64,000 nt of DNA from Sphingomonas sp. UNC305MFCol5.2. GTDB lineage: Bacteria > Pseudomonadota > Alphaproteobacteria > Sphingomonadales > Sphingomonadaceae. The translations under genes and the position numbers were made by a program. The DNA lies in NCBI RefSeq assembly GCF_000712135.1, contig NZ_JOOE01000001.1:496001-560000 (forward strand), given 5' to 3'. The notes below the pieces were generated by a model, which was not told the DNA's origin, did not search any database, and saw nothing but the letters and a program-made list of their open reading frames with translations. This document shows positions 1 to 64,000 of the stretch, one piece after another. Within the stretch, counting starts at the first letter, position 1. Each line of letters begins with the position of its first letter.

Positions 1-2
1 CG

Positions 3-740
3 ACGGGCGGCGTCGTGCCGGCAGTCGCGGCGGAGGCGGGCGCGAGCTCGCTCGGCATGCGGCTGCAGGGGGTCCAGCATTTCGGCCTGACTGTCCAGAA
101 CATGGAGCGCGCCTTTACCTTCTACACCGAGGTGCTGGGTGGCACCGAGGTGATGCGCGATGGCGACTTCCAGGGCGAGCGCATCCACAACACACTGTTG
201 ACCGACCAGGAGATCGAGGCCCGGGCGCGCGGGGTCAATCCGCGCACGATCGGCGTGCCCGATCTCAAGGGCGGCACCCAACGGCTCGACGTCCGCTTCG
301 TCCAGTTCGACAATGTCGTGATCGAGCTGCTGCAATATCGCGATGCCGACCAGCCGCTGGGAGGCCCGAAGAGCTTCGCCGAGCCGCTCGACCATATGAG
401 CCCCGCTTTCCCGCGGATGATGCACATCTGTTTCCACATCCGCGACGATGTCGACTTCAACCAGTTCATCCACGATCTGGAAGCCGAATCGGCGCGACGC
501 GGCATGGTGCAGGTCCGCGCCAACCGTGTCGTCACCGTCACCAGCGAAGCCCAGCGTCAGGCGGCCCCGCTCGAGACCAATTCCAATCCGATCACCGAGG
601 GCAAGTCGAACGGCTGGCGGCTGATCTACTGCAAAGGCCCCGAGGGCGAGCAGCTCGAGTTCGTCCAGGCACTTGGCCCCGTCAAGCGCACCTTCGACAA
701 TGCCCGCGCGGCGCGGCAACGCCTGGTCGCACGCCCCTAA
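3..740 (+). CDS. VOC-family (glyoxalase/dioxygenase fold) protein, 5' partial
   Basis: Vicinal-oxygen-chelate protein. A GTG at 15 could start it, but the frame is open back to the window edge and the first residues (TGGVVPAVAAEAG) read like the end of an exported leader, so the true start is probably outside. The domain begins at the stretch QHFGLTVQNMERAF, whose His is a usual metal ligand; a second half carries HICFHIRDDVDF, and LEFVQAL near the end supplies the usual final Glu. These are the positions expected of a metal-dependent VOC fold, but the substrate is not readable. It lies 24 bases before the carotenoid-oxygenase gene on the same strand and probably shares its transcript, which suggests work on an aromatic or isoprenoid cleavage product. 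Family call firm, function open. Confidence 0.7.
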   Translation, partial: TGGVVPAVAAEAGASSLGMRLQGVQHFGLTVQNMERAFTFYTEVLGGTEVMRDGDFQGERIHNTLLTDQEIEARARGVNPRTIGVPDLKGGTQRLDVRFVQFDNVVIELLQYRDADQPLGGPKSFAEPLDHMSPAFPRMMHICFHIRDDVDFNQFIHDLEAESARRGMVQVRANRVVTVTSEAQRQAAPLETNSNPITEGKSNGWRLIYCKGPEGEQLEFVQALGPVKRTFDNARAARQRLVARP

Positions 741-764
741 GCCCCGATCGAGAAGGACCAGACG

Positions 765-2132
765 ATGTTCGGTTCGCTTTTTGGCTCTCGCTCGGTCAGT
801 GCGGAGGACACGCCGTACATCACCGGCGTCAACACGCCGATGCGCGAGGAGCTGACGATCGAGGATCTCGAGGTCGTCGGCACGATCCCGTCCGCATTGC
901 GCGGCCGGTACCTGCGCATGGGGCCCAATCCCATGCATCCCAACCCGAGCCGGCATCACTGGTTCGCGGGCGACGGCATGATCCACGGCATCCGCATCGA
1001 GGACGGCAAGGCGCTCTGGTACCGCAACCGCTGGATCCGCTCCAACGCGGTCAGCGACGCGCTCGACGAGGAACGCACACCGGGGCCGCGCCACCTGTTC
1101 GACACGGTCAACACCAATGTCATCGGCTATGGCGGCACGACGTTCGGGCTGATCGAGGCGGGCAGCACGCCGGTAGTGATCGGCGAGGCGCTGGAGACCG
1201 AGCGCTACACCGATTTCGCGGGCACGCTGCATGGCGGGCTGAGCGCGCATCCGCATATCGATCCGCTGACCGGCGAGATGCTCGCGGTCAGCTATGACGC
1301 GGCCAAATGGGGCACGATCCGTTATCTGGTGATCGGCCCGGACGGCACGGTACGCCGCGAGGTGAAGGTGCCGGTGCGAAGCGGCCCGATGATCCACGAC
1401 TTCGCCTTTACCGGCCGGTTCGCGATCCTTCTCGACCTGCCTGTCACCTTCTCGCTCACCGCGGCGATATCGGGCTATCAATTCCCCTATCGCTGGAACG
1501 AGAATCATGAGGCGCACGTAGGTTTGCTGCCCCGCGACGGCGGGGCCGAGGATGTCGTCTGGTGCCCGCTCGATCCGTGTTTCGTCTTCCATGCGGTCAA
1601 CGCGCATGACGCGGCGGACGGAAGCGTGGTTCTCGACCTGATCGTCCATGACAAGATGTTCTGGCGGCGAACCTCGGGGCCTGATTCCGAGCGATGCAGC
1701 CTGGAGCGCTGGACGATCGACCCGGTGGGGCGCACGGTGACGCGAACCACGCTCGATCCGGCGCCGCAGGAATTCCCACGCTGCGACGAGCGCCGGCTCG
1801 GCCAGCCCTATCGCTACGCCTATACGATGGCGATGGTCGACCCGTTCCTCGGCACCGGCCTGTTCAAGCAAGACCTCGTGAACGGCACGCGCCAAGCCCA
1901 CGATTTCGGTCCGGACCGCCACCCTTGCGAATTCATCTTCGTGCCGGCGCATGCCGAGGCGCAAGAGGATGGGGGCTGGCTGATGGGCTTCGTCATCGAC
2001 GCCGCGGCCGGCACCACCGACCTGGCGATCCTCGACGCGCGCGACTTCGAAGCGCCGCCGCTCGCCAGCATCCGGATACCGCACATCGTCCCGCCCGGCT
2101 TCCACGGAAACTGGGTCGCGGACGCCGACTGA
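765..2132 (+). CDS. Carotenoid/stilbene cleavage oxygenase (RPE65 family)
   Basis: 455-residue non-heme iron(II) dioxygenase that would cleave a C=C bond of a carotenoid, apocarotenoid or lignostilbene-like substrate. All four iron-binding histidines of the family are visible: about H162 (SAHPHIDP), H211 (MIHDFAF), H276 (VFHAVNAHD) and H447 (PPGFHGNW near the C-terminus). Length is normal for bacterial members. The ATG at 765 follows a purine-rich GAGAAGGA. No signal peptide is evident, so it should be cytoplasmic. Downstream, 27 bases away and after an AAAGGAG ribosome site, lies the ABM protein gene. Family members cannot be assigned to carotenoid or stilbene substrates by eye; no carotenoid genes are nearby, while VOC and hydrolase neighbours lean toward aromatic catabolism. 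Confidence 0.85.
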   Translation: MFGSLFGSRSVSAEDTPYITGVNTPMREELTIEDLEVVGTIPSALRGRYLRMGPNPMHPNPSRHHWFAGDGMIHGIRIEDGKALWYRNRWIRSNAVSDALDEERTPGPRHLFDTVNTNVIGYGGTTFGLIEAGSTPVVIGEALETERYTDFAGTLHGGLSAHPHIDPLTGEMLAVSYDAAKWGTIRYLVIGPDGTVRREVKVPVRSGPMIHDFAFTGRFAILLDLPVTFSLTAAISGYQFPYRWNENHEAHVGLLPRDGGAEDVVWCPLDPCFVFHAVNAHDAADGSVVLDLIVHDKMFWRRTSGPDSERCSLERWTIDPVGRTVTRTTLDPAPQEFPRCDERRLGQPYRYAYTMAMVDPFLGTGLFKQDLVNGTRQAHDFGPDRHPCEFIFVPAHAEAQEDGGWLMGFVIDAAAGTTDLAILDARDFEAPPLASIRIPHIVPPGFHGNWVADAD

Positions 2133-2159
2133 CCGCTTCCAAAAAAAAGGAGATGCAAG

Positions 2160-2570
2160 ATGCGCTTTCCCATCCGCTTTGCTTTGGCCGCGCTGATTGG
2201 CGGGGCGGCACCCGCCGCACCCGCGCTGGCGCAGGATCATGCCGGCATCCGCTATGCCGACATCCCCACCACCGCTTATGCGGTGGTCGCGGAGGTCCAG
2301 GCCAAGCCGGGCAAGGAGGACGCACTGCGCGAGGCGACGATGCCACTCGTCGCCAAGGTCCGCGCCGAGCCCAACAACCTGCTCTATTTCCTCCAGGAGG
2401 ATCGCGAGCGGCCCGGCCATTTCATCTTCTACGAAATCTTCGCCACCCAGGCGGATTTCGAAGCGCATAATCGCACTCCGCATGTCCAGGCCTGGTTCGC
2501 GCGTCTGCCCGAACTCGCCGATGGGCCGGTCAAGGCAATGCGGATGCAGATTCTGAACAACCGTCCCTGA
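2160..2570 (+). CDS. Exported antibiotic-biosynthesis-monooxygenase (ABM) domain protein
   Basis: 136 residues. Residues 1-25 form a cleavable signal peptide ending PALAQ, so the protein is probably periplasmic. The remainder (from about residue 36, YAVVAEVQAKPGKEDALREA) is a single dimeric alpha/beta-barrel ABM domain, with the characteristic sequence YFLQEDRERPGHFIFYEIF and an H-x-x-T/P-H-like stretch (EAHNRTPHVQAW). ABM proteins oxidise quinones or degrade small ligands without cofactors, or just bind them; which applies here cannot be told. The start follows a strong AAAAAAAGGAG. It sits between the cleavage oxygenase and the alpha/beta hydrolase with 22-27 base gaps, so it is part of the same transcription unit. 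Confidence 0.75.
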   Translation: MRFPIRFALAALIGGAAPAAPALAQDHAGIRYADIPTTAYAVVAEVQAKPGKEDALREATMPLVAKVRAEPNNLLYFLQEDRERPGHFIFYEIFATQADFEAHNRTPHVQAWFARLPELADGPVKAMRMQILNNRP

Positions 2571-2592
2571 CCGCGAAACCGGAGATCCCAAG

Positions 2593-3369
2593 ATGAACAA
2601 GGCACTCGCAGCGCTCGCCTCCGCGAGCCTCGCCGCCAACCCGGTGCCCGCCTTCGCCGGAGACGACGGCAAGCGTCCGACCATCGTCCTCGTGCACGGC
2701 GCGTTTGTCGATGGATCGGGCTGGGCCGGCGTGTACCAGATCCTGCGCAAGGACGGCTACGAGGTTGTCGTCCTGCAGAACCCGACCACGTCGCTCGAAG
2801 ACGATGTCGCGGCCACCAGGCGCGTGCTCGCGACCATCACCGGCAAGGTGGTGCTGGTCGGTCATAGCTATGGCGGGGTGGTGATCACCGAAGCGGGATC
2901 GGACCCGAAGGTGACCGCGCTCGTCTATGTCGCCGCCTTCGCGCCGGACGCAGGGGAGTCAGTTTCCTCGATCGTCGCCAGCGCCCCGCCTGGCGTGCCG
3001 GCCCTGCCGATCGTGCCGAGCGCAGATGGCATGCTGATGCTCGACAAGGCGAAATTCCCTGCACTCTTCGCCGCCGATGTGGCGCCGGACACGGCGCGGT
3101 TCATGGCGGACTCGCAGCAGCCCTGGGGCGCGAAGGCGCTAGAAGGCAAGATCAGCGCGCCGGCCTGGAAGAACAGGCCTAGCTGGTTCCTGGTGCCGCA
3201 GGATGATCATGTCATCCCGCCCGCAGGCCAGCGCGGTATGGCGCAGCGGGCTGGCGCGACGATCCGTGAAGTGCCCGGCAGCCATGCGGTCTATGTCGCC
3301 GATCCCAAGGTTGTCGTCGCGCTCATCGAGGAGGCGGCTGCGCGCGCCACGGCAAAGCCCGCGCAGTGA
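2593..3369 (+). CDS. Exported alpha/beta hydrolase
   Basis: 258 residues. The first 22 residues form a signal peptide ending in AFA, so the enzyme acts outside the cytoplasm. Oxyanion-loop HGAF at 35-38, nucleophile elbow GHSYGG with Ser92, and a C-terminal GSH with catalytic His231 define the alpha/beta-hydrolase core; the acid residue is probably in QDDHVIP. Sequence style (LVHGAFVDGSGWAGVYQIL) matches the large family annotated as esterase/salicylate-esterase-like hydrolases in proteobacteria. ATG preceded by GGAGATCCCAAG. Last gene of the plus-strand set; a weak hairpin follows. Likely hydrolyses an ester made or released by upstream enzymes, but that is inference. Confidence 0.8.
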   Translation: MNKALAALASASLAANPVPAFAGDDGKRPTIVLVHGAFVDGSGWAGVYQILRKDGYEVVVLQNPTTSLEDDVAATRRVLATITGKVVLVGHSYGGVVITEAGSDPKVTALVYVAAFAPDAGESVSSIVASAPPGVPALPIVPSADGMLMLDKAKFPALFAADVAPDTARFMADSQQPWGAKALEGKISAPAWKNRPSWFLVPQDDHVIPPAGQRGMAQRAGATIREVPGSHAVYVADPKVVVALIEEAAARATAKPAQ

Positions 3370-3427
3370 ACTCAGGCAGGCAAGGCTGGTGCGAGGTCGT
3401 TGCCATAGGGTGCAAGCCAGCCGGGCC

Positions 3428-3449
3428 GTCGCCGATTAACGGCGGCTTT
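3428..3449 (+). terminator. Weak intrinsic terminator after the hydrolase gene
   Basis: A 7-pair stem (GTCGCCG with CGGCGGC, one G-T pair) around an ATTAA loop, followed by TTTG, lies 58 bases after the hydrolase stop and before the convergent MFS gene. The short T run makes it a weak candidate. Confidence 0.4.
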
Positions 3450-3557
3450 GGGGATTAGCGCCCAGGTCGCCGAATGACCGCTCTTGGGGCGCGAAACGGA
3501 AGACTAAACACTGCCCGCCAACAGAACCCCATTCGCAATTTAATTTAAGCCCGTCTG

Positions 3558-4790
3558 CTACCCGGTTCCCCTGCCCCCGTCTGGTGGTGTAACCGGACCC
3601 GTCATCGCGAATGCAAGAACATAGGTGTAGGCGGTGAGCGCAACGGCAAAGCTCCAGTGCAGGCCGAAATGGTCGGCGATCTGGCCCGAAAACAGAGGAA
3701 GCACAGCGCCGCCGCCGATCGCAAGACACAATAGGCCGGAAGTGGCAGATGCCGAGACGTCCGATCGTTCGAGCGTGAGTGAGAAGATCGCCGGGAACAT
3801 CACCGAATTGAACAGACCCACCCCCAGCAGGCACCAGGCGCCGGCGGGTCCGGGCAGCACCAGCGCCGCGGCACATAAGGCAAGCGCCATCGCGGCGGCC
3901 GCTGCCAGCAATGCCGAGGCGGGGAAGTGACGCAATGCCCAGCTTCCTGCGAACCGTCCGACCAAGGCGCCGCCCCAATAGAAATTGGCGACATGCGCGC
4001 CCGCGCCGGCAAGGCTGAGGTTCAACACATCGGGCGACGCGAGATGGAGGATCAACATGCTGCCGATCGCGACTTCGGCACCGACATAAAGCGCGATGCC
4101 GACGGCGCCGAGCAGTGCCGGGCGCGATCGCAGCGCATCGGCGATGCGCGCTGGCCGCGACTCCTCGATGGGCGCTGCCAGGATCTGCCGCCGCGCCAGC
4201 AGGACGAGCAGCGCAAGCCCAGCCACCAGCGCGGCGATGATCAGGAACGCGCGATTGACCGCGGCAATGCCCGCCATTTGCGTCGCGCCCGGCGTCAGTC
4301 CCGCGCTCCCCAGCACCAGCCGCGCGCCGAAATGTACCCCGCAGACCACACCTAGCGAATTGAAGCCATGCGCGAGCGTGAGCCGGAAATGGCTGTGCTC
4401 GGGCGGCCCCAGCATTGCGGCGAGCGGATTGGCGGCCACCTGCAGTGCGACGATCCCGGTCATCAGCACGAACAGCCCGGCGAGCACCAGGAGGAAATGC
4501 GGCGCCCATGCGCTTATCTGGATGATCAGGCAGCCGAGGATCATCGTAGCGAGCGCGGCGAGGATCATGCGCAGCGCGCCCCAGCGGGCGAGCAGCGCCG
4601 CCGCCGGCAGCGCCATCGTCGCGAAGGCGAGGAACGCGACGATCTGCGTGAACAACGCGGCGGTGTAGGAAAGCCTGAAGATCGCGCGCATCGCGGCGAT
4701 CAGCGGGTCGTTGTTGGCGCAGATGAAGCCCCAGGCGAAGAACAAAGCCGTGACCGGTACGAAGGCGGCCGCGGCGCGTCCCTGCGTCAT
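3558..4790 (-). CDS. FucP/GluP-type MFS sugar transporter
   Basis: 410-residue inner-membrane protein with about 12 hydrophobic segments. The N-terminal stretch FFAWGFICANNDPLIAAMRAIF is the hallmark of the fucose/glucose-galactose permease branch of the major facilitator superfamily (known family relation: proton-coupled monosaccharide uptake). The start codon overlaps the GH30 gene's stop by four bases (ATGA at 4787-4790), so translation of the two is coupled. In context it should import the sugar freed by the GH30 enzyme after TonB-dependent uptake of the glycan. The substrate is not decidable from sequence; N-acetylglucosamine, fucose and glucose members all share these features. Confidence 0.85.
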   Translation of the reverse strand: MTQGRAAAAFVPVTALFFAWGFICANNDPLIAAMRAIFRLSYTAALFTQIVAFLAFATMALPAAALLARWGALRMILAALATMILGCLIIQISAWAPHFLLVLAGLFVLMTGIVALQVAANPLAAMLGPPEHSHFRLTLAHGFNSLGVVCGVHFGARLVLGSAGLTPGATQMAGIAAVNRAFLIIAALVAGLALLVLLARRQILAAPIEESRPARIADALRSRPALLGAVGIALYVGAEVAIGSMLILHLASPDVLNLSLAGAGAHVANFYWGGALVGRFAGSWALRHFPASALLAAAAAMALALCAAALVLPGPAGAWCLLGVGLFNSVMFPAIFSLTLERSDVSASATSGLLCLAIGGGAVLPLFSGQIADHFGLHWSFAVALTAYTYVLAFAMTGPVTPPDGGRGTG

Positions 4791-6208
4791 CGCACCCCGC
4801 GCCAGCGGAAGGTCACCGCCGCATTGGACGGCAGCGGATAAGCGAAATGCCCGCCATCGGTCTGGACGGTCACTGTCTCAGCCTGCGCGCCGGCATTGAA
4901 GGCGAGCAGCACCCGCGTGCCGTCGGGATTGCGGAAGGCGACCGTCTCGACGCCGCCCGGCCTCGTGTCCGACGCGATGCGGTGCGCTCCGCGCGCCACG
5001 AAGCGGCTGGCATGGCCGAACGCGTAATATTCGACGTTACGGGTGACCGCGCCCGTCTTGCTGTCGATCGTCACCACGCCGCGGCAATTGTCGCAGCCGC
5101 CGAGATGCGGCCCGTATTTCTCATCGAGCGCGAGGTTCCACATCAGCACGCCGCGCGCCCAGTGACGCGGCGCGCCGATCACGAGGTTGCGCATCGTCCA
5201 TGCCCAGCTGTCGGGCCAGGCCTTGGACCATTCGCCGCCCGAGCATTCGGTGAAGAACACGTCCTTGTCGGGATGCTTGCCGCGCACCACGCTCTGCGCC
5301 GACACGTCACCCTTGTAGCAATGCCATGCCACCCCGGCCACGTAACGCGAGGCGGCGGGATCGGCGAGCACGCCTAGCGGCTGTTCGGGCAGGTCCCAGT
5401 TGTGATCCCAGTCGAGGATGCGCGTCGGCAGCCCCGAGCGCTCCAGCTCGGGGCCGAGCAGCGCGATCGCGCGGGCCCGCTGGACCGGGCTCAGCCGCAT
5501 GCCGGGATAGTTTTCCGGCTCGAAATCGGGCTCGTTCTGGATGCTCAGATAATCGACCGGGCCGATCTCCCTGGTGAAATCCTGCACGGTGCGGCGCAGA
5601 TAGGCGGCAAAGGGCTGGTAAGCGTCGTCGCGGAGCGTCCCCTTGATTAGCGAGTCCGTCGTCTTCATCCAGCCCGGCGCGCTCCACGGCGAGACCATCA
5701 CCGCGAGCCTGGGATTGACCGCACGCGCAGCGCGGACGGTGGGCAGCACCTCGGCCCGCGCCGGCGCGATCGAGAAATGCGTGAGTTCGGGATCGCGCTC
5801 GCCCTTGGGCCGATCGTCATAGCTGTAATGGCTGCGCGAGAAGTCCGATGCGCCGATCGTCACGCGCGTGAAGGAGAAGCCGATCCCCTGCGGCCCGAAC
5901 AGGTCGGCGAGCAGCGCGTCGCGCTGCTCGCGGGTCATCCTGCGCTGGATCAGCCAGGCCGAGGCATCGCTGATGGCCGCGCCATACCCCACCATCTCCT
6001 GGAAGCGCTGCGCCGGATCGACGGTGATCGCCCTCGCCGCCGCGCCCGGCTGCAACGCGATCGGCGCCTGCCGCGCAAGCAGCGCCGACTGGTCGGGCAG
6101 CGTCAGCCAGACCTCGACCGAAGGCGCCGCGCCAATGCCCCCGGCGGGCCGCTCGCCCTGCGCGCAGCCGGCCAGCGCGAGCGCGGCAAATCCGATCAGG
6201 ACACGCAT
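4787..6208 (-). CDS. GH30-family glycoside hydrolase, lipoprotein
   Basis: 473 residues. I start it at 6208 because GGAGAGAGA lies just before this ATG; an ATG at 6223 without a ribosome site would add five residues. The leader ends in a lipobox (LAGC, Cys15), so the enzyme is probably membrane-anchored in the periplasm. The domain is a GH30 beta-barrel: acid/base Glu226 in SIQNEPDF and nucleophile Glu321 in FFTECSGGEW, with WSAPGWMK at about 175-182 typical of the glucosylceramidase-like subfamily. Family activities include beta-glucosidase, beta-1,6-glucanase and xylanase. It is followed by the MFS gene with an ATGA overlap and preceded by the DUF6445 gene 11 bases upstream, so all three are one operon. 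Confidence 0.85.
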   Translation of the reverse strand: MRVLIGFAALALAGCAQGERPAGGIGAAPSVEVWLTLPDQSALLARQAPIALQPGAAARAITVDPAQRFQEMVGYGAAISDASAWLIQRRMTREQRDALLADLFGPQGIGFSFTRVTIGASDFSRSHYSYDDRPKGERDPELTHFSIAPARAEVLPTVRAARAVNPRLAVMVSPWSAPGWMKTTDSLIKGTLRDDAYQPFAAYLRRTVQDFTREIGPVDYLSIQNEPDFEPENYPGMRLSPVQRARAIALLGPELERSGLPTRILDWDHNWDLPEQPLGVLADPAASRYVAGVAWHCYKGDVSAQSVVRGKHPDKDVFFTECSGGEWSKAWPDSWAWTMRNLVIGAPRHWARGVLMWNLALDEKYGPHLGGCDNCRGVVTIDSKTGAVTRNVEYYAFGHASRFVARGAHRIASDTRPGGVETVAFRNPDGTRVLLAFNAGAQAETVTVQTDGGHFAYPLPSNAAVTFRWRGVR

Positions 6209-6219
6209 CTTCTCTCTCC

Positions 6220-6897
6220 TCATTGCACGCGCAGGAAGCTCGCCACGGTCAGCCGCCCTTCGCGCGCCGTGCCGGGCAGCGCGATATGATTGGGCAGCAT
6301 GGCGCAGTGGAGCAGGCTGCTGCGATAGATCAGCGCGCGGTTGAACACCGCGTCGTAGCAGGCGATCTGCTCGAAGATCGCAGTATCGCCCTCGATATAG
6401 GCGGGTTCCGGCTCACCATGCGCGGTGAAGTCGTCCCGCAGCGCGTCGAGATAGCGGCGATGGCGCGCGGCATCGACGGTCTCGAACCCGGTCGAGCGGT
6501 GGCGATAAAAGGCTGTGCCGCCTTGGTCCTCTCGCGCCAGATAATGGAGGATCGCGATCATCCCCTCGGCGACGCCGTCGATATGCGGGATGCGCTGGGC
6601 GAGCGTCAGCTCGGCGGGCGACGTGGTCGCGATCGAATAGAGTGCGCGGGTGAAGCCGATCCGTTCCTGCGCACCGAACACCTCGCGCATCACAGGCGTC
6701 AGCACCGGCGCGAGCCCCTCGAAATAGGCCGGCATCACCGGTGCGCGAATGCCCGGATAATATTCCCCCATTGGCGCGAAAAGTAGCACCTCGGCGGCGT
6801 CGATCAGCGCTTCGGGATCGGGTGCGAAATTCTCGACGACCACCACCGGCTCGCGTTCGAGGCCGACGTGATCGACACGGATCGAACGTTGCTCCAT
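6220..6897 (-). CDS. DUF6445-type protein resembling a 2OG-Fe(II) oxygenase
   Basis: 225 residues from the ATG at 6897, which has GGGGAGCGGAG just upstream; the frame is open much further but that part lies over the opposite cupin gene. No database name beyond DUF6445 is known to me. Visible are H105-x-D107 (RIPHIDG), H197 (SSLLHC) and R215 (GRLTVASF). This spacing matches the HxD...H...R iron and 2-oxoglutarate site of the double-stranded beta-helix dioxygenases, so an oxygenase or hydroxylase role is a fair inference. Genes of this type recur beside TonB receptors, flavin halogenases and cupin-like proteins in Sphingomonadales and Caulobacterales. Only 27 bases separate it from the divergent cupin gene. 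Confidence 0.7.
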   Translation of the reverse strand: MEQRSIRVDHVGLEREPVVVVENFAPDPEALIDAAEVLLFAPMGEYYPGIRAPVMPAYFEGLAPVLTPVMREVFGAQERIGFTRALYSIATTSPAELTLAQRIPHIDGVAEGMIAILHYLAREDQGGTAFYRHRSTGFETVDAARHRRYLDALRDDFTAHGEPEPAYIEGDTAIFEQIACYDAVFNRALIYRSSLLHCAMLPNHIALPGTAREGRLTVASFLRVQ

Positions 6898-6924
6898 TCT
6901 CCGCTCCCCTGATAGGCTCGCGCA

Positions 6925-7896
6925 ATGCATTCCATCCGCGCCTGGCACGATGTCACTCCCGCCAGCTTCCAGGAAATACGCGCCGCTGGAGAACCCGCGG
7001 TTCTCAAGGGGCTGGTGCGCGACTGGCCGGTGGTCCGCGCGGCCGACGCGTCGGCATATCTGGCGGCGATGGCCGCGCCGAAGCCCGTGCAATTCATGCG
7101 CGCGCCGCCCGAGATCGAAGGTCGCATGCACTATGGCGCGACGATCGGCTCCCGCAACTTCACGCCCGAGCAGGCGCCGCTCCCAGAATTTCTCGACCGG
7201 CTGGTTCAGGAGCGCACCGATGCGCTCGCGCTGCAGGGGCTGAGCGCGCGGGAAAACTTCCCCGGCTTTGCCGAGGCGCATGGCATGCCGCTGCTGCCGC
7301 CCGAGGTTCCCGCGCGGCTGTGGATCGGCAACGCCGCCAAGGTCGCGATCCACCATGATCCGTCGGAGAACATCGCCTGCGTTGTCGCCGGGCATCGGCG
7401 CTTCACCTTGTTCCCGCCCGAACAGGTGGGCAATCTCTATATGGGTCCGTTCAACCCGACCCCCGCCGGCGTGCAGGTGAGCATGGTCCACCTGACCGCG
7501 CCCGATCTGGATCGTTACCCGCGTTTCGTCACAGCACTCGAGGCCGCGCAGACTGCTGAACTCGAACCCGGGGACGCGCTCTACATTCCCTATCAATGGT
7601 ATCACCATGTCGAGGCGCTCGATGCCTTCAACCTGCTGGTGAACTATTGGTGGGATCCCGCACCCGCGCTTCCCGGCACGCCGTGGGACGCGATGATGCA
7701 CGCGCTGATGACGGTCCGCGGCCTTCCTTCCGACCAGCGCCGCGCGTGGCAGGCGATGTTCGCGCATTATGTCTTCCTCGCCGATGGCGATCCCGGTGCG
7801 CACCTGCCGGCAGAGGCGCGGGGCATTCTCGGCGCGACGGAGCCGCAGCATCTCGCCCGGATGCGCGAGGCGCTGCTCGCCAAGCTGCAAGGCTAG
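6925..7896 (+). CDS. Cupin-like (JmjC/FIH-type) domain protein
   Basis: 323 residues, cytoplasmic. The Cupin_8 fold is supported by an iron site H143-x-D145 (KVAIHHDPSENIAC) and a distal His at 227/228 (PYQWYHHVEAL), separated by the LEPGDALYIP strand typical of FIH-like hydroxylases. The sequence RLWIG before the HxD and the C-terminal NYWWD match the type found beside flavin halogenases in TonB-receptor loci. It probably hydroxylates a protein or small molecule using 2-oxoglutarate; the substrate is unknown. It is the only plus-strand gene inside this minus-strand locus. Its stop codon is shared, via CTAG at 7893-7896, with the convergent halogenase gene. Confidence 0.8.
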   Translation: MHSIRAWHDVTPASFQEIRAAGEPAVLKGLVRDWPVVRAADASAYLAAMAAPKPVQFMRAPPEIEGRMHYGATIGSRNFTPEQAPLPEFLDRLVQERTDALALQGLSARENFPGFAEAHGMPLLPPEVPARLWIGNAAKVAIHHDPSENIACVVAGHRRFTLFPPEQVGNLYMGPFNPTPAGVQVSMVHLTAPDLDRYPRFVTALEAAQTAELEPGDALYIPYQWYHHVEALDAFNLLVNYWWDPAPALPGTPWDAMMHALMTVRGLPSDQRRAWQAMFAHYVFLADGDPGAHLPAEARGILGATEPQHLARMREALLAKLQG

Positions 7897-9392
7897 GCCG
7901 CCGGGCACGTCTTCGCGACATAATCGGCGTGGCCCGGCATCACCGCGACGCACTTGCCGATGACGTTCTCGACATTGCCGAGGAACTGCGCGACCTGCGC
8001 GTCGCTCTTGATGTCGACCAGCGGATCATAGCCGCGCGGGATCACGCCCTGGCCCAGGAACACCTGGATCCAGCTCTCCTCGGTGAACAGCTCGTCATCC
8101 TCGCGGAACACGCGGCCATTGGCGGCGAACAGATCGATCTTTCGCTGGAGCGTGTCGGGCACCTCCATGTCGCGGCAATAGCGCCAGAAGGGCGTGTCGT
8201 CGCGGGCAGTCGCCTTGTAGTGCAGGATGATGAAGTCGCGGACCCGCTCATATTCGAAGTCGGTCTGGCGATTGAATTCGGCGATCGTCGCTGGATCGAA
8301 CCCTGCATCGGGGAGCAGCCGCACCATCCGGATGATCGCCGACTGGATCAGATGGATGCTGGTCGATTCGAGCGGCTCGAGAAAGCCGGAGGCGAGCCCG
8401 ATCGCGACGCAGTTCCTGTTCCACGTCTTGCGCCGCTTGCCGGTGGTGAAGCGGATGCGGTTGGGCTCGGCCAGTTGCGCGCCATCGAGATTGGCTAGCA
8501 GTTGCGCCTCGGCTTCGGCATCGTCGATATGGGCGCTCGAATAGACATGGCCGTTGCCGGCGCGATGCTGGAGCGGAATGCGCCATTGCCAGCCGGCGGT
8601 TCGCGCGGTCGATCGCGTATAGGGAGTGAACGGCTCGGTCCGCGCGCAGGGCACCGCCATCGCGCGGTCGCAGGGCAGCCATTGGCTCCATGTCTCGTAG
8701 CCGGTTGCGAGCGCTTCCTCGATAATCAGTCCGCGAAAGCCCGAGCAATCGACGAACAGGTCCGCCGCGATCACCTCGCCATCGTCCATCGTCACCGATT
8801 CGACGAAACCGTCCTCGCTGCGCAGCGCGACGCCGGCGACCTTGCCTTCGCGCCGCTTTACGCCCCGCGCTTCGGCATAGCCGCGCAAGAACTTGGCATA
8901 GAGGCCCGCGTCGAAGTGGAAGGCATGGGCGATATGGCCGATCGGCGATTCCGCCAGCTTGGGGTCGGCGCGCATGAATTTGTTGGCGAGCGCCGCCGCG
9001 GTGTTGATCGAATAGGCGGCAAAGTCCGATCCCCCGCCTGCTGCGCGTGCCTTGAGCCAATATTGGTGGCAGCGCAGCCAACCCAGATCCTGCCCGATCA
9101 CACCGAAGCCGTGGATGTAGCTTTCGCCGCGGCGCCACCAGTCGACGAACTGGATCCCCAGTTTGAAGCTGCCTTGGGTGCGCGACATGAACTCGTTCTC
9201 GTCGAGCCCGAGCAGTTCGTTATATTTCTTGATCGCGGGAATCGTCGCCTCGCCGACGCCGATCGTGCCGATCTGCTCGGATTCGACGAGAATGATCTCG
9301 TACAATCCCTGGAAGAGTTGCGAGAGCAAGGCAGCCGTCATCCAGCCGGCCGATCCGCCGCCGACGATCAATATCCGCTTCAGCTGCTGCAT
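7893..9392 (-). CDS. Flavin-dependent tryptophan-halogenase-family protein
   Basis: 499 residues from the ATG at 9392 (GGGAGAGGC upstream). N-terminal Rossmann motif GGGSAGW at 11-17, catalytic-lysine candidate K77 (GSFKLG, matching Lys79 of PrnA), the WxWxIP halogenase motif as WQWRIP, and the substrate-pocket Glu in PLESTSIHLIQ are all present, so it should be an active FADH2-dependent halogenase needing a reductase partner. Known relatives from such TonB-receptor loci (BrvH of Brevundimonas, Xanthomonas enzymes) prefer bromination of indole-like compounds in vitro; the natural substrate is not known. It is 151 bases downstream of the TonB receptor, across a terminator, and ends in a shared CTAG with the cupin gene. 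Confidence 0.88.
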   Translation of the reverse strand: MQQLKRILIVGGGSAGWMTAALLSQLFQGLYEIILVESEQIGTIGVGEATIPAIKKYNELLGLDENEFMSRTQGSFKLGIQFVDWWRRGESYIHGFGVIGQDLGWLRCHQYWLKARAAGGGSDFAAYSINTAAALANKFMRADPKLAESPIGHIAHAFHFDAGLYAKFLRGYAEARGVKRREGKVAGVALRSEDGFVESVTMDDGEVIAADLFVDCSGFRGLIIEEALATGYETWSQWLPCDRAMAVPCARTEPFTPYTRSTARTAGWQWRIPLQHRAGNGHVYSSAHIDDAEAEAQLLANLDGAQLAEPNRIRFTTGKRRKTWNRNCVAIGLASGFLEPLESTSIHLIQSAIIRMVRLLPDAGFDPATIAEFNRQTDFEYERVRDFIILHYKATARDDTPFWRYCRDMEVPDTLQRKIDLFAANGRVFREDDELFTEESWIQVFLGQGVIPRGYDPLVDIKSDAQVAQFLGNVENVIGKCVAVMPGHADYVAKTCPAA

Positions 9393-9470
9393 GCCTCTCC
9401 CGCGCCTTCTGGTTCGCGCCTGCCGCCGGATGTCGCAGGTTGCCGACCGGGTTGGCAAGCACGCGCCCTG

Positions 9471-9514
9471 TTCAAAAGAACGGGGAAGCATGAGGCTCTA
9501 CTCGCGCTTCCCCG
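9471..9514 (-). terminator. Intrinsic terminator between TonB receptor and halogenase
   Basis: Perfect 9-base arms CGGGGAAGC (9481-9489) and GCTTCCCCG (9506-9514). Read on the minus strand the hairpin is followed by TTCTTTTG. It lies 30 bases after the receptor stop and should cut most transcripts there, making receptor mRNA more abundant than halogenase mRNA. Confidence 0.7.
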
Positions 9515-9543
9515 CTATGGTCCCGGAGGGGTCCGGGTGAACG

Positions 9544-12411
9544 CTAGAAGCGGTAGTTGAACCCGAGCAGGAACTGCCTGCCATATTTCTCATAGGTCTC
9601 GAGCAGCGAGCTGCCATCCGCGGTGTGGGTGCCGCCGCTGTCGAGGCCGAGCCGGGTTCGATAGGGCGAGTCGGTCAGATTATTGACCTGGAACAGCACG
9701 CCGAAGCCCTCCAGCGCCCCGCTCTCGAACGTGTAGCCGATCTGCGCATCGACCTGCCGGTCGGCGAGGATCTCGGTCTGGCCGCGCGTTGCGAAGAGCT
9801 GGACCACTTCGCCCTTGAACGCCGAGCGATAGCGATAGCTGGCACGCGCCTGGAAGCCGCCATTCTCGTAGTAGCCGGTGATGTTGTAGATCGTCCCCGA
9901 AAGACCTGGAATGCGGACTTCCTGGCCATTGTCCGCCGGGTTGAGATCGGACTCGGTGAGCGACAGGCTGCCAATAACGCCGAGGCCGTTGAGCGCGTCG
10001 ACCACGGTGCCGAAGTCGAACGCGCCGCTGAACTCGACGCCCTTGATCGTCCCGCCATTGCCATTCGCGGGCAAAGTGATCTGGCCGAGCGGGCTGATGA
10101 CCACGCCGGCCGGGATCGCCGATGCGGTGGTCGGCAGCGGGATGCCCGAGAAGTCGAATATGTCGGTGCGCTGGTAGATGTAGCTGTGCAGCTTCTTGTA
10201 GAAGCCGGCGATCGAGAAATAGCTCGTCTTGTTGACGTACCACTCATAGGCGACGTCCAGCGCATCGGCGCGCCATGGCTTGAGATTGGGATTGCCGCCC
10301 GATGCCGACCAGGGATTGACGGTCTGGCCCGCCACGCACGGTTGCCCGCTGCACACCAGCGAATTGAACCCTGGCGTCACATTGGCGCGCATCTCGTCCA
10401 TGCGCGGGCGCGCCATGGTCTTCGACGCTGCCAGGCGCAGGCGATGCCCGCCGCCCAGCTCCCAGATCAGGTTCAGGCTGGGCAGCACGTCGGTATAGGT
10501 CTCGCCCGCGGTGCGCAGCACCGGCACGATCGGCTGGCCGGGCTCGAGCCCGTTGATCACCACGCCGGTCGAGCTCTGGCGCTGCTCGACCACCTGCACG
10601 CCGATATTGCCGCGCACCGGCCCCGCCTTGAAATCGGCCTTGATGAAGCCGGTGAGCAGCTCTTCCTCGATGTCCCAGTTCTTGTCGAAATAATTGGCGT
10701 CGAGGATCGGTGCGCGGTCCCAATATTTGTCGAGCGCGCTTTCGAGATCGACGCTCAGCACGTTGCCGAAACCGGTGAAACCGAGCGAAGTCGGCTCGAC
10801 CAGATCGGCCGGATCGACCAGCACCTGCTGGCGGCCGTTCTTGAGGAACAGGTCGAAATCGTCGACGCGCTTGCTCTTCTCCCGGCGCGTGAAGTTCACG
10901 CCGCCGGTGATCTTGCTGAGGAGACCATCGAACTCATGGTCGAGCTTGAGGTCGATGGCCCAGATGCTCTCTTCGACATCGGGGAAGCGGATCGCGCCGT
11001 CATGCCCCCAACCGCCCCAAGGCGCGCGGTCGCCGAGCGAGACCTGTGCGGCATCGGCATAGTTCAGGCCCTCGGCATAAGTCGGGAAGCCGTCCTCGGG
11101 GACTTCGAATCCGATCGTGTCGAAGGTCCGGCCGACGTCAGGGGTGGCCGGGGTGACTCCTCCGGTGCCGCGGCCATAGCCGGCATAGGTTTCGAGGATC
11201 TGCTCGGTGCGCTTGTTTTTCGAATAGGAAAGATCGGCGATGAACCGGGTGCGATCGTCCATCTGGAACTCGTTGTTCCAGCCCGCCGAGAATATCTCGT
11301 CGTCACGCTTGTTGAAGTCGTTGCGCAAGATCGGCACGCCGCGGTTGAGCGTGCCGCCGGTCGCAATCAGAGATCCGCCGCGGTCCGCGGTGGTGACGCC
11401 GGTGAAGGTCGCGCCGTCCGCCCAGCCGTTCGAGAACCACTGCGCACCGCGCGTCGTCTCTTCCTGGTGGAACTTCGAATAGAACAGATCGAGGGTCGAA
11501 TGGACCATCGGGCTGGGCTGCCATTCGATGACGCCCATCACAGCGTCGCGGCGGTTGAGGCGCGAAGTCGCGAAGACTTCCTGGCCGTTGAGCAGCAGCG
11601 CGTCGGCCGCGGCGGCCGGCTGCACCGTCGTCGGGCTGACCCCGCCGAACGATTCATAGCCATAGGCCTTGAAGTGCTTGTTCTGCGACGGGCTGTCGAG
11701 GTGCGCATAGCCGATCGCGATGCCCAACGTGCCGTTGGCGAACTGGTCGATATAGCTCACGCTGGCGCGGCCGCCCCAGTTGCGGACGTCGTCGTTGAGC
11801 TTCGATCCCTCGGTCTTCTCGCCGCGGATGTTGAGCGCGATCGCACGCTTGCCGAACGCAAGCGGGCGGACGGTGCGGAGGTCCGCGGTACCCGAAAGCC
11901 CCATGCCCGAGATCGCCGCGTCGGGCGTCTTGTAGATGACGACGCTCGAGAGCAATTCGGAAGGGTATTGGTCGAATTCCACCGCCCGATTGTCGCCCGA
12001 GCTCGCTTGCGGTCGGCCATTGAGCAGGGTGGTGGTGAAGTCGGGCGCGAGGCCGCGGATCGATATGACCTGGGCGCGCCCGTTGACGCGCTGCGCCGCG
12101 AGACCGGGCAGGCGTGCGATTGACTCGGCGATCGAGACGTCGGGAAGCTTGCCGATGTCCTCGGCCGAGATCGCCTCAACGATCGAGGTCTCGTCACGTT
12201 TGGTGTTGATCGAATTCTGCAGGCCGGCGCGCAGGCCCGTGACGACGATATCCTCGCTGCTCGTGGTGTCCGCCGCCTGATCGTCCTGTGCCGCGGCTTC
12301 CTGCGCGCGGGCGATCGTCGGCAGCGCGGTGGCCATCGCCAGCGCCGAGGCGGTCAGTGCGAACTGCATGCGGATGCGGTCATTGCGACCGAAGCGCCCC
12401 TTCAGGCCCAT
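9544..12411 (-). CDS. TonB-dependent receptor (Xanthomonas/Caulobacter type)
   Basis: 955-residue outer-membrane receptor. The start at 12411 is set by GGGGAGAAGGAT. A signal peptide ends ARAQEA; the TonB box region follows (SSEDIVVTGLRAGLQNSI), then the plug domain with IGKLPDVSIAESIARLPG and VISIRGLAPDF, and a 22-strand barrel ending in LLGFNYRF with the C-terminal Phe needed for BAM insertion. The plug signature fits the TonB-Xanth-Caul family, known to import glycans and other plant-derived compounds. It heads the minus-strand locus ending in GH30 and a sugar permease. A perfect LacI-type operator lies 77 bases upstream and the regulator gene is next, so ligand induction is expected. Confidence 0.9.
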   Translation of the reverse strand: MGLKGRFGRNDRIRMQFALTASALAMATALPTIARAQEAAAQDDQAADTTSSEDIVVTGLRAGLQNSINTKRDETSIVEAISAEDIGKLPDVSIAESIARLPGLAAQRVNGRAQVISIRGLAPDFTTTLLNGRPQASSGDNRAVEFDQYPSELLSSVVIYKTPDAAISGMGLSGTADLRTVRPLAFGKRAIALNIRGEKTEGSKLNDDVRNWGGRASVSYIDQFANGTLGIAIGYAHLDSPSQNKHFKAYGYESFGGVSPTTVQPAAAADALLLNGQEVFATSRLNRRDAVMGVIEWQPSPMVHSTLDLFYSKFHQEETTRGAQWFSNGWADGATFTGVTTADRGGSLIATGGTLNRGVPILRNDFNKRDDEIFSAGWNNEFQMDDRTRFIADLSYSKNKRTEQILETYAGYGRGTGGVTPATPDVGRTFDTIGFEVPEDGFPTYAEGLNYADAAQVSLGDRAPWGGWGHDGAIRFPDVEESIWAIDLKLDHEFDGLLSKITGGVNFTRREKSKRVDDFDLFLKNGRQQVLVDPADLVEPTSLGFTGFGNVLSVDLESALDKYWDRAPILDANYFDKNWDIEEELLTGFIKADFKAGPVRGNIGVQVVEQRQSSTGVVINGLEPGQPIVPVLRTAGETYTDVLPSLNLIWELGGGHRLRLAASKTMARPRMDEMRANVTPGFNSLVCSGQPCVAGQTVNPWSASGGNPNLKPWRADALDVAYEWYVNKTSYFSIAGFYKKLHSYIYQRTDIFDFSGIPLPTTASAIPAGVVISPLGQITLPANGNGGTIKGVEFSGAFDFGTVVDALNGLGVIGSLSLTESDLNPADNGQEVRIPGLSGTIYNITGYYENGGFQARASYRYRSAFKGEVVQLFATRGQTEILADRQVDAQIGYTFESGALEGFGVLFQVNNLTDSPYRTRLGLDSGGTHTADGSSLLETYEKYGRQFLLGFNYRF

Positions 12412-12487
12412 ATCCTTCTCCCCTGTTAGGCCTCTGTTGGACCTGCGTGCCCGATCTTTGCGATCGTTACGGCCCCGGCCCAAGCGG

Positions 12488-12505
12488 ACTGGAAGCGCTT
12501 CCAGT
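12488..12505. promoter_or_regulatory. LacI-family operator (perfect 18-bp palindrome)
   Basis: ACTGGAAGCGCTTCCAGT, a perfect dyad with the AAGCGCTT core typical of LacI/GalR-family sites. A TTGACA at 12530-12535 (minus strand) followed after 18 bases by a weak TAGCAA would place the operator just downstream of the -10, where bound repressor blocks initiation of the TonB receptor transcript. Confidence 0.8.
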
Positions 12506-12609
12506 TTGCTACGGGGCATGCGTCAACGGTGTCAATGACAAAGTTCGTGGGGAACAAGGTTCATCGGTTACTGAGACTTTCGGGAGACAGCGCGCCCCGG
12601 TAGCGCTTC

Positions 12610-13707
12610 TCAGTCGCGCGCCGTCGCCAGCGATTCGCGTTCGACGAGATGATAGCCGATCGTTTCGAACCGCGGCCTTGGCGCTTGCCCGCGCAGCAGC
12701 ATCTCGACCAACTGCTCCACCGCCGAAGCGGCGATCCGGCGGATCGGCTGATGTACGGTGGTTAGCGGCGGCCATATATGCGCGGAGATCGGAGCATCGT
12801 CGAAGCCGACGATCGAAATATCGTCCGGCACGACGAGGTGCATGCGGTGTGCCGCGAACAGCGCGCCGACCGCCATGTCGTCATTGGCGCAGACGATCGC
12901 AGTGGGGCGCGTGGCGCTGTCCAGCAACCCCTGACCCAGCTCTACGCCCGAACGGAAACTGAAATTCCCGCGTAGCGGCGTGACCGCCTCGGCGCCCAGT
13001 CCGGCTTGTGCGAGCGCGCGCAGAAAGCCGTCAAAACGCTTCTCGGCCGAAAGGTGCCCCTCAATGCCGAGCAGATATCCGAACCGCCGGTGACCGTGCG
13101 CCAGAACCAGCTTCCCGACTTCCTCGCCTGCCCCCGCCTCATCGAAACCAACGCCCGGCAATATCTCGCGGACCGCGTCGCTGGGCGAAACGCACACGAC
13201 CGGACATTTGCGTTCGGCCAGCGCCGCAGCAAGCGCGGAGTCGTCCGACAGGGGCGGCGCCAGGATCACTCCCGCGCTGCGTCCTGATTCGAAAAGCTCG
13301 ATCACCTTCTCGCTGCGATACGGGTCGTCCACGTCGATGTTGAGCGTCGACAATTCGAAACCAGCAATCGCCGCGGCGCGCAGGCCGCCAAGTTCCAGCG
13401 CAGCGAAATAGTAGGAGTTGGGATCGGCATCGAACGCTGTACAGTTGATCAACGTAAGCGCCTTGCCGCTACGACTGGCCAGGCTGCGAGCCTGGGGGTT
13501 CACGCGGTAGTCGAGGGCCTTGACTGCCTGCATCACCCGCTCGCGCATGCGGGCGCTGACGTTGGCCTGATCATTCAGTGCACGGGACACCGAAGCCCGC
13601 CCGACCCCGGCCAACGCAGCGACATCGTCGATTGTCGGGCGAGCCGTTCGGCCAGGCTCAAGCGCGTTTGTCTCGCCCGTAACGCCCAAGTTGCATTCCT
13701 TGCTCAT
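12610..13707 (-). CDS. LacI-family transcriptional regulator
   Basis: 365 residues starting at ATG 13707 (MSKECN); no strong ribosome site is visible. The N-terminal helix-turn-helix and hinge are clear: TIDDVAALAGVGRASVSRAL (about residues 25-44) followed by NVSARMRERVMQAVKALDY and NPQARSLAS. The rest is a periplasmic-binding-protein-like sugar sensor (GVGFDEAGAGEEVGKLVL, VCANDDMAVG, DISIVGFDD). It is 199 bases upstream of, and co-oriented with, the TonB receptor gene, and a perfect palindromic operator lies in between, so it very likely represses the receptor-to-permease locus until the locus-specific sugar is present. Confidence 0.9.
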   Translation of the reverse strand: MSKECNLGVTGETNALEPGRTARPTIDDVAALAGVGRASVSRALNDQANVSARMRERVMQAVKALDYRVNPQARSLASRSGKALTLINCTAFDADPNSYYFAALELGGLRAAAIAGFELSTLNIDVDDPYRSEKVIELFESGRSAGVILAPPLSDDSALAAALAERKCPVVCVSPSDAVREILPGVGFDEAGAGEEVGKLVLAHGHRRFGYLLGIEGHLSAEKRFDGFLRALAQAGLGAEAVTPLRGNFSFRSGVELGQGLLDSATRPTAIVCANDDMAVGALFAAHRMHLVVPDDISIVGFDDAPISAHIWPPLTTVHQPIRRIAASAVEQLVEMLLRGQAPRPRFETIGYHLVERESLATARD

Positions 13708-14092
13708 CGGCGGCGTGGGGTGACACAGGCCGCGGGCGAACGACAATAGCTTATTGCGTCCCGTCACCCGCTCTGCTGTCGGCGCGCTGGATAACGCTGC
13801 CGGCGGCAGAGCAGTCGGCCGGCAAGCCATGGGTCAACACGAAGCGCGTCTCTCAAGGGAGTATGGCGGCTTTCGGGCCGTCAGCCGCCCGTCCGCTTTC
13901 CGGTGGCGGACCGACGACAGCTGCCGTTCCAACCGGGGAGGCCCCGAACGGTATCGACCTGTTGCCGGCGTTGAATCGGGCTCTGACTTGCCTTCCCCCC
14001 GATGCGCTCACCATCGCAGCCTGCTTACCATTCCCATCGGAGGTGCGCGCGGTTACCGTCGCCGCACATGGCCCTTCCCGAAAGCCGAAGAT
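13708..14092. other. Divergent intergenic region, lacI / kinase
   Basis: 385 bases between two divergent genes. Several frames are open but none has a ribosome site or recognisable protein. Promoters of both genes must be here; I could not pick convincing boxes. Confidence 0.4.
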
Positions 14093-16543
14093 ATGCGCCA
14101 ACCAACCTCTTCCGAATGGGCAACGATCCGCGACGCTTTCGACCGCCTCGTAGAGAAGAGCGAAGGCCGGGAGGAGGCGCTCGACGCGATGGCGCTCGAT
14201 CCCTTCGTGCGGGAGCGAGTCCGAGCGATGCTGGAGGCGCATGGCCGCAGCGGCCTGTTCGAAAGCACTTCGGCAGACCGGGCGCCGGCACCTGTCGAAT
14301 ATAGCTCGCTGAACGCCGGCGACAGCGTCGGCGCATTCCGGATCGTCCGGCTGATCGGGCGCGGTGGTACCGGCGAGGTCTATTTCGCCGAACGCAGCGG
14401 CGCCGGGTTCGCGCAACATGTCGCGCTGAAGCTGTTACGGCCCGAAGCGACCGAGAGGCTGGCACAGTTCGATGCCGAGCGGCGCATGCTCGCCGGCCTT
14501 GAGCACCCCGGGATCGCGCGGCTCATCGACGGCGGCGTAGCACGCGACGGGCGTCCCTACATCGCGCTCGAATATGTAGAAGGAGAGCCGATCACGACCT
14601 GGTGTGCCGGCCGGCATGCCAGGATCGAGGAGCGGTTACGGCTGATGCTCGAGGTGTGCGACGCGGTCAGCTACGCTCATAGCCGCCTGATCGTGCACCG
14701 CGACCTGAAGCCTGCGAACATCATGGTCGATGACGGCGGCCGCGTGCGTCTGCTTGACTTCGGCATAGCGAAGATCCTCGACGAGGCGGCACCGGGCCAG
14801 ACGCTGACCCAGGCGATGCTGACTCCCGACTATGCCGCACCCGAGCAGTTCCGCCGGGACCAGGCGACAGTTGCGACCGATGTCTATGCGCTGGGCGGCG
14901 TGCTCTATGAGCTATTGGCAGGCGAAGGTGCGTGGCGGCGTCCGGGTGGGACCTCCTCGTCCGAGCTGACCCGGATGATCAACGACGAGCCGGAGCCGCC
15001 GAGCAGAGCCGCCGTGCGGCAGGGGCGATCGCCCGTACCGGCCTCGCGCATCGCGGGCGACCTCGACGCCATCGTGCTCAAGGCGATGCGGCACGAGCCG
15101 GCTACGCGTTATGCCAGCGTCGCCACCCTCGCCGACGATATCCGCCGCCATCTGCGCTTCGAGCCGGTACAAGCGCGGCGCGGCACCTTCGGTTACCAGC
15201 TCCGCCGCTTCGTGCGGCGGCATCGCGGCGCGACCGCGGCAGCGGCGGCGATCATGCTCGCACTGATCGCGGGCGCCGGTGCTTTTGCGTTCCAGGCGCA
15301 TCGCGTCGCCGCAGAGCGTGACCTTGCCCGGGCGCAGGCGCGCAAGGCCGAAGCCGTCAACGAGGCGGTCTCGCTGATGTTTCGCAACGCCCAGGACTTC
15401 GGCAAGGGCGGATCGGAATCAGCCAAAGAGCTGCTCAACGACAGTGCGGCGCGGCTGATCCAGAGCTTCGGCAGGCATTCACCCGAAACGGCGCCGGTAG
15501 TCGTGGCGCTTGCCGAGCTCTATTTGCAGGTGAACGACATCGTCGGCGCACAGACACTCCTTGCCACCGCGCTGGAGAAGGGCGTCGGCAACGACGATCC
15601 GGCCGCAAAGGCACGATTGGAGATGACACTGGGCACGGTCGAGGGTGCGACGGGCAAGCTCGACGAAGCGACCCGGTTGCTCGACAACGCCGATGCCATC
15701 TTCGCCAGCGATCCCGACCGGTATCGCAAGGAGCGGCTGGAGTCGGGGGCGGCGCGCGCGCAGATCCTGCGTCAGCGCGGCAGGCGCGACGAAGCGATCG
15801 CGATCCTGAACCGGCAATTACCCGAGGCCGAAGCCGAATATGCCGGCGATCCGCGCAAGCTTCTGATCCGTTACAACAATCTCGGCGTGCATCTGGTCGA
15901 GGCGTCGCGGCTCGACGAGCTCGACGCGATCCTGAAGCGGGGCGAGCGCGTGGTCGTGCGCTTCGGGCAGGAGCGCACGCCGATGGCGATCTCGCTGCTC
16001 CAGCTGCGCGGCGGCTGGTATGCCCGAAAGGATGATCACCCAGCTGCGCTCGCCACCTTTGAGAAGGCCGCGGAGCTGCGCCGCGCGCTCTACGGTCCAT
16101 CGATGGCCCTCTCGGCCGATCTGCTGCAGGTGGGCCGTACCCGGCTCGGCCTCGGCCAGGTCGACAAGGCGATGCCGATACTGGTCGAGGCGCATGACAT
16201 GGCGGTCCAGTTCGCCGGGGCGACGGCGCCGGTGACGCTGATGACGGCGATGACGCTGGCGGAAGGCTACGCACACCAACGCGAACCGGCGCGGGCGCAG
16301 GCGCTGCTCGCCTCGGCCGAGCCCGGCCTCAAGCCGCTCGGCACCAAGGGCATTCTCTACGGCGTGTATCTGCGCGCCCGGTCGCAGGTTGACCAGGCTC
16401 AAGGCAGGTTCGACGAGGCGGCGCGCGATCTCGACGCGGCCGAGGTGCTGTTCAGGACGCTCGGCGCACCTGCAGATCCGTTCACCAGGAGCATTCCCGG
16501 ATTGCGCTCCGCGCTCGCGAGGGCGCGCGCCGACGGATCCTAG
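14093..16543 (+). CDS. Transmembrane Ser/Thr protein kinase with TPR-like C-terminal region
   Basis: 816 residues. Kinase domain about 82-360: glycine loop IGRGGTGEVY, ATP lysine K113 (ALKLL), catalytic HRDLKPAN (D204), LLDFGIAK (222-224 DFG), YAAPEQF and ATDVYALGGVLYELL. All catalytic residues are present. One membrane segment at about 379-400 is followed by a long alpha-helical outer region (about 400-816) with TPR-like helical repeats (AELYLQVNDIVGAQTLLATA, LLQLRGGWYARKDDHPAAL). The N-terminal 80 residues resemble the small helical cap found on kinases paired with ECF sigma factors. It converges on the ECF sigma gene, sharing a CTAG. ATG 14093 chosen because homology-like sequence begins there; its ribosome site is weak. 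Confidence 0.85.
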   Translation: MRQPTSSEWATIRDAFDRLVEKSEGREEALDAMALDPFVRERVRAMLEAHGRSGLFESTSADRAPAPVEYSSLNAGDSVGAFRIVRLIGRGGTGEVYFAERSGAGFAQHVALKLLRPEATERLAQFDAERRMLAGLEHPGIARLIDGGVARDGRPYIALEYVEGEPITTWCAGRHARIEERLRLMLEVCDAVSYAHSRLIVHRDLKPANIMVDDGGRVRLLDFGIAKILDEAAPGQTLTQAMLTPDYAAPEQFRRDQATVATDVYALGGVLYELLAGEGAWRRPGGTSSSELTRMINDEPEPPSRAAVRQGRSPVPASRIAGDLDAIVLKAMRHEPATRYASVATLADDIRRHLRFEPVQARRGTFGYQLRRFVRRHRGATAAAAAIMLALIAGAGAFAFQAHRVAAERDLARAQARKAEAVNEAVSLMFRNAQDFGKGGSESAKELLNDSAARLIQSFGRHSPETAPVVVALAELYLQVNDIVGAQTLLATALEKGVGNDDPAAKARLEMTLGTVEGATGKLDEATRLLDNADAIFASDPDRYRKERLESGAARAQILRQRGRRDEAIAILNRQLPEAEAEYAGDPRKLLIRYNNLGVHLVEASRLDELDAILKRGERVVVRFGQERTPMAISLLQLRGGWYARKDDHPAALATFEKAAELRRALYGPSMALSADLLQVGRTRLGLGQVDKAMPILVEAHDMAVQFAGATAPVTLMTAMTLAEGYAHQREPARAQALLASAEPGLKPLGTKGILYGVYLRARSQVDQAQGRFDEAARDLDAAEVLFRTLGAPADPFTRSIPGLRSALARARADGS

Positions 16544-17076
16544 TCGGCCATTTCCTGGTAGATCCAGGCGCGCGCCTGCAGCCAGCGACGACGCACGGTG
16601 CGGTCACTGATCGCCAGGACGCGCGCGATCTCGTCTTCGGTCATACCGACGAAGAACCGGCAATCGACCAGCCGGGCGAGCTCGGGATCGAAGCATGCCA
16701 GCGCCTCGAGCGCCTCGCCGAGCTTCACGACCTGGCGGTCTTCCGCGTCCATCGCCATGTCGCCTGCCGCATCGAGAGGCATCGCCCGTTCGCCGTCGCC
16801 ACGCTTCGCCGCAAGGCGGGCGCGCGCCGCATCGACGAGCACGTAGCGCATCGTGGTGGCGGCGACGGCCAGGAAATGGTCGCGGCTCTCCCAAGCCGAT
16901 CGCGCGGCGAGCCGGACATAGGCTTCGTGGAGCACTGCCGTGGTCTGGAGCGTGTCCGGACGACCCGCGCGGAACCGCTCACGGCGCGCGACACGGTGCA
17001 AATCGGCATAGAGCGCTTCGTCAATGCCGGCCGACGCGAAATCCTTTGCGCCTGCTGTGTCCGGATCGGTGGCCAA
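16540..17076 (-). CDS. ECF sigma factor, kinase-linked type (ECF43-like)
   Basis: 178 residues from a TTG at 17076, chosen because AAGGAG stands about ten bases before it and the length then fits this ECF group (about 180). Region 2 is seen in DTLQTTAVLHEAYVRL and HFLAVAATTMRYVLVDAARA; region 4 in ELARLVDCRFFVGMTEDEIARVL followed by the SDRTVRRRWLQARAW recognition helix. Known ECF43 members (EcfP of Vibrio, EcfK of Xanthomonas) have no anti-sigma factor and are switched on by threonine phosphorylation from a neighbouring Ser/Thr kinase. The TT pair before AVLHEAY is a plausible target. The convergent neighbouring kinase is the obvious partner, which is inference. Confidence 0.85.
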   Translation of the reverse strand: MATDPDTAGAKDFASAGIDEALYADLHRVARRERFRAGRPDTLQTTAVLHEAYVRLAARSAWESRDHFLAVAATTMRYVLVDAARARLAAKRGDGERAMPLDAAGDMAMDAEDRQVVKLGEALEALACFDPELARLVDCRFFVGMTEDEIARVLAISDRTVRRRWLQARAWIYQEMAD

Positions 17077-17122
17077 ATTCCGAGACTCCTTTTGCGAAGC
17101 GACCAGCTCGAAAGGGATCTCG

Positions 17123-17731
17123 ATGATGTACCGGTTTTGCAATGACCTAGCCAGTGATGCTCCGAGCGCCGCCACTCCGTCGATCGCGGGGCAGCTTCCT
17201 TGCGTCGCGAAAGAAGCACCGGCGATCCTGCTGCTCGACGGTGACTGCCGGCTCGTGCTTGCGAGCCCCGCGGCAAGCGCACTGCTAGGACCGGGCATGC
17301 CGCTTGAGCTGGTCTTTGGCAGATTGTCCGCATCTGACGCGCGTGGCGCCCATAAGCTTGCGACCGCCATGCGCGCCGTGCTGGCCGGCGGCGCGGCAAG
17401 CCGGACTCTTCGGGTCGGCGAGGCCGACACCGCTCTCGAAGTCCAGCTCGTGCCGCTGCGCAGCGACGAGGGCGTGGCCCAGGTGATCGCGACACTGCGC
17501 CCGCCCGGCGCCGATCGGGCGTTCCGCCTGTCCAGCCTCGCCCGGCGGTTCGGGCTCACGCCCGCCGAGGCGCGGCTGCTTGAAACATTATGCGCGGGCG
17601 CCTCGCTGCGCCAGGCCTCGGCGCATCTCGGCGTCGCGCGCACCACCGTGCGCACGCATCTGCAGCGCATCTTCGACAAATCGGGCGCACACCGGCAGGC
17701 GGATCTGGTCCGCATGGTGCTTGCCGCTTGA
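17123..17731 (+). CDS. LuxR-type helix-turn-helix regulator with PAS-like N-terminus
   Basis: 202 residues from ATG 17123 (AAAGGGATCTCG upstream; a second ATG follows at once). Residues about 30-115 look like a degenerate PAS sensor (AILLLDGDCRLVLASPAASALLG). The C-terminal domain is a clear LuxR/GerE helix-turn-helix: LTPAEARLLETLCAGASLRQ and AHLGVARTTVRTHLQRIFDK. Divergent from the ECF sigma gene across 46 bases, so the two promoters overlap. It is followed at 77 bases by a run of four small secreted-protein genes that may be its targets or share its transcript. Confidence 0.8.
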   Translation: MMYRFCNDLASDAPSAATPSIAGQLPCVAKEAPAILLLDGDCRLVLASPAASALLGPGMPLELVFGRLSASDARGAHKLATAMRAVLAGGAASRTLRVGEADTALEVQLVPLRSDEGVAQVIATLRPPGADRAFRLSSLARRFGLTPAEARLLETLCAGASLRQASAHLGVARTTVRTHLQRIFDKSGAHRQADLVRMVLAA

Positions 17732-17808
17732 GCAGAAACGCTTCCGTCATCCGAACGGATGACGCGCCGTTCGCCGCCGCTGCAGAAGACCGGGAAAGGA
17801 ATTTCGAG

Positions 17809-18438
17809 ATGCAGATGTTTCCGCTGATCGCTATATTTTCGCTCGCGAGCGCGTTCGGAGTGGCGGGCCAATCCACCCAAACTCCCAAAGCGAAGGCGAA
17901 GATCTTGACATCGCGGGGCATGCCCCCGTCGTCGGTCCCGGTCCGGCACGAGACGATCGAGCTCACCCATATCCCCGAGAGCATGATCCGGTTCCAAAAG
18001 CCGGCAGGATGGACAGTGAAGCGCGCCCCCGGCACGGGTAATGTCATCGGGCCCGCGCCGAACCTTTATGCGGAATTTTCCGGTGTTACGGTTCCCGGGC
18101 ACGAGTGCCGCGAATATGGCGTCGGCGCGACGATCGACTTGCGTCCCATACGCGCGAACGGCTTCCATCTGGTGGAGGCGATCCGCGAGAAGGTGCCGGT
18201 GCCCGCCGGCTATCAAAGCGAGATGGGCGGCTGGGCGCGCGACAACAACGGCCCGCCGGCGCTGGCCCAGGATTACAACATCACGACTCCCTTGTTCGCC
18301 AAGAGCATGGGCCTCGACCATCGCCGGTTCCCACGCCCATGTTGGGGCGGCCTGAGCGTTCGGCTGCGGATCAACGGGCCTGCGGGAATCGACCCGCTGA
18401 CCGGCCGACCCTATCCGCCGCGTCGTCCGGTGAATTGA
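17809..18438 (+). CDS. Secreted protein of unknown function (paralogue of the 19829-20434 gene)
   Basis: 209 residues; GGGAAAGGA precedes the ATG. A signal peptide (FPLIAIFSLASAFGVAGQS) directs export. No known domain is recognised. Two cysteines (in GHECREYG and RPCWGG) about 75 residues apart probably form a disulfide. Features shared with the product of the convergent gene at 19829-20434 are a Cys followed by an IDL/VDL strand and GFHL, then a second Cys, an R-L strand and the closing GPAGI[DE]P with a Pro/Arg-rich tail. Function cannot be assigned. Next gene starts 11 bases after the stop. Confidence 0.7.
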   Translation: MQMFPLIAIFSLASAFGVAGQSTQTPKAKAKILTSRGMPPSSVPVRHETIELTHIPESMIRFQKPAGWTVKRAPGTGNVIGPAPNLYAEFSGVTVPGHECREYGVGATIDLRPIRANGFHLVEAIREKVPVPAGYQSEMGGWARDNNGPPALAQDYNITTPLFAKSMGLDHRRFPRPCWGGLSVRLRINGPAGIDPLTGRPYPPRRPVN

Positions 18439-18449
18439 GGGGCGCGGTG

Positions 18450-18950
18450 ATGCCCCTCATGCCCCTGACGATCGCGGCGGTACTCGTCCTGACGCTGACG
18501 AGCCACACCGCCAACGCACAGGCGCGGCTATCCAACGGCGGACTGCGCGACATCGTCTCGCGCCCGATCGACCCGCGCGCGGCCGAGCGGCTCCGCGCTC
18601 GCATGCATCATCTCGTCGATCTCCCGGACGGGTCCTATATCGCTCAGGTCAATGGCCGAGGCGCACCGGTAACCCTTCGCAACGGCATGACCCTGGTCAT
18701 CTCGGGCAAGGGATTCGACCAGCGCCGAGCGCTCAGCATCGTGGGGTTGTTTCCCCAGGCCGCCGGATCGACGGGCGCCCAGCTCAAGATCCTCGACTGG
18801 AGCGACACGCGGATCACAGTGGTGGTCCCCGCCGATCAGACCTGGCTCACTGCCGACAGCGACACGGCGCGGCTGGTCGTCCAGGCGGTGCGCGCGAACG
18901 GAATCGAGCAGCGGCTGGTCATCCCCAATGTCCATTTCCGGGCTCGCTGA
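18450..18950 (+). CDS. Secreted protein with an IPT/TIG-like beta domain
   Basis: 166 residues; signal peptide to about residue 24 (SHTANAQA). The body contains GMTLVISGKGFDQRRALSIV followed by ITVVVPADQTWL and ARLVVQAVRANG, a pattern resembling immunoglobulin-like IPT/TIG folds (ISGKGF and V-x-VP strands); this fold call is tentative. No catalytic motif. GTGATG start region with GGGGCGCGG upstream, 11 bases behind the previous gene, so same operon. May be a surface or periplasmic partner of the large autotransporter nearby, which is only context. Confidence 0.6.
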   Translation: MPLMPLTIAAVLVLTLTSHTANAQARLSNGGLRDIVSRPIDPRAAERLRARMHHLVDLPDGSYIAQVNGRGAPVTLRNGMTLVISGKGFDQRRALSIVGLFPQAAGSTGAQLKILDWSDTRITVVVPADQTWLTADSDTARLVVQAVRANGIEQRLVIPNVHFRAR

Positions 18951-18982
18951 GGGTGCGGCGCCACGCGTTCTCAAGGAGAAAA

Positions 18983-19363
18983 ATGATGCGCTCCATCCTG
19001 CCCCTCGCCGCCCTCGTCCTGATCCCCGTCGGAGTTTCGGCGACTCCCGCTCCACTACATGCGCAACACGCGGTCGATCTCGCCGGAATTGTCGCGGGAA
19101 CCTATGAGGGCGATGTCGTCGCCGACACGCGTGGCGGATCGCAATCGGGCGTCGTCATTACGGTGAAGCGCGTAGCGAAGAACCTGGTCGAGATCTCGTG
19201 CGACTATCCGCGCGTACCGACCGTCCAGATCGCGCTGACGGCGGCCTCGGACGCGATCATTGCTGCGCGCCCGGGCAACGGCTTCCTGATCGAGCGGGCC
19301 AAGGATCCGAGGCGGCTCGACCTGTCGATCGACGGCGTCACGCTGATCGTCCACAAACGCTGA
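18983..19363 (+). CDS. Small secreted hypothetical protein
   Basis: 126 residues, ATG at 18983 set by CAAGGAGAAAA (a second ATG follows directly). Signal peptide ends near APLHAQ. The mature part is a short beta-rich domain (GTYEGDVVADTRGGSQSGVV, VEISCDYPRVPTVQ) with one cysteine. I recognise no family. Third gene of the secreted-protein operon, four bases before the next. Confidence 0.6.
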   Translation: MMRSILPLAALVLIPVGVSATPAPLHAQHAVDLAGIVAGTYEGDVVADTRGGSQSGVVITVKRVAKNLVEISCDYPRVPTVQIALTAASDAIIAARPGNGFLIERAKDPRRLDLSIDGVTLIVHKR

Positions 19364-19367
19364 CAGG

Positions 19368-19832
19368 GTGGCGATGCACCCGCTCATTGCTTACGCGCTG
19401 CTCGTCGCCGCGCCGCCGCTTTCGGGTATGCCGCAAACACGGCCGGGTCCGGAGGACGCATTGAAGCGGACCTGCGACGTGGCCGGCCCATGCCTGACGC
19501 CTGCGCTGTTCCTGGGAACGCGGCACAGTGGCCTGTTCTACCTCTCCGCGCAGCCGGGCTGTCGTCCGCCATCATGCCTGTTGATATCGATCGAACAGCG
19601 GCAGGCTTCCGGATACAGGCGCGCCTTCTACCAGCCAATCCGCGTCACACGCGCCGTCTTTGCCGAGGGCACGCCCGACGCATTGCGGCTCTTTCCCGAT
19701 CCGGGCGACGTCGAGCGCGGTCATGTGATCGTCGAGGGAATAGTCGTGTTCGATGCCGCTCGAGCGGGGGTGGCGCTCTCTCCGGTTCGAGCCCATTACA
19801 GCAAGTTCCCGCCGTCCGGACGCGTGCCCTAG
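19368..19832 (+). CDS. Small secreted Cys-containing hypothetical protein
   Basis: 154 residues with a short hydrophobic leader (MAMHPLIAYALLVAAPPLSG). The mature part has four cysteines, in RTCDVAGPCL and PGCRPPSCLL, suggesting two disulfides in the periplasm. No known family. The start follows the previous stop by four bases. Its own stop is shared through CTAG (19829-19832) with the convergent gene. Confidence 0.6.
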   Translation: MAMHPLIAYALLVAAPPLSGMPQTRPGPEDALKRTCDVAGPCLTPALFLGTRHSGLFYLSAQPGCRPPSCLLISIEQRQASGYRRAFYQPIRVTRAVFAEGTPDALRLFPDPGDVERGHVIVEGIVVFDAARAGVALSPVRAHYSKFPPSGRVP

Positions 19833-20434
19833 CGGCGCGGCTCTGGCGGGCGCGCGGAGTCGAACGGTTCGATTCCCGCCGGCCCCTCCAGCGTCATCGA
19901 GAGGCGATAGGCCGAACCGCATGTCATTCCCGCCTCAGCGCGCAGGGTAACCACCGGCGGGCGGATGCGGATTGCGATCGCACTCGGCAGATCGGTCGTC
20001 GCGTCGTTGCCCGCGGCGTCGATCGCGATCGCCTCCAGCACCGGCATCTCGTCCGCCCTGTCGCTTCCCTGTGGCAACGCATCGGCGCTGTACCCGGCCA
20101 GATGGAAGCCCCGCGCCAGCGCCATCGACAAATCGACCATGTCGTAGAACACCCCGCACGGAAGCGACGACATCGGCCGGCCCCGTGAGATGGCCAACGC
20201 AGTGCCCGCCATTGCCAGTGGGACCGGCTCCGTCCAGCCAAACGGTCGTCCCAGCGTAACTGCGCTCGACGGCAGTTTTTGCACGTTCACGCGGGTCGTC
20301 TGAAGCTGCGCATCCGCTGGCGGACGATCGGCCGGTATCGGCGGACTGGAAACCGGCGGTACCGACGTCGCGGTCACCTGCGCCTGGACCACGGGGGCAC
20401 ACATCAGGGCGATAAAAGCAAATGGTGTGCGCAT
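19829..20434 (-). CDS. Secreted hypothetical protein, paralogue of the 17809-18438 gene
   Basis: 201 residues; signal peptide ends VVQAQ. The body shares a layout with the plus-strand gene at 17809: GRPFGWT, then Cys (LPCGVFYDMVDL), RGFHL, a second Cys (GMTCGSAYRL) and the closing GPAGIEP with an Arg/Pro tail. Function unknown. ATG 20434 is preceded by AGGAGACGCC. It converges on the secreted-protein operon and is divergent from the autotransporter gene, with a 20-base dyad between. Confidence 0.65.
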   Translation of the reverse strand: MRTPFAFIALMCAPVVQAQVTATSVPPVSSPPIPADRPPADAQLQTTRVNVQKLPSSAVTLGRPFGWTEPVPLAMAGTALAISRGRPMSSLPCGVFYDMVDLSMALARGFHLAGYSADALPQGSDRADEMPVLEAIAIDAAGNDATTDLPSAIAIRIRPPVVTLRAEAGMTCGSAYRLSMTLEGPAGIEPFDSARPPEPRR

Positions 20435-20479
20435 GGGCGTCTCCTGCGGGGCAGGTCTTGCGCAATATCAGTGGCTTGC

Positions 20480-20499
20480 CGTCATGCGTTTGCATGACG
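20480..20499. promoter_or_regulatory. 20-bp perfect dyad upstream of the autotransporter
   Basis: CGTCATGCGTTTGCATGACG: 8-base arms around GTTT, in the 123-base divergent region. Size and symmetry fit a dimeric regulator site; the LuxR-type regulator at 17123 is a candidate binder, by proximity only. Confidence 0.45.
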
Positions 20500-20557
20500 C
20501 GGGCCCCGAGCGGGTCCCCTAGTCAAACCGCGAGAATCTTCGATCGGAGTTCCCGCC

Positions 20558-23500
20558 ATGTCGTACCGCCGTGCGTTCGTCCCCCCGCCCCGCCTCGCCA
20601 CTGCGCTTCTGGCCACGACCGTGCTCGCCGGCATTGCCGCGCCAGCACATGCGCAGAGCGTGACATGGAACGGATCTGCATCGACCGACTTCGACGATCC
20701 CGCCAACTGGAACGAGAATCGCGCACCCGCCCCCGCCGACACGATCATCGTCAACAATGATGCGAGTTCGTCGAACGCGCCGACCGAAGCCGGCGACAAG
20801 AGCGTCTATCGCGTACTCGTCGGGACCGCCGGCAATTCGAACGCGGTGCTGAACGTCGATGGCTCGCTGTTCTTCTCGGGCAGCAGTGATGGCCGGCCGC
20901 TCGATACGATCGGCGCGAATGGCGGCGCCGGCACGGTCAATGTGACCGGCGCGTGGCGATCCGTCGGCACCGTCGCCGGCGTCGGCAGCGGCAGCCGCGG
21001 CGTACTCTCCGCCGCGAGCGGCGGGCGGATCGAAACCGGCAACCTGTCGCTGGGCATCGCAGGCGGCGAAGGGCAACTCAATCTCGACATCGCATCGACG
21101 GTGCTGAGCGGCGATGTGCGCCTCGGCGACGCCGATAGCGGCGTGGGCAATGTCATGGCGCTCGCCGCGCAGTGGGACATGGACGATCTGACCGTCAACA
21201 CAGGTCGGTTGCAGGCCTATCTTGGCGAGCTCACCGCCGACACGGTTCGCATAAACCATAGCGGGCCGGACGATCGCATTGCGGAACTCGACGTCGGAGG
21301 CACCGCGACGGTCCTTACCGTCCAGGTTGGCGGCGAGTCGGGTCCCACTGGGCAGGAAACCGGAGTCACCGGCCGCGGCATCCTGAACATCAGCGGCACC
21401 CTGATCACCAGTCAGGCCTTCGTGCCTTCCGTCATTGGCTTCGGCGCCGGATCGGACGGCCAGGTGACGATGTCAGGCGGGACGTGGAACTCGGCCTATG
21501 CAGTCATGGCCGGGCTCCTTGGCGCCACCGGTACGCTCCGCATGTCCGACTTCAGCGACCTGGATGCGACGCAGGTGGTGATCGGCGCGCGCGGGGGCGC
21601 CGCGACGCTCAGCGTCTTCACCGGATCGCGGATCACTGCCGGGGATCTGATCATCGGGATGACGGGCGGATCGGGTTCCGCGGCTTTCGACCTCGTGTCC
21701 GGCGCCTCGCTGTCCGGCAGCCTGCACGTGGGCGGCTATTTCGGAGCGGGCCAGCAAGGCAGCCTGACGATCAGCGGCGGCAGCGCAGTCACCGCCGCTG
21801 CGAGCCAGAGCACGATCGGCATCGGGGCGGGATCGGTCGGTTCGGTATTGGTGTCGGGACAGATGTCGGCCTTGCGGTTCGGCGACACCGCGCTGATCGG
21901 CGCCATCGGGGGGACGGGATCGGTCGCGCTCGCCGATCAGGCCGTTTTCTCGGTCGCCGGGAATTTGATGGTCGGCGGGTTCGGAGGCGTCGGCACCGAC
22001 AACCCCGACGGGTTGGCGAGCAACGGCGCGGTATCGCTCGACCGATCGACTCTCGAGACCGGCGGCGAGGTCGTCCTGGGCAGCGCGGGAGCGACCGGTT
22101 CGATCGACCTGGCCAATCAGTCGGCCTGGACCGCCGCTGGCGGCGTCGCACTGGGCAGCGAATATGGCACCGGCAGAACGACGGTGGATAGCGGATCGAC
22201 GGTAACGATCGGCGGCAATCTCGGCGTCGGCGGTGCGATGGCGATCGACCCCGGCGACCAGTCGCTCCTGCTCGACGCGGGCGCCGGCTCGCTGCGCGTC
22301 GCCGGCGGCGGCACCGTCAGGGCCTCGAATCCCGACGCCCGCACCGGCATCGGCGTCGGGCTGGGCTCGGACGGCGAGGTCGTCGTGACCGGCGCGGGAT
22401 CGAGCCTCACGGTCGATGGCCAGGCCTATGCCGGCGCGTTCGGCGGGACGGGCATCATCGAAGTGATCGACAGCGGCACGCTGACCTTCAGCGGGATCGC
22501 TCTGATCGGATATCGCGCCGCGGGTATTCCGGGCAGCAGTACCTTCGGTTCGCTGACGGCGAGCACGGCTGTGATCAATTCGGTCGGCGTATCGGTGGGC
22601 GATGGGGCGGCCGGCGCGGTTTCGCTCGGCAACGGCGCTCTATGGGGGAATGCCGGGTCGCTCGACCTCGGCATCGACGCCGGCAGTGCCGAGGCCACGG
22701 TGACGAGCGGCAGCGAACTGGCGAGCAAGGGCCTGCTGCGTATCGGCGTGGGAAATGGTGCGGAGGGCGCGCTCGGTGTCGACGGCCCGGGCACGCGCTG
22801 GTCGCAGACGGGTGCGATCGTGCTCGGCGAATCCGGCAACGGCCGGATCAAGCTGACCGGGGGCGCAACCGCCGTCGTCCACCTCACCGACCAGGCCTTC
22901 ACGCTGGGCGATGCCGGCCAGGGCTCCCTCATTATCGACGGAGCGGGAACCACCTTCGCCCAAACCCATGGCAACTTCACGCTCGGGACGAACGGCGGCA
23001 CCGGCGGTATCGCCGCGCACAACGGCGGCGTGCTGACCGGCACCGGCGGCATCACCATCGGCGCTGGCGCGAACGCGGCGGGCGCACTCGAGGCCGATGG
23101 TGCCGGATCGGTCGTCCGGCTCGACGGCGCGGGCATTTTCGGAACCGCGGGCGGATCGGGCTTCGTCCGCGTCCTCGCCGGCGGGGCGATAGAACTCGGC
23201 TCCGACCAGGCCGTGACCAGGTTCGGCGAGGGCGTGGGCAGCACCGGCGAAATCGCCGCTTCGGGCGGCGGACAAGTCACGCTGCACGGACAGGTCGCCT
23301 TCGGCGGCGAAGCACCGGGCGGAAGTGCGTTCGGTAGCGTCGATGGCGCCGGCTCGCAATTCGCAGTGCTGGGCGGCCTGTTCGACATGACCGCCGGGAC
23401 GATCGAAGTCACCAATAGCGGCCGGCTGCTCACCGGCAGCGGAGCTAATATCGGCAGCCTCGGCGACGCGCCGTCTCGCGTGACGCTTTCGGGCACGGGC

Positions 23501-25054
23501 TCGAGCTGGACCAGTGGTTCCGACACTTATATCGGGGGACGCATCGCCGGGCCCGACTTCCTTCCCGGACAGGGTGTCGTGGAACTGCTCGGCGGCGCGA
23601 ATGCGAGCTTCGGCCGTCTTCATATCGCTTCCGAAGGCGGGACGGGAAGCCTGCTGGTGGACATGGATTCGAGCGTCGGCGCTGGAACCTATGCTCAGGG
23701 CTCGGGCGGCATCCTGACCATCGGCCTCGATCCCAATACAGCCGGCCGTGCCGGCCGGATCGATTCCGACGGCAACAGCTTCGTGCTCGCCGACGGCACG
23801 CATATCGCCTTCGTCAAGCAAGTCGCCGGGCGCTACCATATCGGCGATCGATACGAGATCCTCCTCTCGCGCTTCGCGCCGATCACTCGCGGCAGCATCA
23901 TCTTCGAAGGACTCGCTCGGCAAAGCCTGTTCGTCGGGCTCGTGCCTGTTTTCGAGAGCATTGGACAAGGCGAGGCGCTGTATCTCGATGTCGCGCAGCT
24001 CGCCTCGTTCATCTCGGTTGCGGGAACGCCGAACCAGGCCGCGGTGGCCGCCGCGGTCGACGGACCGGCGAACGCCGCGTCGATCAAGGCGGCGATCCTC
24101 GACCTCCAGACCGAAAGCGAAGCCCAAGGCGCCTTCGATGCATTGTCGGGCGAGATCTATCCAGGCGTCCTCACCGCGCTGGTCGAGGATTCGCGGCTCC
24201 CCCGCATGGCCGCGCTCAATCGTCTTACCGAAGCCGAAGGCGGAGCCGGCGCCTGGATGCAGGCGATCGGCAATTGGGGTGCGACCGGTGGGAACGGCAA
24301 TGCCGCGACGCTCGAGCGGGACACCAAGGGCGTGCTGATCGGCACGGACCTGGCGCTGGGCGAGAGCGGCCTGCGCGCCGGCCTTGCCGGGGGCTATTCG
24401 AACGGCAACTTCGGGATCGACGCGCGCGCCAGCCATGCCGACGTCAAATCCTATCACCTGCTCGGCTATGTCGGCGGCGGCTTCGGCAATGTCCAACTGC
24501 GCGCCGGCGCGGCCTATAGCTGGTCGAAGATCGACGCCGCGCGCTCGGTCACCTTCCCTGGCTTCGCCGATAATCTGCGCGGACGTTACGATGCCCGCAC
24601 CCTGCAGGGCTTCGGCGAACTTGGATACCGCGTGCCGCTGGGGACGGGCTGGGTCGAACCCTTTGCTGGCGTCTCCAGCGTCCGCGTACAGGCCGATGCC
24701 TTCACCGAGGGGGGCGGCGCGGCGCTAACCGTCGCTCGCCACAGCCGAACCACGACCGCGTCGACATTGGGCTTCAAGGGCGCGACCGCCATTACAGGAC
24801 CAATCGTGGCCGGGTTCACGCTCGGATGGCAGCACCGCTTTGACGCGACGGATTCACTATCGGAGATGCGGCTCGCCGGCAGCGCTCCGTTCACCATAGC
24901 GGGCGCACCACTGGCAAAGGATGCAGGGTTAGCGGAGATCTCGCTCGGCTGGCGCGTGGCGCCCGGGACATCGGTCGCCATTCGCTATTCAGGTGCCTTG
25001 GGGACCAAAACCAGCGACAACGGGGCCAAAGCGAGTTTGAGTATCGCTTTCTGA
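20558..25054 (+). CDS. Giant autotransporter (type Va), 1498 residues
   Basis: Signal peptide ends PAHAQS. Residues about 35-1130 are a passenger of many imperfect Gly/Ser-rich repeats (units such as TLTFSGIALIG, GGNLGVGGA, GALEADGAGSVVRLDGAGIF), expected to fold as a long beta-helix. A linker with the autochaperone-like region follows, then a 12-strand translocator from about residue 1226 (GAWMQAIGNWG) to the closing SLSIAF with terminal Phe. No protease triad or RGD is evident, so an adhesin or biofilm role is most likely. GGAG precedes the ATG by ten bases. The mean composition is like the surrounding genome, so no recent transfer signal. Confidence 0.88.
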   Translation: MSYRRAFVPPPRLATALLATTVLAGIAAPAHAQSVTWNGSASTDFDDPANWNENRAPAPADTIIVNNDASSSNAPTEAGDKSVYRVLVGTAGNSNAVLNVDGSLFFSGSSDGRPLDTIGANGGAGTVNVTGAWRSVGTVAGVGSGSRGVLSAASGGRIETGNLSLGIAGGEGQLNLDIASTVLSGDVRLGDADSGVGNVMALAAQWDMDDLTVNTGRLQAYLGELTADTVRINHSGPDDRIAELDVGGTATVLTVQVGGESGPTGQETGVTGRGILNISGTLITSQAFVPSVIGFGAGSDGQVTMSGGTWNSAYAVMAGLLGATGTLRMSDFSDLDATQVVIGARGGAATLSVFTGSRITAGDLIIGMTGGSGSAAFDLVSGASLSGSLHVGGYFGAGQQGSLTISGGSAVTAAASQSTIGIGAGSVGSVLVSGQMSALRFGDTALIGAIGGTGSVALADQAVFSVAGNLMVGGFGGVGTDNPDGLASNGAVSLDRSTLETGGEVVLGSAGATGSIDLANQSAWTAAGGVALGSEYGTGRTTVDSGSTVTIGGNLGVGGAMAIDPGDQSLLLDAGAGSLRVAGGGTVRASNPDARTGIGVGLGSDGEVVVTGAGSSLTVDGQAYAGAFGGTGIIEVIDSGTLTFSGIALIGYRAAGIPGSSTFGSLTASTAVINSVGVSVGDGAAGAVSLGNGALWGNAGSLDLGIDAGSAEATVTSGSELASKGLLRIGVGNGAEGALGVDGPGTRWSQTGAIVLGESGNGRIKLTGGATAVVHLTDQAFTLGDAGQGSLIIDGAGTTFAQTHGNFTLGTNGGTGGIAAHNGGVLTGTGGITIGAGANAAGALEADGAGSVVRLDGAGIFGTAGGSGFVRVLAGGAIELGSDQAVTRFGEGVGSTGEIAASGGGQVTLHGQVAFGGEAPGGSAFGSVDGAGSQFAVLGGLFDMTAGTIEVTNSGRLLTGSGANIGSLGDAPSRVTLSGTGSSWTSGSDTYIGGRIAGPDFLPGQGVVELLGGANASFGRLHIASEGGTGSLLVDMDSSVGAGTYAQGSGGILTIGLDPNTAGRAGRIDSDGNSFVLADGTHIAFVKQVAGRYHIGDRYEILLSRFAPITRGSIIFEGLARQSLFVGLVPVFESIGQGEALYLDVAQLASFISVAGTPNQAAVAAAVDGPANAASIKAAILDLQTESEAQGAFDALSGEIYPGVLTALVEDSRLPRMAALNRLTEAEGGAGAWMQAIGNWGATGGNGNAATLERDTKGVLIGTDLALGESGLRAGLAGGYSNGNFGIDARASHADVKSYHLLGYVGGGFGNVQLRAGAAYSWSKIDAARSVTFPGFADNLRGRYDARTLQGFGELGYRVPLGTGWVEPFAGVSSVRVQADAFTEGGGAALTVARHSRTTTASTLGFKGATAITGPIVAGFTLGWQHRFDATDSLSEMRLAGSAPFTIAGAPLAKDAGLAEISLGWRVAPGTSVAIRYSGALGTKTSDNGAKASLSIAF

Positions 25055-25119
25055 TCGTTGGCGGGCTGGATCTCGCAGGGGCGATCGATATCCGATGGCT
25101 GGAAGCGGGCCGTTTGCAG

Positions 25120-25836
25120 TCAGTCCGCTTTCGGGAGCGCGCCCGGATAAAGCGGCCGCTCACCTTCCCTCGCGAAGGATTTCGGAAACAGCACATTCAC
25201 TGCCATTGCGCCCAGGAGTGCCCCGGCGAGCTGGAAGAGGATGAACATCGGCACGTTGCGCGGAGCGATGCCGGAGAAGCTGTCGGTAAGGCTTCGCGCA
25301 ACCGTGATCGCGGGGTTGGCGAAGCTGGTCGACGAGGTGAACCAATAGGCGGCGGTGATGTACAGCGCGACAGCAGCAGGCACCAGGGACGGCCGCTGTC
25401 GTGCGATGCCGAGGATGGTGAGGACAAGTCCGAACGTCGCGACGGCCTCGCCGGCCCATTGTCCCGGCCCGGTCCGCATGTGCGTCGAGACCTGCAGTAT
25501 CGGGACCTCGAACATGAGATGCGTCAGCCACGCCCCGGCAATGCCGCATAGCAGCTGGGTCAGCACATAGGGCGCGATGTCGCGCCACCCGAGCGCGCCG
25601 CGAATCGCCATGACGAGAGAAACCGCCGGGTTGAGATGGGCGCCGGAGATGGGGCCCAGGATCGTGATCAGCACGAACAGCATTGCGCCGGTCGCCGCGC
25701 TGTTCGCCAGGAGCGCCAAGGCGACGTTGCCGCCCGCCAGGCGCTCCGCCATGATTCCGGACCCGATCACCGCCGCGAATAGCATGGCCGAACCGAAGCC
25801 CTCGGCCAGCAGGCGACGCGCGAGCGGCGCGGTCAC
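25120..25836 (-). CDS. aqpS: Aquaglyceroporin of arsenic operon (AqpS-like)
   Basis: 238 residues, six hydrophobic helices and both channel motifs: HLNPAVS and FANPAIT. The GTG at 25836 overlaps the arsH stop (GTGA), fixing the start. In Sinorhizobium meliloti AqpS replaces an arsenite pump: ArsC reduces arsenate and the channel lets arsenite leave down its gradient (established for that organism). No arsB or acr3 gene is in this operon, so the same downhill route is expected. Last gene of the arsRCN-H-aqpS unit. Confidence 0.85.
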
Positions 25837-26567
25837 TTGGCGGTGGCCGCCAGTTCGGAGAGGGCGGCAAGATGCTCGGCACCCGCCGGGCGCCGGCCTT
25901 CTGTCCGGCGCTCCGAATAGCGATCCGTCAGATATGCGCTGCGGCCGCGGGTCAGCAGCGTGAACTTGACCAGTTCCTCCATCACATCGACGACGCGATC
26001 GTAGAGCGGGCCAGGTTTCATCCTGCCGGCGTCGTCGAATTCGGAATAGGCCTTGGGCACGCTCGACTGGTTGGGGATGGTGATCATCCGCATCCAGCGA
26101 CCGAGCAGGCGTAGCGTGTTCACCGCGTTGAACGACTGGCTCCCCCCGGAGACCTGCATGACGGCGAGCGTGCGCCCCTGGGTAGGCCGGATGCCGCGAT
26201 CCTCCAGCGGCAGCCAGTCGATTTGTGCCTTCAGGATTGCGGTGATCGCGCCGTGCCGCTCGGGCGAGCACCAGACCTGCCCCTCGGACCAGAGCGAGAG
26301 TGCGCGCAACTCGGCAACCTTGGGGTGGTCGCTGGCGACGCTGTCGGGCATCGGCAGGCCGGCGGGATCGAACACCCGCGTCTCGCACCCGAAGGCCTGC
26401 AGAAGCCGCTCCGCCTCCAATATCAGCAGCTTGCTGTAGGAGCGCTCGCGAAGCGACCCATAGAGTAGCAAGATGCGCGGCGAATGGGACGCGATACAGG
26501 GGGTATCGAGCACCCGCGACAGCGACGGGTCAGCAAAGGCGGGATCGATATTGGGGAGCGCGCTCAT
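25833..26567 (-). CDS. arsH: ArsH, NADPH-dependent FMN reductase for organoarsenicals
   Basis: 244 residues of the flavodoxin-like ArsH family. FMN-binding loop [15 protein letters not shown] at about 34-48, and the signatures [20 protein letters not shown] and [20 protein letters not shown] are those of ArsH. Family members oxidise trivalent methyl- and aromatic arsenicals using NADPH. ATG 26567 overlaps the arsN stop by four bases; its own stop overlaps the aqpS GTG. Cytoplasmic. Confidence 0.93.
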
Positions 26568-27070
26568 GCGGCGGCACCTCCAGGCAACGTACGCTGCATA
26601 TAGACGGTGTCGAGCAGTCGCCCGAACTTGCGGCCGACACCGCGCATGCGCCCGGCATGGACGAAGCCCAGCTTGGCGTGGAGCGCGACCGAGGCCGGCT
26701 CGCCGCCGCCGATCACCGCGATCACCTGTTCGAAGCCGCGCTGGCTGGCACGCTCGACCAACGCGGACAGCAGCGCCGTGCCGATCCCGCCGCCGAGCAC
26801 ATCGGGTGCCACATAGATGCTGTTCTCGCAGGTCGCGGCATAGGCCGGGCGGTCGCGGAACTGCGTCGCATAGGCATAGCCGGTGACGGCACCGTCTTGC
26901 TCGCTCACGATGATTGGCCAGCCCCTGGAGCGTATCTCGAGGATCTTCTGCCGCCAGCTCTCCACGGGCAGGGGCTCGGTATCGAAGGTCGCAGTGCCGT
27001 GGAGCACATGATGCGCGTAGATCGCGGCGATCGCGGCCGCATCGTTCGGGCTGGCGTCGCGCACGATCAT
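26564..27070 (-). CDS. arsN: ArsN-type GNAT acetyltransferase
   Basis: 168 residues, GCN5-related N-acetyltransferase. The family core is visible: [20 protein letters not shown] (acetyl-CoA loop at about 85-104) and [25 protein letters not shown]. This matches the phosphinothricin/arsinothricin acetyltransferase subfamily; ArsN1 proteins in ars operons detoxify the arsenic antibiotic arsinothricin (established for the family, inferred here). Overlaps arsC upstream and arsH downstream by ATGA, so it is a translationally coupled operon member rather than a later insertion. Confidence 0.85.
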
Positions 27071-27471
27071 GCGCGCACGACCTCGCCGTTTTCCTTGACG
27101 AAATCGGCCGGCAAGGGATCGCGCAGGATCTCGAGCACGACTTCGGAGGGTCGGCACAAGCGTGTTCCGAGTGGCGCCTCGACCAGGGGGCGATTGATCA
27201 GGACTGGATGCGCGAGCATCGCGTCGACCAGCGCCGCGTCGCCCAGGTTCGTATCGTCGAGCCCGAGCTCGACATAGGGCGTGCCCTTCTGCCGCAACAA
27301 GGCGCGCGGCGTCAGCCCGGCGGCGGCGATCAGGTCGACGAGCCTGGCGCGCGACGGCGGGGTCTCGAGATACTCGATGACGGTCGGCTCCACGCCGGTC
27401 GCCCGGATCATCGCCAACGTGTTGCGCGAGGTGCCGCACGCCGGATTATGCCAGATGGTCACGTCGGTCAT
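27067..27471 (-). CDS. arsC: ArsC, glutaredoxin-linked arsenate reductase
   Basis: 134 residues. Active-site [12 protein letters not shown] (Cys12 region) and the downstream arginines in [20 protein letters not shown] match the E. coli R773-type ArsC, which reduces arsenate to arsenite with glutathione and glutaredoxin. ATG at 27471 overlaps the arsR stop; its own stop overlaps arsN. Confidence 0.95.
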
Positions 27472-27809
27472 GCGGCGTCCTCCCGAGTTGCCGGCGCGCA
27501 GGCGATGGCGGGCCCGCAGGCTGCACCGCCGCAGCAATTCTCCGTCAGGAAATCGATCAGGCTGATCATCGCCACATAATTCGCCCGGTATATCTGCGAG
27601 CGCCCCTGGCGCTGCTGCTCGATCAAGCCGGCGCGCACCAGGTGGGTCAGGTGGAAAGAGAGCGAGCTTGGCGGCAGGCCGAGCCGCTCGGCGATCGACC
27701 CGGCGGAAAGTCCGAGGTCGCCGGCCTGGACAAGCAGGCGATACGCCGCGAGCCGATGCTCCTGGGCAAGCGCGGCAAGCGATTCGACGGCGTCGAGTGG
27801 GCTCAACAT
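27468..27809 (-). CDS. arsR: ArsR-family arsenite-responsive repressor
   Basis: 113 residues with a winged helix (AGSIAERLGLPPSSLSFHLT recognition region). The usual E. coli CVCDLC site is absent; instead the C-terminal tail carries Cys in ENCCGGAACGPAIAC, the tail-type As(III) site of alphaproteobacterial and Acidithiobacillus-like ArsR proteins. The ATG at 27809 lies only two bases from an operator-like dyad and has no real ribosome site, so the mRNA may be leaderless. First gene of arsR-arsC-arsN-arsH-aqpS. Confidence 0.9.
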   Translation of the reverse strand: MLSPLDAVESLAALAQEHRLAAYRLLVQAGDLGLSAGSIAERLGLPPSSLSFHLTHLVRAGLIEQQRQGRSQIYRANYVAMISLIDFLTENCCGGAACGPAIACAPATREDAA

Positions 27810-27811
27810 TC

Positions 27812-27827
27812 TTCGATGATTATCGAA
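27812..27827. promoter_or_regulatory. ArsR box 1
   Basis: TTCGATGATTATCGAA: 6-base arms around GATT. Sits directly before the arsR start and holds a minus-strand GATAAT that could be the arsR -10. Confidence 0.65.
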
Positions 27828-27850
27828 TAGTTGTCGGGCTGTCCATATAG

Positions 27851-27866
27851 TTCGAGAACAGTCGAA
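27851..27866. promoter_or_regulatory. ArsR box 2
   Basis: TTCGAGAACAGTCGAA: 5-base arms, same 16-base size and TTCGA/TCGAA ends as box 1, 39 bases away. It touches a plus-strand TATAGT (27846-27851) that could be the -10 of the divergent Lgt-like gene, so one ArsR could control both directions. Confidence 0.55.
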
Positions 27867-27923
27867 GCATTGCGATTGCGGCTTGAATCCGGCGTGCCAC
27901 GGGTTCCGCGGCGCTCGCGATCC

Positions 27924-28661
27924 GTGATAACGACAGCTGTGATCCATATCGCCGCCGCACCCTGGTATCATTATGTCGGCGACCTCGCGGCGTGGATTGC
28001 TGCGTTCCTGGGCGCGCGCTGGGTGTATCGCCGGCGTCGCACGAGCGTCGAAGGTCTCGCCCGCCAGACGGCGCCGGGATATTTCATCAGCCTCGCACTG
28101 GGCGGTGCGATCGGCGCCTGGTTGCTGGGGTCGCTGAATACGCTCCGCGACGCGCATCCGGTCCTGTCGCACTCGATCGCCGGCGCCCTTGCCGGCGCGA
28201 TCGTCGCGGTCGAGCTGTGGAAATGGGCTTGCGGCGTCCGTGGCTCTACCGGCGGTCCATTTGTCATCCCGCTGGCGCTCGGGATTATCGTCGGGCGCTG
28301 GGGATGCCTGTTCGCCGGCCTGGCCGACCAGACCTACGGTATCGCGACGAGCCTGCCCTGGGCCGTGGATCTCGGAGACGGCATCGCCCGGCACCCCGTG
28401 CAGGTTTATGAATCGCTCGCCATGGCAGCGTTCCTCGCCGTCTATTGGCTCGCCCTAGCGCGGGAGCGCCGCTGGGCGACGCAACATGGCTTTCACGCCT
28501 TCGTGCTGTTCTACGCGGTGCAGCGATTTGCCTGGGAATTCCTCAAGCCCTATCCAAGGCTCATCGGCCCGTTCAACATATTCCACTTCGTGATGATCGG
28601 ACTCAGCGTCTATGCACTCCTCTGGATCGCTCGCGGACGCGCCCGTCCAGCTGTCGCCTGA
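27924..28661 (+). CDS. Lgt-like (prolipoprotein diacylglyceryl transferase family) membrane protein
   Basis: About 245 residues, GTG at 27924 chosen (27939 is an alternative; neither has a clear ribosome site). Seven or so membrane segments. The family signature region reads GRWGCLFAGLADQTYG in place of Lgt's GRxGNFxNxE: the Arg is kept but the Asn that is essential in E. coli Lgt is Cys, and the Asn/Glu pair is lost. A later RFAWEFLKP matches the second conserved Arg region. So it is a diverged paralogue, probably acting on a phospholipid diacylglyceryl group but not as housekeeping Lgt. Its end overlaps the radical SAM gene by 50 bases, so the two are one operon. Confidence 0.75.
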   Translation: MITTAVIHIAAAPWYHYVGDLAAWIAAFLGARWVYRRRRTSVEGLARQTAPGYFISLALGGAIGAWLLGSLNTLRDAHPVLSHSIAGALAGAIVAVELWKWACGVRGSTGGPFVIPLALGIIVGRWGCLFAGLADQTYGIATSLPWAVDLGDGIARHPVQVYESLAMAAFLAVYWLALARERRWATQHGFHAFVLFYAVQRFAWEFLKPYPRLIGPFNIFHFVMIGLSVYALLWIARGRARPAVA

Positions 28662-30057
28662 CCGCAAGGCGGCGCCCTATATCTTCCACGGCCAGACCAC
28701 GAGTCTGTGCGAGACCTGCCTGGAAACGGTTCCCTCGAAGGTGATCATCGAGGACGAGCAGGTCTATTATCTAAAGCGCTGCCGCGTGCACGGTGTCCAG
28801 AAGACGCTGATAAGCGACGATCTCGCCTATTGGCGATCGCAGAAGGACTGGCTGAAGCCCGGCGATCGGCCGCTGCGTACCCAGACGCGCACCGAGGCCG
28901 GTTGCCCGTTCGATTGTGGCCTCTGTCCCGACCATGAGCAGCATAGCTGCCTCGCGATCGTCGAGATCAACTCGGCGTGCAATCTCGCATGTCCCGTATG
29001 CTTCGCCGACGCTGAGGACCTGCATGGCGGCCACCTGCCGCTCGCCACGATCGAGACCATGCTCGATGCCCTGGTGGAAAGCGAGGGTGAGCCGGACCTG
29101 GTCCAGCTCTCCGGCGGCGAGCCGACCCTGCATCCGCAATTCTTCGAGATACTCGACGCAGTGAAGCGCCGTCCGATCCGCCACGTCATGATCAACACCA
29201 ACGGTGTCCGGATCGCGCAGGACGAGGCATTCGTGACGCGCCTGGCCAGCTACGCCCCGCGGCTCGAAGTCTATCTCCAGTTCGACAGCCTGGACGATGA
29301 TGCGCTCGTCAACCTGCGCGGTGCGCGCCTCTCGCGCATCCGCCGCGCGGCGCTCGAGGCGCTCGAACGCGTCGGCCTGTCCACCACGCTCGTCGCGGTG
29401 GTGAAGCGTGGGGTGAATGACGGCGAGATCGCCGATATCGTCAGCCACGCGCTCGAATGGTCCTGTGTGCGCGGCGTCACCTTCCAGCCGGTGCAGGACG
29501 CCGGGCGCAACGAGGGCTTCGACGGCAAGGCCAACCGCATGCTTCTCAGCCAGATCCGGCGGGAAGTTGCCAAGGCAGGCGTGTTCGACGCCGGGGACAT
29601 GATCCCCTTACCGTGCAATCCGGACCAGATCTGCATTGGCTATGGCCTGCGCGACGGTCGAACGGTGACGCCGATCACCTCGCTGCTGCCGCGCGAGCTG
29701 ATCCTGCAGGGGCCGAACACGATCAGTTACGAGGCCTATCCGGCACTGCGCCAGGCGATCCTCGACCTGCTGAGCCTCGCCACCACCCAGTGCAATACCG
29801 AGGAGAAGCTCGCCGGCGTCCTGTGCTGCCTGCCCCAGGCGCTGGTTCCCGAGGACCTGGGCTATGCCAACAGCTTCCGGGTAGTGATCCTGCAGTTCCT
29901 GGACCGGTACAATTTCGACCTGGCGACAGTGAAGCGCAGTTGCGTCCACTTCGTCACTCCCGAGGGCCAGATCATACCGTTCGACACCTATAACAGCTTC
30001 TACCGCCCGGGTGCCGAGGGCGCGGGAGTGCTTGCGCGCGCGAGGGCCGATCGATGA
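28612..30057 (+). CDS. Radical SAM protein of the MJ0619 / tetraether-synthase (Tes) family
   Basis: 481 residues. Cys layout: C33/C36 with C57xxH60 (SLCETC, KRCRVH), like a rubredoxin or zinc knuckle; C98-x3-C102-x2-C105 (GCPFDCGLCPDH); the radical SAM cluster C123-x3-C127-x2-C130 (ACNLACPVCF); LSGGEPT at 167-173; and C-terminal cysteines in LPCNPDQIC and LAGVLCCLPQ. This is the arrangement of archaeal MJ0619, shown to be Tes, which joins lipid tails by C-C bonds, and also reported to methylate a pterin. Bacterial relatives are largely uncharacterised. Starts inside the Lgt-like gene; its stop overlaps the next start (ATGA). Lipid tail chemistry is a reasoned inference. Confidence 0.85.
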   Translation: MHSSGSLADAPVQLSPDRKAAPYIFHGQTTSLCETCLETVPSKVIIEDEQVYYLKRCRVHGVQKTLISDDLAYWRSQKDWLKPGDRPLRTQTRTEAGCPFDCGLCPDHEQHSCLAIVEINSACNLACPVCFADAEDLHGGHLPLATIETMLDALVESEGEPDLVQLSGGEPTLHPQFFEILDAVKRRPIRHVMINTNGVRIAQDEAFVTRLASYAPRLEVYLQFDSLDDDALVNLRGARLSRIRRAALEALERVGLSTTLVAVVKRGVNDGEIADIVSHALEWSCVRGVTFQPVQDAGRNEGFDGKANRMLLSQIRREVAKAGVFDAGDMIPLPCNPDQICIGYGLRDGRTVTPITSLLPRELILQGPNTISYEAYPALRQAILDLLSLATTQCNTEEKLAGVLCCLPQALVPEDLGYANSFRVVILQFLDRYNFDLATVKRSCVHFVTPEGQIIPFDTYNSFYRPGAEGAGVLARARADR

Positions 30058-30281
30058 GCCAGCTCTTTGGCGGCCTGCTGCTCGGCGTGGGTATCCTGGT
30101 CATGACTTGTAGCGGGCTGTGCTCGCTGGTGATCGTCGTCATGGGAGCGGGAATGGTATTCCAGGAACCTTCCGTTCTGCTCTTGCCACTGGTGGTCGGT
30201 GGCATTCCGTTCGCGATCGGATTTGGCATGTTCCATTGGGGAAAGTGGCTGCTTCGACAGGCAAACGATCGCGAAACTTGA
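30054..30281 (+). CDS. Small two-helix membrane protein
   Basis: 75 residues with two hydrophobic segments (GLLLGVGILVMTCSGLCSLV and LLLPLVVGGIPFAIGFGMF). Overlaps the radical SAM gene by ATGA, so it belongs to the same unit. No family recognised; probably an accessory subunit or membrane anchor for the Lgt-like/radical SAM pair. Confidence 0.7.
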   Translation: MSQLFGGLLLGVGILVMTCSGLCSLVIVVMGAGMVFQEPSVLLLPLVVGGIPFAIGFGMFHWGKWLLRQANDRET

Positions 30282-30673
30282 GGTTGCGCCAAAGCTCGAA
30301 CGGATGGCAGCTCTCGGTAACGCGTCGAGGCCAGTCGAACGTCAGCAATGAGGGCGCATTCCTGTCCGGCAGCTCATGGGCCGGCAGCGGAACATCGGGC
30401 TTCGGTCAACGAAGCCAGCTCTGGACGACACACCATAGCGAGTGCCAAGAAGCCTCGGCACTCGCTGGAGACGTGCATCAGAATCTGATGCTGACTGTCG
30501 CGCGCACCCCGTGATCTCGCCACTGCGACCCGAAACTTCCGACATAGGAAGCGCCTACCCGCACCGGACCCATATCTGCTTCGAGTCCCCACATCCTCCC
30601 TATTTCGCAAGCTGTGTTCGAGCTAACGCTCGATTCAGCCACGATCCGGCCCCGAACAGAGCGGGCGATAGAG
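30282..30673. other. Intergenic region without a supported gene
   Basis: 392 bases between the small membrane protein and the end of the adhesin gene. Short open frames exist on both strands but lack ribosome sites and protein-like composition. One small dyad, TCGAGCTAACGCTCGA (30618-30633), lacks a T run. Confidence 0.4.
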
Positions 30674-33415
30674 TCAGAACTCGCCCGCCACGCCTAGACG
30701 CACAGCGGTGTTCTTGCCCCCGCCATAGGAGAAGCCTGCAGTGAGCGCGACCGGATCCTCGACGTTGAGCCGGTGCGCGACGCCGCCGCCCACCGCCTGC
30801 TCGCCACGATAGGTCGCGCCGTTGAGCACATAGCTGGTGCGCCCGGGCTCGGACGGGATTGGCGCGGCGCCGATAGCGACCGCCGTGGCGATGCCCTGGC
30901 GCATCTCGCGCCGGTCGAGGCTCATCTGCCGGTCGAGCTGGGCGAGCGCACCGGGCCCGAAATCGGAGAGCGCAAGGTTGCCGGAGGCGTCAGAGGTCAC
31001 ATAATGCAGATCGCCTGACTGCGCCGCCCGGCTCGCGCTCGAGGCGATACCCGACAACGTATAGGTCGAGCTGCTGCTGCCGAGCGCGACCTGGCCGGTG
31101 CGACTCGCCACGGCGCCTTCGCCAATCGCCACCGCTCCCGCCGCCTGCGCCCTGGCGCCATAGCCGAGCGCCACAGCCGATTGTCCATTAGCCGCGCTGT
31201 CCGCGCCGATCGCCACTGCGCCGGTGCCGGTCGCGCTGTTGTCTGCCCCGAGCGCGACCGCGCCACGGCCGGTCGCCACATTGGGATCGCCGATCGCCAC
31301 CGCGCCCGCACCCGATGCGCGATTGCCATAGCCGATCGCGACCGCCGCGCCATTCTCCGCCACCGCGCCGTTGCCCAGCGCCACGGCATTGTCGCCGCTC
31401 GCCTTGGCACCGCTCCCCAGCGCCATCGCATTGGCACCGGTCGCGGCTGGTTTGGCGCCGCTACCATTGACCGCCACGTACTCGGTCCGCGCCAATGCCT
31501 GGTTGGCAATGGTCTGCGCCGCGGCGGCGTTGGTCATCGCGTTGTCGGCAACCATCCGCGCGACCTGCGCGTCTGTCCTGGCGCCGTCTGCGGTTTGCTG
31601 CGCGGCGTCGGCACGCGCTTTGGCGGTATCCGCCGCCGTCTGGGCGTTGGCCGCGTTATCGAGAGCGAGCTGCGCGGTCTGAGCGGTCACGGCGTTGCTT
31701 GAGACCGCCTGTTGCGCGAGGTCGTGTGCCGCATCGGCCCTTGCCTGCGCCGTCGCGGCCTCGCTCCGCGCGGTCGTCGCCTCGGTTACGGCGAAGTCGG
31801 CACGCGCCTGCGCCGCCGCGGCATTGGCCACGGCGGTATTGGCGGTATCCTGCGCCGCCGCGGCTTCGGTCCGCGCGTGATCTGCGCTGCCCTGAGCGGT
31901 CGCCGCTGCGGAGACGGCGGTGTTCGCCTGGACCTGTGCCGTCGCTGCAGCCGCCGCGGCCGTGTCGGCGGTGGTCTGCGCCGTGATCACTGCCGATGCC
32001 GCGCCATTCGCGACCGAAAGCGCATTGTCGGCGGTTCCCTGCGCGGTCGCTGCGGCTACTACGGCGCCGTTCGCGGTATTCTGCGCCGCCACGGCCTCGT
32101 CATGCGCGGTGTCGGCGGTGGTCTGCGCCGCAACCACAGCCTGGTTGGTCGCGTAGAGCTGCCCGCCATTGACCGCGTCGGTGCTGCCTGCCGTCACGCT
32201 TCCGGCGGCGACATAGACGATCTTGCGCTGCTGGAGCGTGCTGCCGACCGAGACGACATAGTCTGCGCCCGCCACCGATCCCGAGCCCAGCGCGATCGAG
32301 CCGATCCCCGACGCATTGGCGCCGCGGCCGAACGCCAGCGCTTCGACTGCGCTAGCCTGGGAAAGATAGCCGAAGGCGCCCGAGTAGGTCGCGCTGGCCC
32401 GAGCCCCCAGCCCGAATGCGGAGGAGAATTCCCCGCTCGCCTGCGACGCCGCACCAACGGCCGTGCCGGTGTCGGCAACGATCGTGAAATCCTCGGCCCC
32501 CATGGTGCCGCTGCCGTTGAGGTCGAACAAACCGCCCAGGGCGACCGAACCGCTCCCACCTGCTCTCGTGCTGGTACCGATGGCGATGCCGCCGTTCGAG
32601 TTGGCGCTGTCGCCCATCGCGATGCCCCAGTTGTCGGCGGTGCGGGCGCCAGCTCCGATCGCGATCGAGGAAGTCCCGGCGGCATCGGCGTACTGCCCGA
32701 TCGCCACCGCATAATTGTCTTCCGCAAACGAGGAGAGGCCCAGCGCAAGCGAACGATCTCCCTGCGCAAGAGCCAACCTGCCTGCTGCCAGCGAATCGCT
32801 ACCGAGCGCCTGCGCCTGATAACCGAGCGCAGCTGCCCCGAACTGGGTCGCCTGGCTCGAGCTGCCAATCGCCGTCGATCGCTCTCCGGAAGCAGTTGCG
32901 CCGGTCCCGAATGCGCTTGCCCACATCTGGCCGATCACTGCGTTGCTGCCGACCGCGGTCGTATAAAAGGAATTCGAGGTGATTCCGCTTCCGACTACGG
33001 TAGAGTTTATCCCCGACGCGGAGGTATATTCGCCAGGGTCACGAACGCCGTTGTTGTTGGAGTCCTCCCACCCCCCGATCGCGACCGAACGATACGCTGC
33101 CGAGGCAGCACTGCCGATCGCGACGGCGGATGTGCCGGCATAGGTGTTGTAGCCGATGCTGGTCCCGTCGGTGTAGGCAAGGCCGTTATTGCCGACCCGG
33201 GTCGCATGATCGCCCTGCGCGTTCGCACCTTCGCCGCAAGCAAGTGCGCCGTCGCCGCTCGCCGTCGGCGTCGGACCTGGAGCGGGCGTCGTGGTGCAGA
33301 CTTCCTGCGCCATTGCCGGCGTCGCCAGCGCAAGCGCCGTCGCCACCGCCGTCGCTCCCGCCGAAGCGCGTGCCCACAGCCGGGCCTTTCGGCCGGTAAA
33401 CCGCTCGTCGATCAT
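30674..33415 (-). CDS. Trimeric autotransporter adhesin (YadA family)
   Basis: 913 residues; ATG 33415 follows AAAGGGGG. Signal peptide ends AMAQ. Head 1 (about 60-410) is made of YadA repeats (SVAIG, GAFGY, SIALG). A neck (KIVYVAAGSVTAGSTDAVNG) leads into an Ala/Thr-rich coiled-coil stalk (about 435-650, units like AAAAQDTANTAVANA). A second head follows (about 660-775, GAVAIGDPNVATGRGAVALG) and then the C-terminal anchor (MSLDRREMRQGIATAVAIG to the final GEF). Within head 1 are two calcium-loop-like inserts, DSNNNGVRDPGE at 118-129 and DLNGSGTMGAED at 298-309. A surface adhesin exported by its own trimeric barrel. Confidence 0.9.
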   Translation of the reverse strand: MIDERFTGRKARLWARASAGATAVATALALATPAMAQEVCTTTPAPGPTPTASGDGALACGEGANAQGDHATRVGNNGLAYTDGTSIGYNTYAGTSAVAIGSAASAAYRSVAIGGWEDSNNNGVRDPGEYTSASGINSTVVGSGITSNSFYTTAVGSNAVIGQMWASAFGTGATASGERSTAIGSSSQATQFGAAALGYQAQALGSDSLAAGRLALAQGDRSLALGLSSFAEDNYAVAIGQYADAAGTSSIAIGAGARTADNWGIAMGDSANSNGGIAIGTSTRAGGSGSVALGGLFDLNGSGTMGAEDFTIVADTGTAVGAASQASGEFSSAFGLGARASATYSGAFGYLSQASAVEALAFGRGANASGIGSIALGSGSVAGADYVVSVGSTLQQRKIVYVAAGSVTAGSTDAVNGGQLYATNQAVVAAQTTADTAHDEAVAAQNTANGAVVAAATAQGTADNALSVANGAASAVITAQTTADTAAAAAATAQVQANTAVSAAATAQGSADHARTEAAAAQDTANTAVANAAAAQARADFAVTEATTARSEAATAQARADAAHDLAQQAVSSNAVTAQTAQLALDNAANAQTAADTAKARADAAQQTADGARTDAQVARMVADNAMTNAAAAQTIANQALARTEYVAVNGSGAKPAATGANAMALGSGAKASGDNAVALGNGAVAENGAAVAIGYGNRASGAGAVAIGDPNVATGRGAVALGADNSATGTGAVAIGADSAANGQSAVALGYGARAQAAGAVAIGEGAVASRTGQVALGSSSSTYTLSGIASSASRAAQSGDLHYVTSDASGNLALSDFGPGALAQLDRQMSLDRREMRQGIATAVAIGAAPIPSEPGRTSYVLNGATYRGEQAVGGGVAHRLNVEDPVALTAGFSYGGGKNTAVRLGVAGEF

Positions 33416-33529
33416 GCCAATCCCCCTTTGCTCCCCACCCAGCCTCCCGCGCAAATTGCGGGTTCAACCTGCTTCGCAGTTGCGGCAAATCTGATACTGC
33501 GCAGCCGCCCCCGGCAAGGAGTCCAAAAA

Positions 33530-34429
33530 TTGCATTCCACGCTTGAGCGCGTTTCGGTCGTTCCGCCGCTCGCCGCTTTTGAAGCGCGCGCGGCCCGCTT
33601 CCTTGCCGACACCCGGCTGATCGCGGCTACCGCGGACTATTGTGGTGAAATGATCGCGCCCGACGGCGGTGACTGGCCGACGCTCAAGCTGTTCAACCAG
33701 GTTGGCCGCTATATGGTGAGCTTCCTGCTCATCTACCATTATCAGGCGTGGCGGCACCATGGCGGTCCGCCGCCGACACTGGGCCTGCTCCAGTCGACGA
33801 GGAGCCTCGGCCCGCGCCAGACCGCAAGCGTCGTTGCCGGGCTCCGCGCCGGATCGCTGCTTTCCATCGAGCGCCTTCAAGGGCAGCGCGCGCGCGCCCT
33901 CGCCCCTCTGCCGGCGCTCACCGGTGCGATCGTGCGCTCGCCCCTCGCCTTCCTCCGGGCCGCCGATGCGCTTGAGGATCTGCCGCAATCGCGCGCATCG
34001 GTCTTCGCAGCCGATCCCGGGCTGCAGAACGAACTCGTCTATCGCTCCGCCGCCTTCGTGTTCGCGCATGGCAACCTGCTCGACCCACACCCCTGTGTGC
34101 AGCATTTCACTACGCGGGACTGCGGCTATCTCGTGCTGACCGCCGTCATCGCTACCGCCTTCGCGCCGCCGGGCTGTGGGCCTTCGCTTTCCTGTCGAGA
34201 TCTGGCGCGGAGGTTCCGCGTCTCGCGCGCTCACATCGGCAATCTGATGGCGCATGCCGAACGCGAACGCTGGCTCACCACCGATGGCCGAGGCGGGCTG
34301 CGGTCGGTCGATCAAGGGATTCTGGAGAGCTTCAGGACGTGGGTCGCCAGCCAGATGGCGCATCAAGCAGTCCTTGCCGACGCTATTCTGGCAAAGGAGC
34401 GGGAAACCTGTCCGATGTCACGGCTTTGA
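33530..34429 (+). CDS. Putative transcriptional regulator with two winged-helix regions
   Basis: 299 residues from a TTG at 33530, chosen because AAGGAG stands eight bases upstream; the frame is open far upstream but that lies over the adhesin gene. No named family is recognised. The middle part (GLLQSTRSLGPRQTASVVAG, then LSIERLQGQRARALAPLP) looks like a MarR-style winged helix, and the C-terminal part (LSCRDLARRFRVSRAHIGNL, then RERWLTTDGRGG) is a second helix-turn-helix with wing. It is divergent from the adhesin across 114 bases containing CGCAAATTGCG (33450-33460), so it may control that adhesin. Confidence 0.6.
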   Translation: MHSTLERVSVVPPLAAFEARAARFLADTRLIAATADYCGEMIAPDGGDWPTLKLFNQVGRYMVSFLLIYHYQAWRHHGGPPPTLGLLQSTRSLGPRQTASVVAGLRAGSLLSIERLQGQRARALAPLPALTGAIVRSPLAFLRAADALEDLPQSRASVFAADPGLQNELVYRSAAFVFAHGNLLDPHPCVQHFTTRDCGYLVLTAVIATAFAPPGCGPSLSCRDLARRFRVSRAHIGNLMAHAERERWLTTDGRGGLRSVDQGILESFRTWVASQMAHQAVLADAILAKERETCPMSRL

Positions 34430-34947
34430 ACGCACTGTAGAAGCGAATGCGGATCTGCGGCTGCACGAGAGTGATGGCGCCCGATAGATGTTGCATCGGA
34501 CCGGTATGCGCGCGCCCACCCGTGGGTGTGAGCATTAGCACCGTGCCGCAGGCGGCCTCAACGAATGACCTCTTTTGAGCGCGGCGACTGTTCGGCGCTA
34601 TCGCTCACTGGGTGCCGAGCCCCTCGGCAGGATATATTCAGTCAGCAGCCGCTCCGACAATGCGTGAGAATTCGGCACACATAATTGGTGGTGGTTGCAC
34701 GGCCACCAGCTCCAACCAGGGCACGACCACGACCTTGTTGCCGCATTGCCGTACATCGCGGCCGCGGCAATCTTGCCCCCTTGATGATAAAGGTCGACAG
34801 CCAGGTCAGGCAGCCATAGTCGCCACGCCCGTCGTCCACACGGGCGTGCGGACTCGTCATGGCGGTCACCCGGGTGGGAGACAGTATCTGCGCTTGCCCG
34901 TAGCGACCGCGATCGAGCAGAAGTTGGCCCAGCAATCGCCGCGCCGG
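34430..34947. other. Long intergenic region, no supported gene
   Basis: Overlapping frames of about 120-135 codons lie on both strands (for example 34612-35022 plus, 34598-34969 minus) but none has a ribosome site or recognisable domain. Possibly a decayed gene; nothing firm. The stress promoter at 34948 follows. Confidence 0.35.
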
Positions 34948-34972
34948 GGAACCCGCGCCAATGGACCACGTT
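34948..34972 (+). promoter_or_regulatory. EcfG-type general stress promoter
   Basis: GGAAC at 34948-34952 and CGTT at 34969-34972 with exactly 16 bases between, the alphaproteobacterial sigma-EcfG consensus. It is 90 bases upstream of the receiver gene in the right direction. Confidence 0.6.
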
Positions 34973-35061
34973 GTGCCTCCCGGCGGAGCCGGGGCCGAGT
35001 GGAATGGGTGTATGCGTTTTAAGGAAAGACGAGAGCTCGTACCTCCCGCCATACCAGCCTC

Positions 35062-35475
35062 GTGACAGGCACTCTGTCAGGTTCGCACATCCTCGTCGTT
35101 GAAGACGAGCCCCTGATCGGGATGATCCTCCATACCTGCCTGGAGGAAAACGGCGCTGAAGTGCGCTGGTCCAGAACCGACGAACACGCGTATGATATAC
35201 TCGAGCGGGACGCCTCCCGGCTTGATCTGCTCATCACCGACATCAATCTACGCGAGGGAACGACCGGCTTCGACGTGGCCCGGCGTGCACGCGCCTCGAA
35301 CCCGGCCATAGCGGTCATCTACCTCAGCGGCGAGGTTGGTTCGGACCTTCCGTTCGGAGTCGACGGGGCCATTTTTTTGACCAAACCAGTCCCAGAGCAG
35401 AAATTGATCGAAACGGCCAAGCGCCTGATCCAGACCCGGCCCACCCTTCTCATCGCAAAACCGGGACTGATATGA
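35062..35475 (+). CDS. Stand-alone response-regulator receiver
   Basis: 137 residues from a GTG. Receiver fold with acidic pair ED (VVEDEPLIG), phospho-acceptor D60 (LLITDINLREG), Ser at the switch position (YLSGE) and Lys in FLTKPVP. No output domain. Single receivers under EcfG control commonly work in stress phosphorelays; the upstream EcfG-like promoter fits that. The histidine kinase at 37803 is a possible partner. Cytoplasmic. Confidence 0.85.
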   Translation: MTGTLSGSHILVVEDEPLIGMILHTCLEENGAEVRWSRTDEHAYDILERDASRLDLLITDINLREGTTGFDVARRARASNPAIAVIYLSGEVGSDLPFGVDGAIFLTKPVPEQKLIETAKRLIQTRPTLLIAKPGLI

Positions 35476-35616
35476 GGCCGACCGTGTTTACCGAAGGCGA
35501 AGCGTCGTCAACCACGAGACCAGGCGGATACGCCGTGAGGAAAGACGCCGGGCATCCCCGAAGAGCAGCCGTGCACACCTGGCGAACCGGCGTGACTGAC
35601 TGTCGGTTGAGGATTA

Positions 35617-37806
35617 TCACGCCCTTTCCGGTGACGCGGCTGCGATAGCGCCCGGACCGGTTCGCGCACCGCGTTCGAGGATGCAGAGCATCTCTGCGGC
35701 GGGCACCGGCTCGCTGAAGAGAAAGCCTTGCATGCTTGGGCAGTCCTTGCTGCGAAGCCGGTCGCGCTGCTCCTCGGTCTCTACGCCTTCGGCGATGCAA
35801 TCGAGGCCGAGCGTACGCGCGAGGTCGAGAATGCTGCTGACGATTGCGGCCGTGCCCTCATGGCTTCCCATATCGCGAACAAAGCTGCGGTCGATCTTGA
35901 TCCGGTCAAGCGGAAAGCGGCTGAGATAGCCGAGCGACGACCATCCCGTGCCGAAATCATCGAGCGAGAGCGCGACCCCGATCTCCTTGAGCTCGTTCAT
36001 GATCCGCAGCGTCGCTTCGCTGTCGTCCAGTGTCAGGCTTTCGGTCAGCTCGAGTTCGAGCCAGCACGGTTCCAGAGCAGCCCCGGCAAGCGCTGCCCGC
36101 ACTGTGCGAACGATGTCGCCGCGATAGAATTGCTGCGCCGAGAGATTCACGGCAATCCGCACCGGAGCGAGTCCGCTCCGCTGCCACGCGGCGTTCTGAC
36201 GGCAGGCTTCGTGCAGCACCCAGCTGCCGACCTCGAGCATGAGCCCGCGTTCCTCGAGCAGCGGAATGAAGACCGTAGGCGAAATCAGTCCCTCGCGCGG
36301 ATGATTCCAGCGGATCAGGCTCTCGATGCCGACGACGCGGCCGTCTTCGAGGTCGATCTGCGGCTGATAATAGATCTCGAATTCGCCGCGGCCGCAGGCG
36401 CCATGGACGTCCTGCGATAGCGTGCGCCAGCGTTCGCCCGGCACGTCGAGCTGATGGGTGTAGCGCACGCAGGTGTTCCGGCCACCCTTCTTGGCGCCGT
36501 ACATCGCCGTGTCGGCCGCCTGCAGCAGGGCGCGCGGGCTGTCGCCATCCTCGGGGAACAGGCTGATGCCGATGCTCCCGGAGATATGGGCGACCTGCCC
36601 GTCAAGATCGAAGGGGGCGCCAAGTGCCTCAAGGATCCGCGCCGCTACTTCGTCCGCGCGTTCCCGCGTGCCGATATCGGCCAGAGCTACGACGAACTCG
36701 TCGCCCCCGAGGCGCGCCGCAGTGTCAGCCGCACGCAGGCACTGCAACAGGCGCGCCGAAACCTCCTGAAGCAGCTGGTCGCCGACGAGATGACCGAGAC
36801 AATCGTTGACCTGTTTGAAATGATCGAGATCGATCACCAGCAGGGCGCTGGCCCCGCCGCTGCGCCGCGCGCGGGCAAGCTCGGCGCTCAATCGCTCGAA
36901 GAACATGGTGCGGTTCGGCAGTCCGGTGAGCGCATCGTGGAGGGCCAAGTAGCGGATGTGTGCCTCGGCCTGTTTGCGGTCGGTTATGTCGCGCAGATTA
37001 TATTGTGCCAGGCTGCGACCTGCCACCTCACACGAGGAGGCGATCAGATCGACGAACAGCTCCGAGCCGTCTGCGGCGGCGAGCGTAACCTCGTCGCGGC
37101 GAAGCGTACCCGAATGACGCAACTCGGCCATGGACGCAGCGTCGGCGAAGACCGACATGCCGGGTAGCGCTTCGATTGCCTGTCCTCTCAACGCGCCGCG
37201 TGGCTGGCCCGTCATTGCGAGAAAACGCGGATTCGCGTCGACGACCGTGCCCGAATCGGCATCCAGCAGGAGGATGCCATCGCCCGCGGTCTCGAACAGG
37301 CGCCGGTAGCTTTGTTCGGATACGCGCAGCTTTGCCTCGGCTTCCGCGCGCGCTGCGATCTCCTGCGTCAGCAAGCTGTTCTGAAGGGCTAGGCTTTGCC
37401 GCGCTGCCTTGAGCGCCAGATGAGTCGCAATGCGCGCGAGCAACTCTTCGAAGTGGAAGGGCTTGGATACATAGTCCACGCCACCCGCCTCGAACGCCGC
37501 CACCTTGTCGCGCAGGTCGCCGAGCGCCGTCATGAAGATGACGGGAATATGGGTCGTGAGGGGATTGGCCTTCAGGCGCCGGCAGGTCTCAAATCCGTCG
37601 AGGCCGGGCATCATCACGTCAAGAAGGACGAGATCGGGACTGGCAAACTCGGCGCGTGTGAGCGCTTCTTCGCCACCGAGCGCCACGAGCACGTCATAGC
37701 CCTGCTGCTCGAGGCGGCCGACAACGACGCCAAGGTTCACGGGGTTGTCGTCGACGATCAGAATGGTTTCGTTCGCCGAGCGGAAGGACAGATCGAGATT
37801 GCTCAC
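35617..37806 (-). CDS. Receiver-PAS-GGDEF-EAL cyclic-di-GMP protein
   Basis: 729 residues from a GTG at 37806 that overlaps the kinase stop (GTGA). Order: receiver (about 10-130; PDLVLLDVMMPGLDG, KPFHFEELL), coiled linker, PAS (about 165-285; LFETAGDGILLLDADSG), GGDEF (about 295-460; RLGGDEFVVAL with an RAAD inhibitory site five residues before), EAL (about 475-720; IESLIRW, FGTGWSSLGYL, IDRSFV). Both catalytic motifs look intact, so it could make and break c-di-GMP, gated by phosphorylation of the receiver. The kinase encoded directly upstream is the likely phospho-donor. Confidence 0.9.
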   Translation of the reverse strand: MSNLDLSFRSANETILIVDDNPVNLGVVVGRLEQQGYDVLVALGGEEALTRAEFASPDLVLLDVMMPGLDGFETCRRLKANPLTTHIPVIFMTALGDLRDKVAAFEAGGVDYVSKPFHFEELLARIATHLALKAARQSLALQNSLLTQEIAARAEAEAKLRVSEQSYRRLFETAGDGILLLDADSGTVVDANPRFLAMTGQPRGALRGQAIEALPGMSVFADAASMAELRHSGTLRRDEVTLAAADGSELFVDLIASSCEVAGRSLAQYNLRDITDRKQAEAHIRYLALHDALTGLPNRTMFFERLSAELARARRSGGASALLVIDLDHFKQVNDCLGHLVGDQLLQEVSARLLQCLRAADTAARLGGDEFVVALADIGTRERADEVAARILEALGAPFDLDGQVAHISGSIGISLFPEDGDSPRALLQAADTAMYGAKKGGRNTCVRYTHQLDVPGERWRTLSQDVHGACGRGEFEIYYQPQIDLEDGRVVGIESLIRWNHPREGLISPTVFIPLLEERGLMLEVGSWVLHEACRQNAAWQRSGLAPVRIAVNLSAQQFYRGDIVRTVRAALAGAALEPCWLELELTESLTLDDSEATLRIMNELKEIGVALSLDDFGTGWSSLGYLSRFPLDRIKIDRSFVRDMGSHEGTAAIVSSILDLARTLGLDCIAEGVETEEQRDRLRSKDCPSMQGFLFSEPVPAAEMLCILERGARTGPGAIAAASPERA

Positions 37807-39731
37807 GCTTCGACTCTTTCGCGGAACGGGCGCTCGATCAGGTCGAGCAAGGCGGCGGACTGGTAGCCGCGCGCAAGCGCGAGCACGTGCTCGCCGAACG
37901 CGGCATAGGCGGCGTCGCGGCCAATCAGCCGCTCGGCCTCGGCGCAAACGGCGCGCATGTTGCCCGCGCGTGCGGGGCGCCGAAACGGCTCGAGAAGGCT
38001 CGCCGGCGGGCTGGGCGGCGGCGAAATCAGGACAGCCGCCCCATGCGCGGCGCGCGACCCGTCGGCTTCGCCAGCCGATCCGGAACGGTATGAAATGGCA
38101 CCGCTCTCGGCGAGCGGCACATCGAGATCGAACCAGAAACGGCTGCCCTCGCCTGGCGTGCTCTCGACCTCGATCCGGCTTCCCATCAGTTCGATCAGTT
38201 GCTGACTGATGCTGAGCCCCAGACCGGTGCCGCTCGCACGGGTACCGGCGGTTCCGGCCTGCTCGAACGCCGCGAAAACGCGGCTCATCTCGTCCTGCGC
38301 GATCCCCTGCCCGGTATCCCGGACCTCGAAGCGCAGCCGGACATTGCCATTGGCGCGCTCCACCAGGCCGACGCTGAAGACGACCTGACCCACTTCAGTG
38401 AACTTCGCGGCGTTGCCCACCAGATTGATCAGTACCTGTCGCAGATGCTTCTCGTCGCCCTCGATGCGGGCCGGTACGTCGACGGCGATCGACCAGGCAA
38501 AACGGAGCTGCTTCTCCTCGGCGCGTACGCGCATCATCTCCGCAACGCTCCGGACCATTGCCTGCAGGTCGAGCGGCGCGGGGGCGATCTCGACTTTGCC
38601 AGCCTCGATCTTGGAAAGGTCGAGAATGTCGCCAATGAGCGTGAGCAAATGCTCTCCGCTGGCCTGGATCGTCCGCGCCGCGTCATGATGCCGCGCACCC
38701 AGCGGAGCCAGTTGCAGGATTTGGGCATAGCCCAGGATCGCATTGAGGGGCGTGCGAAGCTCGTGACTCATGTTCGCGAGGAATCGGGATTTGGCCTCGC
38801 TCGCGCTCTCGGCGGCGGCCCTCGCCGCCTCCATCATCCGCGCCTCGGCCAGATGTTGCGCCTGCTTCCTCGCCAGGCGGCGTCTGAGGCTTAGCGTGCG
38901 ATAGGCGAGCCGTATCGCCGCCAGCATCGTCCAGAAGCCGAGGATCAGCAGATACCATTGTTCGGTGGAGAGCAGGCTGCCCTCGAATTCGAGGGCCTCG
39001 ACTTGAAAGGCATGATGGCCGGGCCGCAGGCCGGCCCCGGTCTGCAGATCGATTGCCACGACATTGTCGATGGTCGGGGTTGCCGCCGAAGGGTCGCCCG
39101 CCTCGTGTGCCGCTGCCCACCACGGCTCCACGATCGCATCGGCGAGGTTGAGCTCGATCGTCTGCCTGCCCGGCAGCACCTTGAACTCGAGTGCATTCGG
39201 CTGCGCATCTTCACCGGCGATCGCCTTGCCATCACGGACTCTGCGGTTCTTGAGCGCCAGTTTGAGCGTGTCGGAAGGGCCGCGATAGTTGAGAGTCAGC
39301 CTGACCTTGGCGAATTTCGACAAATCGCGCCCTTGCCCGACGTTGCGCTTGTCGAGCATCAGCCCATAACCGCAAAAAGGATAGGCATAGCCGGCGCTGA
39401 TACGGCACGACCATGCCAGGGGCGTTGCCGCCGCCGTGACGGTTGATGCCCCGCCGGAGGTCAGATCGCTGTAGACATAGTGAGGATATTGCGCAGCGGC
39501 CGTCGGCCCGATGGCCAATCGCCGATCGACGATCGTGCTCTTGAAGAGCACCGCGGCGAAAGTCGCGATGAGCAGAACGAACAGGGCAGCTTCGAACTTC
39601 AGGTAGCGCAGTCTGGACTCGGGAACCGCAAGTCGCGGCTGCCCATCAGTTGAGGGGGCAAGCGATGGCGACGCCAGTTGCGACGATAGCGCTCCCAATC
39701 CTGTCGACACGACCACGCCCCCATGGCTCAT
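37803..39731 (-). CDS. Membrane histidine kinase with 7TMR-like/extracellular sensor
   Basis: About 642 residues from ATG 39731 (39773 is also possible; neither has a good ribosome site). One membrane segment near residue 45 (FEAALFVLLIATFAAVLF), an exported sensor of about 200 residues with Cys in SCRISAGY and YPFCGYG, a second membrane segment (WYLLILGFWTMLAAIRL), then HisKA with FLANMSHELRTPLNAILGYA, and an ATPase with N box (LVGNAAKF), DTGQGI and GTGLGLSI. The last 90 residues may be an Hpt-like or regulatory tail. Coupled to the c-di-GMP protein by a GTGA overlap; together they form a two-component pair. Confidence 0.88.
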   Translation of the reverse strand: MSHGGVVVSTGLGALSSQLASPSLAPSTDGQPRLAVPESRLRYLKFEAALFVLLIATFAAVLFKSTIVDRRLAIGPTAAAQYPHYVYSDLTSGGASTVTAAATPLAWSCRISAGYAYPFCGYGLMLDKRNVGQGRDLSKFAKVRLTLNYRGPSDTLKLALKNRRVRDGKAIAGEDAQPNALEFKVLPGRQTIELNLADAIVEPWWAAAHEAGDPSAATPTIDNVVAIDLQTGAGLRPGHHAFQVEALEFEGSLLSTEQWYLLILGFWTMLAAIRLAYRTLSLRRRLARKQAQHLAEARMMEAARAAAESASEAKSRFLANMSHELRTPLNAILGYAQILQLAPLGARHHDAARTIQASGEHLLTLIGDILDLSKIEAGKVEIAPAPLDLQAMVRSVAEMMRVRAEEKQLRFAWSIAVDVPARIEGDEKHLRQVLINLVGNAAKFTEVGQVVFSVGLVERANGNVRLRFEVRDTGQGIAQDEMSRVFAAFEQAGTAGTRASGTGLGLSISQQLIELMGSRIEVESTPGEGSRFWFDLDVPLAESGAISYRSGSAGEADGSRAAHGAAVLISPPPSPPASLLEPFRRPARAGNMRAVCAEAERLIGRDAAYAAFGEHVLALARGYQSAALLDLIERPFRERVEA

Positions 39732-40091
39732 ACGCGAGAGCCCAATCACTCCATTATAGTAGCAAATCGCCACGACGGCCGGTTTTGGGGACGCCTTTCC
39801 AGAAGCGTTCAGGCGACGCCGGGATGGTGGCTACCCCTGTCCAGGGGCACCCTATTGTGATGCCGGGCGCGCGGGCGAGCGTCTGCAGGTGCGGGCTTCA
39901 CGTGATGCGCGAGCACAGGTGGATGGCCTCCCGGATGCGCCGGATCACGGCCGGCGCGCTGACCGTGAGGGTGAGCCGCCACATGCTACTGCGTAGGATT
40001 GCGGATAGCGCCTCTGGAGGGCCCGGCACATTGTGAAGGCAGACCTGGCGCACACCCTTTCGAGGCAAGCGCAGGACAAGGAACCGCCACG

Positions 40092-40319
40092 ATGCCTTCC
40101 CCTCCGCCAATCTTTCCTGCGGACCCCGGATTGACGCCAAGCCCGGCCGAGTCGCCTTGCGAGCCGCCGGATCACCCGGCGCGGGCCGCGCCGGAATTTG
40201 CACCACCGCAACCCGACACCTGTGTGCCGGACCGGGGGTTGCCGGAGGATCCGGTCCCCGACGACGCGCGGGGGGCGACATCTCCCGGCGATGAAGCCGA
40301 GACGCGCGCGATCGGCTGA
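40092..40319 (+). CDS. Possible small Pro-rich protein
   Basis: 75 residues, about a quarter proline and rich in Asp/Glu; no signal peptide or membrane segment. ACAAGGAACC precedes the ATG. Composition suggests a disordered protein, or non-coding GC-rich DNA read in one frame. Weak. Confidence 0.3.
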   Translation: MPSPPPIFPADPGLTPSPAESPCEPPDHPARAAPEFAPPQPDTCVPDRGLPEDPVPDDARGATSPGDEAETRAIG

Positions 40320-40464
40320 CAGGCTCTCGCGGGTCAATCTCGAGCCGGGCGTACACTGCAGGCGAGGCCGGGACGCCTGTCGACCCGGTACCAGGTACGC
40401 GCGAGAGCACAGATACGGAGTTGGCGCACCCGGTCAGGGGCGCACGGGAAGGAATGCCGCTCCC

Positions 40465-40947
40465 ATGGTGAAGCCGAAAAGCTCCCGCCCACCCGCGAGC
40501 GCCGGGATCCTTCTCTACCGGCGACTTTCGTCCGCGACCGAGGTGCTTCTCGTGCATCCGGGTGGACCCTTCTGGCGTAACAAGAACATCGGCGGCTGGC
40601 AAATCCCCAAAGGCATGATCAAAAGCGGAGAGGATATGCTCACGGCCGCGCGCCGGGAGACGGAAGAGGAACTCGGCATTCGTCTCAACGGAACGCCCGC
40701 CCCGCTGGGTGAAATCCGCCAAGCCGGGGGCAAGGTGGTTCACGTATTCGCGCTCGAGCAGGAACTCGACGTTTCCCGAATCACGAGCAACCGTTTTCGT
40801 CTCGAATGGCCGCCACGCGGCGGCAGGCTGGTCTCGTTTCCCGAGATCGATCGCGCATGTTGGCTAACCATCGCCGAAGCGCGCCTGGTGATGCTTGCGA
40901 GCCAGCAGCCGTTGCTCGACCGGCTCGAAGCGCAGCTCTGCCGGTAG
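40465..40947 (+). CDS. NUDIX hydrolase
   Basis: 160 residues. A full Nudix box is present, G-x5-E-x7-RE-x2-EE-x-G: GMIKSGEDMLTAARRETEEE followed by LGI. The N-terminal SAGILLYR and HPGGPFWRNKNIGGW are typical of the small diadenosine-polyphosphate/NTP-type enzymes in Sphingomonadales. GGAAGGAATG precedes the start by about ten bases. It would hydrolyse a nucleoside diphosphate derivative; the exact substrate is not readable. Monocistronic, followed by a terminator. Confidence 0.88.
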   Translation: MVKPKSSRPPASAGILLYRRLSSATEVLLVHPGGPFWRNKNIGGWQIPKGMIKSGEDMLTAARRETEEELGIRLNGTPAPLGEIRQAGGKVVHVFALEQELDVSRITSNRFRLEWPPRGGRLVSFPEIDRACWLTIAEARLVMLASQQPLLDRLEAQLCR

Positions 40948-40976
40948 GGTCGCCCTTCCCCGCGCCGTTGCGGATG

Positions 40977-41003
40977 TCCCTCCCGCAAGTGGGAGAGGGA
41001 TTT
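40977..41003 (+). terminator. Terminator after the NUDIX gene
   Basis: TCCCTCCC (40977-40984) pairs with GGGAGAGGGA (40991-41000, one bulged A) around GCAAGT, then TTT. Similar CCCTCCCGCAAG hairpins are common intergenic elements in sphingomonads. Confidence 0.6.
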
Positions 41004-41357
41004 GGCGCGCTACATCGGCAACCGGGGTCCTCATACTGGCCCGGAAGGACGAGGATTACGGATTGGTCGATCGGAACGGGCGAAGCTTGCGCCAGCGCGC
41101 GTCCGGTTTCCCCCAATCTCGGCCGGGATCGAAGCGAAGCTCGACAGAATGGGCTCGAGCCTGGCTTTACCGGGCCTTCCGCCGGCTATCGTCACGGACC
41201 CGGAGCGGCGGTACGCACCGGCGCGAGACGCGCGGTGCGATGCCCAGGGCCTTGCAGCTGCTTCGCGCACACGATGCCGCCATGCATCCGTGAATTTCCG
41301 GATTCCGGCACCGCCGCTGTGAGGATCAGATGGTCCCCAATCATTGGGAGACATTCA
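41004..41357. other. Intergenic region, no supported gene
   Basis: 354 bases after the NUDIX terminator. Open frames here have no ribosome site or recognisable content; the only clear item is the GGGAG ribosome site at its end for the small membrane protein. Confidence 0.35.
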
Positions 41358-41492
41358 ATGTCGTCGATCGTCAATCGCGATCCTTTACCGCCGCGCGACC
41401 CGCGGCCGAGCCGCGCCGTCATCGGAATATGGCTTTTTCTGATCACGTTGCTGTTCGGAGCGACCGTGGTCTTCCTGCAAAGCCAGATGTGA
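41358..41492 (+). CDS. 44-residue single-pass membrane protein
   Basis: Basic, Pro/Arg-rich N-terminus followed by one membrane helix (IGIWLFLITLLFGATVVFL) and a short tail SQM. TTGGGAGACATTCA precedes the ATG. No family known; an N-in orientation is expected from the positive residues. Confidence 0.55.
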   Translation: MSSIVNRDPLPPRDPRPSRAVIGIWLFLITLLFGATVVFLQSQM

Positions 41493-41612
41493 GCTCCGGT
41501 CGGGGCTCGCGCATGATGCGCGGCCCCTCCGACCGCGAACGGCGCTCGGAGATATCGAGGGCGAGACGCGATTCAGGCACCACGGCGCGAGGCTTGCGCC
41601 GAACGGCAAGGG

Positions 41613-42509
41613 CTAGCGTGATGCCGTACCGGTGTCTGCCGCGGAGGATCGGATAGCCTCGGCCGCTTGCCCGATCAGGTCCCGACGGAGCATCTGGTGG
41701 CGAATGCGTCGTGCGACCTGAGGCAGGAATCTGGCGTGACGCTCGCCATGCATCAGCCCGGTTGCGTCGTCGGTGAATTGCGCCAGGCTGCCACCTTTTC
41801 TCGCGAACACGGCACGATTGTCTCCGCATTCGGTCTGAACGACCACGACCTCGTCGCCGAAGCTTCTCCGGATCCGGCTCTTGCAGAGCCGATGCTTCTC
41901 CCAGAGGTTTACTACAAAAATGCCGCCCGGTGCGAGATGCCGGTAGCAATCATCATAGAAGTCCTGGGAGCACAGCTCGGGCGGCTGGCCGTCCATATCG
42001 AACCCGTCGACAAGCAGCACGTCGGCCTGTCGCCTGCTCTGCCGGACATAATCGGCGCCATCACCCCAGAGTATCCTGAAGCGGCCGCAATCTTCGGGGA
42101 TCAGAAAACGGCCCCGGAGTGCAATGACGTCCCGATCGATCTCAACGGCGGTTACGACGCTCGAGGGCACCTTGTAGTAGCAGTATTTCGCCAGCGAGCC
42201 GCCTCCGAGCCCGATCATGTCGATGGTCGCGGGCCTGGGGTTGAACAGCAGGAACCCCATCATGACTCTCGTATAGTCCAGAGCCAGGTCGAGCGGATTG
42301 CTGATGCTCATCTCGCTCTGGATGGTGCGATGATCGAAATGAAGTGCCCGGGTATCGCCAAACTCGGACAGATATGGCGCTCCACGCTTCGGAGTCAGCT
42401 GAAGACCGGATGCGAAGCCGCAGGCGTGCAGCACCTCGCTGTCGGCGACACTCAGCGCATCGCCGTCAAACCACGAACCCGGCCAGAGCCCCGCGTAGCC
42501 GTCGGTCAT
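41613..42509 (-). CDS. Spermidine-synthase-like SAM-dependent methyltransferase
   Basis: 298 residues. SAM-binding core: MIGLGGGSLAKYCY at about 92-105, then VTAVEIDRDVIALR with the acidic residue after beta-2, and ADVLLVDGFD. The YCYYKVPS and PNPLDLALDYTR-type context (SNPLDLALDYTRVMMG) match the bacterial spermidine-synthase-like group without a polyamine-binding role proven. Its start overlaps the preceding small gene by four bases, and that gene overlaps the XRE regulator, so it is the third gene of an XRE-led operon. Substrate unknown. Confidence 0.8.
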   Translation of the reverse strand: MTDGYAGLWPGSWFDGDALSVADSEVLHACGFASGLQLTPKRGAPYLSEFGDTRALHFDHRTIQSEMSISNPLDLALDYTRVMMGFLLFNPRPATIDMIGLGGGSLAKYCYYKVPSSVVTAVEIDRDVIALRGRFLIPEDCGRFRILWGDGADYVRQSRRQADVLLVDGFDMDGQPPELCSQDFYDDCYRHLAPGGIFVVNLWEKHRLCKSRIRRSFGDEVVVVQTECGDNRAVFARKGGSLAQFTDDATGLMHGERHARFLPQVARRIRHQMLRRDLIGQAAEAIRSSAADTGTASR

Positions 42510-42787
42510 CGGGATAGTTTCCCGGTTTCCTCGATAGCGGGACAAGTCTGCATGCCGAGAGCAAGATCAGCAGATCGCACCCGCGCAAGTGCCACCCGCC
42601 GCACGTGCGCGGCCACATCCGTTTCAGCCAGGGTCGGCCAGCGATCAGCGACCGACAGCAACCGGATGCCGGCCGCGACCGTCAGAGCTGCGGTGACACG
42701 GACTCCGGACCGGGGCCTGTCACGGGTTTCGCGAAGAACCGAAAGCGGGCCGGGCGTGCTTTCGAACAGCAACGTCCTAGCCGGCAT
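42506..42787 (-). CDS. Small hypothetical protein between XRE gene and methyltransferase
   Basis: 93 residues, Arg/Ala/Leu-rich, no recognised domain; one weak hydrophobic stretch (VRVTAALTVAAGIRLLSVA). Support for it being real is its position: it starts 11 bases inside the XRE gene and its stop overlaps the methyltransferase start by four bases, so it bridges two real genes without a gap. Confidence 0.55.
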   Translation of the reverse strand: MPARTLLFESTPGPLSVLRETRDRPRSGVRVTAALTVAAGIRLLSVADRWPTLAETDVAAHVRRVALARVRSADLALGMQTCPAIEETGKLSR

Positions 42788-43103
42788 GGCTCGCCGTCTT
42801 CGGCACGACACCCTCGCGGCCGGCGCGTCCGCCGGGCCGTTCACCGGATCGGGACGCCGCCTCGCGCAGACGCACCCCCCGACCGCTTCCGGCAGAGGGA
42901 GCGTTTTCGCCGATCAACTCGATCCCCGCTTCCTCCAGGGCCTCGACGACCTTCATCAACGTATCGATGATCCCGCGCACCTGCCCGCCTGATGCCTCCA
43001 TGCGCTGGATCGTCGGCAGCGACAGCCCCGCCAACTCGGCGAGCCCCTTCTGATCGAGGCCGAGCATCGCTCTGGCCGCTCGCATCTGTGCAGAGGTGAT
43101 CAT
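42777..43103 (-). CDS. XRE-family regulator (copy 1)
   Basis: 108 residues. Helix-turn-helix at about 7-45: RAARAMLGLDQKGLAELAGL followed by SLPTIQRMEA, a standard Cro/CI type domain with conserved Gln/Ala/Ser/Ile positions. The tail is Gly/Arg-rich. Heads a three-gene operon with a small protein and a methyltransferase. Two dyads lie 29 and 55 bases before its start and presumably bind it (autoregulation). A gene with the same length, tail and promoter layout is at 46245. Confidence 0.8.
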   Translation of the reverse strand: MITSAQMRAARAMLGLDQKGLAELAGLSLPTIQRMEASGGQVRGIIDTLMKVVEALEEAGIELIGENAPSAGSGRGVRLREAASRSGERPGGRAGREGVVPKTASHAG

Positions 43104-43131
43104 TCTGGCGGCGCTCCCGGACGCAATGAAG

Positions 43132-43173
43132 TGATATATGACGCATCAATATAGCTATTTATACCACGATAAA
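43132..43173. promoter_or_regulatory. Two-dyad element before XRE copy 1
   Basis: Dyad A at 43132-43148 (TGAT-N9-ATCA) and dyad B TTTATACCACGATAAA at 43158-43173. Dyad starts are 26 bases apart and dyad A is 29 bases from the XRE start. Identical spacing recurs before XRE copy 2. Dyad B contains a minus-strand TATAAA that could be the -10. Confidence 0.65.
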
Positions 43174-43212
43174 GATGTTTCGCACAGCACTCCTGCCACA
43201 AATGGCGCCGCC

Positions 43213-43404
43213 TCAGCGGCTCGAGCGCTGCTCGGACAGCAGAGCCTTGTCATACATTTCTTGCCAGGCGGTCGCGGCTCGCAACGCGCGCTCCCTGACG
43301 CGCGGCAGCGAAGCTGCGCTCGCCTCTTCGAGGCATGCCCTGCTCCGGTTCAGATACAGTTCGCTGTTGCGGAGGGTCGGTTTCAAATCGATTCGTCGTG
43401 ACAC
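43213..43404 (-). CDS. Small helical hypothetical protein
   Basis: 63 residues from a GTG (GAAGGTGCC upstream). Charged and helical: SELYLNRSRACLEEASAASL then RVRERALRAATAWQEMYDKA. This ERALR-x-AATAW-type helix pair is a pattern I associate with small conserved sphingomonad proteins of unknown function. Lies upstream of XRE copy 1 on the same strand, separated by the two-dyad element. Confidence 0.55.
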   Translation of the reverse strand: MSRRIDLKPTLRNSELYLNRSRACLEEASAASLPRVRERALRAATAWQEMYDKALLSEQRSSR

Positions 43405-43697
43405 GTTCAGGCACCTTCAAAGGCCAGGATTGGAAGCTCGGGCACAAGCGGTCGGATGTCGCCCGACCGGGAATGCTGATGTGGTTGGTGACGGCCGCGA
43501 CAAGGTTCGCACGCCAGTATAGTCACCAGCGCAGTCCGGCCCCGGCGGCGACCGTGCCCCAGCCAGCGGCAACACCGGCGAACAAGCGCGTGCCAGGCCG
43601 CGATGACTTGCCATTCGCATGGCCGGCCGCGCTCCAGCGTCCCCGGCCGGCAAGAAATCACGCGCCGCTTCGCGGAAATCCTCGTCCATATGTGCTC
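43405..43697. other. Gap with one doubtful small frame
   Basis: A minus-strand frame at 43417-43689 (begins MDEDFREAARDFLPAGDAGA) starts eight bases after the next upstream gene, but its later part is low-complexity Pro/Arg and looks unlike a protein. Otherwise nothing supported. Confidence 0.3.
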
Positions 43698-43976
43698 CTA
43701 TCCCGGGCTACGCAGGTCGGTGCCAAGGATCGCGCCCATCGCCACTCTCCGGTACTTCGAAGCTCGCCGGAAGCGCTCCGCTGCGCTTCGACGCCATTCG
43801 CAGGCCGCCCCGTCCCGATAACGGATATAGCCGACGTCCCGTCCCTCGAGGCGCGTCCTCGCGACGGCGTCCCGGCACGGCTTCTCGCTCCAGATCGGTC
43901 CCTCGACCGAGAAGGTCCGGGCTTCGCGGTCGAATATGACGACCAGGAAACCGCGCCGCGACGGCCGGCCGCTCAT
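43698..43976 (-). CDS. Small basic hypothetical protein
   Basis: 92 residues, with a beta-strand-like start (RRGFLVVIFDREARTFSVEG) and repeated Arg in the second half (GRDVGYIRYRDG, RFRRASKYRR). No family recognised. The ATG lacks a strong ribosome site. Codon usage and the lack of stops over 92 codons support it moderately. Confidence 0.45.
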   Translation of the reverse strand: MSGRPSRRGFLVVIFDREARTFSVEGPIWSEKPCRDAVARTRLEGRDVGYIRYRDGAACEWRRSAAERFRRASKYRRVAMGAILGTDLRSPG

Positions 43977-44136
43977 CGCGCGGCACCGCGCCGGCGCGCT
44001 TCGCGGGCGCCGTCAAAGCCGCGCCCGGCGCGCCGCACGATTTTCGGACAGCGGCCTGCTTCGCAGCCCGCCTCGCGCCGCGCTTTGGCGTCGCAGCCGG
44101 AGCCCGGCCAGGTCGAACCGCAGACCCGGGCCGCAG

Positions 44137-44589
44137 TCATCTGCGGTCACTCCCGGCCGTGTCCGCAGCCGGGGAGGCAGACAGATCGCAGACGTCGTCA
44201 GCGTAGGTGCTCCGGGAGTTAGCGACTGGCCACGCACCCAGGAACGCGGCCTCGATGTCGTCGCTGCTGACCGGTTTTGCGAGGCAGCCACAGGCGCCGA
44301 GCCTGATCGCCTCGGCTGCGTTTGCCGGATTGGCAAAGCCCGACACCATGAGGATGCGCGTCGCCGCATTGGCTCTGCGCAGTGCCTCGATGCAAGGCAG
44401 TCCGGAAGCCGGGTTGAGATTGAGGTCAACGATGGCGTAGCGGAACGCGTCTTCGTCCAGGAGCTTCGCGACCGCGCCCGGATCGGCTGCGATCCTGACC
44501 CGATATCCCCGCCGTTCCAGCGAGCGCGCCAGCACATTCGCATATGGCGCGTCATCCTCGACAATGATGAGCGAGCGATCGTCACGCAT
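44137..44589 (-). CDS. RegA/ActR-like receiver lacking the DNA-binding domain
   Basis: 150 residues. Receiver resembling RegA/ActR (redox response regulators): IIVEDDAPYANVLARSLERR, phospho-acceptor D55 (YAIVDLNLNPASGLPC), ILMVSGFANPANAAEAIRLG and LAKPVSSDDIEAAFLG. RegA proteins continue into a FIS-like helix-turn-helix; here only about 30 non-helical residues follow, so the output domain is missing. It overlaps the SulP gene by eight bases and may modulate that transporter or act as a phosphate sink. Confidence 0.8.
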   Translation of the reverse strand: MRDDRSLIIVEDDAPYANVLARSLERRGYRVRIAADPGAVAKLLDEDAFRYAIVDLNLNPASGLPCIEALRRANAATRILMVSGFANPANAAEAIRLGACGCLAKPVSSDDIEAAFLGAWPVANSRSTYADDVCDLSASPAADTAGSDRR

Positions 44590-46255
44590 CTCGCGTGTCC
44601 CCGCCGACGGCGATCTGCGCGAGCTGCAGCGCGCCGGCGAAGTCGTCCGCATAACGGACCCGGCCATTGCCGTTGCCCAGATGCACACGCCGAAGCATCT
44701 CCTGCGGCTGCGGCTGCACACCCGACAGGATCACATCGATGCCTGCCCGCCGCGCTTCGTCAACAAGACCTTCGAGCGCGGTCGCCCCGGACGCATCGAT
44801 CATGGGCACCAGGCGCATCCTGAGGATGATCGCACGGGGTTGCTGCCCCATCGCGCGGAAGGTGTCCATCAGTCCACCGACCACGCCAAAGAAGAACGGC
44901 CCGCTCATCCGGAACACCTCGACGCCCGGGGGGATCGCGTCACGTTGGTGCAGGTCCTCGTCCTCCCCGTCAAAGCCGGCGCCGATCTCCACGGTCGAGC
45001 TCATCCGCGCCATGAAGATCAGCGAAGCGAGCGTGACCCCCACGCCGATCGCCACGGTGAGATCGACAAGTATCGTCAGGGCGAATGTCAGCAGGAGAAC
45101 GATGCGGTCGCCGTTCGGCATCCGCAGATAGCCGAGGAAGTGCCGGCGTTCGCTCATGCCCCAGGCAACCATGAACAGGATGGCGGCAAGGGCCGCCATC
45201 GGCACGAACGCCATCAGCTTCGAGCCGAAGAGTATGAACAGGAGGAGGAACAGTGCATGCGACACACCCGCGACCGGTGAGCGACCGCCCGCCTTGATGT
45301 TGGTCGCGGTGCGCGCAATCGCCCCCGTCGCCGGAAGTCCACCAAAAAGGGCCGAGGCGAAGTTCGCCACCCCTTGCCCGACCATTTCCTGATTGGAGCG
45401 ATGCCGAAAGCCGGTCATCCCGTCCGCAACGACAGCCGACAGCAATGACTCGATGCCCGCGAGGAACGCGATCGTGAAGGCAGCGGGCAGAACCTGCTGA
45501 ACCTTCTCGACCGAGAAGGACGGAAAGTGCGGCAGGGGCATGCCCGTCGCCATGTTCGGGAAACGCGACCCGATCGTGTCGACCGGAAGCGAGAGCGCAG
45601 CCACGACGATCGAGGTAAGGACCACCGCGACCAGAAAGCCTGGTATGCGCGGCGCCGTTCTGCGCAGAATGATGATCGTCGCAAGCGCGGCGGCTCCGAC
45701 GGCGATGGCGACCGGATTCAGACTCCCGATCGCATGGAGATAGGCAGCCCATTTCGGCAGGAAGTCCGCTGGCACGGCGCTCATTCGAAGGCCGAGAAAG
45801 TCCTTCACCTGGCTCGAAGCGATGATCACTGCGATCCCGGCGGTGAACCCCGTCACCACGGGATGGGGTATGTACTTTACGAGACGGCCCAGCCGCAAAT
45901 ATCCGGCGATCGTCAGGATAAGGCCCGCGAGCAATGTCGCAAGTACCAGTCCGTCATAACCATGCTGTGCGATCACGGTGAAAACGATGACGACGAAGGC
46001 GCCGGTCGGCCCGCCGATCTGTACGCGGGAGCCGCCCAGCGCCGAAATGAGCAGGCCGGCCACGACCGCGGTAATCAAACCTTTGTCGGGCGTAGCGCCG
46101 CTCGCGATCCCCAGTGCCATCGACAGCGGCAGGGCGACGATCGCGACGGTAAGGCCCGCGACAATATCGGCCCTCAGCCGGCGCCCGTCATAACCCTGGC
46201 GAAGAACCGAGAACAGCTTTGGCGTGAACTCGATCGGGAAAACCCTAGGCAGCAT
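44582..46255 (-). CDS. SulP-family anion transporter with STAS domain
   Basis: 557 residues. About 12 membrane segments with the SulP signatures LTVAIVALPLSMALGIASG and GGPTGAFVVIVFTVIAQHG and LPATGAIARTATNIKAGGRS. A C-terminal STAS domain follows (about 440-545; AIILRMRLVPMIDASGATAL). Family substrates are sulfate, bicarbonate, chloride or dicarboxylates; none can be chosen. The start lies 11 bases inside the XRE copy 2 frame and the stop 8 bases inside the receiver gene, giving a coupled XRE-sulP-receiver operon. Two-dyad element upstream of the XRE gene probably controls it. Confidence 0.88.
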   Translation of the reverse strand: MLPRVFPIEFTPKLFSVLRQGYDGRRLRADIVAGLTVAIVALPLSMALGIASGATPDKGLITAVVAGLLISALGGSRVQIGGPTGAFVVIVFTVIAQHGYDGLVLATLLAGLILTIAGYLRLGRLVKYIPHPVVTGFTAGIAVIIASSQVKDFLGLRMSAVPADFLPKWAAYLHAIGSLNPVAIAVGAAALATIIILRRTAPRIPGFLVAVVLTSIVVAALSLPVDTIGSRFPNMATGMPLPHFPSFSVEKVQQVLPAAFTIAFLAGIESLLSAVVADGMTGFRHRSNQEMVGQGVANFASALFGGLPATGAIARTATNIKAGGRSPVAGVSHALFLLLFILFGSKLMAFVPMAALAAILFMVAWGMSERRHFLGYLRMPNGDRIVLLLTFALTILVDLTVAIGVGVTLASLIFMARMSSTVEIGAGFDGEDEDLHQRDAIPPGVEVFRMSGPFFFGVVGGLMDTFRAMGQQPRAIILRMRLVPMIDASGATALEGLVDEARRAGIDVILSGVQPQPQEMLRRVHLGNGNGRVRYADDFAGALQLAQIAVGGDTRDA

Positions 46256-46571
46256 GGTTTGCACATTCCGGCCCGACACCATCCCGCGCGACACGCCCGT
46301 TGCGCCGTTCCTCGGGCCGGGAGGTTGCCACGCGCAGCCGCACCCTGTGTGCGGCCCCCGACGTGGAAGCAGGCGCTCCAATCAAATCAATCCAGGCCTC
46401 CCCCGGCGCTTCAACCGGTTTGAGCAGCATGCCGATCATCCCGCACACCCGTCTGCCAAAGGCCTCCGGGCGCGAGATCGTCGACAGCGACGCCCCCTCC
46501 GGCGCGGCAAGCCCCATTTTTCCGGGGCCCTGTATCGCCCGCGCGGGCGGCACTTTCGCAGAGGTGATCAC
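46245..46571 (-). CDS. XRE-like protein (copy 2), diverged, DNA-binding region probably impaired
   Basis: 108 residues from GTG 46571 (a GTG at 46577 would add two). It aligns without gaps to XRE copy 1 over all 108 residues, with about half identical (ITSA, ARA, GLA, SL-TI-R-EA, VEA, IxLIG, VRLR, tail HA). Copy 2 has prolines where copy 1 has none at positions 8, 9, 16, 24, 35, 52 and 56, mostly in the predicted helices, so it may no longer bind DNA. Yet length, frame and the 11-base overlap into the next gene (sulP) are kept exactly. Either a specialised protein or a coupling leader peptide. Confidence 0.6.
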   Translation of the reverse strand: MITSAKVPPARAIQGPGKMGLAAPEGASLSTISRPEAFGRRVCGMIGMLLKPVEAPGEAWIDLIGAPASTSGAAHRVRLRVATSRPEERRNGRVARDGVGPECANHAA

Positions 46572-46599
46572 TCCCACAAGGCTCTCCCCTGCTTTGTTA

Positions 46600-46641
46600 T
46601 GATGTTTTATACATCAACATACCGCTTTATACCATGATAAA
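46600..46641. promoter_or_regulatory. Two-dyad element before XRE copy 2
   Basis: Dyad A TGATGTTTTATACATCA (46600-46616) and dyad B TTTATACCATGATAAA (46626-46641), at the same 29 and 26 base spacings as before copy 1. Dyad B differs from its counterpart at one base. It also lies upstream of the divergent gene at 46713. Confidence 0.65.
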
Positions 46642-46712
46642 GATGTGTGATACAACAGTTCTGACAGGAGAGCCATTTGTGCGCTCCCCGGTTTCCTTCG
46701 GGAGGTGTGGCG

Positions 46713-47030
46713 ATGGATAGCAAGGCATCTATAGCTCCCGGGCGCCGTCGGCAGGTCGAACGCCCTCGCCTTGGAATTGTCTGCGGGGAGCCTCGACAAG
46801 AGCAATCGGGCCATTGGCATCTTCACCCCCGGTCGCACCCGAAAGCGGATGGAAGCCGCAGGATTACGATCGACGCGCGATCGGAAAAGACGGCGTTCGT
46901 CGTCGATCTGTCCGCCGGTGAAGCCGCCGAATTGATGCTCGAGCTCGGCTACGCGCTCGAGCAGGCGGCCCGTGACGAGAAGGCGCACTGCGTTCCCCGC
47001 GTTCAGCCCGCGCCGGGAGGTCGCGCGTGA
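46713..47030 (+). CDS. Small hypothetical protein divergent from XRE copy 2
   Basis: 105 residues; CGGGAGGTGTGGCG before the ATG gives a good ribosome site. Basic N-terminal third, then a folded-looking core (SRRITIDARSEKTAFVVDLS followed by AGEAAELMLELGYALEQAAR) with a beta-strand and an amphipathic helix. No family recognised. Divergent from the XRE-sulP operon and may share its operator region. Confidence 0.5.
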   Translation: MDSKASIAPGRRRQVERPRLGIVCGEPRQEQSGHWHLHPRSHPKADGSRRITIDARSEKTAFVVDLSAGEAAELMLELGYALEQAARDEKAHCVPRVQPAPGGRA

Positions 47031-47153
47031 TGGCGTGCTTGATACCGTCCGAAATGCGCTCTCCGTTCGGCGCGGCGCGCACTCCAAAGGGTGCCGGTGC
47101 CTGAGGTCTTGACCCCTTTCGATCCGAAGCACGGTGATCGTCCGTCCCGGCGA

Positions 47154-47387
47154 ATGCGCGAAGACTCGCGCCCTGCATCGCCGGGCACCAAAAAGCCGAT
47201 CGAATCCGAGCGGAGCGCGCCGCGATCCGTCTGGGCGATTCTCGGACGCGGCATGCGCAACCGCTGCCCGGCCGGGACATTCAATGTTGAGCGGACCCAA
47301 CACGCGGCGATCGGCGGCGGGAGGAATGCTGACGCGCTGCCCGCCACACACGCGGCCCCGGCGAACGAGCAGGCACGCAAAGGATGA
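47154..47387 (+). CDS. Possible small hypothetical protein
   Basis: 77 residues from ATG 47154 (a GTG at 47091 is possible). Low-complexity Ala/Arg/Pro content and no domain. The only positive sign is that its stop overlaps the next start by ATGA, as the following pair also does. Weak. Confidence 0.3.
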   Translation: MREDSRPASPGTKKPIESERSAPRSVWAILGRGMRNRCPAGTFNVERTQHAAIGGGRNADALPATHAAPANEQARKG

Positions 47388-47521
47388 TCGCGGGCATCGT
47401 CTTGATCTCCACGCTTTTGTTGGGGCTGTTTTTTGCAGTGATCATCGCCGGCGGAAGAGCGCACGACAGAGCCAACGCCGAGACCGCACGCACGCGCGAC
47501 GAGAAGTCCCAGGGAAAATGA
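47384..47521 (+). CDS. 45-residue single-pass membrane protein
   Basis: Hydrophobic helix IVLISTLLLGLFFAVIIAGG followed by a charged cytoplasmic-type tail (HDRANAETARTRDEKSQGK). Overlaps both the frame before and the gene after by ATGA. No family known. Confidence 0.5.
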   Translation: MIAGIVLISTLLLGLFFAVIIAGGRAHDRANAETARTRDEKSQGK

Positions 47522-47769
47522 GATCGAATCCGCGGGATCGTGCGGGGGCGTTGCCGGACGTGGTGGACGACGACCACGGCCTGCCGGCACCGGTAGCCGA
47601 AATGTCGGCAGCGATGCACGAGGCGATCGAGCGGGCGCGGTTCTACGCCGCCCGGTGGATCGATCAGCGCGATCGCATGACGCGGGCAGTCGATGCATAT
47701 CGGTCCACGCGGATGTATCCGATCTCGGACCTTCGAGTGGATGGCGTACCCGGCGTTGGGGACCCATAG
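47518..47769 (+). CDS. Small helical hypothetical protein
   Basis: 83 residues; acidic start (LPDVVDDDHGLPAPVAEM) and a helix AAMHEAIERARFYAARWIDQ. ATGA overlap with the membrane peptide gene supports it. No family recognised. Confidence 0.5.
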   Translation: MRSNPRDRAGALPDVVDDDHGLPAPVAEMSAAMHEAIERARFYAARWIDQRDRMTRAVDAYRSTRMYPISDLRVDGVPGVGDP

Positions 47770-47907
47770 TTTTTCCCGGCGCTCCGGCGCACCGGGTTGC
47801 CCCGGAGGCCCACCATCGCAATCTCGGGAAACAGCGCATGGGATCCACCCGGAACCGTCGTTCAGCCTTTGCCATGCAACGACCCGCGGGTCCCTGCGGC
47901 CGCCGCG

Positions 47908-48819
47908 TCAGCTGAACAGCCGCCGTATTTCGGCCGACGCGCCCGACAAGAGGCCGCGCGCGACGGCTACCGGCAGTTCCTGATCGGACGGTGCACCGGC
48001 GTCCTGGGCGAAGATATGCTCCGCGCCGTCCTCGGACAGCAACTCGGCCCTGAGCGTCATGATTGCGCCCTCGATGGTCGCAAGCGCCGCGACCGGCGAA
48101 TGACAATCGGCGTTCAAAGCGGCTAGCAGCCGGCGTTCGGCCAGCACGCAGGCGTGCGTCTGGAGGTGGTCGATCCTCGTCAGCATCGCATGGACAAGCG
48201 GATCGTCGCGGCGGCACTCGATGCCGATCGCCCCCTGTGCCGGAGCAGGTAACATCACATCAAGGGGAATCGCGGTGCCGACGTCATGCCGTCGCAGGCG
48301 CTCGAGCCCCGCCGCCGCGAGGAGGGTCGCATCGACTTCACCGGCGGCCAGCCTGGCCAACCGCGTATCGACATTGCCGCGGAACAGCACGATCTTCAGA
48401 TCGGGGCGGAGCCTGCGCAGCTGCGCCGCGCGCCGTGGAGAACTCGTGCCCACGACCGCTCCCTCGCGCAGCGCACCGATCGAACCGGCGCCGACGAGCC
48501 GATCGCGAACGTCGGCGCGGGGGAGCATCGCCGCGATCGCGATGCTCTCGGGACGAACCGTCTCGACGTCCTTCATCGAATGCACCGCACAGTCGATCTC
48601 ACGGGCCAGCAGCGCGCGGTCGAGCTCCCTGGTCCACAGCGCCTTGCCACCAATCTCGGCAAGCGCGCGATCCTGGATCTTGTCCCCCGTCGTGCGGATG
48701 GGAACGACCTCGATATCACCCGGCGCGACAGCGCGTGCTGCAATCAGTGCATCACGCACCATATTGGCTTGCGTGAGGGCGAGCGGCGACCCGCGTGAAC
48801 CAATGCGAAACCTCGACAT
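47908..48819 (-). CDS. hemC: Hydroxymethylbilane synthase (porphobilinogen deaminase)
   Basis: 303 residues. Joins four porphobilinogens in haem synthesis. RIGSRGSPLALTQANMVRDA at the start, KDVET, GTSSPRRAAQL, RGNVDTRLARL, and the cofactor cysteine C239 in NADCHSPVAAL are all in place. ATG 48819 chosen; 48831 is an equal candidate and neither has a strong ribosome site. It stands alone here, without hemD or hemB, next to pdxH, so it could be the main or a second copy. hemN lies 8 kb away. Confidence 0.93.
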   Translation of the reverse strand: MSRFRIGSRGSPLALTQANMVRDALIAARAVAPGDIEVVPIRTTGDKIQDRALAEIGGKALWTRELDRALLAREIDCAVHSMKDVETVRPESIAIAAMLPRADVRDRLVGAGSIGALREGAVVGTSSPRRAAQLRRLRPDLKIVLFRGNVDTRLARLAAGEVDATLLAAAGLERLRRHDVGTAIPLDVMLPAPAQGAIGIECRRDDPLVHAMLTRIDHLQTHACVLAERRLLAALNADCHSPVAALATIEGAIMTLRAELLSEDGAEHIFAQDAGAPSDQELPVAVARGLLSGASAEIRRLFS

Positions 48820-49161
48820 GGTTCGCGCCATGCGCCGGGCACGCGGGCAGATGCAATGGTTCAGGTGCGGAGCCCAGAAATCGCGGTGCTGGCGGCCCGG
48901 CCGTCCTGCCTCCGCAGCGAGCACAAGGCGATAGCGATCTGTGGCGGCCAGTCGGCGGATTGGCTACGATCTCGCTGGACTGCGCCACTGCGAGCGGCAG
49001 GCGCATATCTGCGAAGCCCGGATCGAGCCTCTATCGAAGGCGAGCCGTCCAGACATCCCTTTCGCTGGAAGACCCTGACTCACCCATTGCGCGCAGGAAA
49101 CCGCCGTGGCCCTGCGGCCCTTGTCCGGTAACAGGATCTCTCGGTGCGCCGCGAAATGCGG
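48820..49161. other. Intergenic region between hemC and pdxH
   Basis: 342 bases upstream of hemC. Plus-strand frames exist but have no ribosome site or protein-like content. The hemC promoter must be here; no clear boxes seen. Confidence 0.35.
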
Positions 49162-49737
49162 TTACGGGTAGAGGAGCCCTTCGCACCAGCCCCTGCCCGC
49201 CCGGGTGAATATCCTGCGTTCGTGCAGCCGATGGGCGCGATCCTGCCAGAACTCGAACGCCACCGGGTCGACACGATATCCGCCCCAGTGCGGCGGGCGG
49301 GGAACCACCTTCCCTGCGAAGCGCATGCGCGCTGCCTCGAAGCGCGCCTCGAATGTCTGGCGGCTGTCGAGCGGGCGCGACTGATCCGATGCCCAGGCGC
49401 CAATTTGCGAGTCGCGATCCCGCAAGGCGAAATACGCATCGCTCTCCGCGTCACTGACCCTGCGAACATCGCCTTCGATCCGCACTTGCCGTCGCATTGA
49501 TTTCCAGTGGAAGAGCAACGCCGCCTTGCCGTCTTCAAGCTCGCGTGCCTTGCGGCTCGCGAAGTTGGTGTAGAATACGAAGCCTTCCCGGCCATATTCC
49601 TTCAACAGGACCATGCGCACCGAAGGTTGGCCGTCCGGGCCCGCGGTCGCGAGGGCCATCGCATTCGCGTCATCTGGTTCGGCAGCGGCTGCCTCGGCAT
49701 AGCAGGCCGCGAAAAGCTCGAATGGGTCGGCGATCAT
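49162..49737 (-). CDS. pdxH: Pyridoxamine/pyridoxine 5'-phosphate oxidase
   Basis: 191 residues, FMN-dependent last step of vitamin B6 synthesis and salvage. The FMN/substrate motifs are clear: PSVRMVLLKEYGREGFVFYT, SRKARELEDGKAALLFHWKS, RQVRIEGDVRRV, DSQIGAWASDQS and PPHWGGYRVDP, ending in the RLHERRIFTR segment that carries the substrate Arg. Length fits the short alphaproteobacterial form. Cytoplasmic. Confidence 0.93.
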   Translation of the reverse strand: MIADPFELFAACYAEAAAAEPDDANAMALATAGPDGQPSVRMVLLKEYGREGFVFYTNFASRKARELEDGKAALLFHWKSMRRQVRIEGDVRRVSDAESDAYFALRDRDSQIGAWASDQSRPLDSRQTFEARFEAARMRFAGKVVPRPPHWGGYRVDPVAFEFWQDRAHRLHERRIFTRAGRGWCEGLLYP

Positions 49738-50253
49738 GGTTCAGGGGTCCTGGTTGTACACCATCGGGGTGACGGGAGACGTGCGGCATATTCGGGAGAT
49801 GAAATCCCTCCGCAACGCGGAGATTCCCCAGTTGCGCGGAGCGCGCCGGGATCGCCGGGCGCGCTCCGCACCGGCTCGCGTCGCTGGCCGATTGGGGGGA
49901 GGAAGGGAGCGACGCCTCCATCCGTAAATTTACCAATTTGGCCGGGCAGCAGCGGTCCATAGCGAACGACTCTCGCACGGCAGCGGGCCGATGCGAGACC
50001 AGGAGGTGGGGTTTGTACCCAGGCTGCAGGTTTGAAGACGGCACCGGTGGTGCAGGACTGCGATCTTGCGTCCCCACCGCTTGCGACGATGGACGCGGGC
50101 CTGTCGAACCGCTGGTCCAGCCCGACCGATACCAGCAACTCGACAGGCGCGCCGATGGTCCCGGACCCTGATCCCGGCAGTTTCGGAGGCGCCGGGCCAC
50201 CTTCCAGTAACGCCTGCGCCGAATGCTCAAGAACTATCGATGCGAGGTACCCA
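49738..50253. other. Intergenic region with a strong inverted repeat
   Basis: 516 bases between pdxH and the divergent desaturase. Open frames on both strands look like GC-rich shadows. The one clear structure is the hairpin at 49836-49869. Confidence 0.4.
49836..49869. repeat. 12-bp perfect inverted repeat
   Basis: GCGGAGCGCGCC (49836-49847) and GGCGCGCTCCGC (49858-49869) around a 10-base loop. No T run on either side, so not a normal terminator; it could form a stable mRNA structure ahead of pdxH or the desaturase. Confidence 0.55.
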
Positions 50254-51351
50254 GTGAATCACGACTACAAGGTGGTTGCCGAGCGGGCGCCAGGCGCCGC
50301 AAGCACCGTTCGCCTGTCCGGCGTCCCGGACGACCGGGCGCTACTGAAGACGGCGGCGGAAGTGACGCGGGATCTTCAGCAACCCGATCCGCTACTCTAC
50401 TGGAGCGATTTTCTCGGTTCCGCGGTGCTGGGCTATTCGGCACTGGCGGCCGCCATACTGGTGCACTCCGTCCCGGCTGCCTTCCTGTGCGGCGTCGCCG
50501 CGATACTTGCGCTCTACCGGGCGACGCTCTTCATCCACGAGATCACCCATTTGCAGCCCGGGAGGCTGCCCGGGTTTCGCGTCGCGTGGAATGTCCTGCT
50601 CGGCATTCCGACCCTGCTGCCGTCCTTCATGTACGAAGGCATCCATATCATCCATCATACCCGCACCCGCTATGGAACGATCCGGGATCCCGAATATCTT
50701 CCGCTGGCGTTGATGAAGCCGTGGACCCTGCCCGCTTTCCTCCTCGTGTCGCTGCTGATGCCGGCGGCGCTGCTGCTACGCTTCGGAATTCTTGGGCCGC
50801 TTTCGGTGTTTTCGCCTCCGCTCCGGCGTATCCTGGTCGCGCGGTTCTCGGGCCTGCAGATCAATCCCAGGTTCGAGCGGCGCGCGCCCGAGGGGGCCTT
50901 CGCGCGACAATGGTTCTGGCAGGAGTTCGGGGCGAGCCTCGTGGCGGTGGCGATCATCGCGGCGCTGGCAACGGGGATGCTGCCGGTCAGGTCGTTCCTC
51001 ATCGCGATGAGTGTCCTCGCGGGCGTCGCTGTGCTCAACCAAATGCGCACGCTGGTTGCGCATCTATGGGAGAATGACGGTGGGCCATTGACGATTACCG
51101 CGCAGTTCCTCGACAGCACCAATGTCGCGCGGGGGGTGCTGGCTGGCTTGTGGGCCCCTGTCGGGCTGCGCTTTCACGCGCTGCATCATCTGCTTCCCAG
51201 CCTGCCTTATCATTCGCTCGCGGAGGCCAATCGCCGCCTCTCCCGGGCGCTGGGGCCGGACTCTGTTTACGCGCGAGCGGATTATCCCTCGCTCGGTCAG
51301 CTTGTCCGGCGCCTTGCCACCAATACCATGAAAGGAAGGTCCCGCGGCTGA
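50254..51351 (+). CDS. Membrane fatty-acid desaturase
   Basis: 365 residues from a GTG at 50254 (GCGAGGTACCCA upstream). The three histidine boxes of the integral-membrane di-iron desaturases are present: HEITH, HIIHH (with HTRTRYG after) and the last HALHH, among four or more membrane segments. It would put a double bond into an acyl chain, or hydroxylate it, using electrons from a ferredoxin or cytochrome. The target cannot be told. A cytochrome b561 gene follows but not as a tight overlap. Confidence 0.85.
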   Translation: MNHDYKVVAERAPGAASTVRLSGVPDDRALLKTAAEVTRDLQQPDPLLYWSDFLGSAVLGYSALAAAILVHSVPAAFLCGVAAILALYRATLFIHEITHLQPGRLPGFRVAWNVLLGIPTLLPSFMYEGIHIIHHTRTRYGTIRDPEYLPLALMKPWTLPAFLLVSLLMPAALLLRFGILGPLSVFSPPLRRILVARFSGLQINPRFERRAPEGAFARQWFWQEFGASLVAVAIIAALATGMLPVRSFLIAMSVLAGVAVLNQMRTLVAHLWENDGGPLTITAQFLDSTNVARGVLAGLWAPVGLRFHALHHLLPSLPYHSLAEANRRLSRALGPDSVYARADYPSLGQLVRRLATNTMKGRSRG

Positions 51352-51538
51352 AGTGCGCCCCGTCACATGCGAACAGGTCGCTGCTGCCGTTCGTCCGGTC
51401 CGGCGCGGGCCATGAAATCCCGACGGCGCCGCCCCACAGGCAGCCCGTCAGCAGGCGCTTATTTCGGCAGCGGTAAGCGCCAGGACAATGGCGGCGCCCC
51501 ATCCAGAGACCAGTTGCGGTATCAGGAGGACATTCGAA

Positions 51539-51691
51539 ATGCGCTGGACATTCCCGATCGCCGAACGCTCGAAATTTGCCGCGCCACCGCCCGAGCGGGG
51601 CGCAGCGGTCGCCGTTCCGAAAATCGCAGGGCCGCACCCCTCCCCTGCCGGCGGGCACTGTGCGCGAGAGGAGCAAGGCAATGAACGCTAA
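51539..51691 (+). CDS. Possible 50-residue protein ahead of cytochrome b561
   Basis: The ATG is preceded by AGGAGGACATTCGAA, a near-ideal ribosome site. The peptide is Pro/Ala-rich with no membrane helix. It overlaps the cytochrome gene by 11 bases, so it may act as a coupling leader. Confidence 0.4.
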   Translation: MRWTFPIAERSKFAAPPPERGAAVAVPKIAGPHPSPAGGHCAREEQGNER

Positions 51692-52325
51692 CAGAGCGCC
51701 CCTGCTACGACGCTGGGATCCGCTTGTGCGCATCGCCCATTGGGGGACTGTCGCCGCGGTGATCGCGAACGCACTCGTTACCGAAGAAGGTTCAGCGGCG
51801 CATGTCTGGGTCGGCTTTGGGCTCGCAAGCCTGCTCGCGCTCAGGCTGCTCTGGGGCTTTGTCGGCACGCCACAGGCGCGCTTTTCGGCCTTTCCACCCA
51901 GCCCGTCGCGCGCGCTGGCGCATATCCGCGATATTGCCGCGGGGCGCCATACCATCCATGCGTCGCACAACCCGCTCGGTGCGCTGATGGTCTATACGAT
52001 GTGGAGCTGCCTTGCGGTCATCGTCGCGACCGGCATCGCACTCTCGCCACCATCGGGGCTTTCAGGAAACGCGATTTCCGGGCGGGAGAGTCAGGCGGAG
52101 CCGATGGAACGCCTTTCCGCCACGAAGGTGTCCACCCGGCACGACGGTCGGGGCGAGCATGAAGACGAAGAGGGCACGTTGACCGAAGCGCATGAGATCG
52201 CCGTGAACCTGCTCTACGTGCTGATCGCGCTCCACCTGGCGGGTGTGATCTTCGAGACCCGGCGCGCTGGCCCCCAGATCATTGGAGCGATGCTCCCCTG
52301 GCCGCCGCGCCGGAGACGGGAATGA
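51681..52325 (+). CDS. Cytochrome b561-type membrane protein
   Basis: 214 residues with four membrane segments and haem-ligand-like histidines: LVRIAHWGTVAAV, HVWVGFGLASLLALRLLWG, LGALMVYTMW and HEIAVNLLYVLIALHLAGV. It is of the bacterial diheme b561 group that passes electrons from the quinone pool to periplasmic or c-type acceptors. AGAGGAGCAAGGCA precedes the ATG. Its stop overlaps the start of the membrane LuxR-type gene (ATGA). Confidence 0.85.
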   Translation: MNANRAPLLRRWDPLVRIAHWGTVAAVIANALVTEEGSAAHVWVGFGLASLLALRLLWGFVGTPQARFSAFPPSPSRALAHIRDIAAGRHTIHASHNPLGALMVYTMWSCLAVIVATGIALSPPSGLSGNAISGRESQAEPMERLSATKVSTRHDGRGEHEDEEGTLTEAHEIAVNLLYVLIALHLAGVIFETRRAGPQIIGAMLPWPPRRRRE

Positions 52326-52843
52326 TGCGCCGTTCAATCCGCGAGAACCACAAGGGCCAGAGATGGGCGATCGCTGCGATCGTCGCGCTCCAGTCGGTGG
52401 CCGCGATATTCTTCGTCGCCGACGCACTTGCCGATTTGCGCCTGGGAGGCCTGACCGCCCATATCGTGGTGGAAGGTCTCGTCGCGGTAGCGCTCGTCGC
52501 CGGCGTCGTTTTCGGTGCATGGCATCTCAGGGCGATGATGGCCGAAGCGCAGCGCCGCAACGACGCGTTGGCGGCCGCGTCGGGCGCGCTGGCAGATCTG
52601 ATTGTCCGGCGGTTCGCGGCGTGGGGGCTGACCGGCGCGGAAGCCGATGTGGCGCTGTTCGCGCTCAAGGGGTGCGACATCGCGGAGATCGCGCGGTTAC
52701 GTTCTGCCGCAACGGGAACGATCCGCGCGCAACTGACGCGCGCCTACGCCAAGGCAGGCGTTGGCTCGCGCGCCGCCTTGCTCAGCTTGTTCATCGAGGA
52801 TCTGCTCGAGGGTGCGCCCCTGCCGGCCCGCGGGAAGATCTGA
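52322..52843 (+). CDS. Membrane-bound LuxR-type regulator
   Basis: 173 residues. Two membrane helices (WAIAAIVALQSVAAIFFVAD and AHIVVEGLVAVALVAGVVFG), a coiled stretch with repeated Ala/Gln, and a C-terminal LuxR/GerE-like helix-turn-helix (LTGAEADVALFALKGCDIAE then ARLRSAATGTIRAQLTRAYA). Coupled to the cytochrome b561 gene by ATGA, so it may sense a membrane redox or voltage state and control genes nearby. No sensor domain is evident. Confidence 0.75.
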   Translation: MMRRSIRENHKGQRWAIAAIVALQSVAAIFFVADALADLRLGGLTAHIVVEGLVAVALVAGVVFGAWHLRAMMAEAQRRNDALAAASGALADLIVRRFAAWGLTGAEADVALFALKGCDIAEIARLRSAATGTIRAQLTRAYAKAGVGSRAALLSLFIEDLLEGAPLPARGKI

Positions 52844-52961
52844 TGCCCCGGCCGCAAAAGGGCGCCCGCCACGCGGTCGCGCGCCCGGGAAGATCCGCCG
52901 CGTGATTGTCCGACGCGCGGCACGACACGTCTGGCCGCCACCGTTTGCGCCGCATCAATTT

Positions 52962-52985
52962 GTCCGGCTGCTTCTTCTGCCGGAC
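52962..52985. terminator. Inverted repeat between convergent genes
   Basis: GTCCGGC (52962-52968) and GCCGGAC (52979-52985), loop TGCTTCTTCT. Position between the LuxR-type gene and tonB suggests a bidirectional terminator; T runs are poor. Confidence 0.35.
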
Positions 52986-53016
52986 CCGCCAGGACGCTGC
53001 CCGCGTCCCCGCCGCT

Positions 53017-53679
53017 TCAGCGGAAGCTGAACGGTATGGTAAAGCGGAGTTGCTCGTCGGTCAGTTCCGCGGGCGGCGCGGGAAATGGTGCGGCCTGCCG
53101 GATGATACGTGTCGCGAGGCGGTCAAGCATCGGGTTGCCGCTGGATTGGCCGAGCGACACATTCTCGAGTGTACCACTCCGCGTCACGGCGAATGCGACG
53201 ATGGCGGTACCTTCGATGCGGATCCCGGGTGGCCGCCGGGCGGCAATATGCGCCCAGAGACGTGCCGCGTAGATCCGCTGCGCGGATGCGGAGTCAGCGC
53301 TGCGGCCGGGCGCCGCTGGTGCGGCCACCGGGGTTGCCGGTTGAGGCACTGGCGGAGCGGCAGCCGGCGTGGTGGGTTCGGGCACGGCGCGGTTGCTTGC
53401 GCTATTCGCCGCGGGTGCCGGCGGGAGAGGTCGTTCCGGAAGTGCCGGCCGGTCCGCCGCCATAATGGATTCGACGGATTTTTTGCGCTCCGCCGGTCTC
53501 GGAGCGCGTTCCGGGGCGGGTTTGGGCAACGCCACGTCGAAGGTCTTGAGCGCCCCGGACCGGGCCGGCGCAGGACCGATACCTGCCGAGAGCAGGAACA
53601 TCGCCGGCACGATGGCGCCATAGACCGCGGTGGTCATCCCGAGCCCCCACAAGCGGTCCGTGAGCGTGAGCAGTTTCAT
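53017..53679 (-). CDS. TonB-like energy transducer
   Basis: 220 residues: one N-terminal membrane helix (MTTAVYGAIVPAMFLLSAGI), a long Pro/Ala-rich periplasmic spacer (about 45-125), and a TonB C-terminal domain (RIEGTAIVAFAVTRSGTLEN, then QSSGNPMLDRLATRIIRQAA). It starts three bases after the receptor stop and so is dedicated to that receptor. ExbB/ExbD genes are not in the window and must come from elsewhere. Confidence 0.88.
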   Translation of the reverse strand: MKLLTLTDRLWGLGMTTAVYGAIVPAMFLLSAGIGPAPARSGALKTFDVALPKPAPERAPRPAERKKSVESIMAADRPALPERPLPPAPAANSASNRAVPEPTTPAAAPPVPQPATPVAAPAAPGRSADSASAQRIYAARLWAHIAARRPPGIRIEGTAIVAFAVTRSGTLENVSLGQSSGNPMLDRLATRIIRQAAPFPAPPAELTDEQLRFTIPFSFR

Positions 53680-53682
53680 GGC

Positions 53683-55815
53683 TCAGAACTCCACGCTCAG
53701 GCCAAGATTGACGCTTCGGCCGCGCCCCGGCACCGGGCGCACCAGGCCCGTCGCCTTATAGTCGCCGAGCGACACCCCACCGAGCGGCAGGTCATAGGCG
53801 GTATCGAGCAGATTCTCGACGTCGAGGCTCAGGCGAATCCCGTTCCAGCCATAGCTCGCACCGAGATCGACCAGCGCATAGCCCTGCGTTTCGGGCTCGT
53901 TGCGGGTCACATCGACGCGGGTCTTGTCAGCCGCCAAGGCGAACGCGATGTGGCTTTGCAGGCCACCCAACCTGTGCACGAGCTTGACCTTCGCATTGAC
54001 GGGCATCTGGTGGTAAAGAGCACCGCGATCGGCGAGGTTGTCGCCCTCGACCAGACTTCCGACGAAGGAAATCGCCGCGCTCCCGGCGCGCTTGCTGTCC
54101 CAAAGCGGCAGCGTCGCGGAAACATCGACGCCGTAGAAGCGGGCCTCGCCATTGGCGAACTGCAACTGCGCAAAGCCGGTCGGCTTTCCCATCCCGTCGG
54201 TCAGGTCCCTGAGTTTCACGACATCGATATAGTCCGCGACATGCGTGAAGAACGGCGCCACCCGCAGCGTCCAGCCGCGATCGCCGGAGCCGGCCAGACG
54301 CAATGCCGCGCTCAGCGTGTCGGCCCGCTCGGGCGCGAGGTCGAGATTGCCGACATAGCCATTGCCGTCACCGAACCAGCCGATCATGCGACTCGACATC
54401 GATCCGCGCCCCCAGCTGTAGCGCTCATAGAGAGCGGGCGAGCGCACCTTGTGCGCATAGCCGAATTCCAGCACCAGGCGATCCGAAGGCGAATAGCGCG
54501 CCAGCGCACTGCCGCTCCAGTTGCTGTCGTGGCGCGCGTGATCGGCCGCATTGAAGGCCGTCGCGGCGGACGCATCGGCCATACTCATCATGCCGGTAGA
54601 ATATGGCTGGACATCGCCGGTGTTCATCCAGAGCTGGTCGTTGCGGATCCCAACTACCGTCGACAGCGGTCCATTCCAGTGGCGTTCCCATTCGAGATAG
54701 CTTCCCAGACGGTCGCGCTTCGCCCCGTTGATGTTCACATAAGGGTTCGGTCCCATCATCATGCTGCCGGCGACGGGCGGCCAATAATCGTTCAGCCACT
54801 GATGGTGAAATTCGCTGCCGACGCCGATGGTATCGCGCGCGGAAACGGGGAACCGCAGTTTCAGCGTATAGCCGGCCGTATGCGTTTCGGTAAGCATGGG
54901 CATGCCGCCGTTCGCAATGCCGCCTTTGTCCTCGAGAAAGTTCATCTCATGATCGGTGTCGCGATAATGCACTGTCAGGTCGAGGTCGCCCCAGCCGAAC
55001 ACGCCCTTGTAGCGGCCGTTGACAAACCATGACCGGTTGTCGGTCATATCCATATACTGGTTGGTGAAGCCTTCGCGCGGCGCGCGCTGGATTCCGGCTC
55101 TGAGCTCCAGTTGCCCGGCACCGGTCAGCGCGGAGAACGCCAGCGCATGGTCGGTCTTGGCAAATTCCGACGCGCGGACCACGCCATCGCCGCCGCCATG
55201 GTAATTTTCCGACCGGGTATAGGAGCCGTTGTAGGTAAGGCTCAGCGCGTCGCTCGCCGCCGTCAGCGACAAAGCCCCGCCTGCGCCGTTGCCGTTGCTG
55301 CGATAGAAGGCGCTTGCCCGCCCGGCGAGCAGTGTCGCGCCCGAAGCGGCAAAGCGGGGCCCAAGCGTCTCGACGCTGATCGCACCGCCGATCGTGTCGC
55401 CGCCCAGGCTAACGGGCGTGACGCCGGTCAAGGCTGTGATGGAGGCTATGGTCTGCGGATCGGTGAAGGAGAGCGGCGGGGCCATCTTGTTCGGACAGAC
55501 ATCGTCGATCTTGATCCCGTCCACGAGGATCGCGATACGGTCCGCCTCGAGCCCGCGGATCGTCGGCAGGCTGGCCACGCCGCCCGCATCGAAGGCGCTG
55601 ACGCCCGGCAGTTCGCGGAGGATTGCGGCAGTATCGCTGGTACGGACCGCGTCGCGGAGAATCTGTTCGGGCGCGCGGGTCTCGCCGGTGTCAGCACCGG
55701 CCGTCGATGTCACGTCGACGGTGGGAAGCGCCGTCGCTTCTTGCGCGAGCGCCGGAGCGGGGATGAGCAGCACTGCCGTGAGAAGAAGGCGTGCGCGAAT
55801 GGGACGTTGGTGCAT
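53683..55815 (-). CDS. OprC-like TonB-dependent copper receptor
   Basis: 710 residues. Signal peptide ends PALAQ; plug, then barrel ending VNLGLSVEF. The copper site known from Pseudomonas OprC, CxxxM plus HxM, is matched by C107-x3-M111 (DVCPNKMAPP) in the plug and H289-x-M291 (TDHEMNFLED) in the barrel. Extra Met clusters (SMMMGPN, GMMSMADA) also fit copper. The plug signature LPTIRGLEADRIAILVDGIK is typical. ATG 55815. Operon: DUF2946 gene, this receptor, tonB. Confidence 0.85.
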   Translation of the reverse strand: MHQRPIRARLLLTAVLLIPAPALAQEATALPTVDVTSTAGADTGETRAPEQILRDAVRTSDTAAILRELPGVSAFDAGGVASLPTIRGLEADRIAILVDGIKIDDVCPNKMAPPLSFTDPQTIASITALTGVTPVSLGGDTIGGAISVETLGPRFAASGATLLAGRASAFYRSNGNGAGGALSLTAASDALSLTYNGSYTRSENYHGGGDGVVRASEFAKTDHALAFSALTGAGQLELRAGIQRAPREGFTNQYMDMTDNRSWFVNGRYKGVFGWGDLDLTVHYRDTDHEMNFLEDKGGIANGGMPMLTETHTAGYTLKLRFPVSARDTIGVGSEFHHQWLNDYWPPVAGSMMMGPNPYVNINGAKRDRLGSYLEWERHWNGPLSTVVGIRNDQLWMNTGDVQPYSTGMMSMADASAATAFNAADHARHDSNWSGSALARYSPSDRLVLEFGYAHKVRSPALYERYSWGRGSMSSRMIGWFGDGNGYVGNLDLAPERADTLSAALRLAGSGDRGWTLRVAPFFTHVADYIDVVKLRDLTDGMGKPTGFAQLQFANGEARFYGVDVSATLPLWDSKRAGSAAISFVGSLVEGDNLADRGALYHQMPVNAKVKLVHRLGGLQSHIAFALAADKTRVDVTRNEPETQGYALVDLGASYGWNGIRLSLDVENLLDTAYDLPLGGVSLGDYKATGLVRPVPGRGRSVNLGLSVEF

Positions 55816-55917
55816 TGCATGTCTCGGAAAATTGCGGCGGCAGGCGCCAGGTCGTCGAGGCGCACGGATCCCCGGGCGCGCGAGCACCCGAAAGGCAGGC
55901 CATGCGATGGAGAGAGT

Positions 55918-56328
55918 TCAGGCGGGCTGCGTCGGCGGCGCCTGGCTGGGCGGCGGCGGCGCCGGCATTCGCGCCGGTGCGGCCTGATGCGTCGCTATCG
56001 GCCCGGCCAGGGGCGTTCCTGCGACCGACGCCGGAAACCAGGATCCCGGCGCGGAAGATTGCGCCAGATGCGGCATGAGCAGGCCAGTGAACGCACAAGG
56101 GACCGTATCCGCCTTGTGCGGCGCGTCGCTCTTGCCGCGCGTTTCCTCGAGATGCGTTGAATCGGTCGCCATCGTCGCGGTGCCCGCGCACAATGCGATC
56201 GACACGCCCCAACCGTGATCGGCCGGGTTCAACATGAAGCCGCCGGGCAAGGCTGCTCGCAGCAACAACGCGAGACTTGCCAGCCAGACGGCGGCAGTCA
56301 GCCCGTTGGAGCGTCCAGCGACGCGCAT
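55918..56328 (-). CDS. DUF2946-type exported protein
   Basis: 136 residues. N-terminal hydrophobic helix (LTAAVWLASLALLLRAALPG), the family's P-GFM motif (LPGGFMLNP), an LCAG stretch and a CAF motif with His-containing middle. DUF2946 members are commonly found beside copper TonB receptors; the function is not known, metal binding is suspected. It is 102 bases upstream of the receptor on the same strand. Confidence 0.7.
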   Translation of the reverse strand: MRVAGRSNGLTAAVWLASLALLLRAALPGGFMLNPADHGWGVSIALCAGTATMATDSTHLEETRGKSDAPHKADTVPCAFTGLLMPHLAQSSAPGSWFPASVAGTPLAGPIATHQAAPARMPAPPPPSQAPPTQPA

Positions 56329-56394
56329 CTCTTGCCTCCGGTGCGGACGGGATGCCCGCGCTGTCGATGTAGCGCCAGGGTCTTGTCCGGGCGG

Positions 56395-56406
56395 TGATCC
56401 ACATCA
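56395..56406. promoter_or_regulatory. Possible FNR-type box between DUF2946 gene and hemN
   Basis: TGATCCACATCA: TGAT-N4-ATCA, the core of FNR/FixK sites (consensus has TTGAT...ATCAA; here the outer bases are G and T). It is 67 bases from the DUF2946 start and 170 from hemN. Fits low-oxygen control of hemN and copper uptake, but weak. Confidence 0.35.
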
Positions 56407-56575
56407 TTTTCCACTCGCAATCCGACGTCTCCGCCCGCAAACCGTACGAGCGCCGGTTCGCGATCGAGGCGGCAATAGGCGCGCCGCGCGGCGCCCGAAA
56501 ATACGGTGTGGCCACATCCGGTCCGTACCCGAGGCGCAGTCGCGCCACGGTTGGGCTAGAGGGCCGGGCGAGACC

Positions 56576-57943
56576 ATGAGGAGCCCGGACGTGACCCCCG
56601 AGATCGTCGCGCGCTATGCGGACCGGCCGCTGCCGCGCTACACCAGCTATCCCACCGCCCCGCATTTCGGACCCGGCATGACGCCGGAGCTTTATGCGCG
56701 CTGGCTGGGCCAATTGCCCGTGGCGGAGCCGGTCTCGGTCTATCTGCACGTCCCCTTCTGCCGGTCGATGTGCTGGTATTGCGGCTGCCACACCACGATC
56801 ACCGCGCGCGAGGCACCGATCACGCGCTATCTCACCGCGCTCCACGACGAGATCACCTGGGCACAAAAGGCGATGGTCGAGGCCCTGCCCGCACGGCACC
56901 TGCATTTCGGCGGCGGAACGCCCAGCCTGATGCAGCCGCAACAGTTCATGGACTTGATGGATCGGCTGCGCGGCGCCTTTCGCATCGACCGCGACAGCGA
57001 GGTCGCGATCGAGCTCGATCCCCGTACGCTCGACGGCATGATGATCAAAGCCCTCGCACATGGCGGAGTCACCCGGGCCAGCCTCGGCGTGCAGAGCTTC
57101 GATCCCGTCGTGCAGCGCGCCATCAACCGGATCCAGAGCTTCGAACAAACCGCTGAAGTGACAGAGCGTCTGCGCGATGCGGGCGTGGCCGGGGTCAATT
57201 TCGATCTGATCTACGGTCTGCCCCACCAGAGCGTGGACTCATGTGTCGAGACCGTCGCCCAGTCACTTACGCTCCTGCCCGATCGCTTCGCCGTCTTCGG
57301 CTATGCCCATGTTCCGGGTTTCAAGATCCACCAGCGCAAGATCGACGAGGCCGTGCTGCCCGATGGCGCCGAACGCCACGCACAGGCGGAGGCGATCGCT
57401 GCGTTGTTACAGGATGCCGGCTATGTCCGCATCGGCCTCGACCATTATGCTCGCCCGGAAGACGATCTGGCGCGCGCCGATCGCGAAGGCCGGCTGCACC
57501 GCAATTTCCAGGGCTATACCACCGACGCGTGCCAGACGCTCATCGGCTTTGGCGCCTCGTCGATCGGACGGCTGCCGCAGGGATATGTGCAGAATTCGGT
57601 CCTGATCGGCGAATATCAGAAGCGCGTGGAGACGCATGGCACGGCCGTGGCCAAAGCCTGCGCATTCGAGGGCCAGGATAGGCTTCGCGCCACGATCATC
57701 GAACGGATCATGTGCGACTATCGCGTCGATCTCGACCAGGTTTGCGCCCGCTACGGCGCCGATGCTCGCGAGGTCATCGGTAGCGCCGCGGGGCTCGGCG
57801 AGATCGTGCATGACGGGCTCGCCACGGTGCGCGGCAATGTGCTCGAGATGCCCTATGAGGCCCGGCCGCTGGTTCGCGTGGTCGCGGCCCTTTTCGACCA
57901 ATATCTGGGCCAGGGGCCGGTCCGGCACTCGCGCGCCATCTAG
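56576..57943 (+). CDS. hemN: Oxygen-independent coproporphyrinogen III dehydrogenase
   Basis: 455 residues, radical SAM enzyme that decarboxylates coproporphyrinogen III to protoporphyrinogen IX without oxygen. The HemN-specific cluster C62-x3-C66-x2-C69-x-C71 (FCRSMCWYCGC), HFGGGTPSLM, VEIELDPR-type strand (VAIELDPRTL), SLGVQSFD and NFDLIYGLPHQ are present. Starts RYTSYPTAPHF as in true HemN rather than the HemW-like relatives. ATG 56576, though its ribosome site is weak. A possible FNR box lies upstream. Confidence 0.93.
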   Translation: MRSPDVTPEIVARYADRPLPRYTSYPTAPHFGPGMTPELYARWLGQLPVAEPVSVYLHVPFCRSMCWYCGCHTTITAREAPITRYLTALHDEITWAQKAMVEALPARHLHFGGGTPSLMQPQQFMDLMDRLRGAFRIDRDSEVAIELDPRTLDGMMIKALAHGGVTRASLGVQSFDPVVQRAINRIQSFEQTAEVTERLRDAGVAGVNFDLIYGLPHQSVDSCVETVAQSLTLLPDRFAVFGYAHVPGFKIHQRKIDEAVLPDGAERHAQAEAIAALLQDAGYVRIGLDHYARPEDDLARADREGRLHRNFQGYTTDACQTLIGFGASSIGRLPQGYVQNSVLIGEYQKRVETHGTAVAKACAFEGQDRLRATIIERIMCDYRVDLDQVCARYGADAREVIGSAAGLGEIVHDGLATVRGNVLEMPYEARPLVRVVAALFDQYLGQGPVRHSRAI

Positions 57944-58040
57944 GGTGTAGACTTATAAAAGCGGATCGGCCGCTAACGCCCCCCGATCACGGACGTTCAG
58001 GCGTACATCCAGAGCCGCCGGAAGCAGCCCTTCGTTCCGC

Positions 58041-58077
58041 GCGATCTTCCCGACCCGGATTCATTCGGGAGGATCGC
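58041..58077. terminator. Hairpin between convergent hemN and TauE genes
   Basis: GCGATCTTCCCGA (58041-58053) pairs with TCGGGAGGATCGC (58065-58077), one mismatch, 11-base loop. No clear T run; position suggests a bidirectional stop. Confidence 0.5.
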
Positions 58078-58081
58078 GACC

Positions 58082-58861
58082 CTAAATTGATGACGTAGTG
58101 ATATAGGCCCCGATCGCGATCACCACGGCAGCAAAGCCACGTTCGAGCAGCCCCTTGCGCGTGCCGAGAAGCTTGCCCAGCGCGATACCGGCAATCGTCC
58201 CACCGCCGCCGCCCGTGACCAGCAGCACGGTCAAGGGCCAATCGACCAGCCCAGACAGAGTGTAGGAAGTGGCGGTAGTCAGCCCGAGCGCGCTGACGAC
58301 CACCAGCGACGTGCCAATGGCAAAGGGCAATGGCATCGCGGTTGCGAGAATCAGCCCCGGCACAATCAGGAACCCGCCTCCGATCCCGAAGAAACCGGCG
58401 GCAAGCCCGACGGCAAGCCCAATCGGAACCAATCGCGGAAGCAGCATCGCGGCGCTGTCGCGTGTCAGTCGTACATCGGGCGCTTCTGCCGTGCGGCGCT
58501 TGCGCAGCATCGATAGACCAATGCCGATCATCAGCAGCCCGAACAGGATGAGCAGCCGCTTGCCGTCAAAAGTCTTACCCAGCTCCGCGCCCAGCGCGGC
58601 TCCGATCATGCCCGACACCGCGAACACGCCTGCACACCGCCATTTCACCCGTTCGGCGCGGGCATGGCCGATGAGGCTGGCGAGCGCATTGACCGTAACG
58701 GCGACTGCGGCGGTCCCGATCGCGGCGTGCGGCGAGCCAATGCCGACGACATAGATCAATAGCGGAACGGCAAGGATCGACCCGCCCCCGCCCACCAAGC
58801 CGAGGATCAGCCCGATCACGCCCCCCGACACGAGCGTGGCAAGGATGGTGGCGGTGTCCAT
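58082..58861 (-). CDS. TauE/SafE-family anion exporter
   Basis: 259 residues, eight or so membrane helices. Signature glycine motifs LILGLVGGGGSILAVPLLIY and GFFGIGGGFLIVPGLI are those of the TauE/SafE family, known to move sulfite, sulfonates or sulfoacetate. Together with the rhodanese gene and the BigR-type repressor it is part of a sulfide/sulfite detoxification operon. It starts 7 bases after the rhodanese stop. Confidence 0.85.
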   Translation of the reverse strand: MDTATILATLVSGGVIGLILGLVGGGGSILAVPLLIYVVGIGSPHAAIGTAAVAVTVNALASLIGHARAERVKWRCAGVFAVSGMIGAALGAELGKTFDGKRLLILFGLLMIGIGLSMLRKRRTAEAPDVRLTRDSAAMLLPRLVPIGLAVGLAAGFFGIGGGFLIVPGLILATAMPLPFAIGTSLVVVSALGLTTATSYTLSGLVDWPLTVLLVTGGGGGTIAGIALGKLLGTRKGLLERGFAAVVIAIGAYITTSSI

Positions 58862-58868
58862 GATCGCC

Positions 58869-59387
58869 TCAGTCAGCCGCGCGACGGTTCCACGGCATGG
58901 CACGCAGCAGGTTGGCCATGCCGCACCATCCCGTCATCCCTGCGAACATCAGTCCGGCTCCCACGAACGCGCAGAGACCGAAGAAGCCGGGGGCGACGAA
59001 CAGGCCGAGCAGCACGCCGGTCAGCACCAGCGCACCCGCCGTAATCTGCACCTGCCGCATGATTTCCAGCGGTTGCGACCGATCGGCGACGGTGGGCTGA
59101 CCGGCCTGCCGCCACGCATCAATCCCGCCCTCGAGGATATAGGCCGGGGCGCCGCCCGCTGCCGCGCCAAGCTGCGCCGCATTGGCGGCAGTGCGCATGC
59201 CCGACTTGCAGTGGAAGACGATCGGGCGACCGTCACGCGGTAGATCGCCGATCCGGTCGAGCTGCACATTCATCGCGCCGGGAATACGCTCGCGCGCATG
59301 TTCGTCGGTCCCGCGAATATCTACCAGGCGGGCGCCCGCATTGATCGCGGCGCGGGTGTCGGCGGGAGAAAGGGTCGCAAGCGTCAT
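58869..59387 (-). CDS. Rhodanese fused to DUF2892 membrane domain
   Basis: 172 residues. Rhodanese domain with active-site loop FHCKSGMRT (about 57-65), which should carry a persulfide, followed by two membrane helices (AGALVLTGVLLGLFVAPGFF and GLCAFVGAGLMFAGMTGWCG) of the DUF2892 type. This fusion is typical of bigR operons. It hands sulfane sulfur on to partners and probably brings it to the TauE-like exporter. Starts four bases after the repressor gene. Confidence 0.85.
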   Translation of the reverse strand: MTLATLSPADTRAAINAGARLVDIRGTDEHARERIPGAMNVQLDRIGDLPRDGRPIVFHCKSGMRTAANAAQLGAAAGGAPAYILEGGIDAWRQAGQPTVADRSQPLEIMRQVQITAGALVLTGVLLGLFVAPGFFGLCAFVGAGLMFAGMTGWCGMANLLRAMPWNRRAAD

Positions 59388-59391
59388 CGCA

Positions 59392-59715
59392 TCAATCCTT
59401 GCAGTAGAGCTGGTAGAGGGTGGCGAGCAGCATTTCGACGCGGGTGTCCGCGATGGCGTACCAAAGCGTCTGGCTCTCCCGCCGATAGGTGACGAGGCCT
59501 TCGTCGCGCATCCTGGCGAGGTGCTGCGAGCAGGCCGATTGCGATAGGCCGACATCGCGCGCCAGATCGCCGACCGTCACTTCGCCATGCTCGACCAGCT
59601 TGCACAGCAGCATCAGCCGTCGCGCGTTGCCAATCGCCTTCAGCGTGTCGGCAACCTGCCCGGCCTTCGCCTCGAATGTCGCCAAGTCCATCGGCGGTTT
59701 GAGCATCTTCACCAC
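59392..59715 (-). CDS. bigR: BigR/SqrR-type sulfide-responsive ArsR-family repressor
   Basis: 107 residues with a winged helix (VTVGDLARDVGLSQSACSQH and LARMRDEGLVTYRRES). Two cysteines at C38 (MLLCKLVEHG) and C105 (QLYCKD) match the pair that forms a tetrasulfide link in SqrR and a disulfide in BigR on sulfide stress. The palindrome at 59745 in the divergent promoter is its probable site. The start at 59715 has a weak ribosome site; an ATG at 59706 is an alternative. Confidence 0.85.
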   Translation of the reverse strand: MVKMLKPPMDLATFEAKAGQVADTLKAIGNARRLMLLCKLVEHGEVTVGDLARDVGLSQSACSQHLARMRDEGLVTYRRESQTLWYAIADTRVEMLLATLYQLYCKD

Positions 59716-59744
59716 TCCATTAGATATTGCTTATGTAGTAAATT

Positions 59745-59756
59745 CTAATATATTAG
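59745..59756. promoter_or_regulatory. BigR operator candidate
   Basis: CTAATATATTAG, a perfect 12-base palindrome, lies 22 bases before the dioxygenase start. An upstream TTAGA pairs with TCTAA at its edge. AT-rich dyads of this kind are BigR/SqrR sites. Confidence 0.7.
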
Positions 59757-59777
59757 CAAGAGGTAATGGAGGAAATC

Positions 59778-60647
59778 ATGACCCAGCCCTTCATCGAGGC
59801 GTTCTTCGACGAGCCGACCAACACGATCAGCTACCTTGTCGGCGATCCCGCGACGCGGACAGCGGCGGTGATCGACCCGGTGCTCGACTTCGAAATGGCG
59901 AGCGGTATCGCGGACACGCGCTCGGCCGAGCGGATGGTTGCCTTCGCGCGCGATCATGACTGGCGGGTCGCGATGGTGCTGGAAACTCACGCCCATGCCG
60001 ATCATCTGTCGGCCGCGCCCTTCATCAAGGCTCATACCGGGGCATGGGTCGGCATCGGCGCGCATATCCGCGACGTGCAGAAGATTTTCCGTCCCGTGTT
60101 CGCGATGGACGATTTGAAGACGGACGGTTCGGATTTCGACCGACTGTTCGAGGATGGAGACCGCTTCGCGATCGGTGAGCTGGAGGCCGAGGTGCTGCAC
60201 GTTCCCGGCCACACCCCGGCTGACGTCGCCTACCTGATCGGTGATGCGGCGTTTGTCGGTGATACGCTGTTCATGCCCGACTATGGCACCGCGCGCGCCG
60301 ACTTCCCCGGCGGGGACGCCCGCACGCTCTATCGTTCGATCCGCCGCCTGCTTGCGCTTCCTGATGCGACGCGGCTGTTCCTTTGCCACGACTACAAGGC
60401 GCCGGGCCGCGATGATTATCGCTGGGAGACGACTGTGGGTGAGCAGCGCCGGTCAAGCGTCCATGTCCATGACGGCGTGAGCGAAAGTGATTTCGTAACC
60501 ATGCGTGAGCAGCGTGACGCTGGACTTCCTGTACCCAAACTGCTGCTGCCCTCAATCCAGGTCAATATTCGGGCGGGCCACTTCGACGAGGCGGAGGCTA
60601 ACGGCATCACTTACCTCCGCATTCCGGTGAAGTGGAAAGCGGAGTGA
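59778..60647 (+). CDS. blh: MBL-fold persulfide dioxygenase (Blh/ETHE1 type)
   Basis: 289 residues from ATG 59778, placed after GGAGGAAATC. The metal motif H71-x-H73-x-D75-H76 (THAHADH), HVPGHTPADV, VGDTLF and LCHDYKAPGRDD are those of the ETHE1-like sulfur dioxygenases, which oxidise glutathione persulfide to sulfite. Divergent from the bigR-rhodanese-tauE set across one palindrome, so all are induced by sulfide together; sulfite made here can leave through the TauE-like protein. Confidence 0.93.
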   Translation: MTQPFIEAFFDEPTNTISYLVGDPATRTAAVIDPVLDFEMASGIADTRSAERMVAFARDHDWRVAMVLETHAHADHLSAAPFIKAHTGAWVGIGAHIRDVQKIFRPVFAMDDLKTDGSDFDRLFEDGDRFAIGELEAEVLHVPGHTPADVAYLIGDAAFVGDTLFMPDYGTARADFPGGDARTLYRSIRRLLALPDATRLFLCHDYKAPGRDDYRWETTVGEQRRSSVHVHDGVSESDFVTMREQRDAGLPVPKLLLPSIQVNIRAGHFDEAEANGITYLRIPVKWKAE

Positions 60648-60851
60648 GGATTGTACCGTTCGACCATCCTTTTTGGGAAAGTGGCGGCGCTCGGTTACGT
60701 CAGCTTTCCGCACCCAATTGCCAGGTAGCGGACGGACGGCTCACCACCCGATCTCGGACGTTCAGCCCCCGTGACGATAGCGGTCGTTTATGGATTCACG
60801 ACCTGGTATCATATCCTCGCGTGCGCGGACACGGCAGACGGCCAGCAGTGG

Positions 60852-62240
60852 TCAGAACCGGAACTGCGCGCTCGCCATCGCGAAATCGATCGCGTGCCCT
60901 CCCGCCGCTTCGATCGCCTCCCCGGCGCTGTGATGCAGATAATAACCCCGCAGGTTCCAATGGCGCCCGAGCTGAAGCGTTGCGTCGATGGTGCTGACTT
61001 GCCCGATCCCGCGCGGGCCGCCCCGCGTGCCGGCGAGCGGCGCCGCCGGGCCGAGATAGACGGCATCGCCGCGCGCCTCCTTCCACTTCCACTGCGTCGC
61101 TGCCTCGAGCGACAGGATCCGACCGGGCTGCACCCGAACGCTCGGACGCAACGCCACCAGATTGGCGAAGCTCGTCACATTGGCTTCGTTGAAATAGGGA
61201 CCCTTGGGGAAAAGCGGATTGAAGGTGCCGAGCGTCGAATCGCTTGCGCGCCGGTCGCCCGATCCGGAATCGAGGCGCAGGCCCAGCCGCGGTCTCCAGT
61301 GGCCCGGTGCCGTATAGCCGATATCCGCCGCGAAGCCCCAGGCCCGGATGCCCTGGCCCGCGAAGGTGCCACGCTGCAGCAGTCCCTCGACATCCCAGTC
61401 CCATTTGCCGACGCCGCCGCCGCTGCGCAGCCCGAGGTTGTGGCGATGCTCTTCGCCCGATACACCGCCGAAAGTCGCGGCATCGCGGTCGAGATACATC
61501 CAGTAGCCATCGATCGTCGTCGAGCGGCGCGAATCGAGGCCAAGCGCGCCATAGACTCCGCCGAACGCCTGTTGCCGGTTCCCGGCATCGTCGAATATGC
61601 CGCGCCTGAGCCTGACCGGACGCACTGCGAAGCCGTCGAGCTTCAGCCGGCCCAGCGTGAGCGTCACGCGTGCGCCGTCGAAATTCTGGCGCACATTGGT
61701 GCCGTCGCGGAAAGAGACGAAGCGCTGGCTCGTATTGAACGCCATCTCCTGACGCCCCAACCGGATCGCGAGCTGAGGCCGGGGCTTCACTTCGACGAAG
61801 AGCTGCTGCACGTCGAGATGGTCTTCGTCCGGCGGTGACAGAAGTTGCTTGCCGAATGCCTTTTCGGCGCCGAGCTGGCCGAAGACGCGAAGACCGGACT
61901 CCAGGTGCACGTCCGCGTGAAGAAGGATTCGCTGCAACATATAGCTGTCCGCCTCGCGTCCGCCGACGCCGAAGGACGGGCGATCGATCGTCTCCGCCCG
62001 CTCGCGGATCTCGCCGCCGAAGCTGGCATAGACATCCCCTTCGTGCGCGACCGGCACGAACTTGATCCGGTCGAGCGCAGACGCCCGCTTGTTCCGGTCG
62101 TTGAGGTAGCTGTAGTCCTCTGCCGTCCGATCGGGCTTGAAGGCGGGCGGCTGCGACTGCTGGGCAATCGCCTGGCAGGGCGCAAGTACGCCACAGGCGG
62201 CGAGCAGCCGCGAGACGCAAAGCCTGGCCTTCGCATTCAT
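60852..62240 (-). CDS. Alginate-export-type outer-membrane porin
   Basis: 462 residues. ATG 62240 overlaps the RNR stop (ATGA); an ATG at 62246 is also possible. Signal peptide ends AIAQQ. The mature sequence is a single beta-barrel of the alginate_exp type: RIKFVPV, DVYASFGGEIRERAE, QLFVEVKPRPQLAIRLGRQE and closing FAMASAQFRF. Such porins move anionic polysaccharides or aromatic acids; the substrate is not readable. No alginate genes are near. Confidence 0.8.
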   Translation of the reverse strand: MNAKARLCVSRLLAACGVLAPCQAIAQQSQPPAFKPDRTAEDYSYLNDRNKRASALDRIKFVPVAHEGDVYASFGGEIRERAETIDRPSFGVGGREADSYMLQRILLHADVHLESGLRVFGQLGAEKAFGKQLLSPPDEDHLDVQQLFVEVKPRPQLAIRLGRQEMAFNTSQRFVSFRDGTNVRQNFDGARVTLTLGRLKLDGFAVRPVRLRRGIFDDAGNRQQAFGGVYGALGLDSRRSTTIDGYWMYLDRDAATFGGVSGEEHRHNLGLRSGGGVGKWDWDVEGLLQRGTFAGQGIRAWGFAADIGYTAPGHWRPRLGLRLDSGSGDRRASDSTLGTFNPLFPKGPYFNEANVTSFANLVALRPSVRVQPGRILSLEAATQWKWKEARGDAVYLGPAAPLAGTRGGPRGIGQVSTIDATLQLGRHWNLRGYYLHHSAGEAIEAAGGHAIDFAMASAQFRF

Positions 62241-64000
62241 CCGCATTTCGAGAAGCCGCATTCGAGGCAATTGGCGCAGCCTTCGGTCTTGATCAGGGCT
62301 GGCGCGCCGCACTGCGGACAGTTTTGCGGGATCGCCATTGGCGCGGGCGCAGGTCTGTGCTGTTCGTGCGGCACCTCGAGCGAACCGATATGCCGCTCGA
62401 TGATCCCGCCGATCGCCGCGGGAAGCGATGGGACATAGCGCCCCTGCATCCAGGCGCCGCCGCGTGGGTCGAATACCGCCTTCAATTCCTCGACGACGAA
62501 GGAGACATCGCGCGCGCGCCGGAACACCGCCGAGATCATCCGGGTGAGCGCGAGCGTCCAGGCATAATGCTCCATATTCTTGGAGTTCACGAATATCTCG
62601 AACGGCCGCCGCGCATCCCCGGCCGCCAGATCGTTGATCGTGACGTAGACGGCATGCGGACTATCGGGCCATCGCAGCTTGTAGGTGGTGCCGTCGAGCG
62701 CTTCGAGGCGCGGCTCGAGCGGCGGCTCCTCGACGATCGCGGAGCTCGCGTCCGGCGCGGCGACGCGCAGGATCGATCCGGTGACAGCGTTCGGGCGGTA
62801 GGTCGTGAGGCCCTTGCAGCCCAGATGATAGCCCTCGACATAGATGTCGGCGAAGGCCTCGAAGCTGATGTCTTCCGGACAGTTGACGGTCTTGGAGATC
62901 GAGCTGTCGATCAGCGCCTGCGCCGCCGCCTGCATTGTCAGGTGATCCGATGGCGTCAGTGTCTGGGCACTGACGAAGAGCGTCTCGGGCGGCGGGATGT
63001 CGCCCTTTTCCCGCCGCCACACCTGCATGGCATAATCCTCGACCGCCTGTTCACGCGTCGAGCCGTCCGGCTGCCGGAGTCGCCGGGTATAGGAATAGGC
63101 GAAGACAGGCTCGACTCCCGAAGAGACGTTGCCCGCGAGCAAGGAGGTCGTCCCCGTTGGGGCGATCGACGTGAGGCACCCGTTGCGCAGGCCGTGCTCG
63201 GCGACCAGCGCCCGGGTTTCCGCATCGAGCGACGCCAGATTGGGCCGATCGAGCATGGTTTCGTCATAGACCGGAAAGGTCCCCTTCTCTCCGGCGAGGC
63301 GCGCGGAGGTGCGGTAGGCCTCGCGTTTGATCACCTGAAGCCATTGCCTCGTGAGCGCCACCGCCTCGCCGGTGCCATAGGCGGCACCGCAGAACAGCAG
63401 CGCATCGGCCAGTCCGGTGATCCCCAGCCCGATCCGGCGCTTGGCCTTGGCCTCGGTCTCCTGATCGAAAAGCGGATAACGCGAGAGGTCGATGACGTTG
63501 TCGAGGAAGCGCACAGCGGTTTGCGTGAGCTCGGCCAGCGCCGCTTCGTCGAGCGCCGCATCCTCCGCGAACGGGCGATCCACGAGCCTGGCGAGGTTGA
63601 TGGAGCCGAGCAGGCATGCGCCATAAGGCGGAAGCATCTGCTCGCCACACGGGTTGCTGGCGCTGATCGTTTCGCAATGCGCGAGGTTGTTCGCCTCGTT
63701 GACCCGGTCGATGAAGATCACGCCCGGCTCGGCGGTCTCGTAGGTCGCGCGCATCAGCCGCTCCCAAAGCGCCTTCGCCTTCACGGTTCGGCAGGTCCGG
63801 CCGTCAAAGACGAGGGGCCATTCGCCGTCCGCCGCGAGCGCCATCATGAAGGCGTCGGGCACCAGCACCGAGATGTTGAAGTTCCGGAGGCGCGACGGAT
63901 CACGCTTGGCATCGATAAAGGCTTCGATATCCGGATGGTCGATCCTGAGGCAGCCCATCATCGCCCCCCGCCGCTGGCCGGCCGATTCGACCGTGCGGCA
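62237..64000 (-). CDS. nrdJ: Adenosylcobalamin-dependent ribonucleotide reductase, 5' partial
   Basis: About 588 residues in the window; the frame stays open to position 64000 (ESAGQRRGAMMGCLRIDHPD) so the start is outside. Class II RNR reduces ribonucleotides to deoxyribonucleotides with vitamin B12 and no oxygen requirement. SNPCGEQ carries the thiyl-radical cysteine and catalytic Glu, PTGTTSLLAGNVSSGVEP is the family core, and the C-terminus ends in zinc-ribbon/redox cysteines (CPQCGAPALI, CANCLECGFSKCG). It overlaps the porin start by ATGA. Confidence 0.93.
   Translation of the reverse strand, partial: CRTVESAGQRRGAMMGCLRIDHPDIEAFIDAKRDPSRLRNFNISVLVPDAFMMALAADGEWPLVFDGRTCRTVKAKALWERLMRATYETAEPGVIFIDRVNEANNLAHCETISASNPCGEQMLPPYGACLLGSINLARLVDRPFAEDAALDEAALAELTQTAVRFLDNVIDLSRYPLFDQETEAKAKRRIGLGITGLADALLFCGAAYGTGEAVALTRQWLQVIKREAYRTSARLAGEKGTFPVYDETMLDRPNLASLDAETRALVAEHGLRNGCLTSIAPTGTTSLLAGNVSSGVEPVFAYSYTRRLRQPDGSTREQAVEDYAMQVWRREKGDIPPPETLFVSAQTLTPSDHLTMQAAAQALIDSSISKTVNCPEDISFEAFADIYVEGYHLGCKGLTTYRPNAVTGSILRVAAPDASSAIVEEPPLEPRLEALDGTTYKLRWPDSPHAVYVTINDLAAGDARRPFEIFVNSKNMEHYAWTLALTRMISAVFRRARDVSFVVEELKAVFDPRGGAWMQGRYVPSLPAAIGGIIERHIGSLEVPHEQHRPAPAPMAIPQNCPQCGAPALIKTEGCANCLECGFSKCG

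Follow-up and report, generated by a model that had tools for sequence, protein, structure and literature searches.

The closest described relatives of XRE1, the regulator considered here, are small XRE/HTH_3 proteins, among which controller protein C (4yba) of restriction-modification systems and the HigA antitoxin (6af3) are the nearest solved chains by sequence profile. Like them, XRE1 is a small HTH protein with a palindrome ahead of its own gene; unlike them, it is partnered with a transporter rather than a nuclease or toxin, and its binding is predicted. The transporter, SulP2, resembles the SulP/SLC26 transporters in having complete Sulfate_transp and STAS domains. A further parallel is duplication-degeneration-complementation, in which two copies of a gene undergo complementary losses. 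The present locus likewise holds two XRE-SulP copies with complementary losses, but these strike different whole genes of one operon, turning a cis unit into a presumed trans-regulated pair. Among the matches listed in open-literature searches, no description of an XRE-SulP unit was seen. Positions below are those of the window, a 64,000-nucleotide stretch of the Sphingomonas sp. UNC305MFCol5.2 genome, in which the following features were delineated.

41613-42509, minus strand: methyltransferase/aminopropyltransferase-like gene (MT); Spermine_synth match, PRK04457-like below cut-off
42506-42787, minus strand: 93-aa ORF beginning as a SulP stub (homologous part to about 42649, by DNA and protein match), remainder unrelated to SulP2
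42649-43203, minus strand: copy 1 of the duplicated block (-100 to +454 relative to the XRE1 start), gapless match to copy 2
42777-43103, minus strand: XRE1, 108 aa, start ATG at 43103, functional-looking HTH repressor by HTH_3 match, near-invariant columns and codon-position changes
43132-43148, minus strand: operator-like palindrome of copy 1, TGATGCGTCATATATCA, 2 of 12 half-site positions mismatched, assigned by the motif found upstream of XRE homologues
43158-43173, minus strand: second, farther dyad of copy 1, TTTATCGTGGTATAAA, with a -10-like TATAAA at 43158-43163
43213-43404, minus strand: orfW, 63 aa, upstream of XRE1; comes after SulP in four Sphingopyxis-like contigs
44137-44589, minus strand: receiver-domain protein; Response_reg match, ActR/PrrA-like far below cut-off
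44582-46255, minus strand: SulP2, complete 557-aa transporter with STAS domain
46117-46671, minus strand: copy 2 of the duplicated block, gapless match to copy 1
46245-46571, minus strand: XRE2, start GTG at 46571, open but decayed repressor frame
46600-46616, minus strand: operator-like perfect palindrome of copy 2, TGATGTATAAAACATCA, 0 mismatches to the motif
46626-46641, minus strand: second, farther dyad of copy 2, TTTATCATGGTATAAA, with TATAAA at 46626-46631
46713-47030, plus strand: orfD, small divergent gene upstream of copy 2

A tandem duplication that includes the start of SulP

The two copies align without a gap from -100 to +454 around the XRE start, with 355 of 555 nucleotides identical, and identity outside this block is about 25-32%. 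The initial annotation had proposed a duplicated regulatory block, which this gapless homology bears out; it had overlooked that in both copies the homology continues beyond the XRE stop and into the following gene, and also that XRE2 is decayed. Its description of the XRE frames as equally long, gapless and about half identical is accurate (108 residues each, 54/108 identical), as is the 11-base reach into the next gene, since both XRE stops lie 11 nt inside the frames starting at 42787 and 46255. Measured start to start, the 29- and 26-base spacings it reported are exact in both copies: 29 separates the start codon from the dyad at 43132/46600, and 26 separates this dyad from its partner at 43158/46626. 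They add no independent evidence, since nothing between -100 and +454 is gapped.

In the protein tree the XRE2 branch ran to the maximum length of 10, and placement was based on site patterns instead. With each of the 10 outgroups used, sites uniting XRE1 and XRE2 to the exclusion of G033 outnumbered those for either of the other groupings. A third XRE-SulP pair, intact, lies on contig C3 of the same genome. The two blocks are, as their alignment argues, tandem descendants of one XRE-SulP unit. XRE1 falls in a clade of XREs without an adjoining SulP in the protein tree (G033, BiD32), leaving scope for an older lineage of solo XREs. In Sphingobium indicum BiD32, no SulP remnant was seen by eye in the gap between XRE and MT, and orfD has a homologue divergent from the G033 XRE (58% over 55 aa, locus L050).

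Directly downstream on the same strand, copy 2 has a complete SulP and copy 1 an N-terminal stub only. The start of the 93-aa ORF is a decayed SulP N-terminus in register with SulP2, in which 76 of 128 nucleotides are identical, against a maximum of 61 at about 127,000 other places. The pairwise protein match begins at residue 1 (E=6e-4). On the other hand, a 37-column HMM built from 54 distinct SulP N-terminal sequences, for which 1 of 2000 shuffles reached E=0.001, left the stub unreported at E<=5, an outcome that tells against the protein-level signal; the identification relies on the pairwise match and on the DNA alignment with its anchored register, not on the HMM. The tail of the ORF matched SulP2 no better than shuffles did. 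SulP2 itself covers near-full Pfam profiles (Sulfate_transp positions 1-379 of 380, STAS 7-93 of 106), which places it among the SulP transporters. Its nearest NCBIfam model is DauA, and because 506.2 bits falls short of the cut-off of 614, it is not assignable as this C4-dicarboxylate transporter; sulP (370 vs 380) and BicA (259 vs 880) are below their cut-offs as well.

A conserved XRE-SulP unit and the origin of the neighbours

XRE homologues with more than 42% identity to XRE1 were collected as 105 rows in 102 loci; omission of L167, which has a broken frame with SulP downstream, and merging of three identical coding sequences left 101 distinct XREs, including the two copies of the window and the C3 copy. 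At most 16 candidates were scored per genome, and the loci named are the best 80 of at least 572, so that the following fractions are valid for close homologues. SulP is the next gene on the same strand for 77 of the 101, and the motif TGATGT-N5-ACATCA, allowing at most 2 of 12 mismatches, lies upstream of 91 (controls: 0/101 in coding regions, 1/101 in shuffled sequence). An XRE-SulP unit with this sharp, conserved and putatively operator-like motif is widespread in many Proteobacteria. The initial annotation had held that its reading would fall if no other genome carried the element; the element is present in other genomes, and that objection therefore fails.

The same annotation regarded the block as a cassette that had captured different cargo, that is, an XRE gene with its operators copied ahead of two unrelated operons. 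The MT gene is presently the third frame after XRE1, its ATG overlapping the stub stop (ATGA), and the genes that follow the two XREs do differ to that extent; Sphingopyxis-like contigs in which MT lies behind orfW with no XRE match ahead of MT also fit a capture. However, the copied block takes in the start of SulP, the usual XRE partner, and the small protein said to be new cargo begins as decayed SulP. Of the 101 other loci surveyed, 9 have an MT homologue near an XRE of the XRE1 type, and the order XRE-SulP-orfW-MT is found in four Sphingopyxis-like contigs. The duplication stands; the capture, which we regard as highly improbable, is rejected in view of the SulP stub behind XRE1. The copies are better read as having lost different genes than as having gained different ones, and MT is a long-standing neighbour that was not captured as cargo.

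XRE1 is conserved and XRE2 has decayed

XRE1 passes the curated Pfam HTH_3 cut-off (24.8 bits vs 23) and keeps 35 of 36 near-invariant columns, whereas XRE2 has no HTH_3 match, no Pfam family at E<=1, and only 19 of the 36 columns, with conserved HTH residues among the losses. On the XRE1 branch, changes fall mainly at third codon positions (positions 1/2/3: 2/0/10 with the G033 outgroup, 5/0/11 and 5/0/12 with two others); on the XRE2 branch they number 19/21/19 with G033, or 59 of 252 sites, and 14/22/17 and 17/22/11 with the others. NG86 dN/dS was set aside, as its values mix the two branches. A type II toxin-antitoxin pair, with an antitoxin model and an adjoining toxin gene, was not found: couple_hipB scored 34.4 bits against a cut-off of 71.65, and the neighbours of XRE1 and XRE2 (SulP, SulP stub, MT-like gene) bear against such an assignment.

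XRE2 might still function, as a regulator that has diverged towards a new DNA specificity, a dominant-negative form or a leader peptide, its frame being under selection. The gapless 108-codon open frame, the same 11-nt overlap with SulP2 and the parts of the C-terminal half retained in the alignment would suit this. Against it stand changes that are even by codon position with G033, the lack of third-position enrichment with the other two outgroups, and the lost HTH residues. The open frame, with zero stops and zero indels, was rejected as a sign of selection, because 20-38% of neutral simulations likewise kept the frame open and because gaps are absent from the leader and the stub as well. 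We consider a functional XRE2 improbable, and read it as undergoing neutral decay within a still open frame, its HTH signature lost and no protein constraint apparent.

Operator-like palindromes

The gene-proximal dyads TGATGCGTCATATATCA and TGATGTATAAAACATCA are identical at 12 of 17 positions. The farther dyad, TTTATCRTGGTATAAA, which includes the -10-like TATAAA, differs at 1 of 16 positions between copies, so that the near-identity claimed for it earlier was correct. A 21-mer around it has no other occurrence in the 4.24-Mb genome with up to three mismatches, nor in the other loci examined with up to four. In both copies the operator-like palindrome sits 9 nt after TATAAA, a position at which it would cover the transcription start; a consensus search found no sigma-70-type promoter, and Rfam returned nothing at gathering scores over 41500-47500. 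A fourth genomic match to the palindrome, at C2:127983, lies away from every XRE match and was treated as chance.

Between the copies, the promoter stretch shows no significant excess of likeness over the remainder of the block (P=0.62 over 38 nt, 0.13 over 21 nt, 0.73 over 27 nt), and the idea that the promoter is the more conserved part was rejected; selection on the copy 2 promoter is therefore not demonstrated. This result, together with the decay of XRE2, would agree with an escape of SulP2 from repression, copy 2 being constitutive or under other control, for example by the receiver protein. However, the copy 2 palindrome is perfect, and better than that of copy 1, despite the changes in the adjoining XRE2, and two intact repressors of the family are still in the genome. 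Such an escape is conceivable, though we think it rather unlikely.

Proposed model

We consider it likely that tandem copies of an autoregulated XRE-SulP operon underwent reciprocal decay, and that XRE1 now regulates itself as well as, presumably, SulP2 in trans. The duplication, SulP stub, XRE2 decay and conserved operator motif on which this builds are demonstrated by the sequence; promoter, binding, sign of control, signal and substrate are predicted. Copy 1 has retained the repressor and lost the transporter save for the stub, and copy 2 has retained the transporter behind a repressor frame stripped of its HTH signature. Since the copies lost opposite genes, the surviving repressor probably controls the surviving transporter from a distance. 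XRE1 would bind TGATGT-N5-ACATCA as a dimer and repress its own operon, XRE1-stub-MT, whose frames are joined by the 11-nt and ATGA overlaps. Through the perfect palindrome of copy 2, it would also repress in trans the operon of SulP2 and the receiver-domain gene, which overlaps the end of SulP2 by 8 nt, until some signal releases the repression; the putative promoter of this operon lies about 3.5 kb away. The intact repressor on C3 might take part in this control. The two mismatches in the operator-like site of copy 1 count against the model.

More tentatively, and with the odds against it, the locus may represent duplication-degeneration-complementation of an operon at the whole-gene level, in which a repressor-transporter unit encoded in cis was converted into a pair regulated in trans. 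XRE2, as a dead frame, would then serve only as a translated leader coupling ribosomes into SulP2, its frame and overlap being kept and not its amino-acid sequence, and MT would have come under the surviving repressor by way of the SulP stub.

Implications

In this one genome a repressor-transporter operon has apparently come apart through complementary losses of genes, both halves keeping operator-like sites, which makes the cis-to-trans regulatory step directly testable. The conserved operator-like motif may further offer a handle on what XRE-linked SulP transporters respond to.

Extent of the duplicated block

The positions given by the initial annotation hold two XRE frames of 108 codons each; both are on the minus strand, and they align without gaps, with 54 of 108 residues identical. 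Each of their stops falls 11 nt within the following frame, and the 29- and 26-base spacings hold exactly in both copies. The features concerned are as follows.

42777–43103, minus strand: XRE1, the copy 1 repressor
46245–46571, minus strand: XRE2, the copy 2 repressor frame
42506–42787, minus strand: 93-aa ORF after XRE1, with a SulP-like start (the stub)
44582–46255, minus strand: SulP2, the copy 2 transporter
41613–42509, minus strand: MT, a methyltransferase/aminopropyltransferase-like gene
43213–43404, minus strand: orfW, a 63-aa ORF upstream of XRE1
43158–43173 and 46626–46641: the second, farther dyad of each copy

When aligned on their start codons, the copies match gaplessly from -100 to +454 (355 of 555 positions identical), while the flanks on both sides reach only 25–32% identity. 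Because this whole stretch matches, the two spacings are not separate coincidences. Homology runs 128 nt past the XRE stop with 76 of 128 positions identical, against 35.7 on average and 61 at most when the same 128 nt were compared with about 127,000 other places in the window on both strands. The duplication is real.

A single cargo

In copy 2, the 128-nt stretch is the beginning of a complete SulP transporter (Sulfate_transp and STAS), which is up to 72% identical to the SulP proteins of relatives; in copy 1, it is the beginning of the 93-aa "small protein". Residues 1–38 of the latter match the SulP2 N-terminus from residue 1 at 16 of 38 positions (E = 6e-4, two-sequence comparison), and the remainder resembles SulP2 no more than shuffles do. 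The stub was not reported at E ≤ 5 by a 37-column HMM of the N-terminal motif common to relatives' SulP (type TPKL.TVLREGY...A.AGLTVAIVALPL), so that it is identified by the anchored DNA match together with the pairwise protein alignment. Since the copied stretch includes the SulP start in both copies, there was one cargo rather than two, namely SulP, intact in copy 2 and a stub in copy 1. Of the proposed duplicated regulatory cassette with different captured cargo, the duplication therefore stands and the capture does not. For the receiver gene behind SulP2, no downstream match was found in other loci at E ≤ 1e-4.

Complementary decay of the two copies

Across 99 other XREs, 36 columns are shared by 95% or more; XRE1 retains 35 of them and XRE2 19, three of the XRE2 losses being changes to proline. 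XRE1 matches HTH_3 in Pfam, and no Pfam model matched XRE2 at E ≤ 1. With the XRE of the relative G033 as outgroup, changes at the three codon positions number 2/0/10 along the XRE1 branch and 19/21/19 along that of XRE2; with two further outgroups, they are 5/0/11 and 5/0/12 for XRE1, and 14/22/17 and 17/22/11 for XRE2. Judged from these sequences, constraint looks apparent on XRE1 and absent on XRE2. The open frame of XRE2, considered as a sign of function, is no evidence for it, since 20–38% of neutral simulations are likewise open and the leader and stub are equally gapless between copies. The operon is of an ordinary kind; its complementary decay, of the transporter in copy 1 and the repressor in copy 2, is unusually clear.

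The ancestral unit and its operator-like palindrome

The same genome contains a third copy, on contig C3, whose XRE is 85 aa long and overlaps the SulP start. The distribution within the genus is patchy, as the XRE was found at E ≤ 1e-10 in 20 of 295 genomes searched, the window's own included, with at most 16 candidates scored per genome. Among named genomes, at least 572 relatives were detected; the best 80, which were retained, are mostly Alphaproteobacteria and, to a lesser extent, Gammaproteobacteria (for example Lysobacter, Luteimonas and Lamprocystis). These named loci, further relatives, the window's two copies and the C3 copy make up 101 distinct XRE coding sequences (broken row L167 excluded). 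With the named ones limited to that best 80, SulP follows on the same strand in 77 of the 101, and TGATGT-N5-ACATCA lies within 130 nt upstream, at no more than 2 of 12 mismatches, in 91 (coding-region control, 0/101; shuffled upstream sequence, 1/101). The palindrome is present in 74 of the 77 XREs with SulP and 17 of the 24 without. Like the window's copies, many sphingomonad XREs, at 102–110 aa, run into the beginning of SulP.

Timing of the duplication

Four-taxon site patterns grouping XRE1 with XRE2 against G033 outnumber either alternative with all 10 outgroups (8–18 sites, versus 6–12 and 1–5), the margin being just 8 to 7 with L154. Among the loci examined, a 21-mer around the second dyad occurs at ≤4 mismatches in the window only. 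Taken together, these sequence patterns suggest that the duplication most likely came after the split from G033. In the protein tree, the XRE2 branch ran to the upper limit of 10, leaving XRE2 unplaced; XRE1 forms a group (99/85) with its counterparts from G033 and Sphingobium indicum BiD32, and SulP adjoins neither of these two. This grouping fits a duplication after the G033 split, but could instead represent an older lineage of solo XREs. No tandem same-strand copies were found in the other genomes of the genus search (295 genomes, at most 16 candidates scored each); L074 and L088 have two XREs per locus in other arrangements. In L088, a decayed-looking 94-aa XRE (minus strand from 9642; 24/45 conserved columns, longest branch class) shares its contig with an intact 88-aa XRE, possibly another repressor decay following duplication.

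Neighbouring genes

The nearest model to the MT protein is PRK04457 polyamine aminopropyltransferase, with a score below cut-off. Apart from the window, 9 of the 101 loci carry MT homologues (E < 1e-10), with the order XRE-SulP-orfW-MT in L079, L085, L086 and L101; in L154, MT and XRE-SulP diverge from a gap of about 90 nt holding the operator motif. Within the window, the XRE1-stub copy stands between orfW and MT, and MT, through an ATGA overlap with the stub, has come to be third in the presumed XRE1 operon. Around MT in the four Sphingopyxis-like contigs (L079, L085, L086, L101), a search for operator-like sites gave none (best 5–6 of 12 mismatches). In L074 (S. indicum BiD32), two XREs without SulP face each other (2164–2499 and 4982–5311), one having an upstream palindrome and an MT homologue 86 nt behind it.

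A small gene with a AAELMLELGYALEQAAR motif (46713–47030), without a family match, is divergent from XRE2 and may share the operator region; a homologue in L050 (7858–8289; 58% over 55 aa) is divergent from the G033 XRE. XRE homologues without SulP also precede NuoL/HyfB-like genes in L052 (1929–4900) and L144 (5302–7356), both with Proton_antipo_M and the former with NADHdh next, and, judged by eye, in L053, L119 and L128. One regulator family may serve SulP and a proton-translocating membrane complex alike.

Proposed control and significance

The palindrome is located 9 nt after TATAAA; a scan by consensus found no promoter. XRE1 dimers would bind it, covering the transcription start, and repress. 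In copy 2, where the palindrome is perfect and no functional repressor lies in cis, control in trans may come from XRE1, whose gene is about 3.5 kb away, or from the C3 repressor; the copy-to-copy comparison did not demonstrate selection on the copy 2 promoter. In each copy, the main palindrome is preceded at 41 bp by a weaker one with 3 mismatches (43173–43189 and 46641–46657), which may be chance; the window holds 11 matches at this level against 5.6 expected, and 2 of 100 shuffles reach 11.

Among the matches listed in the part of the open literature covered, on SulP, sulfate permease or DauA with XRE or helix-turn-helix and on the half-site with SulP, no description of an XRE-SulP unit was apparent; likewise, the part covered on duplication-degeneration-complementation in bacterial operons held no evident case of this kind. 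The locus is a good test case for cis regulation turning trans.
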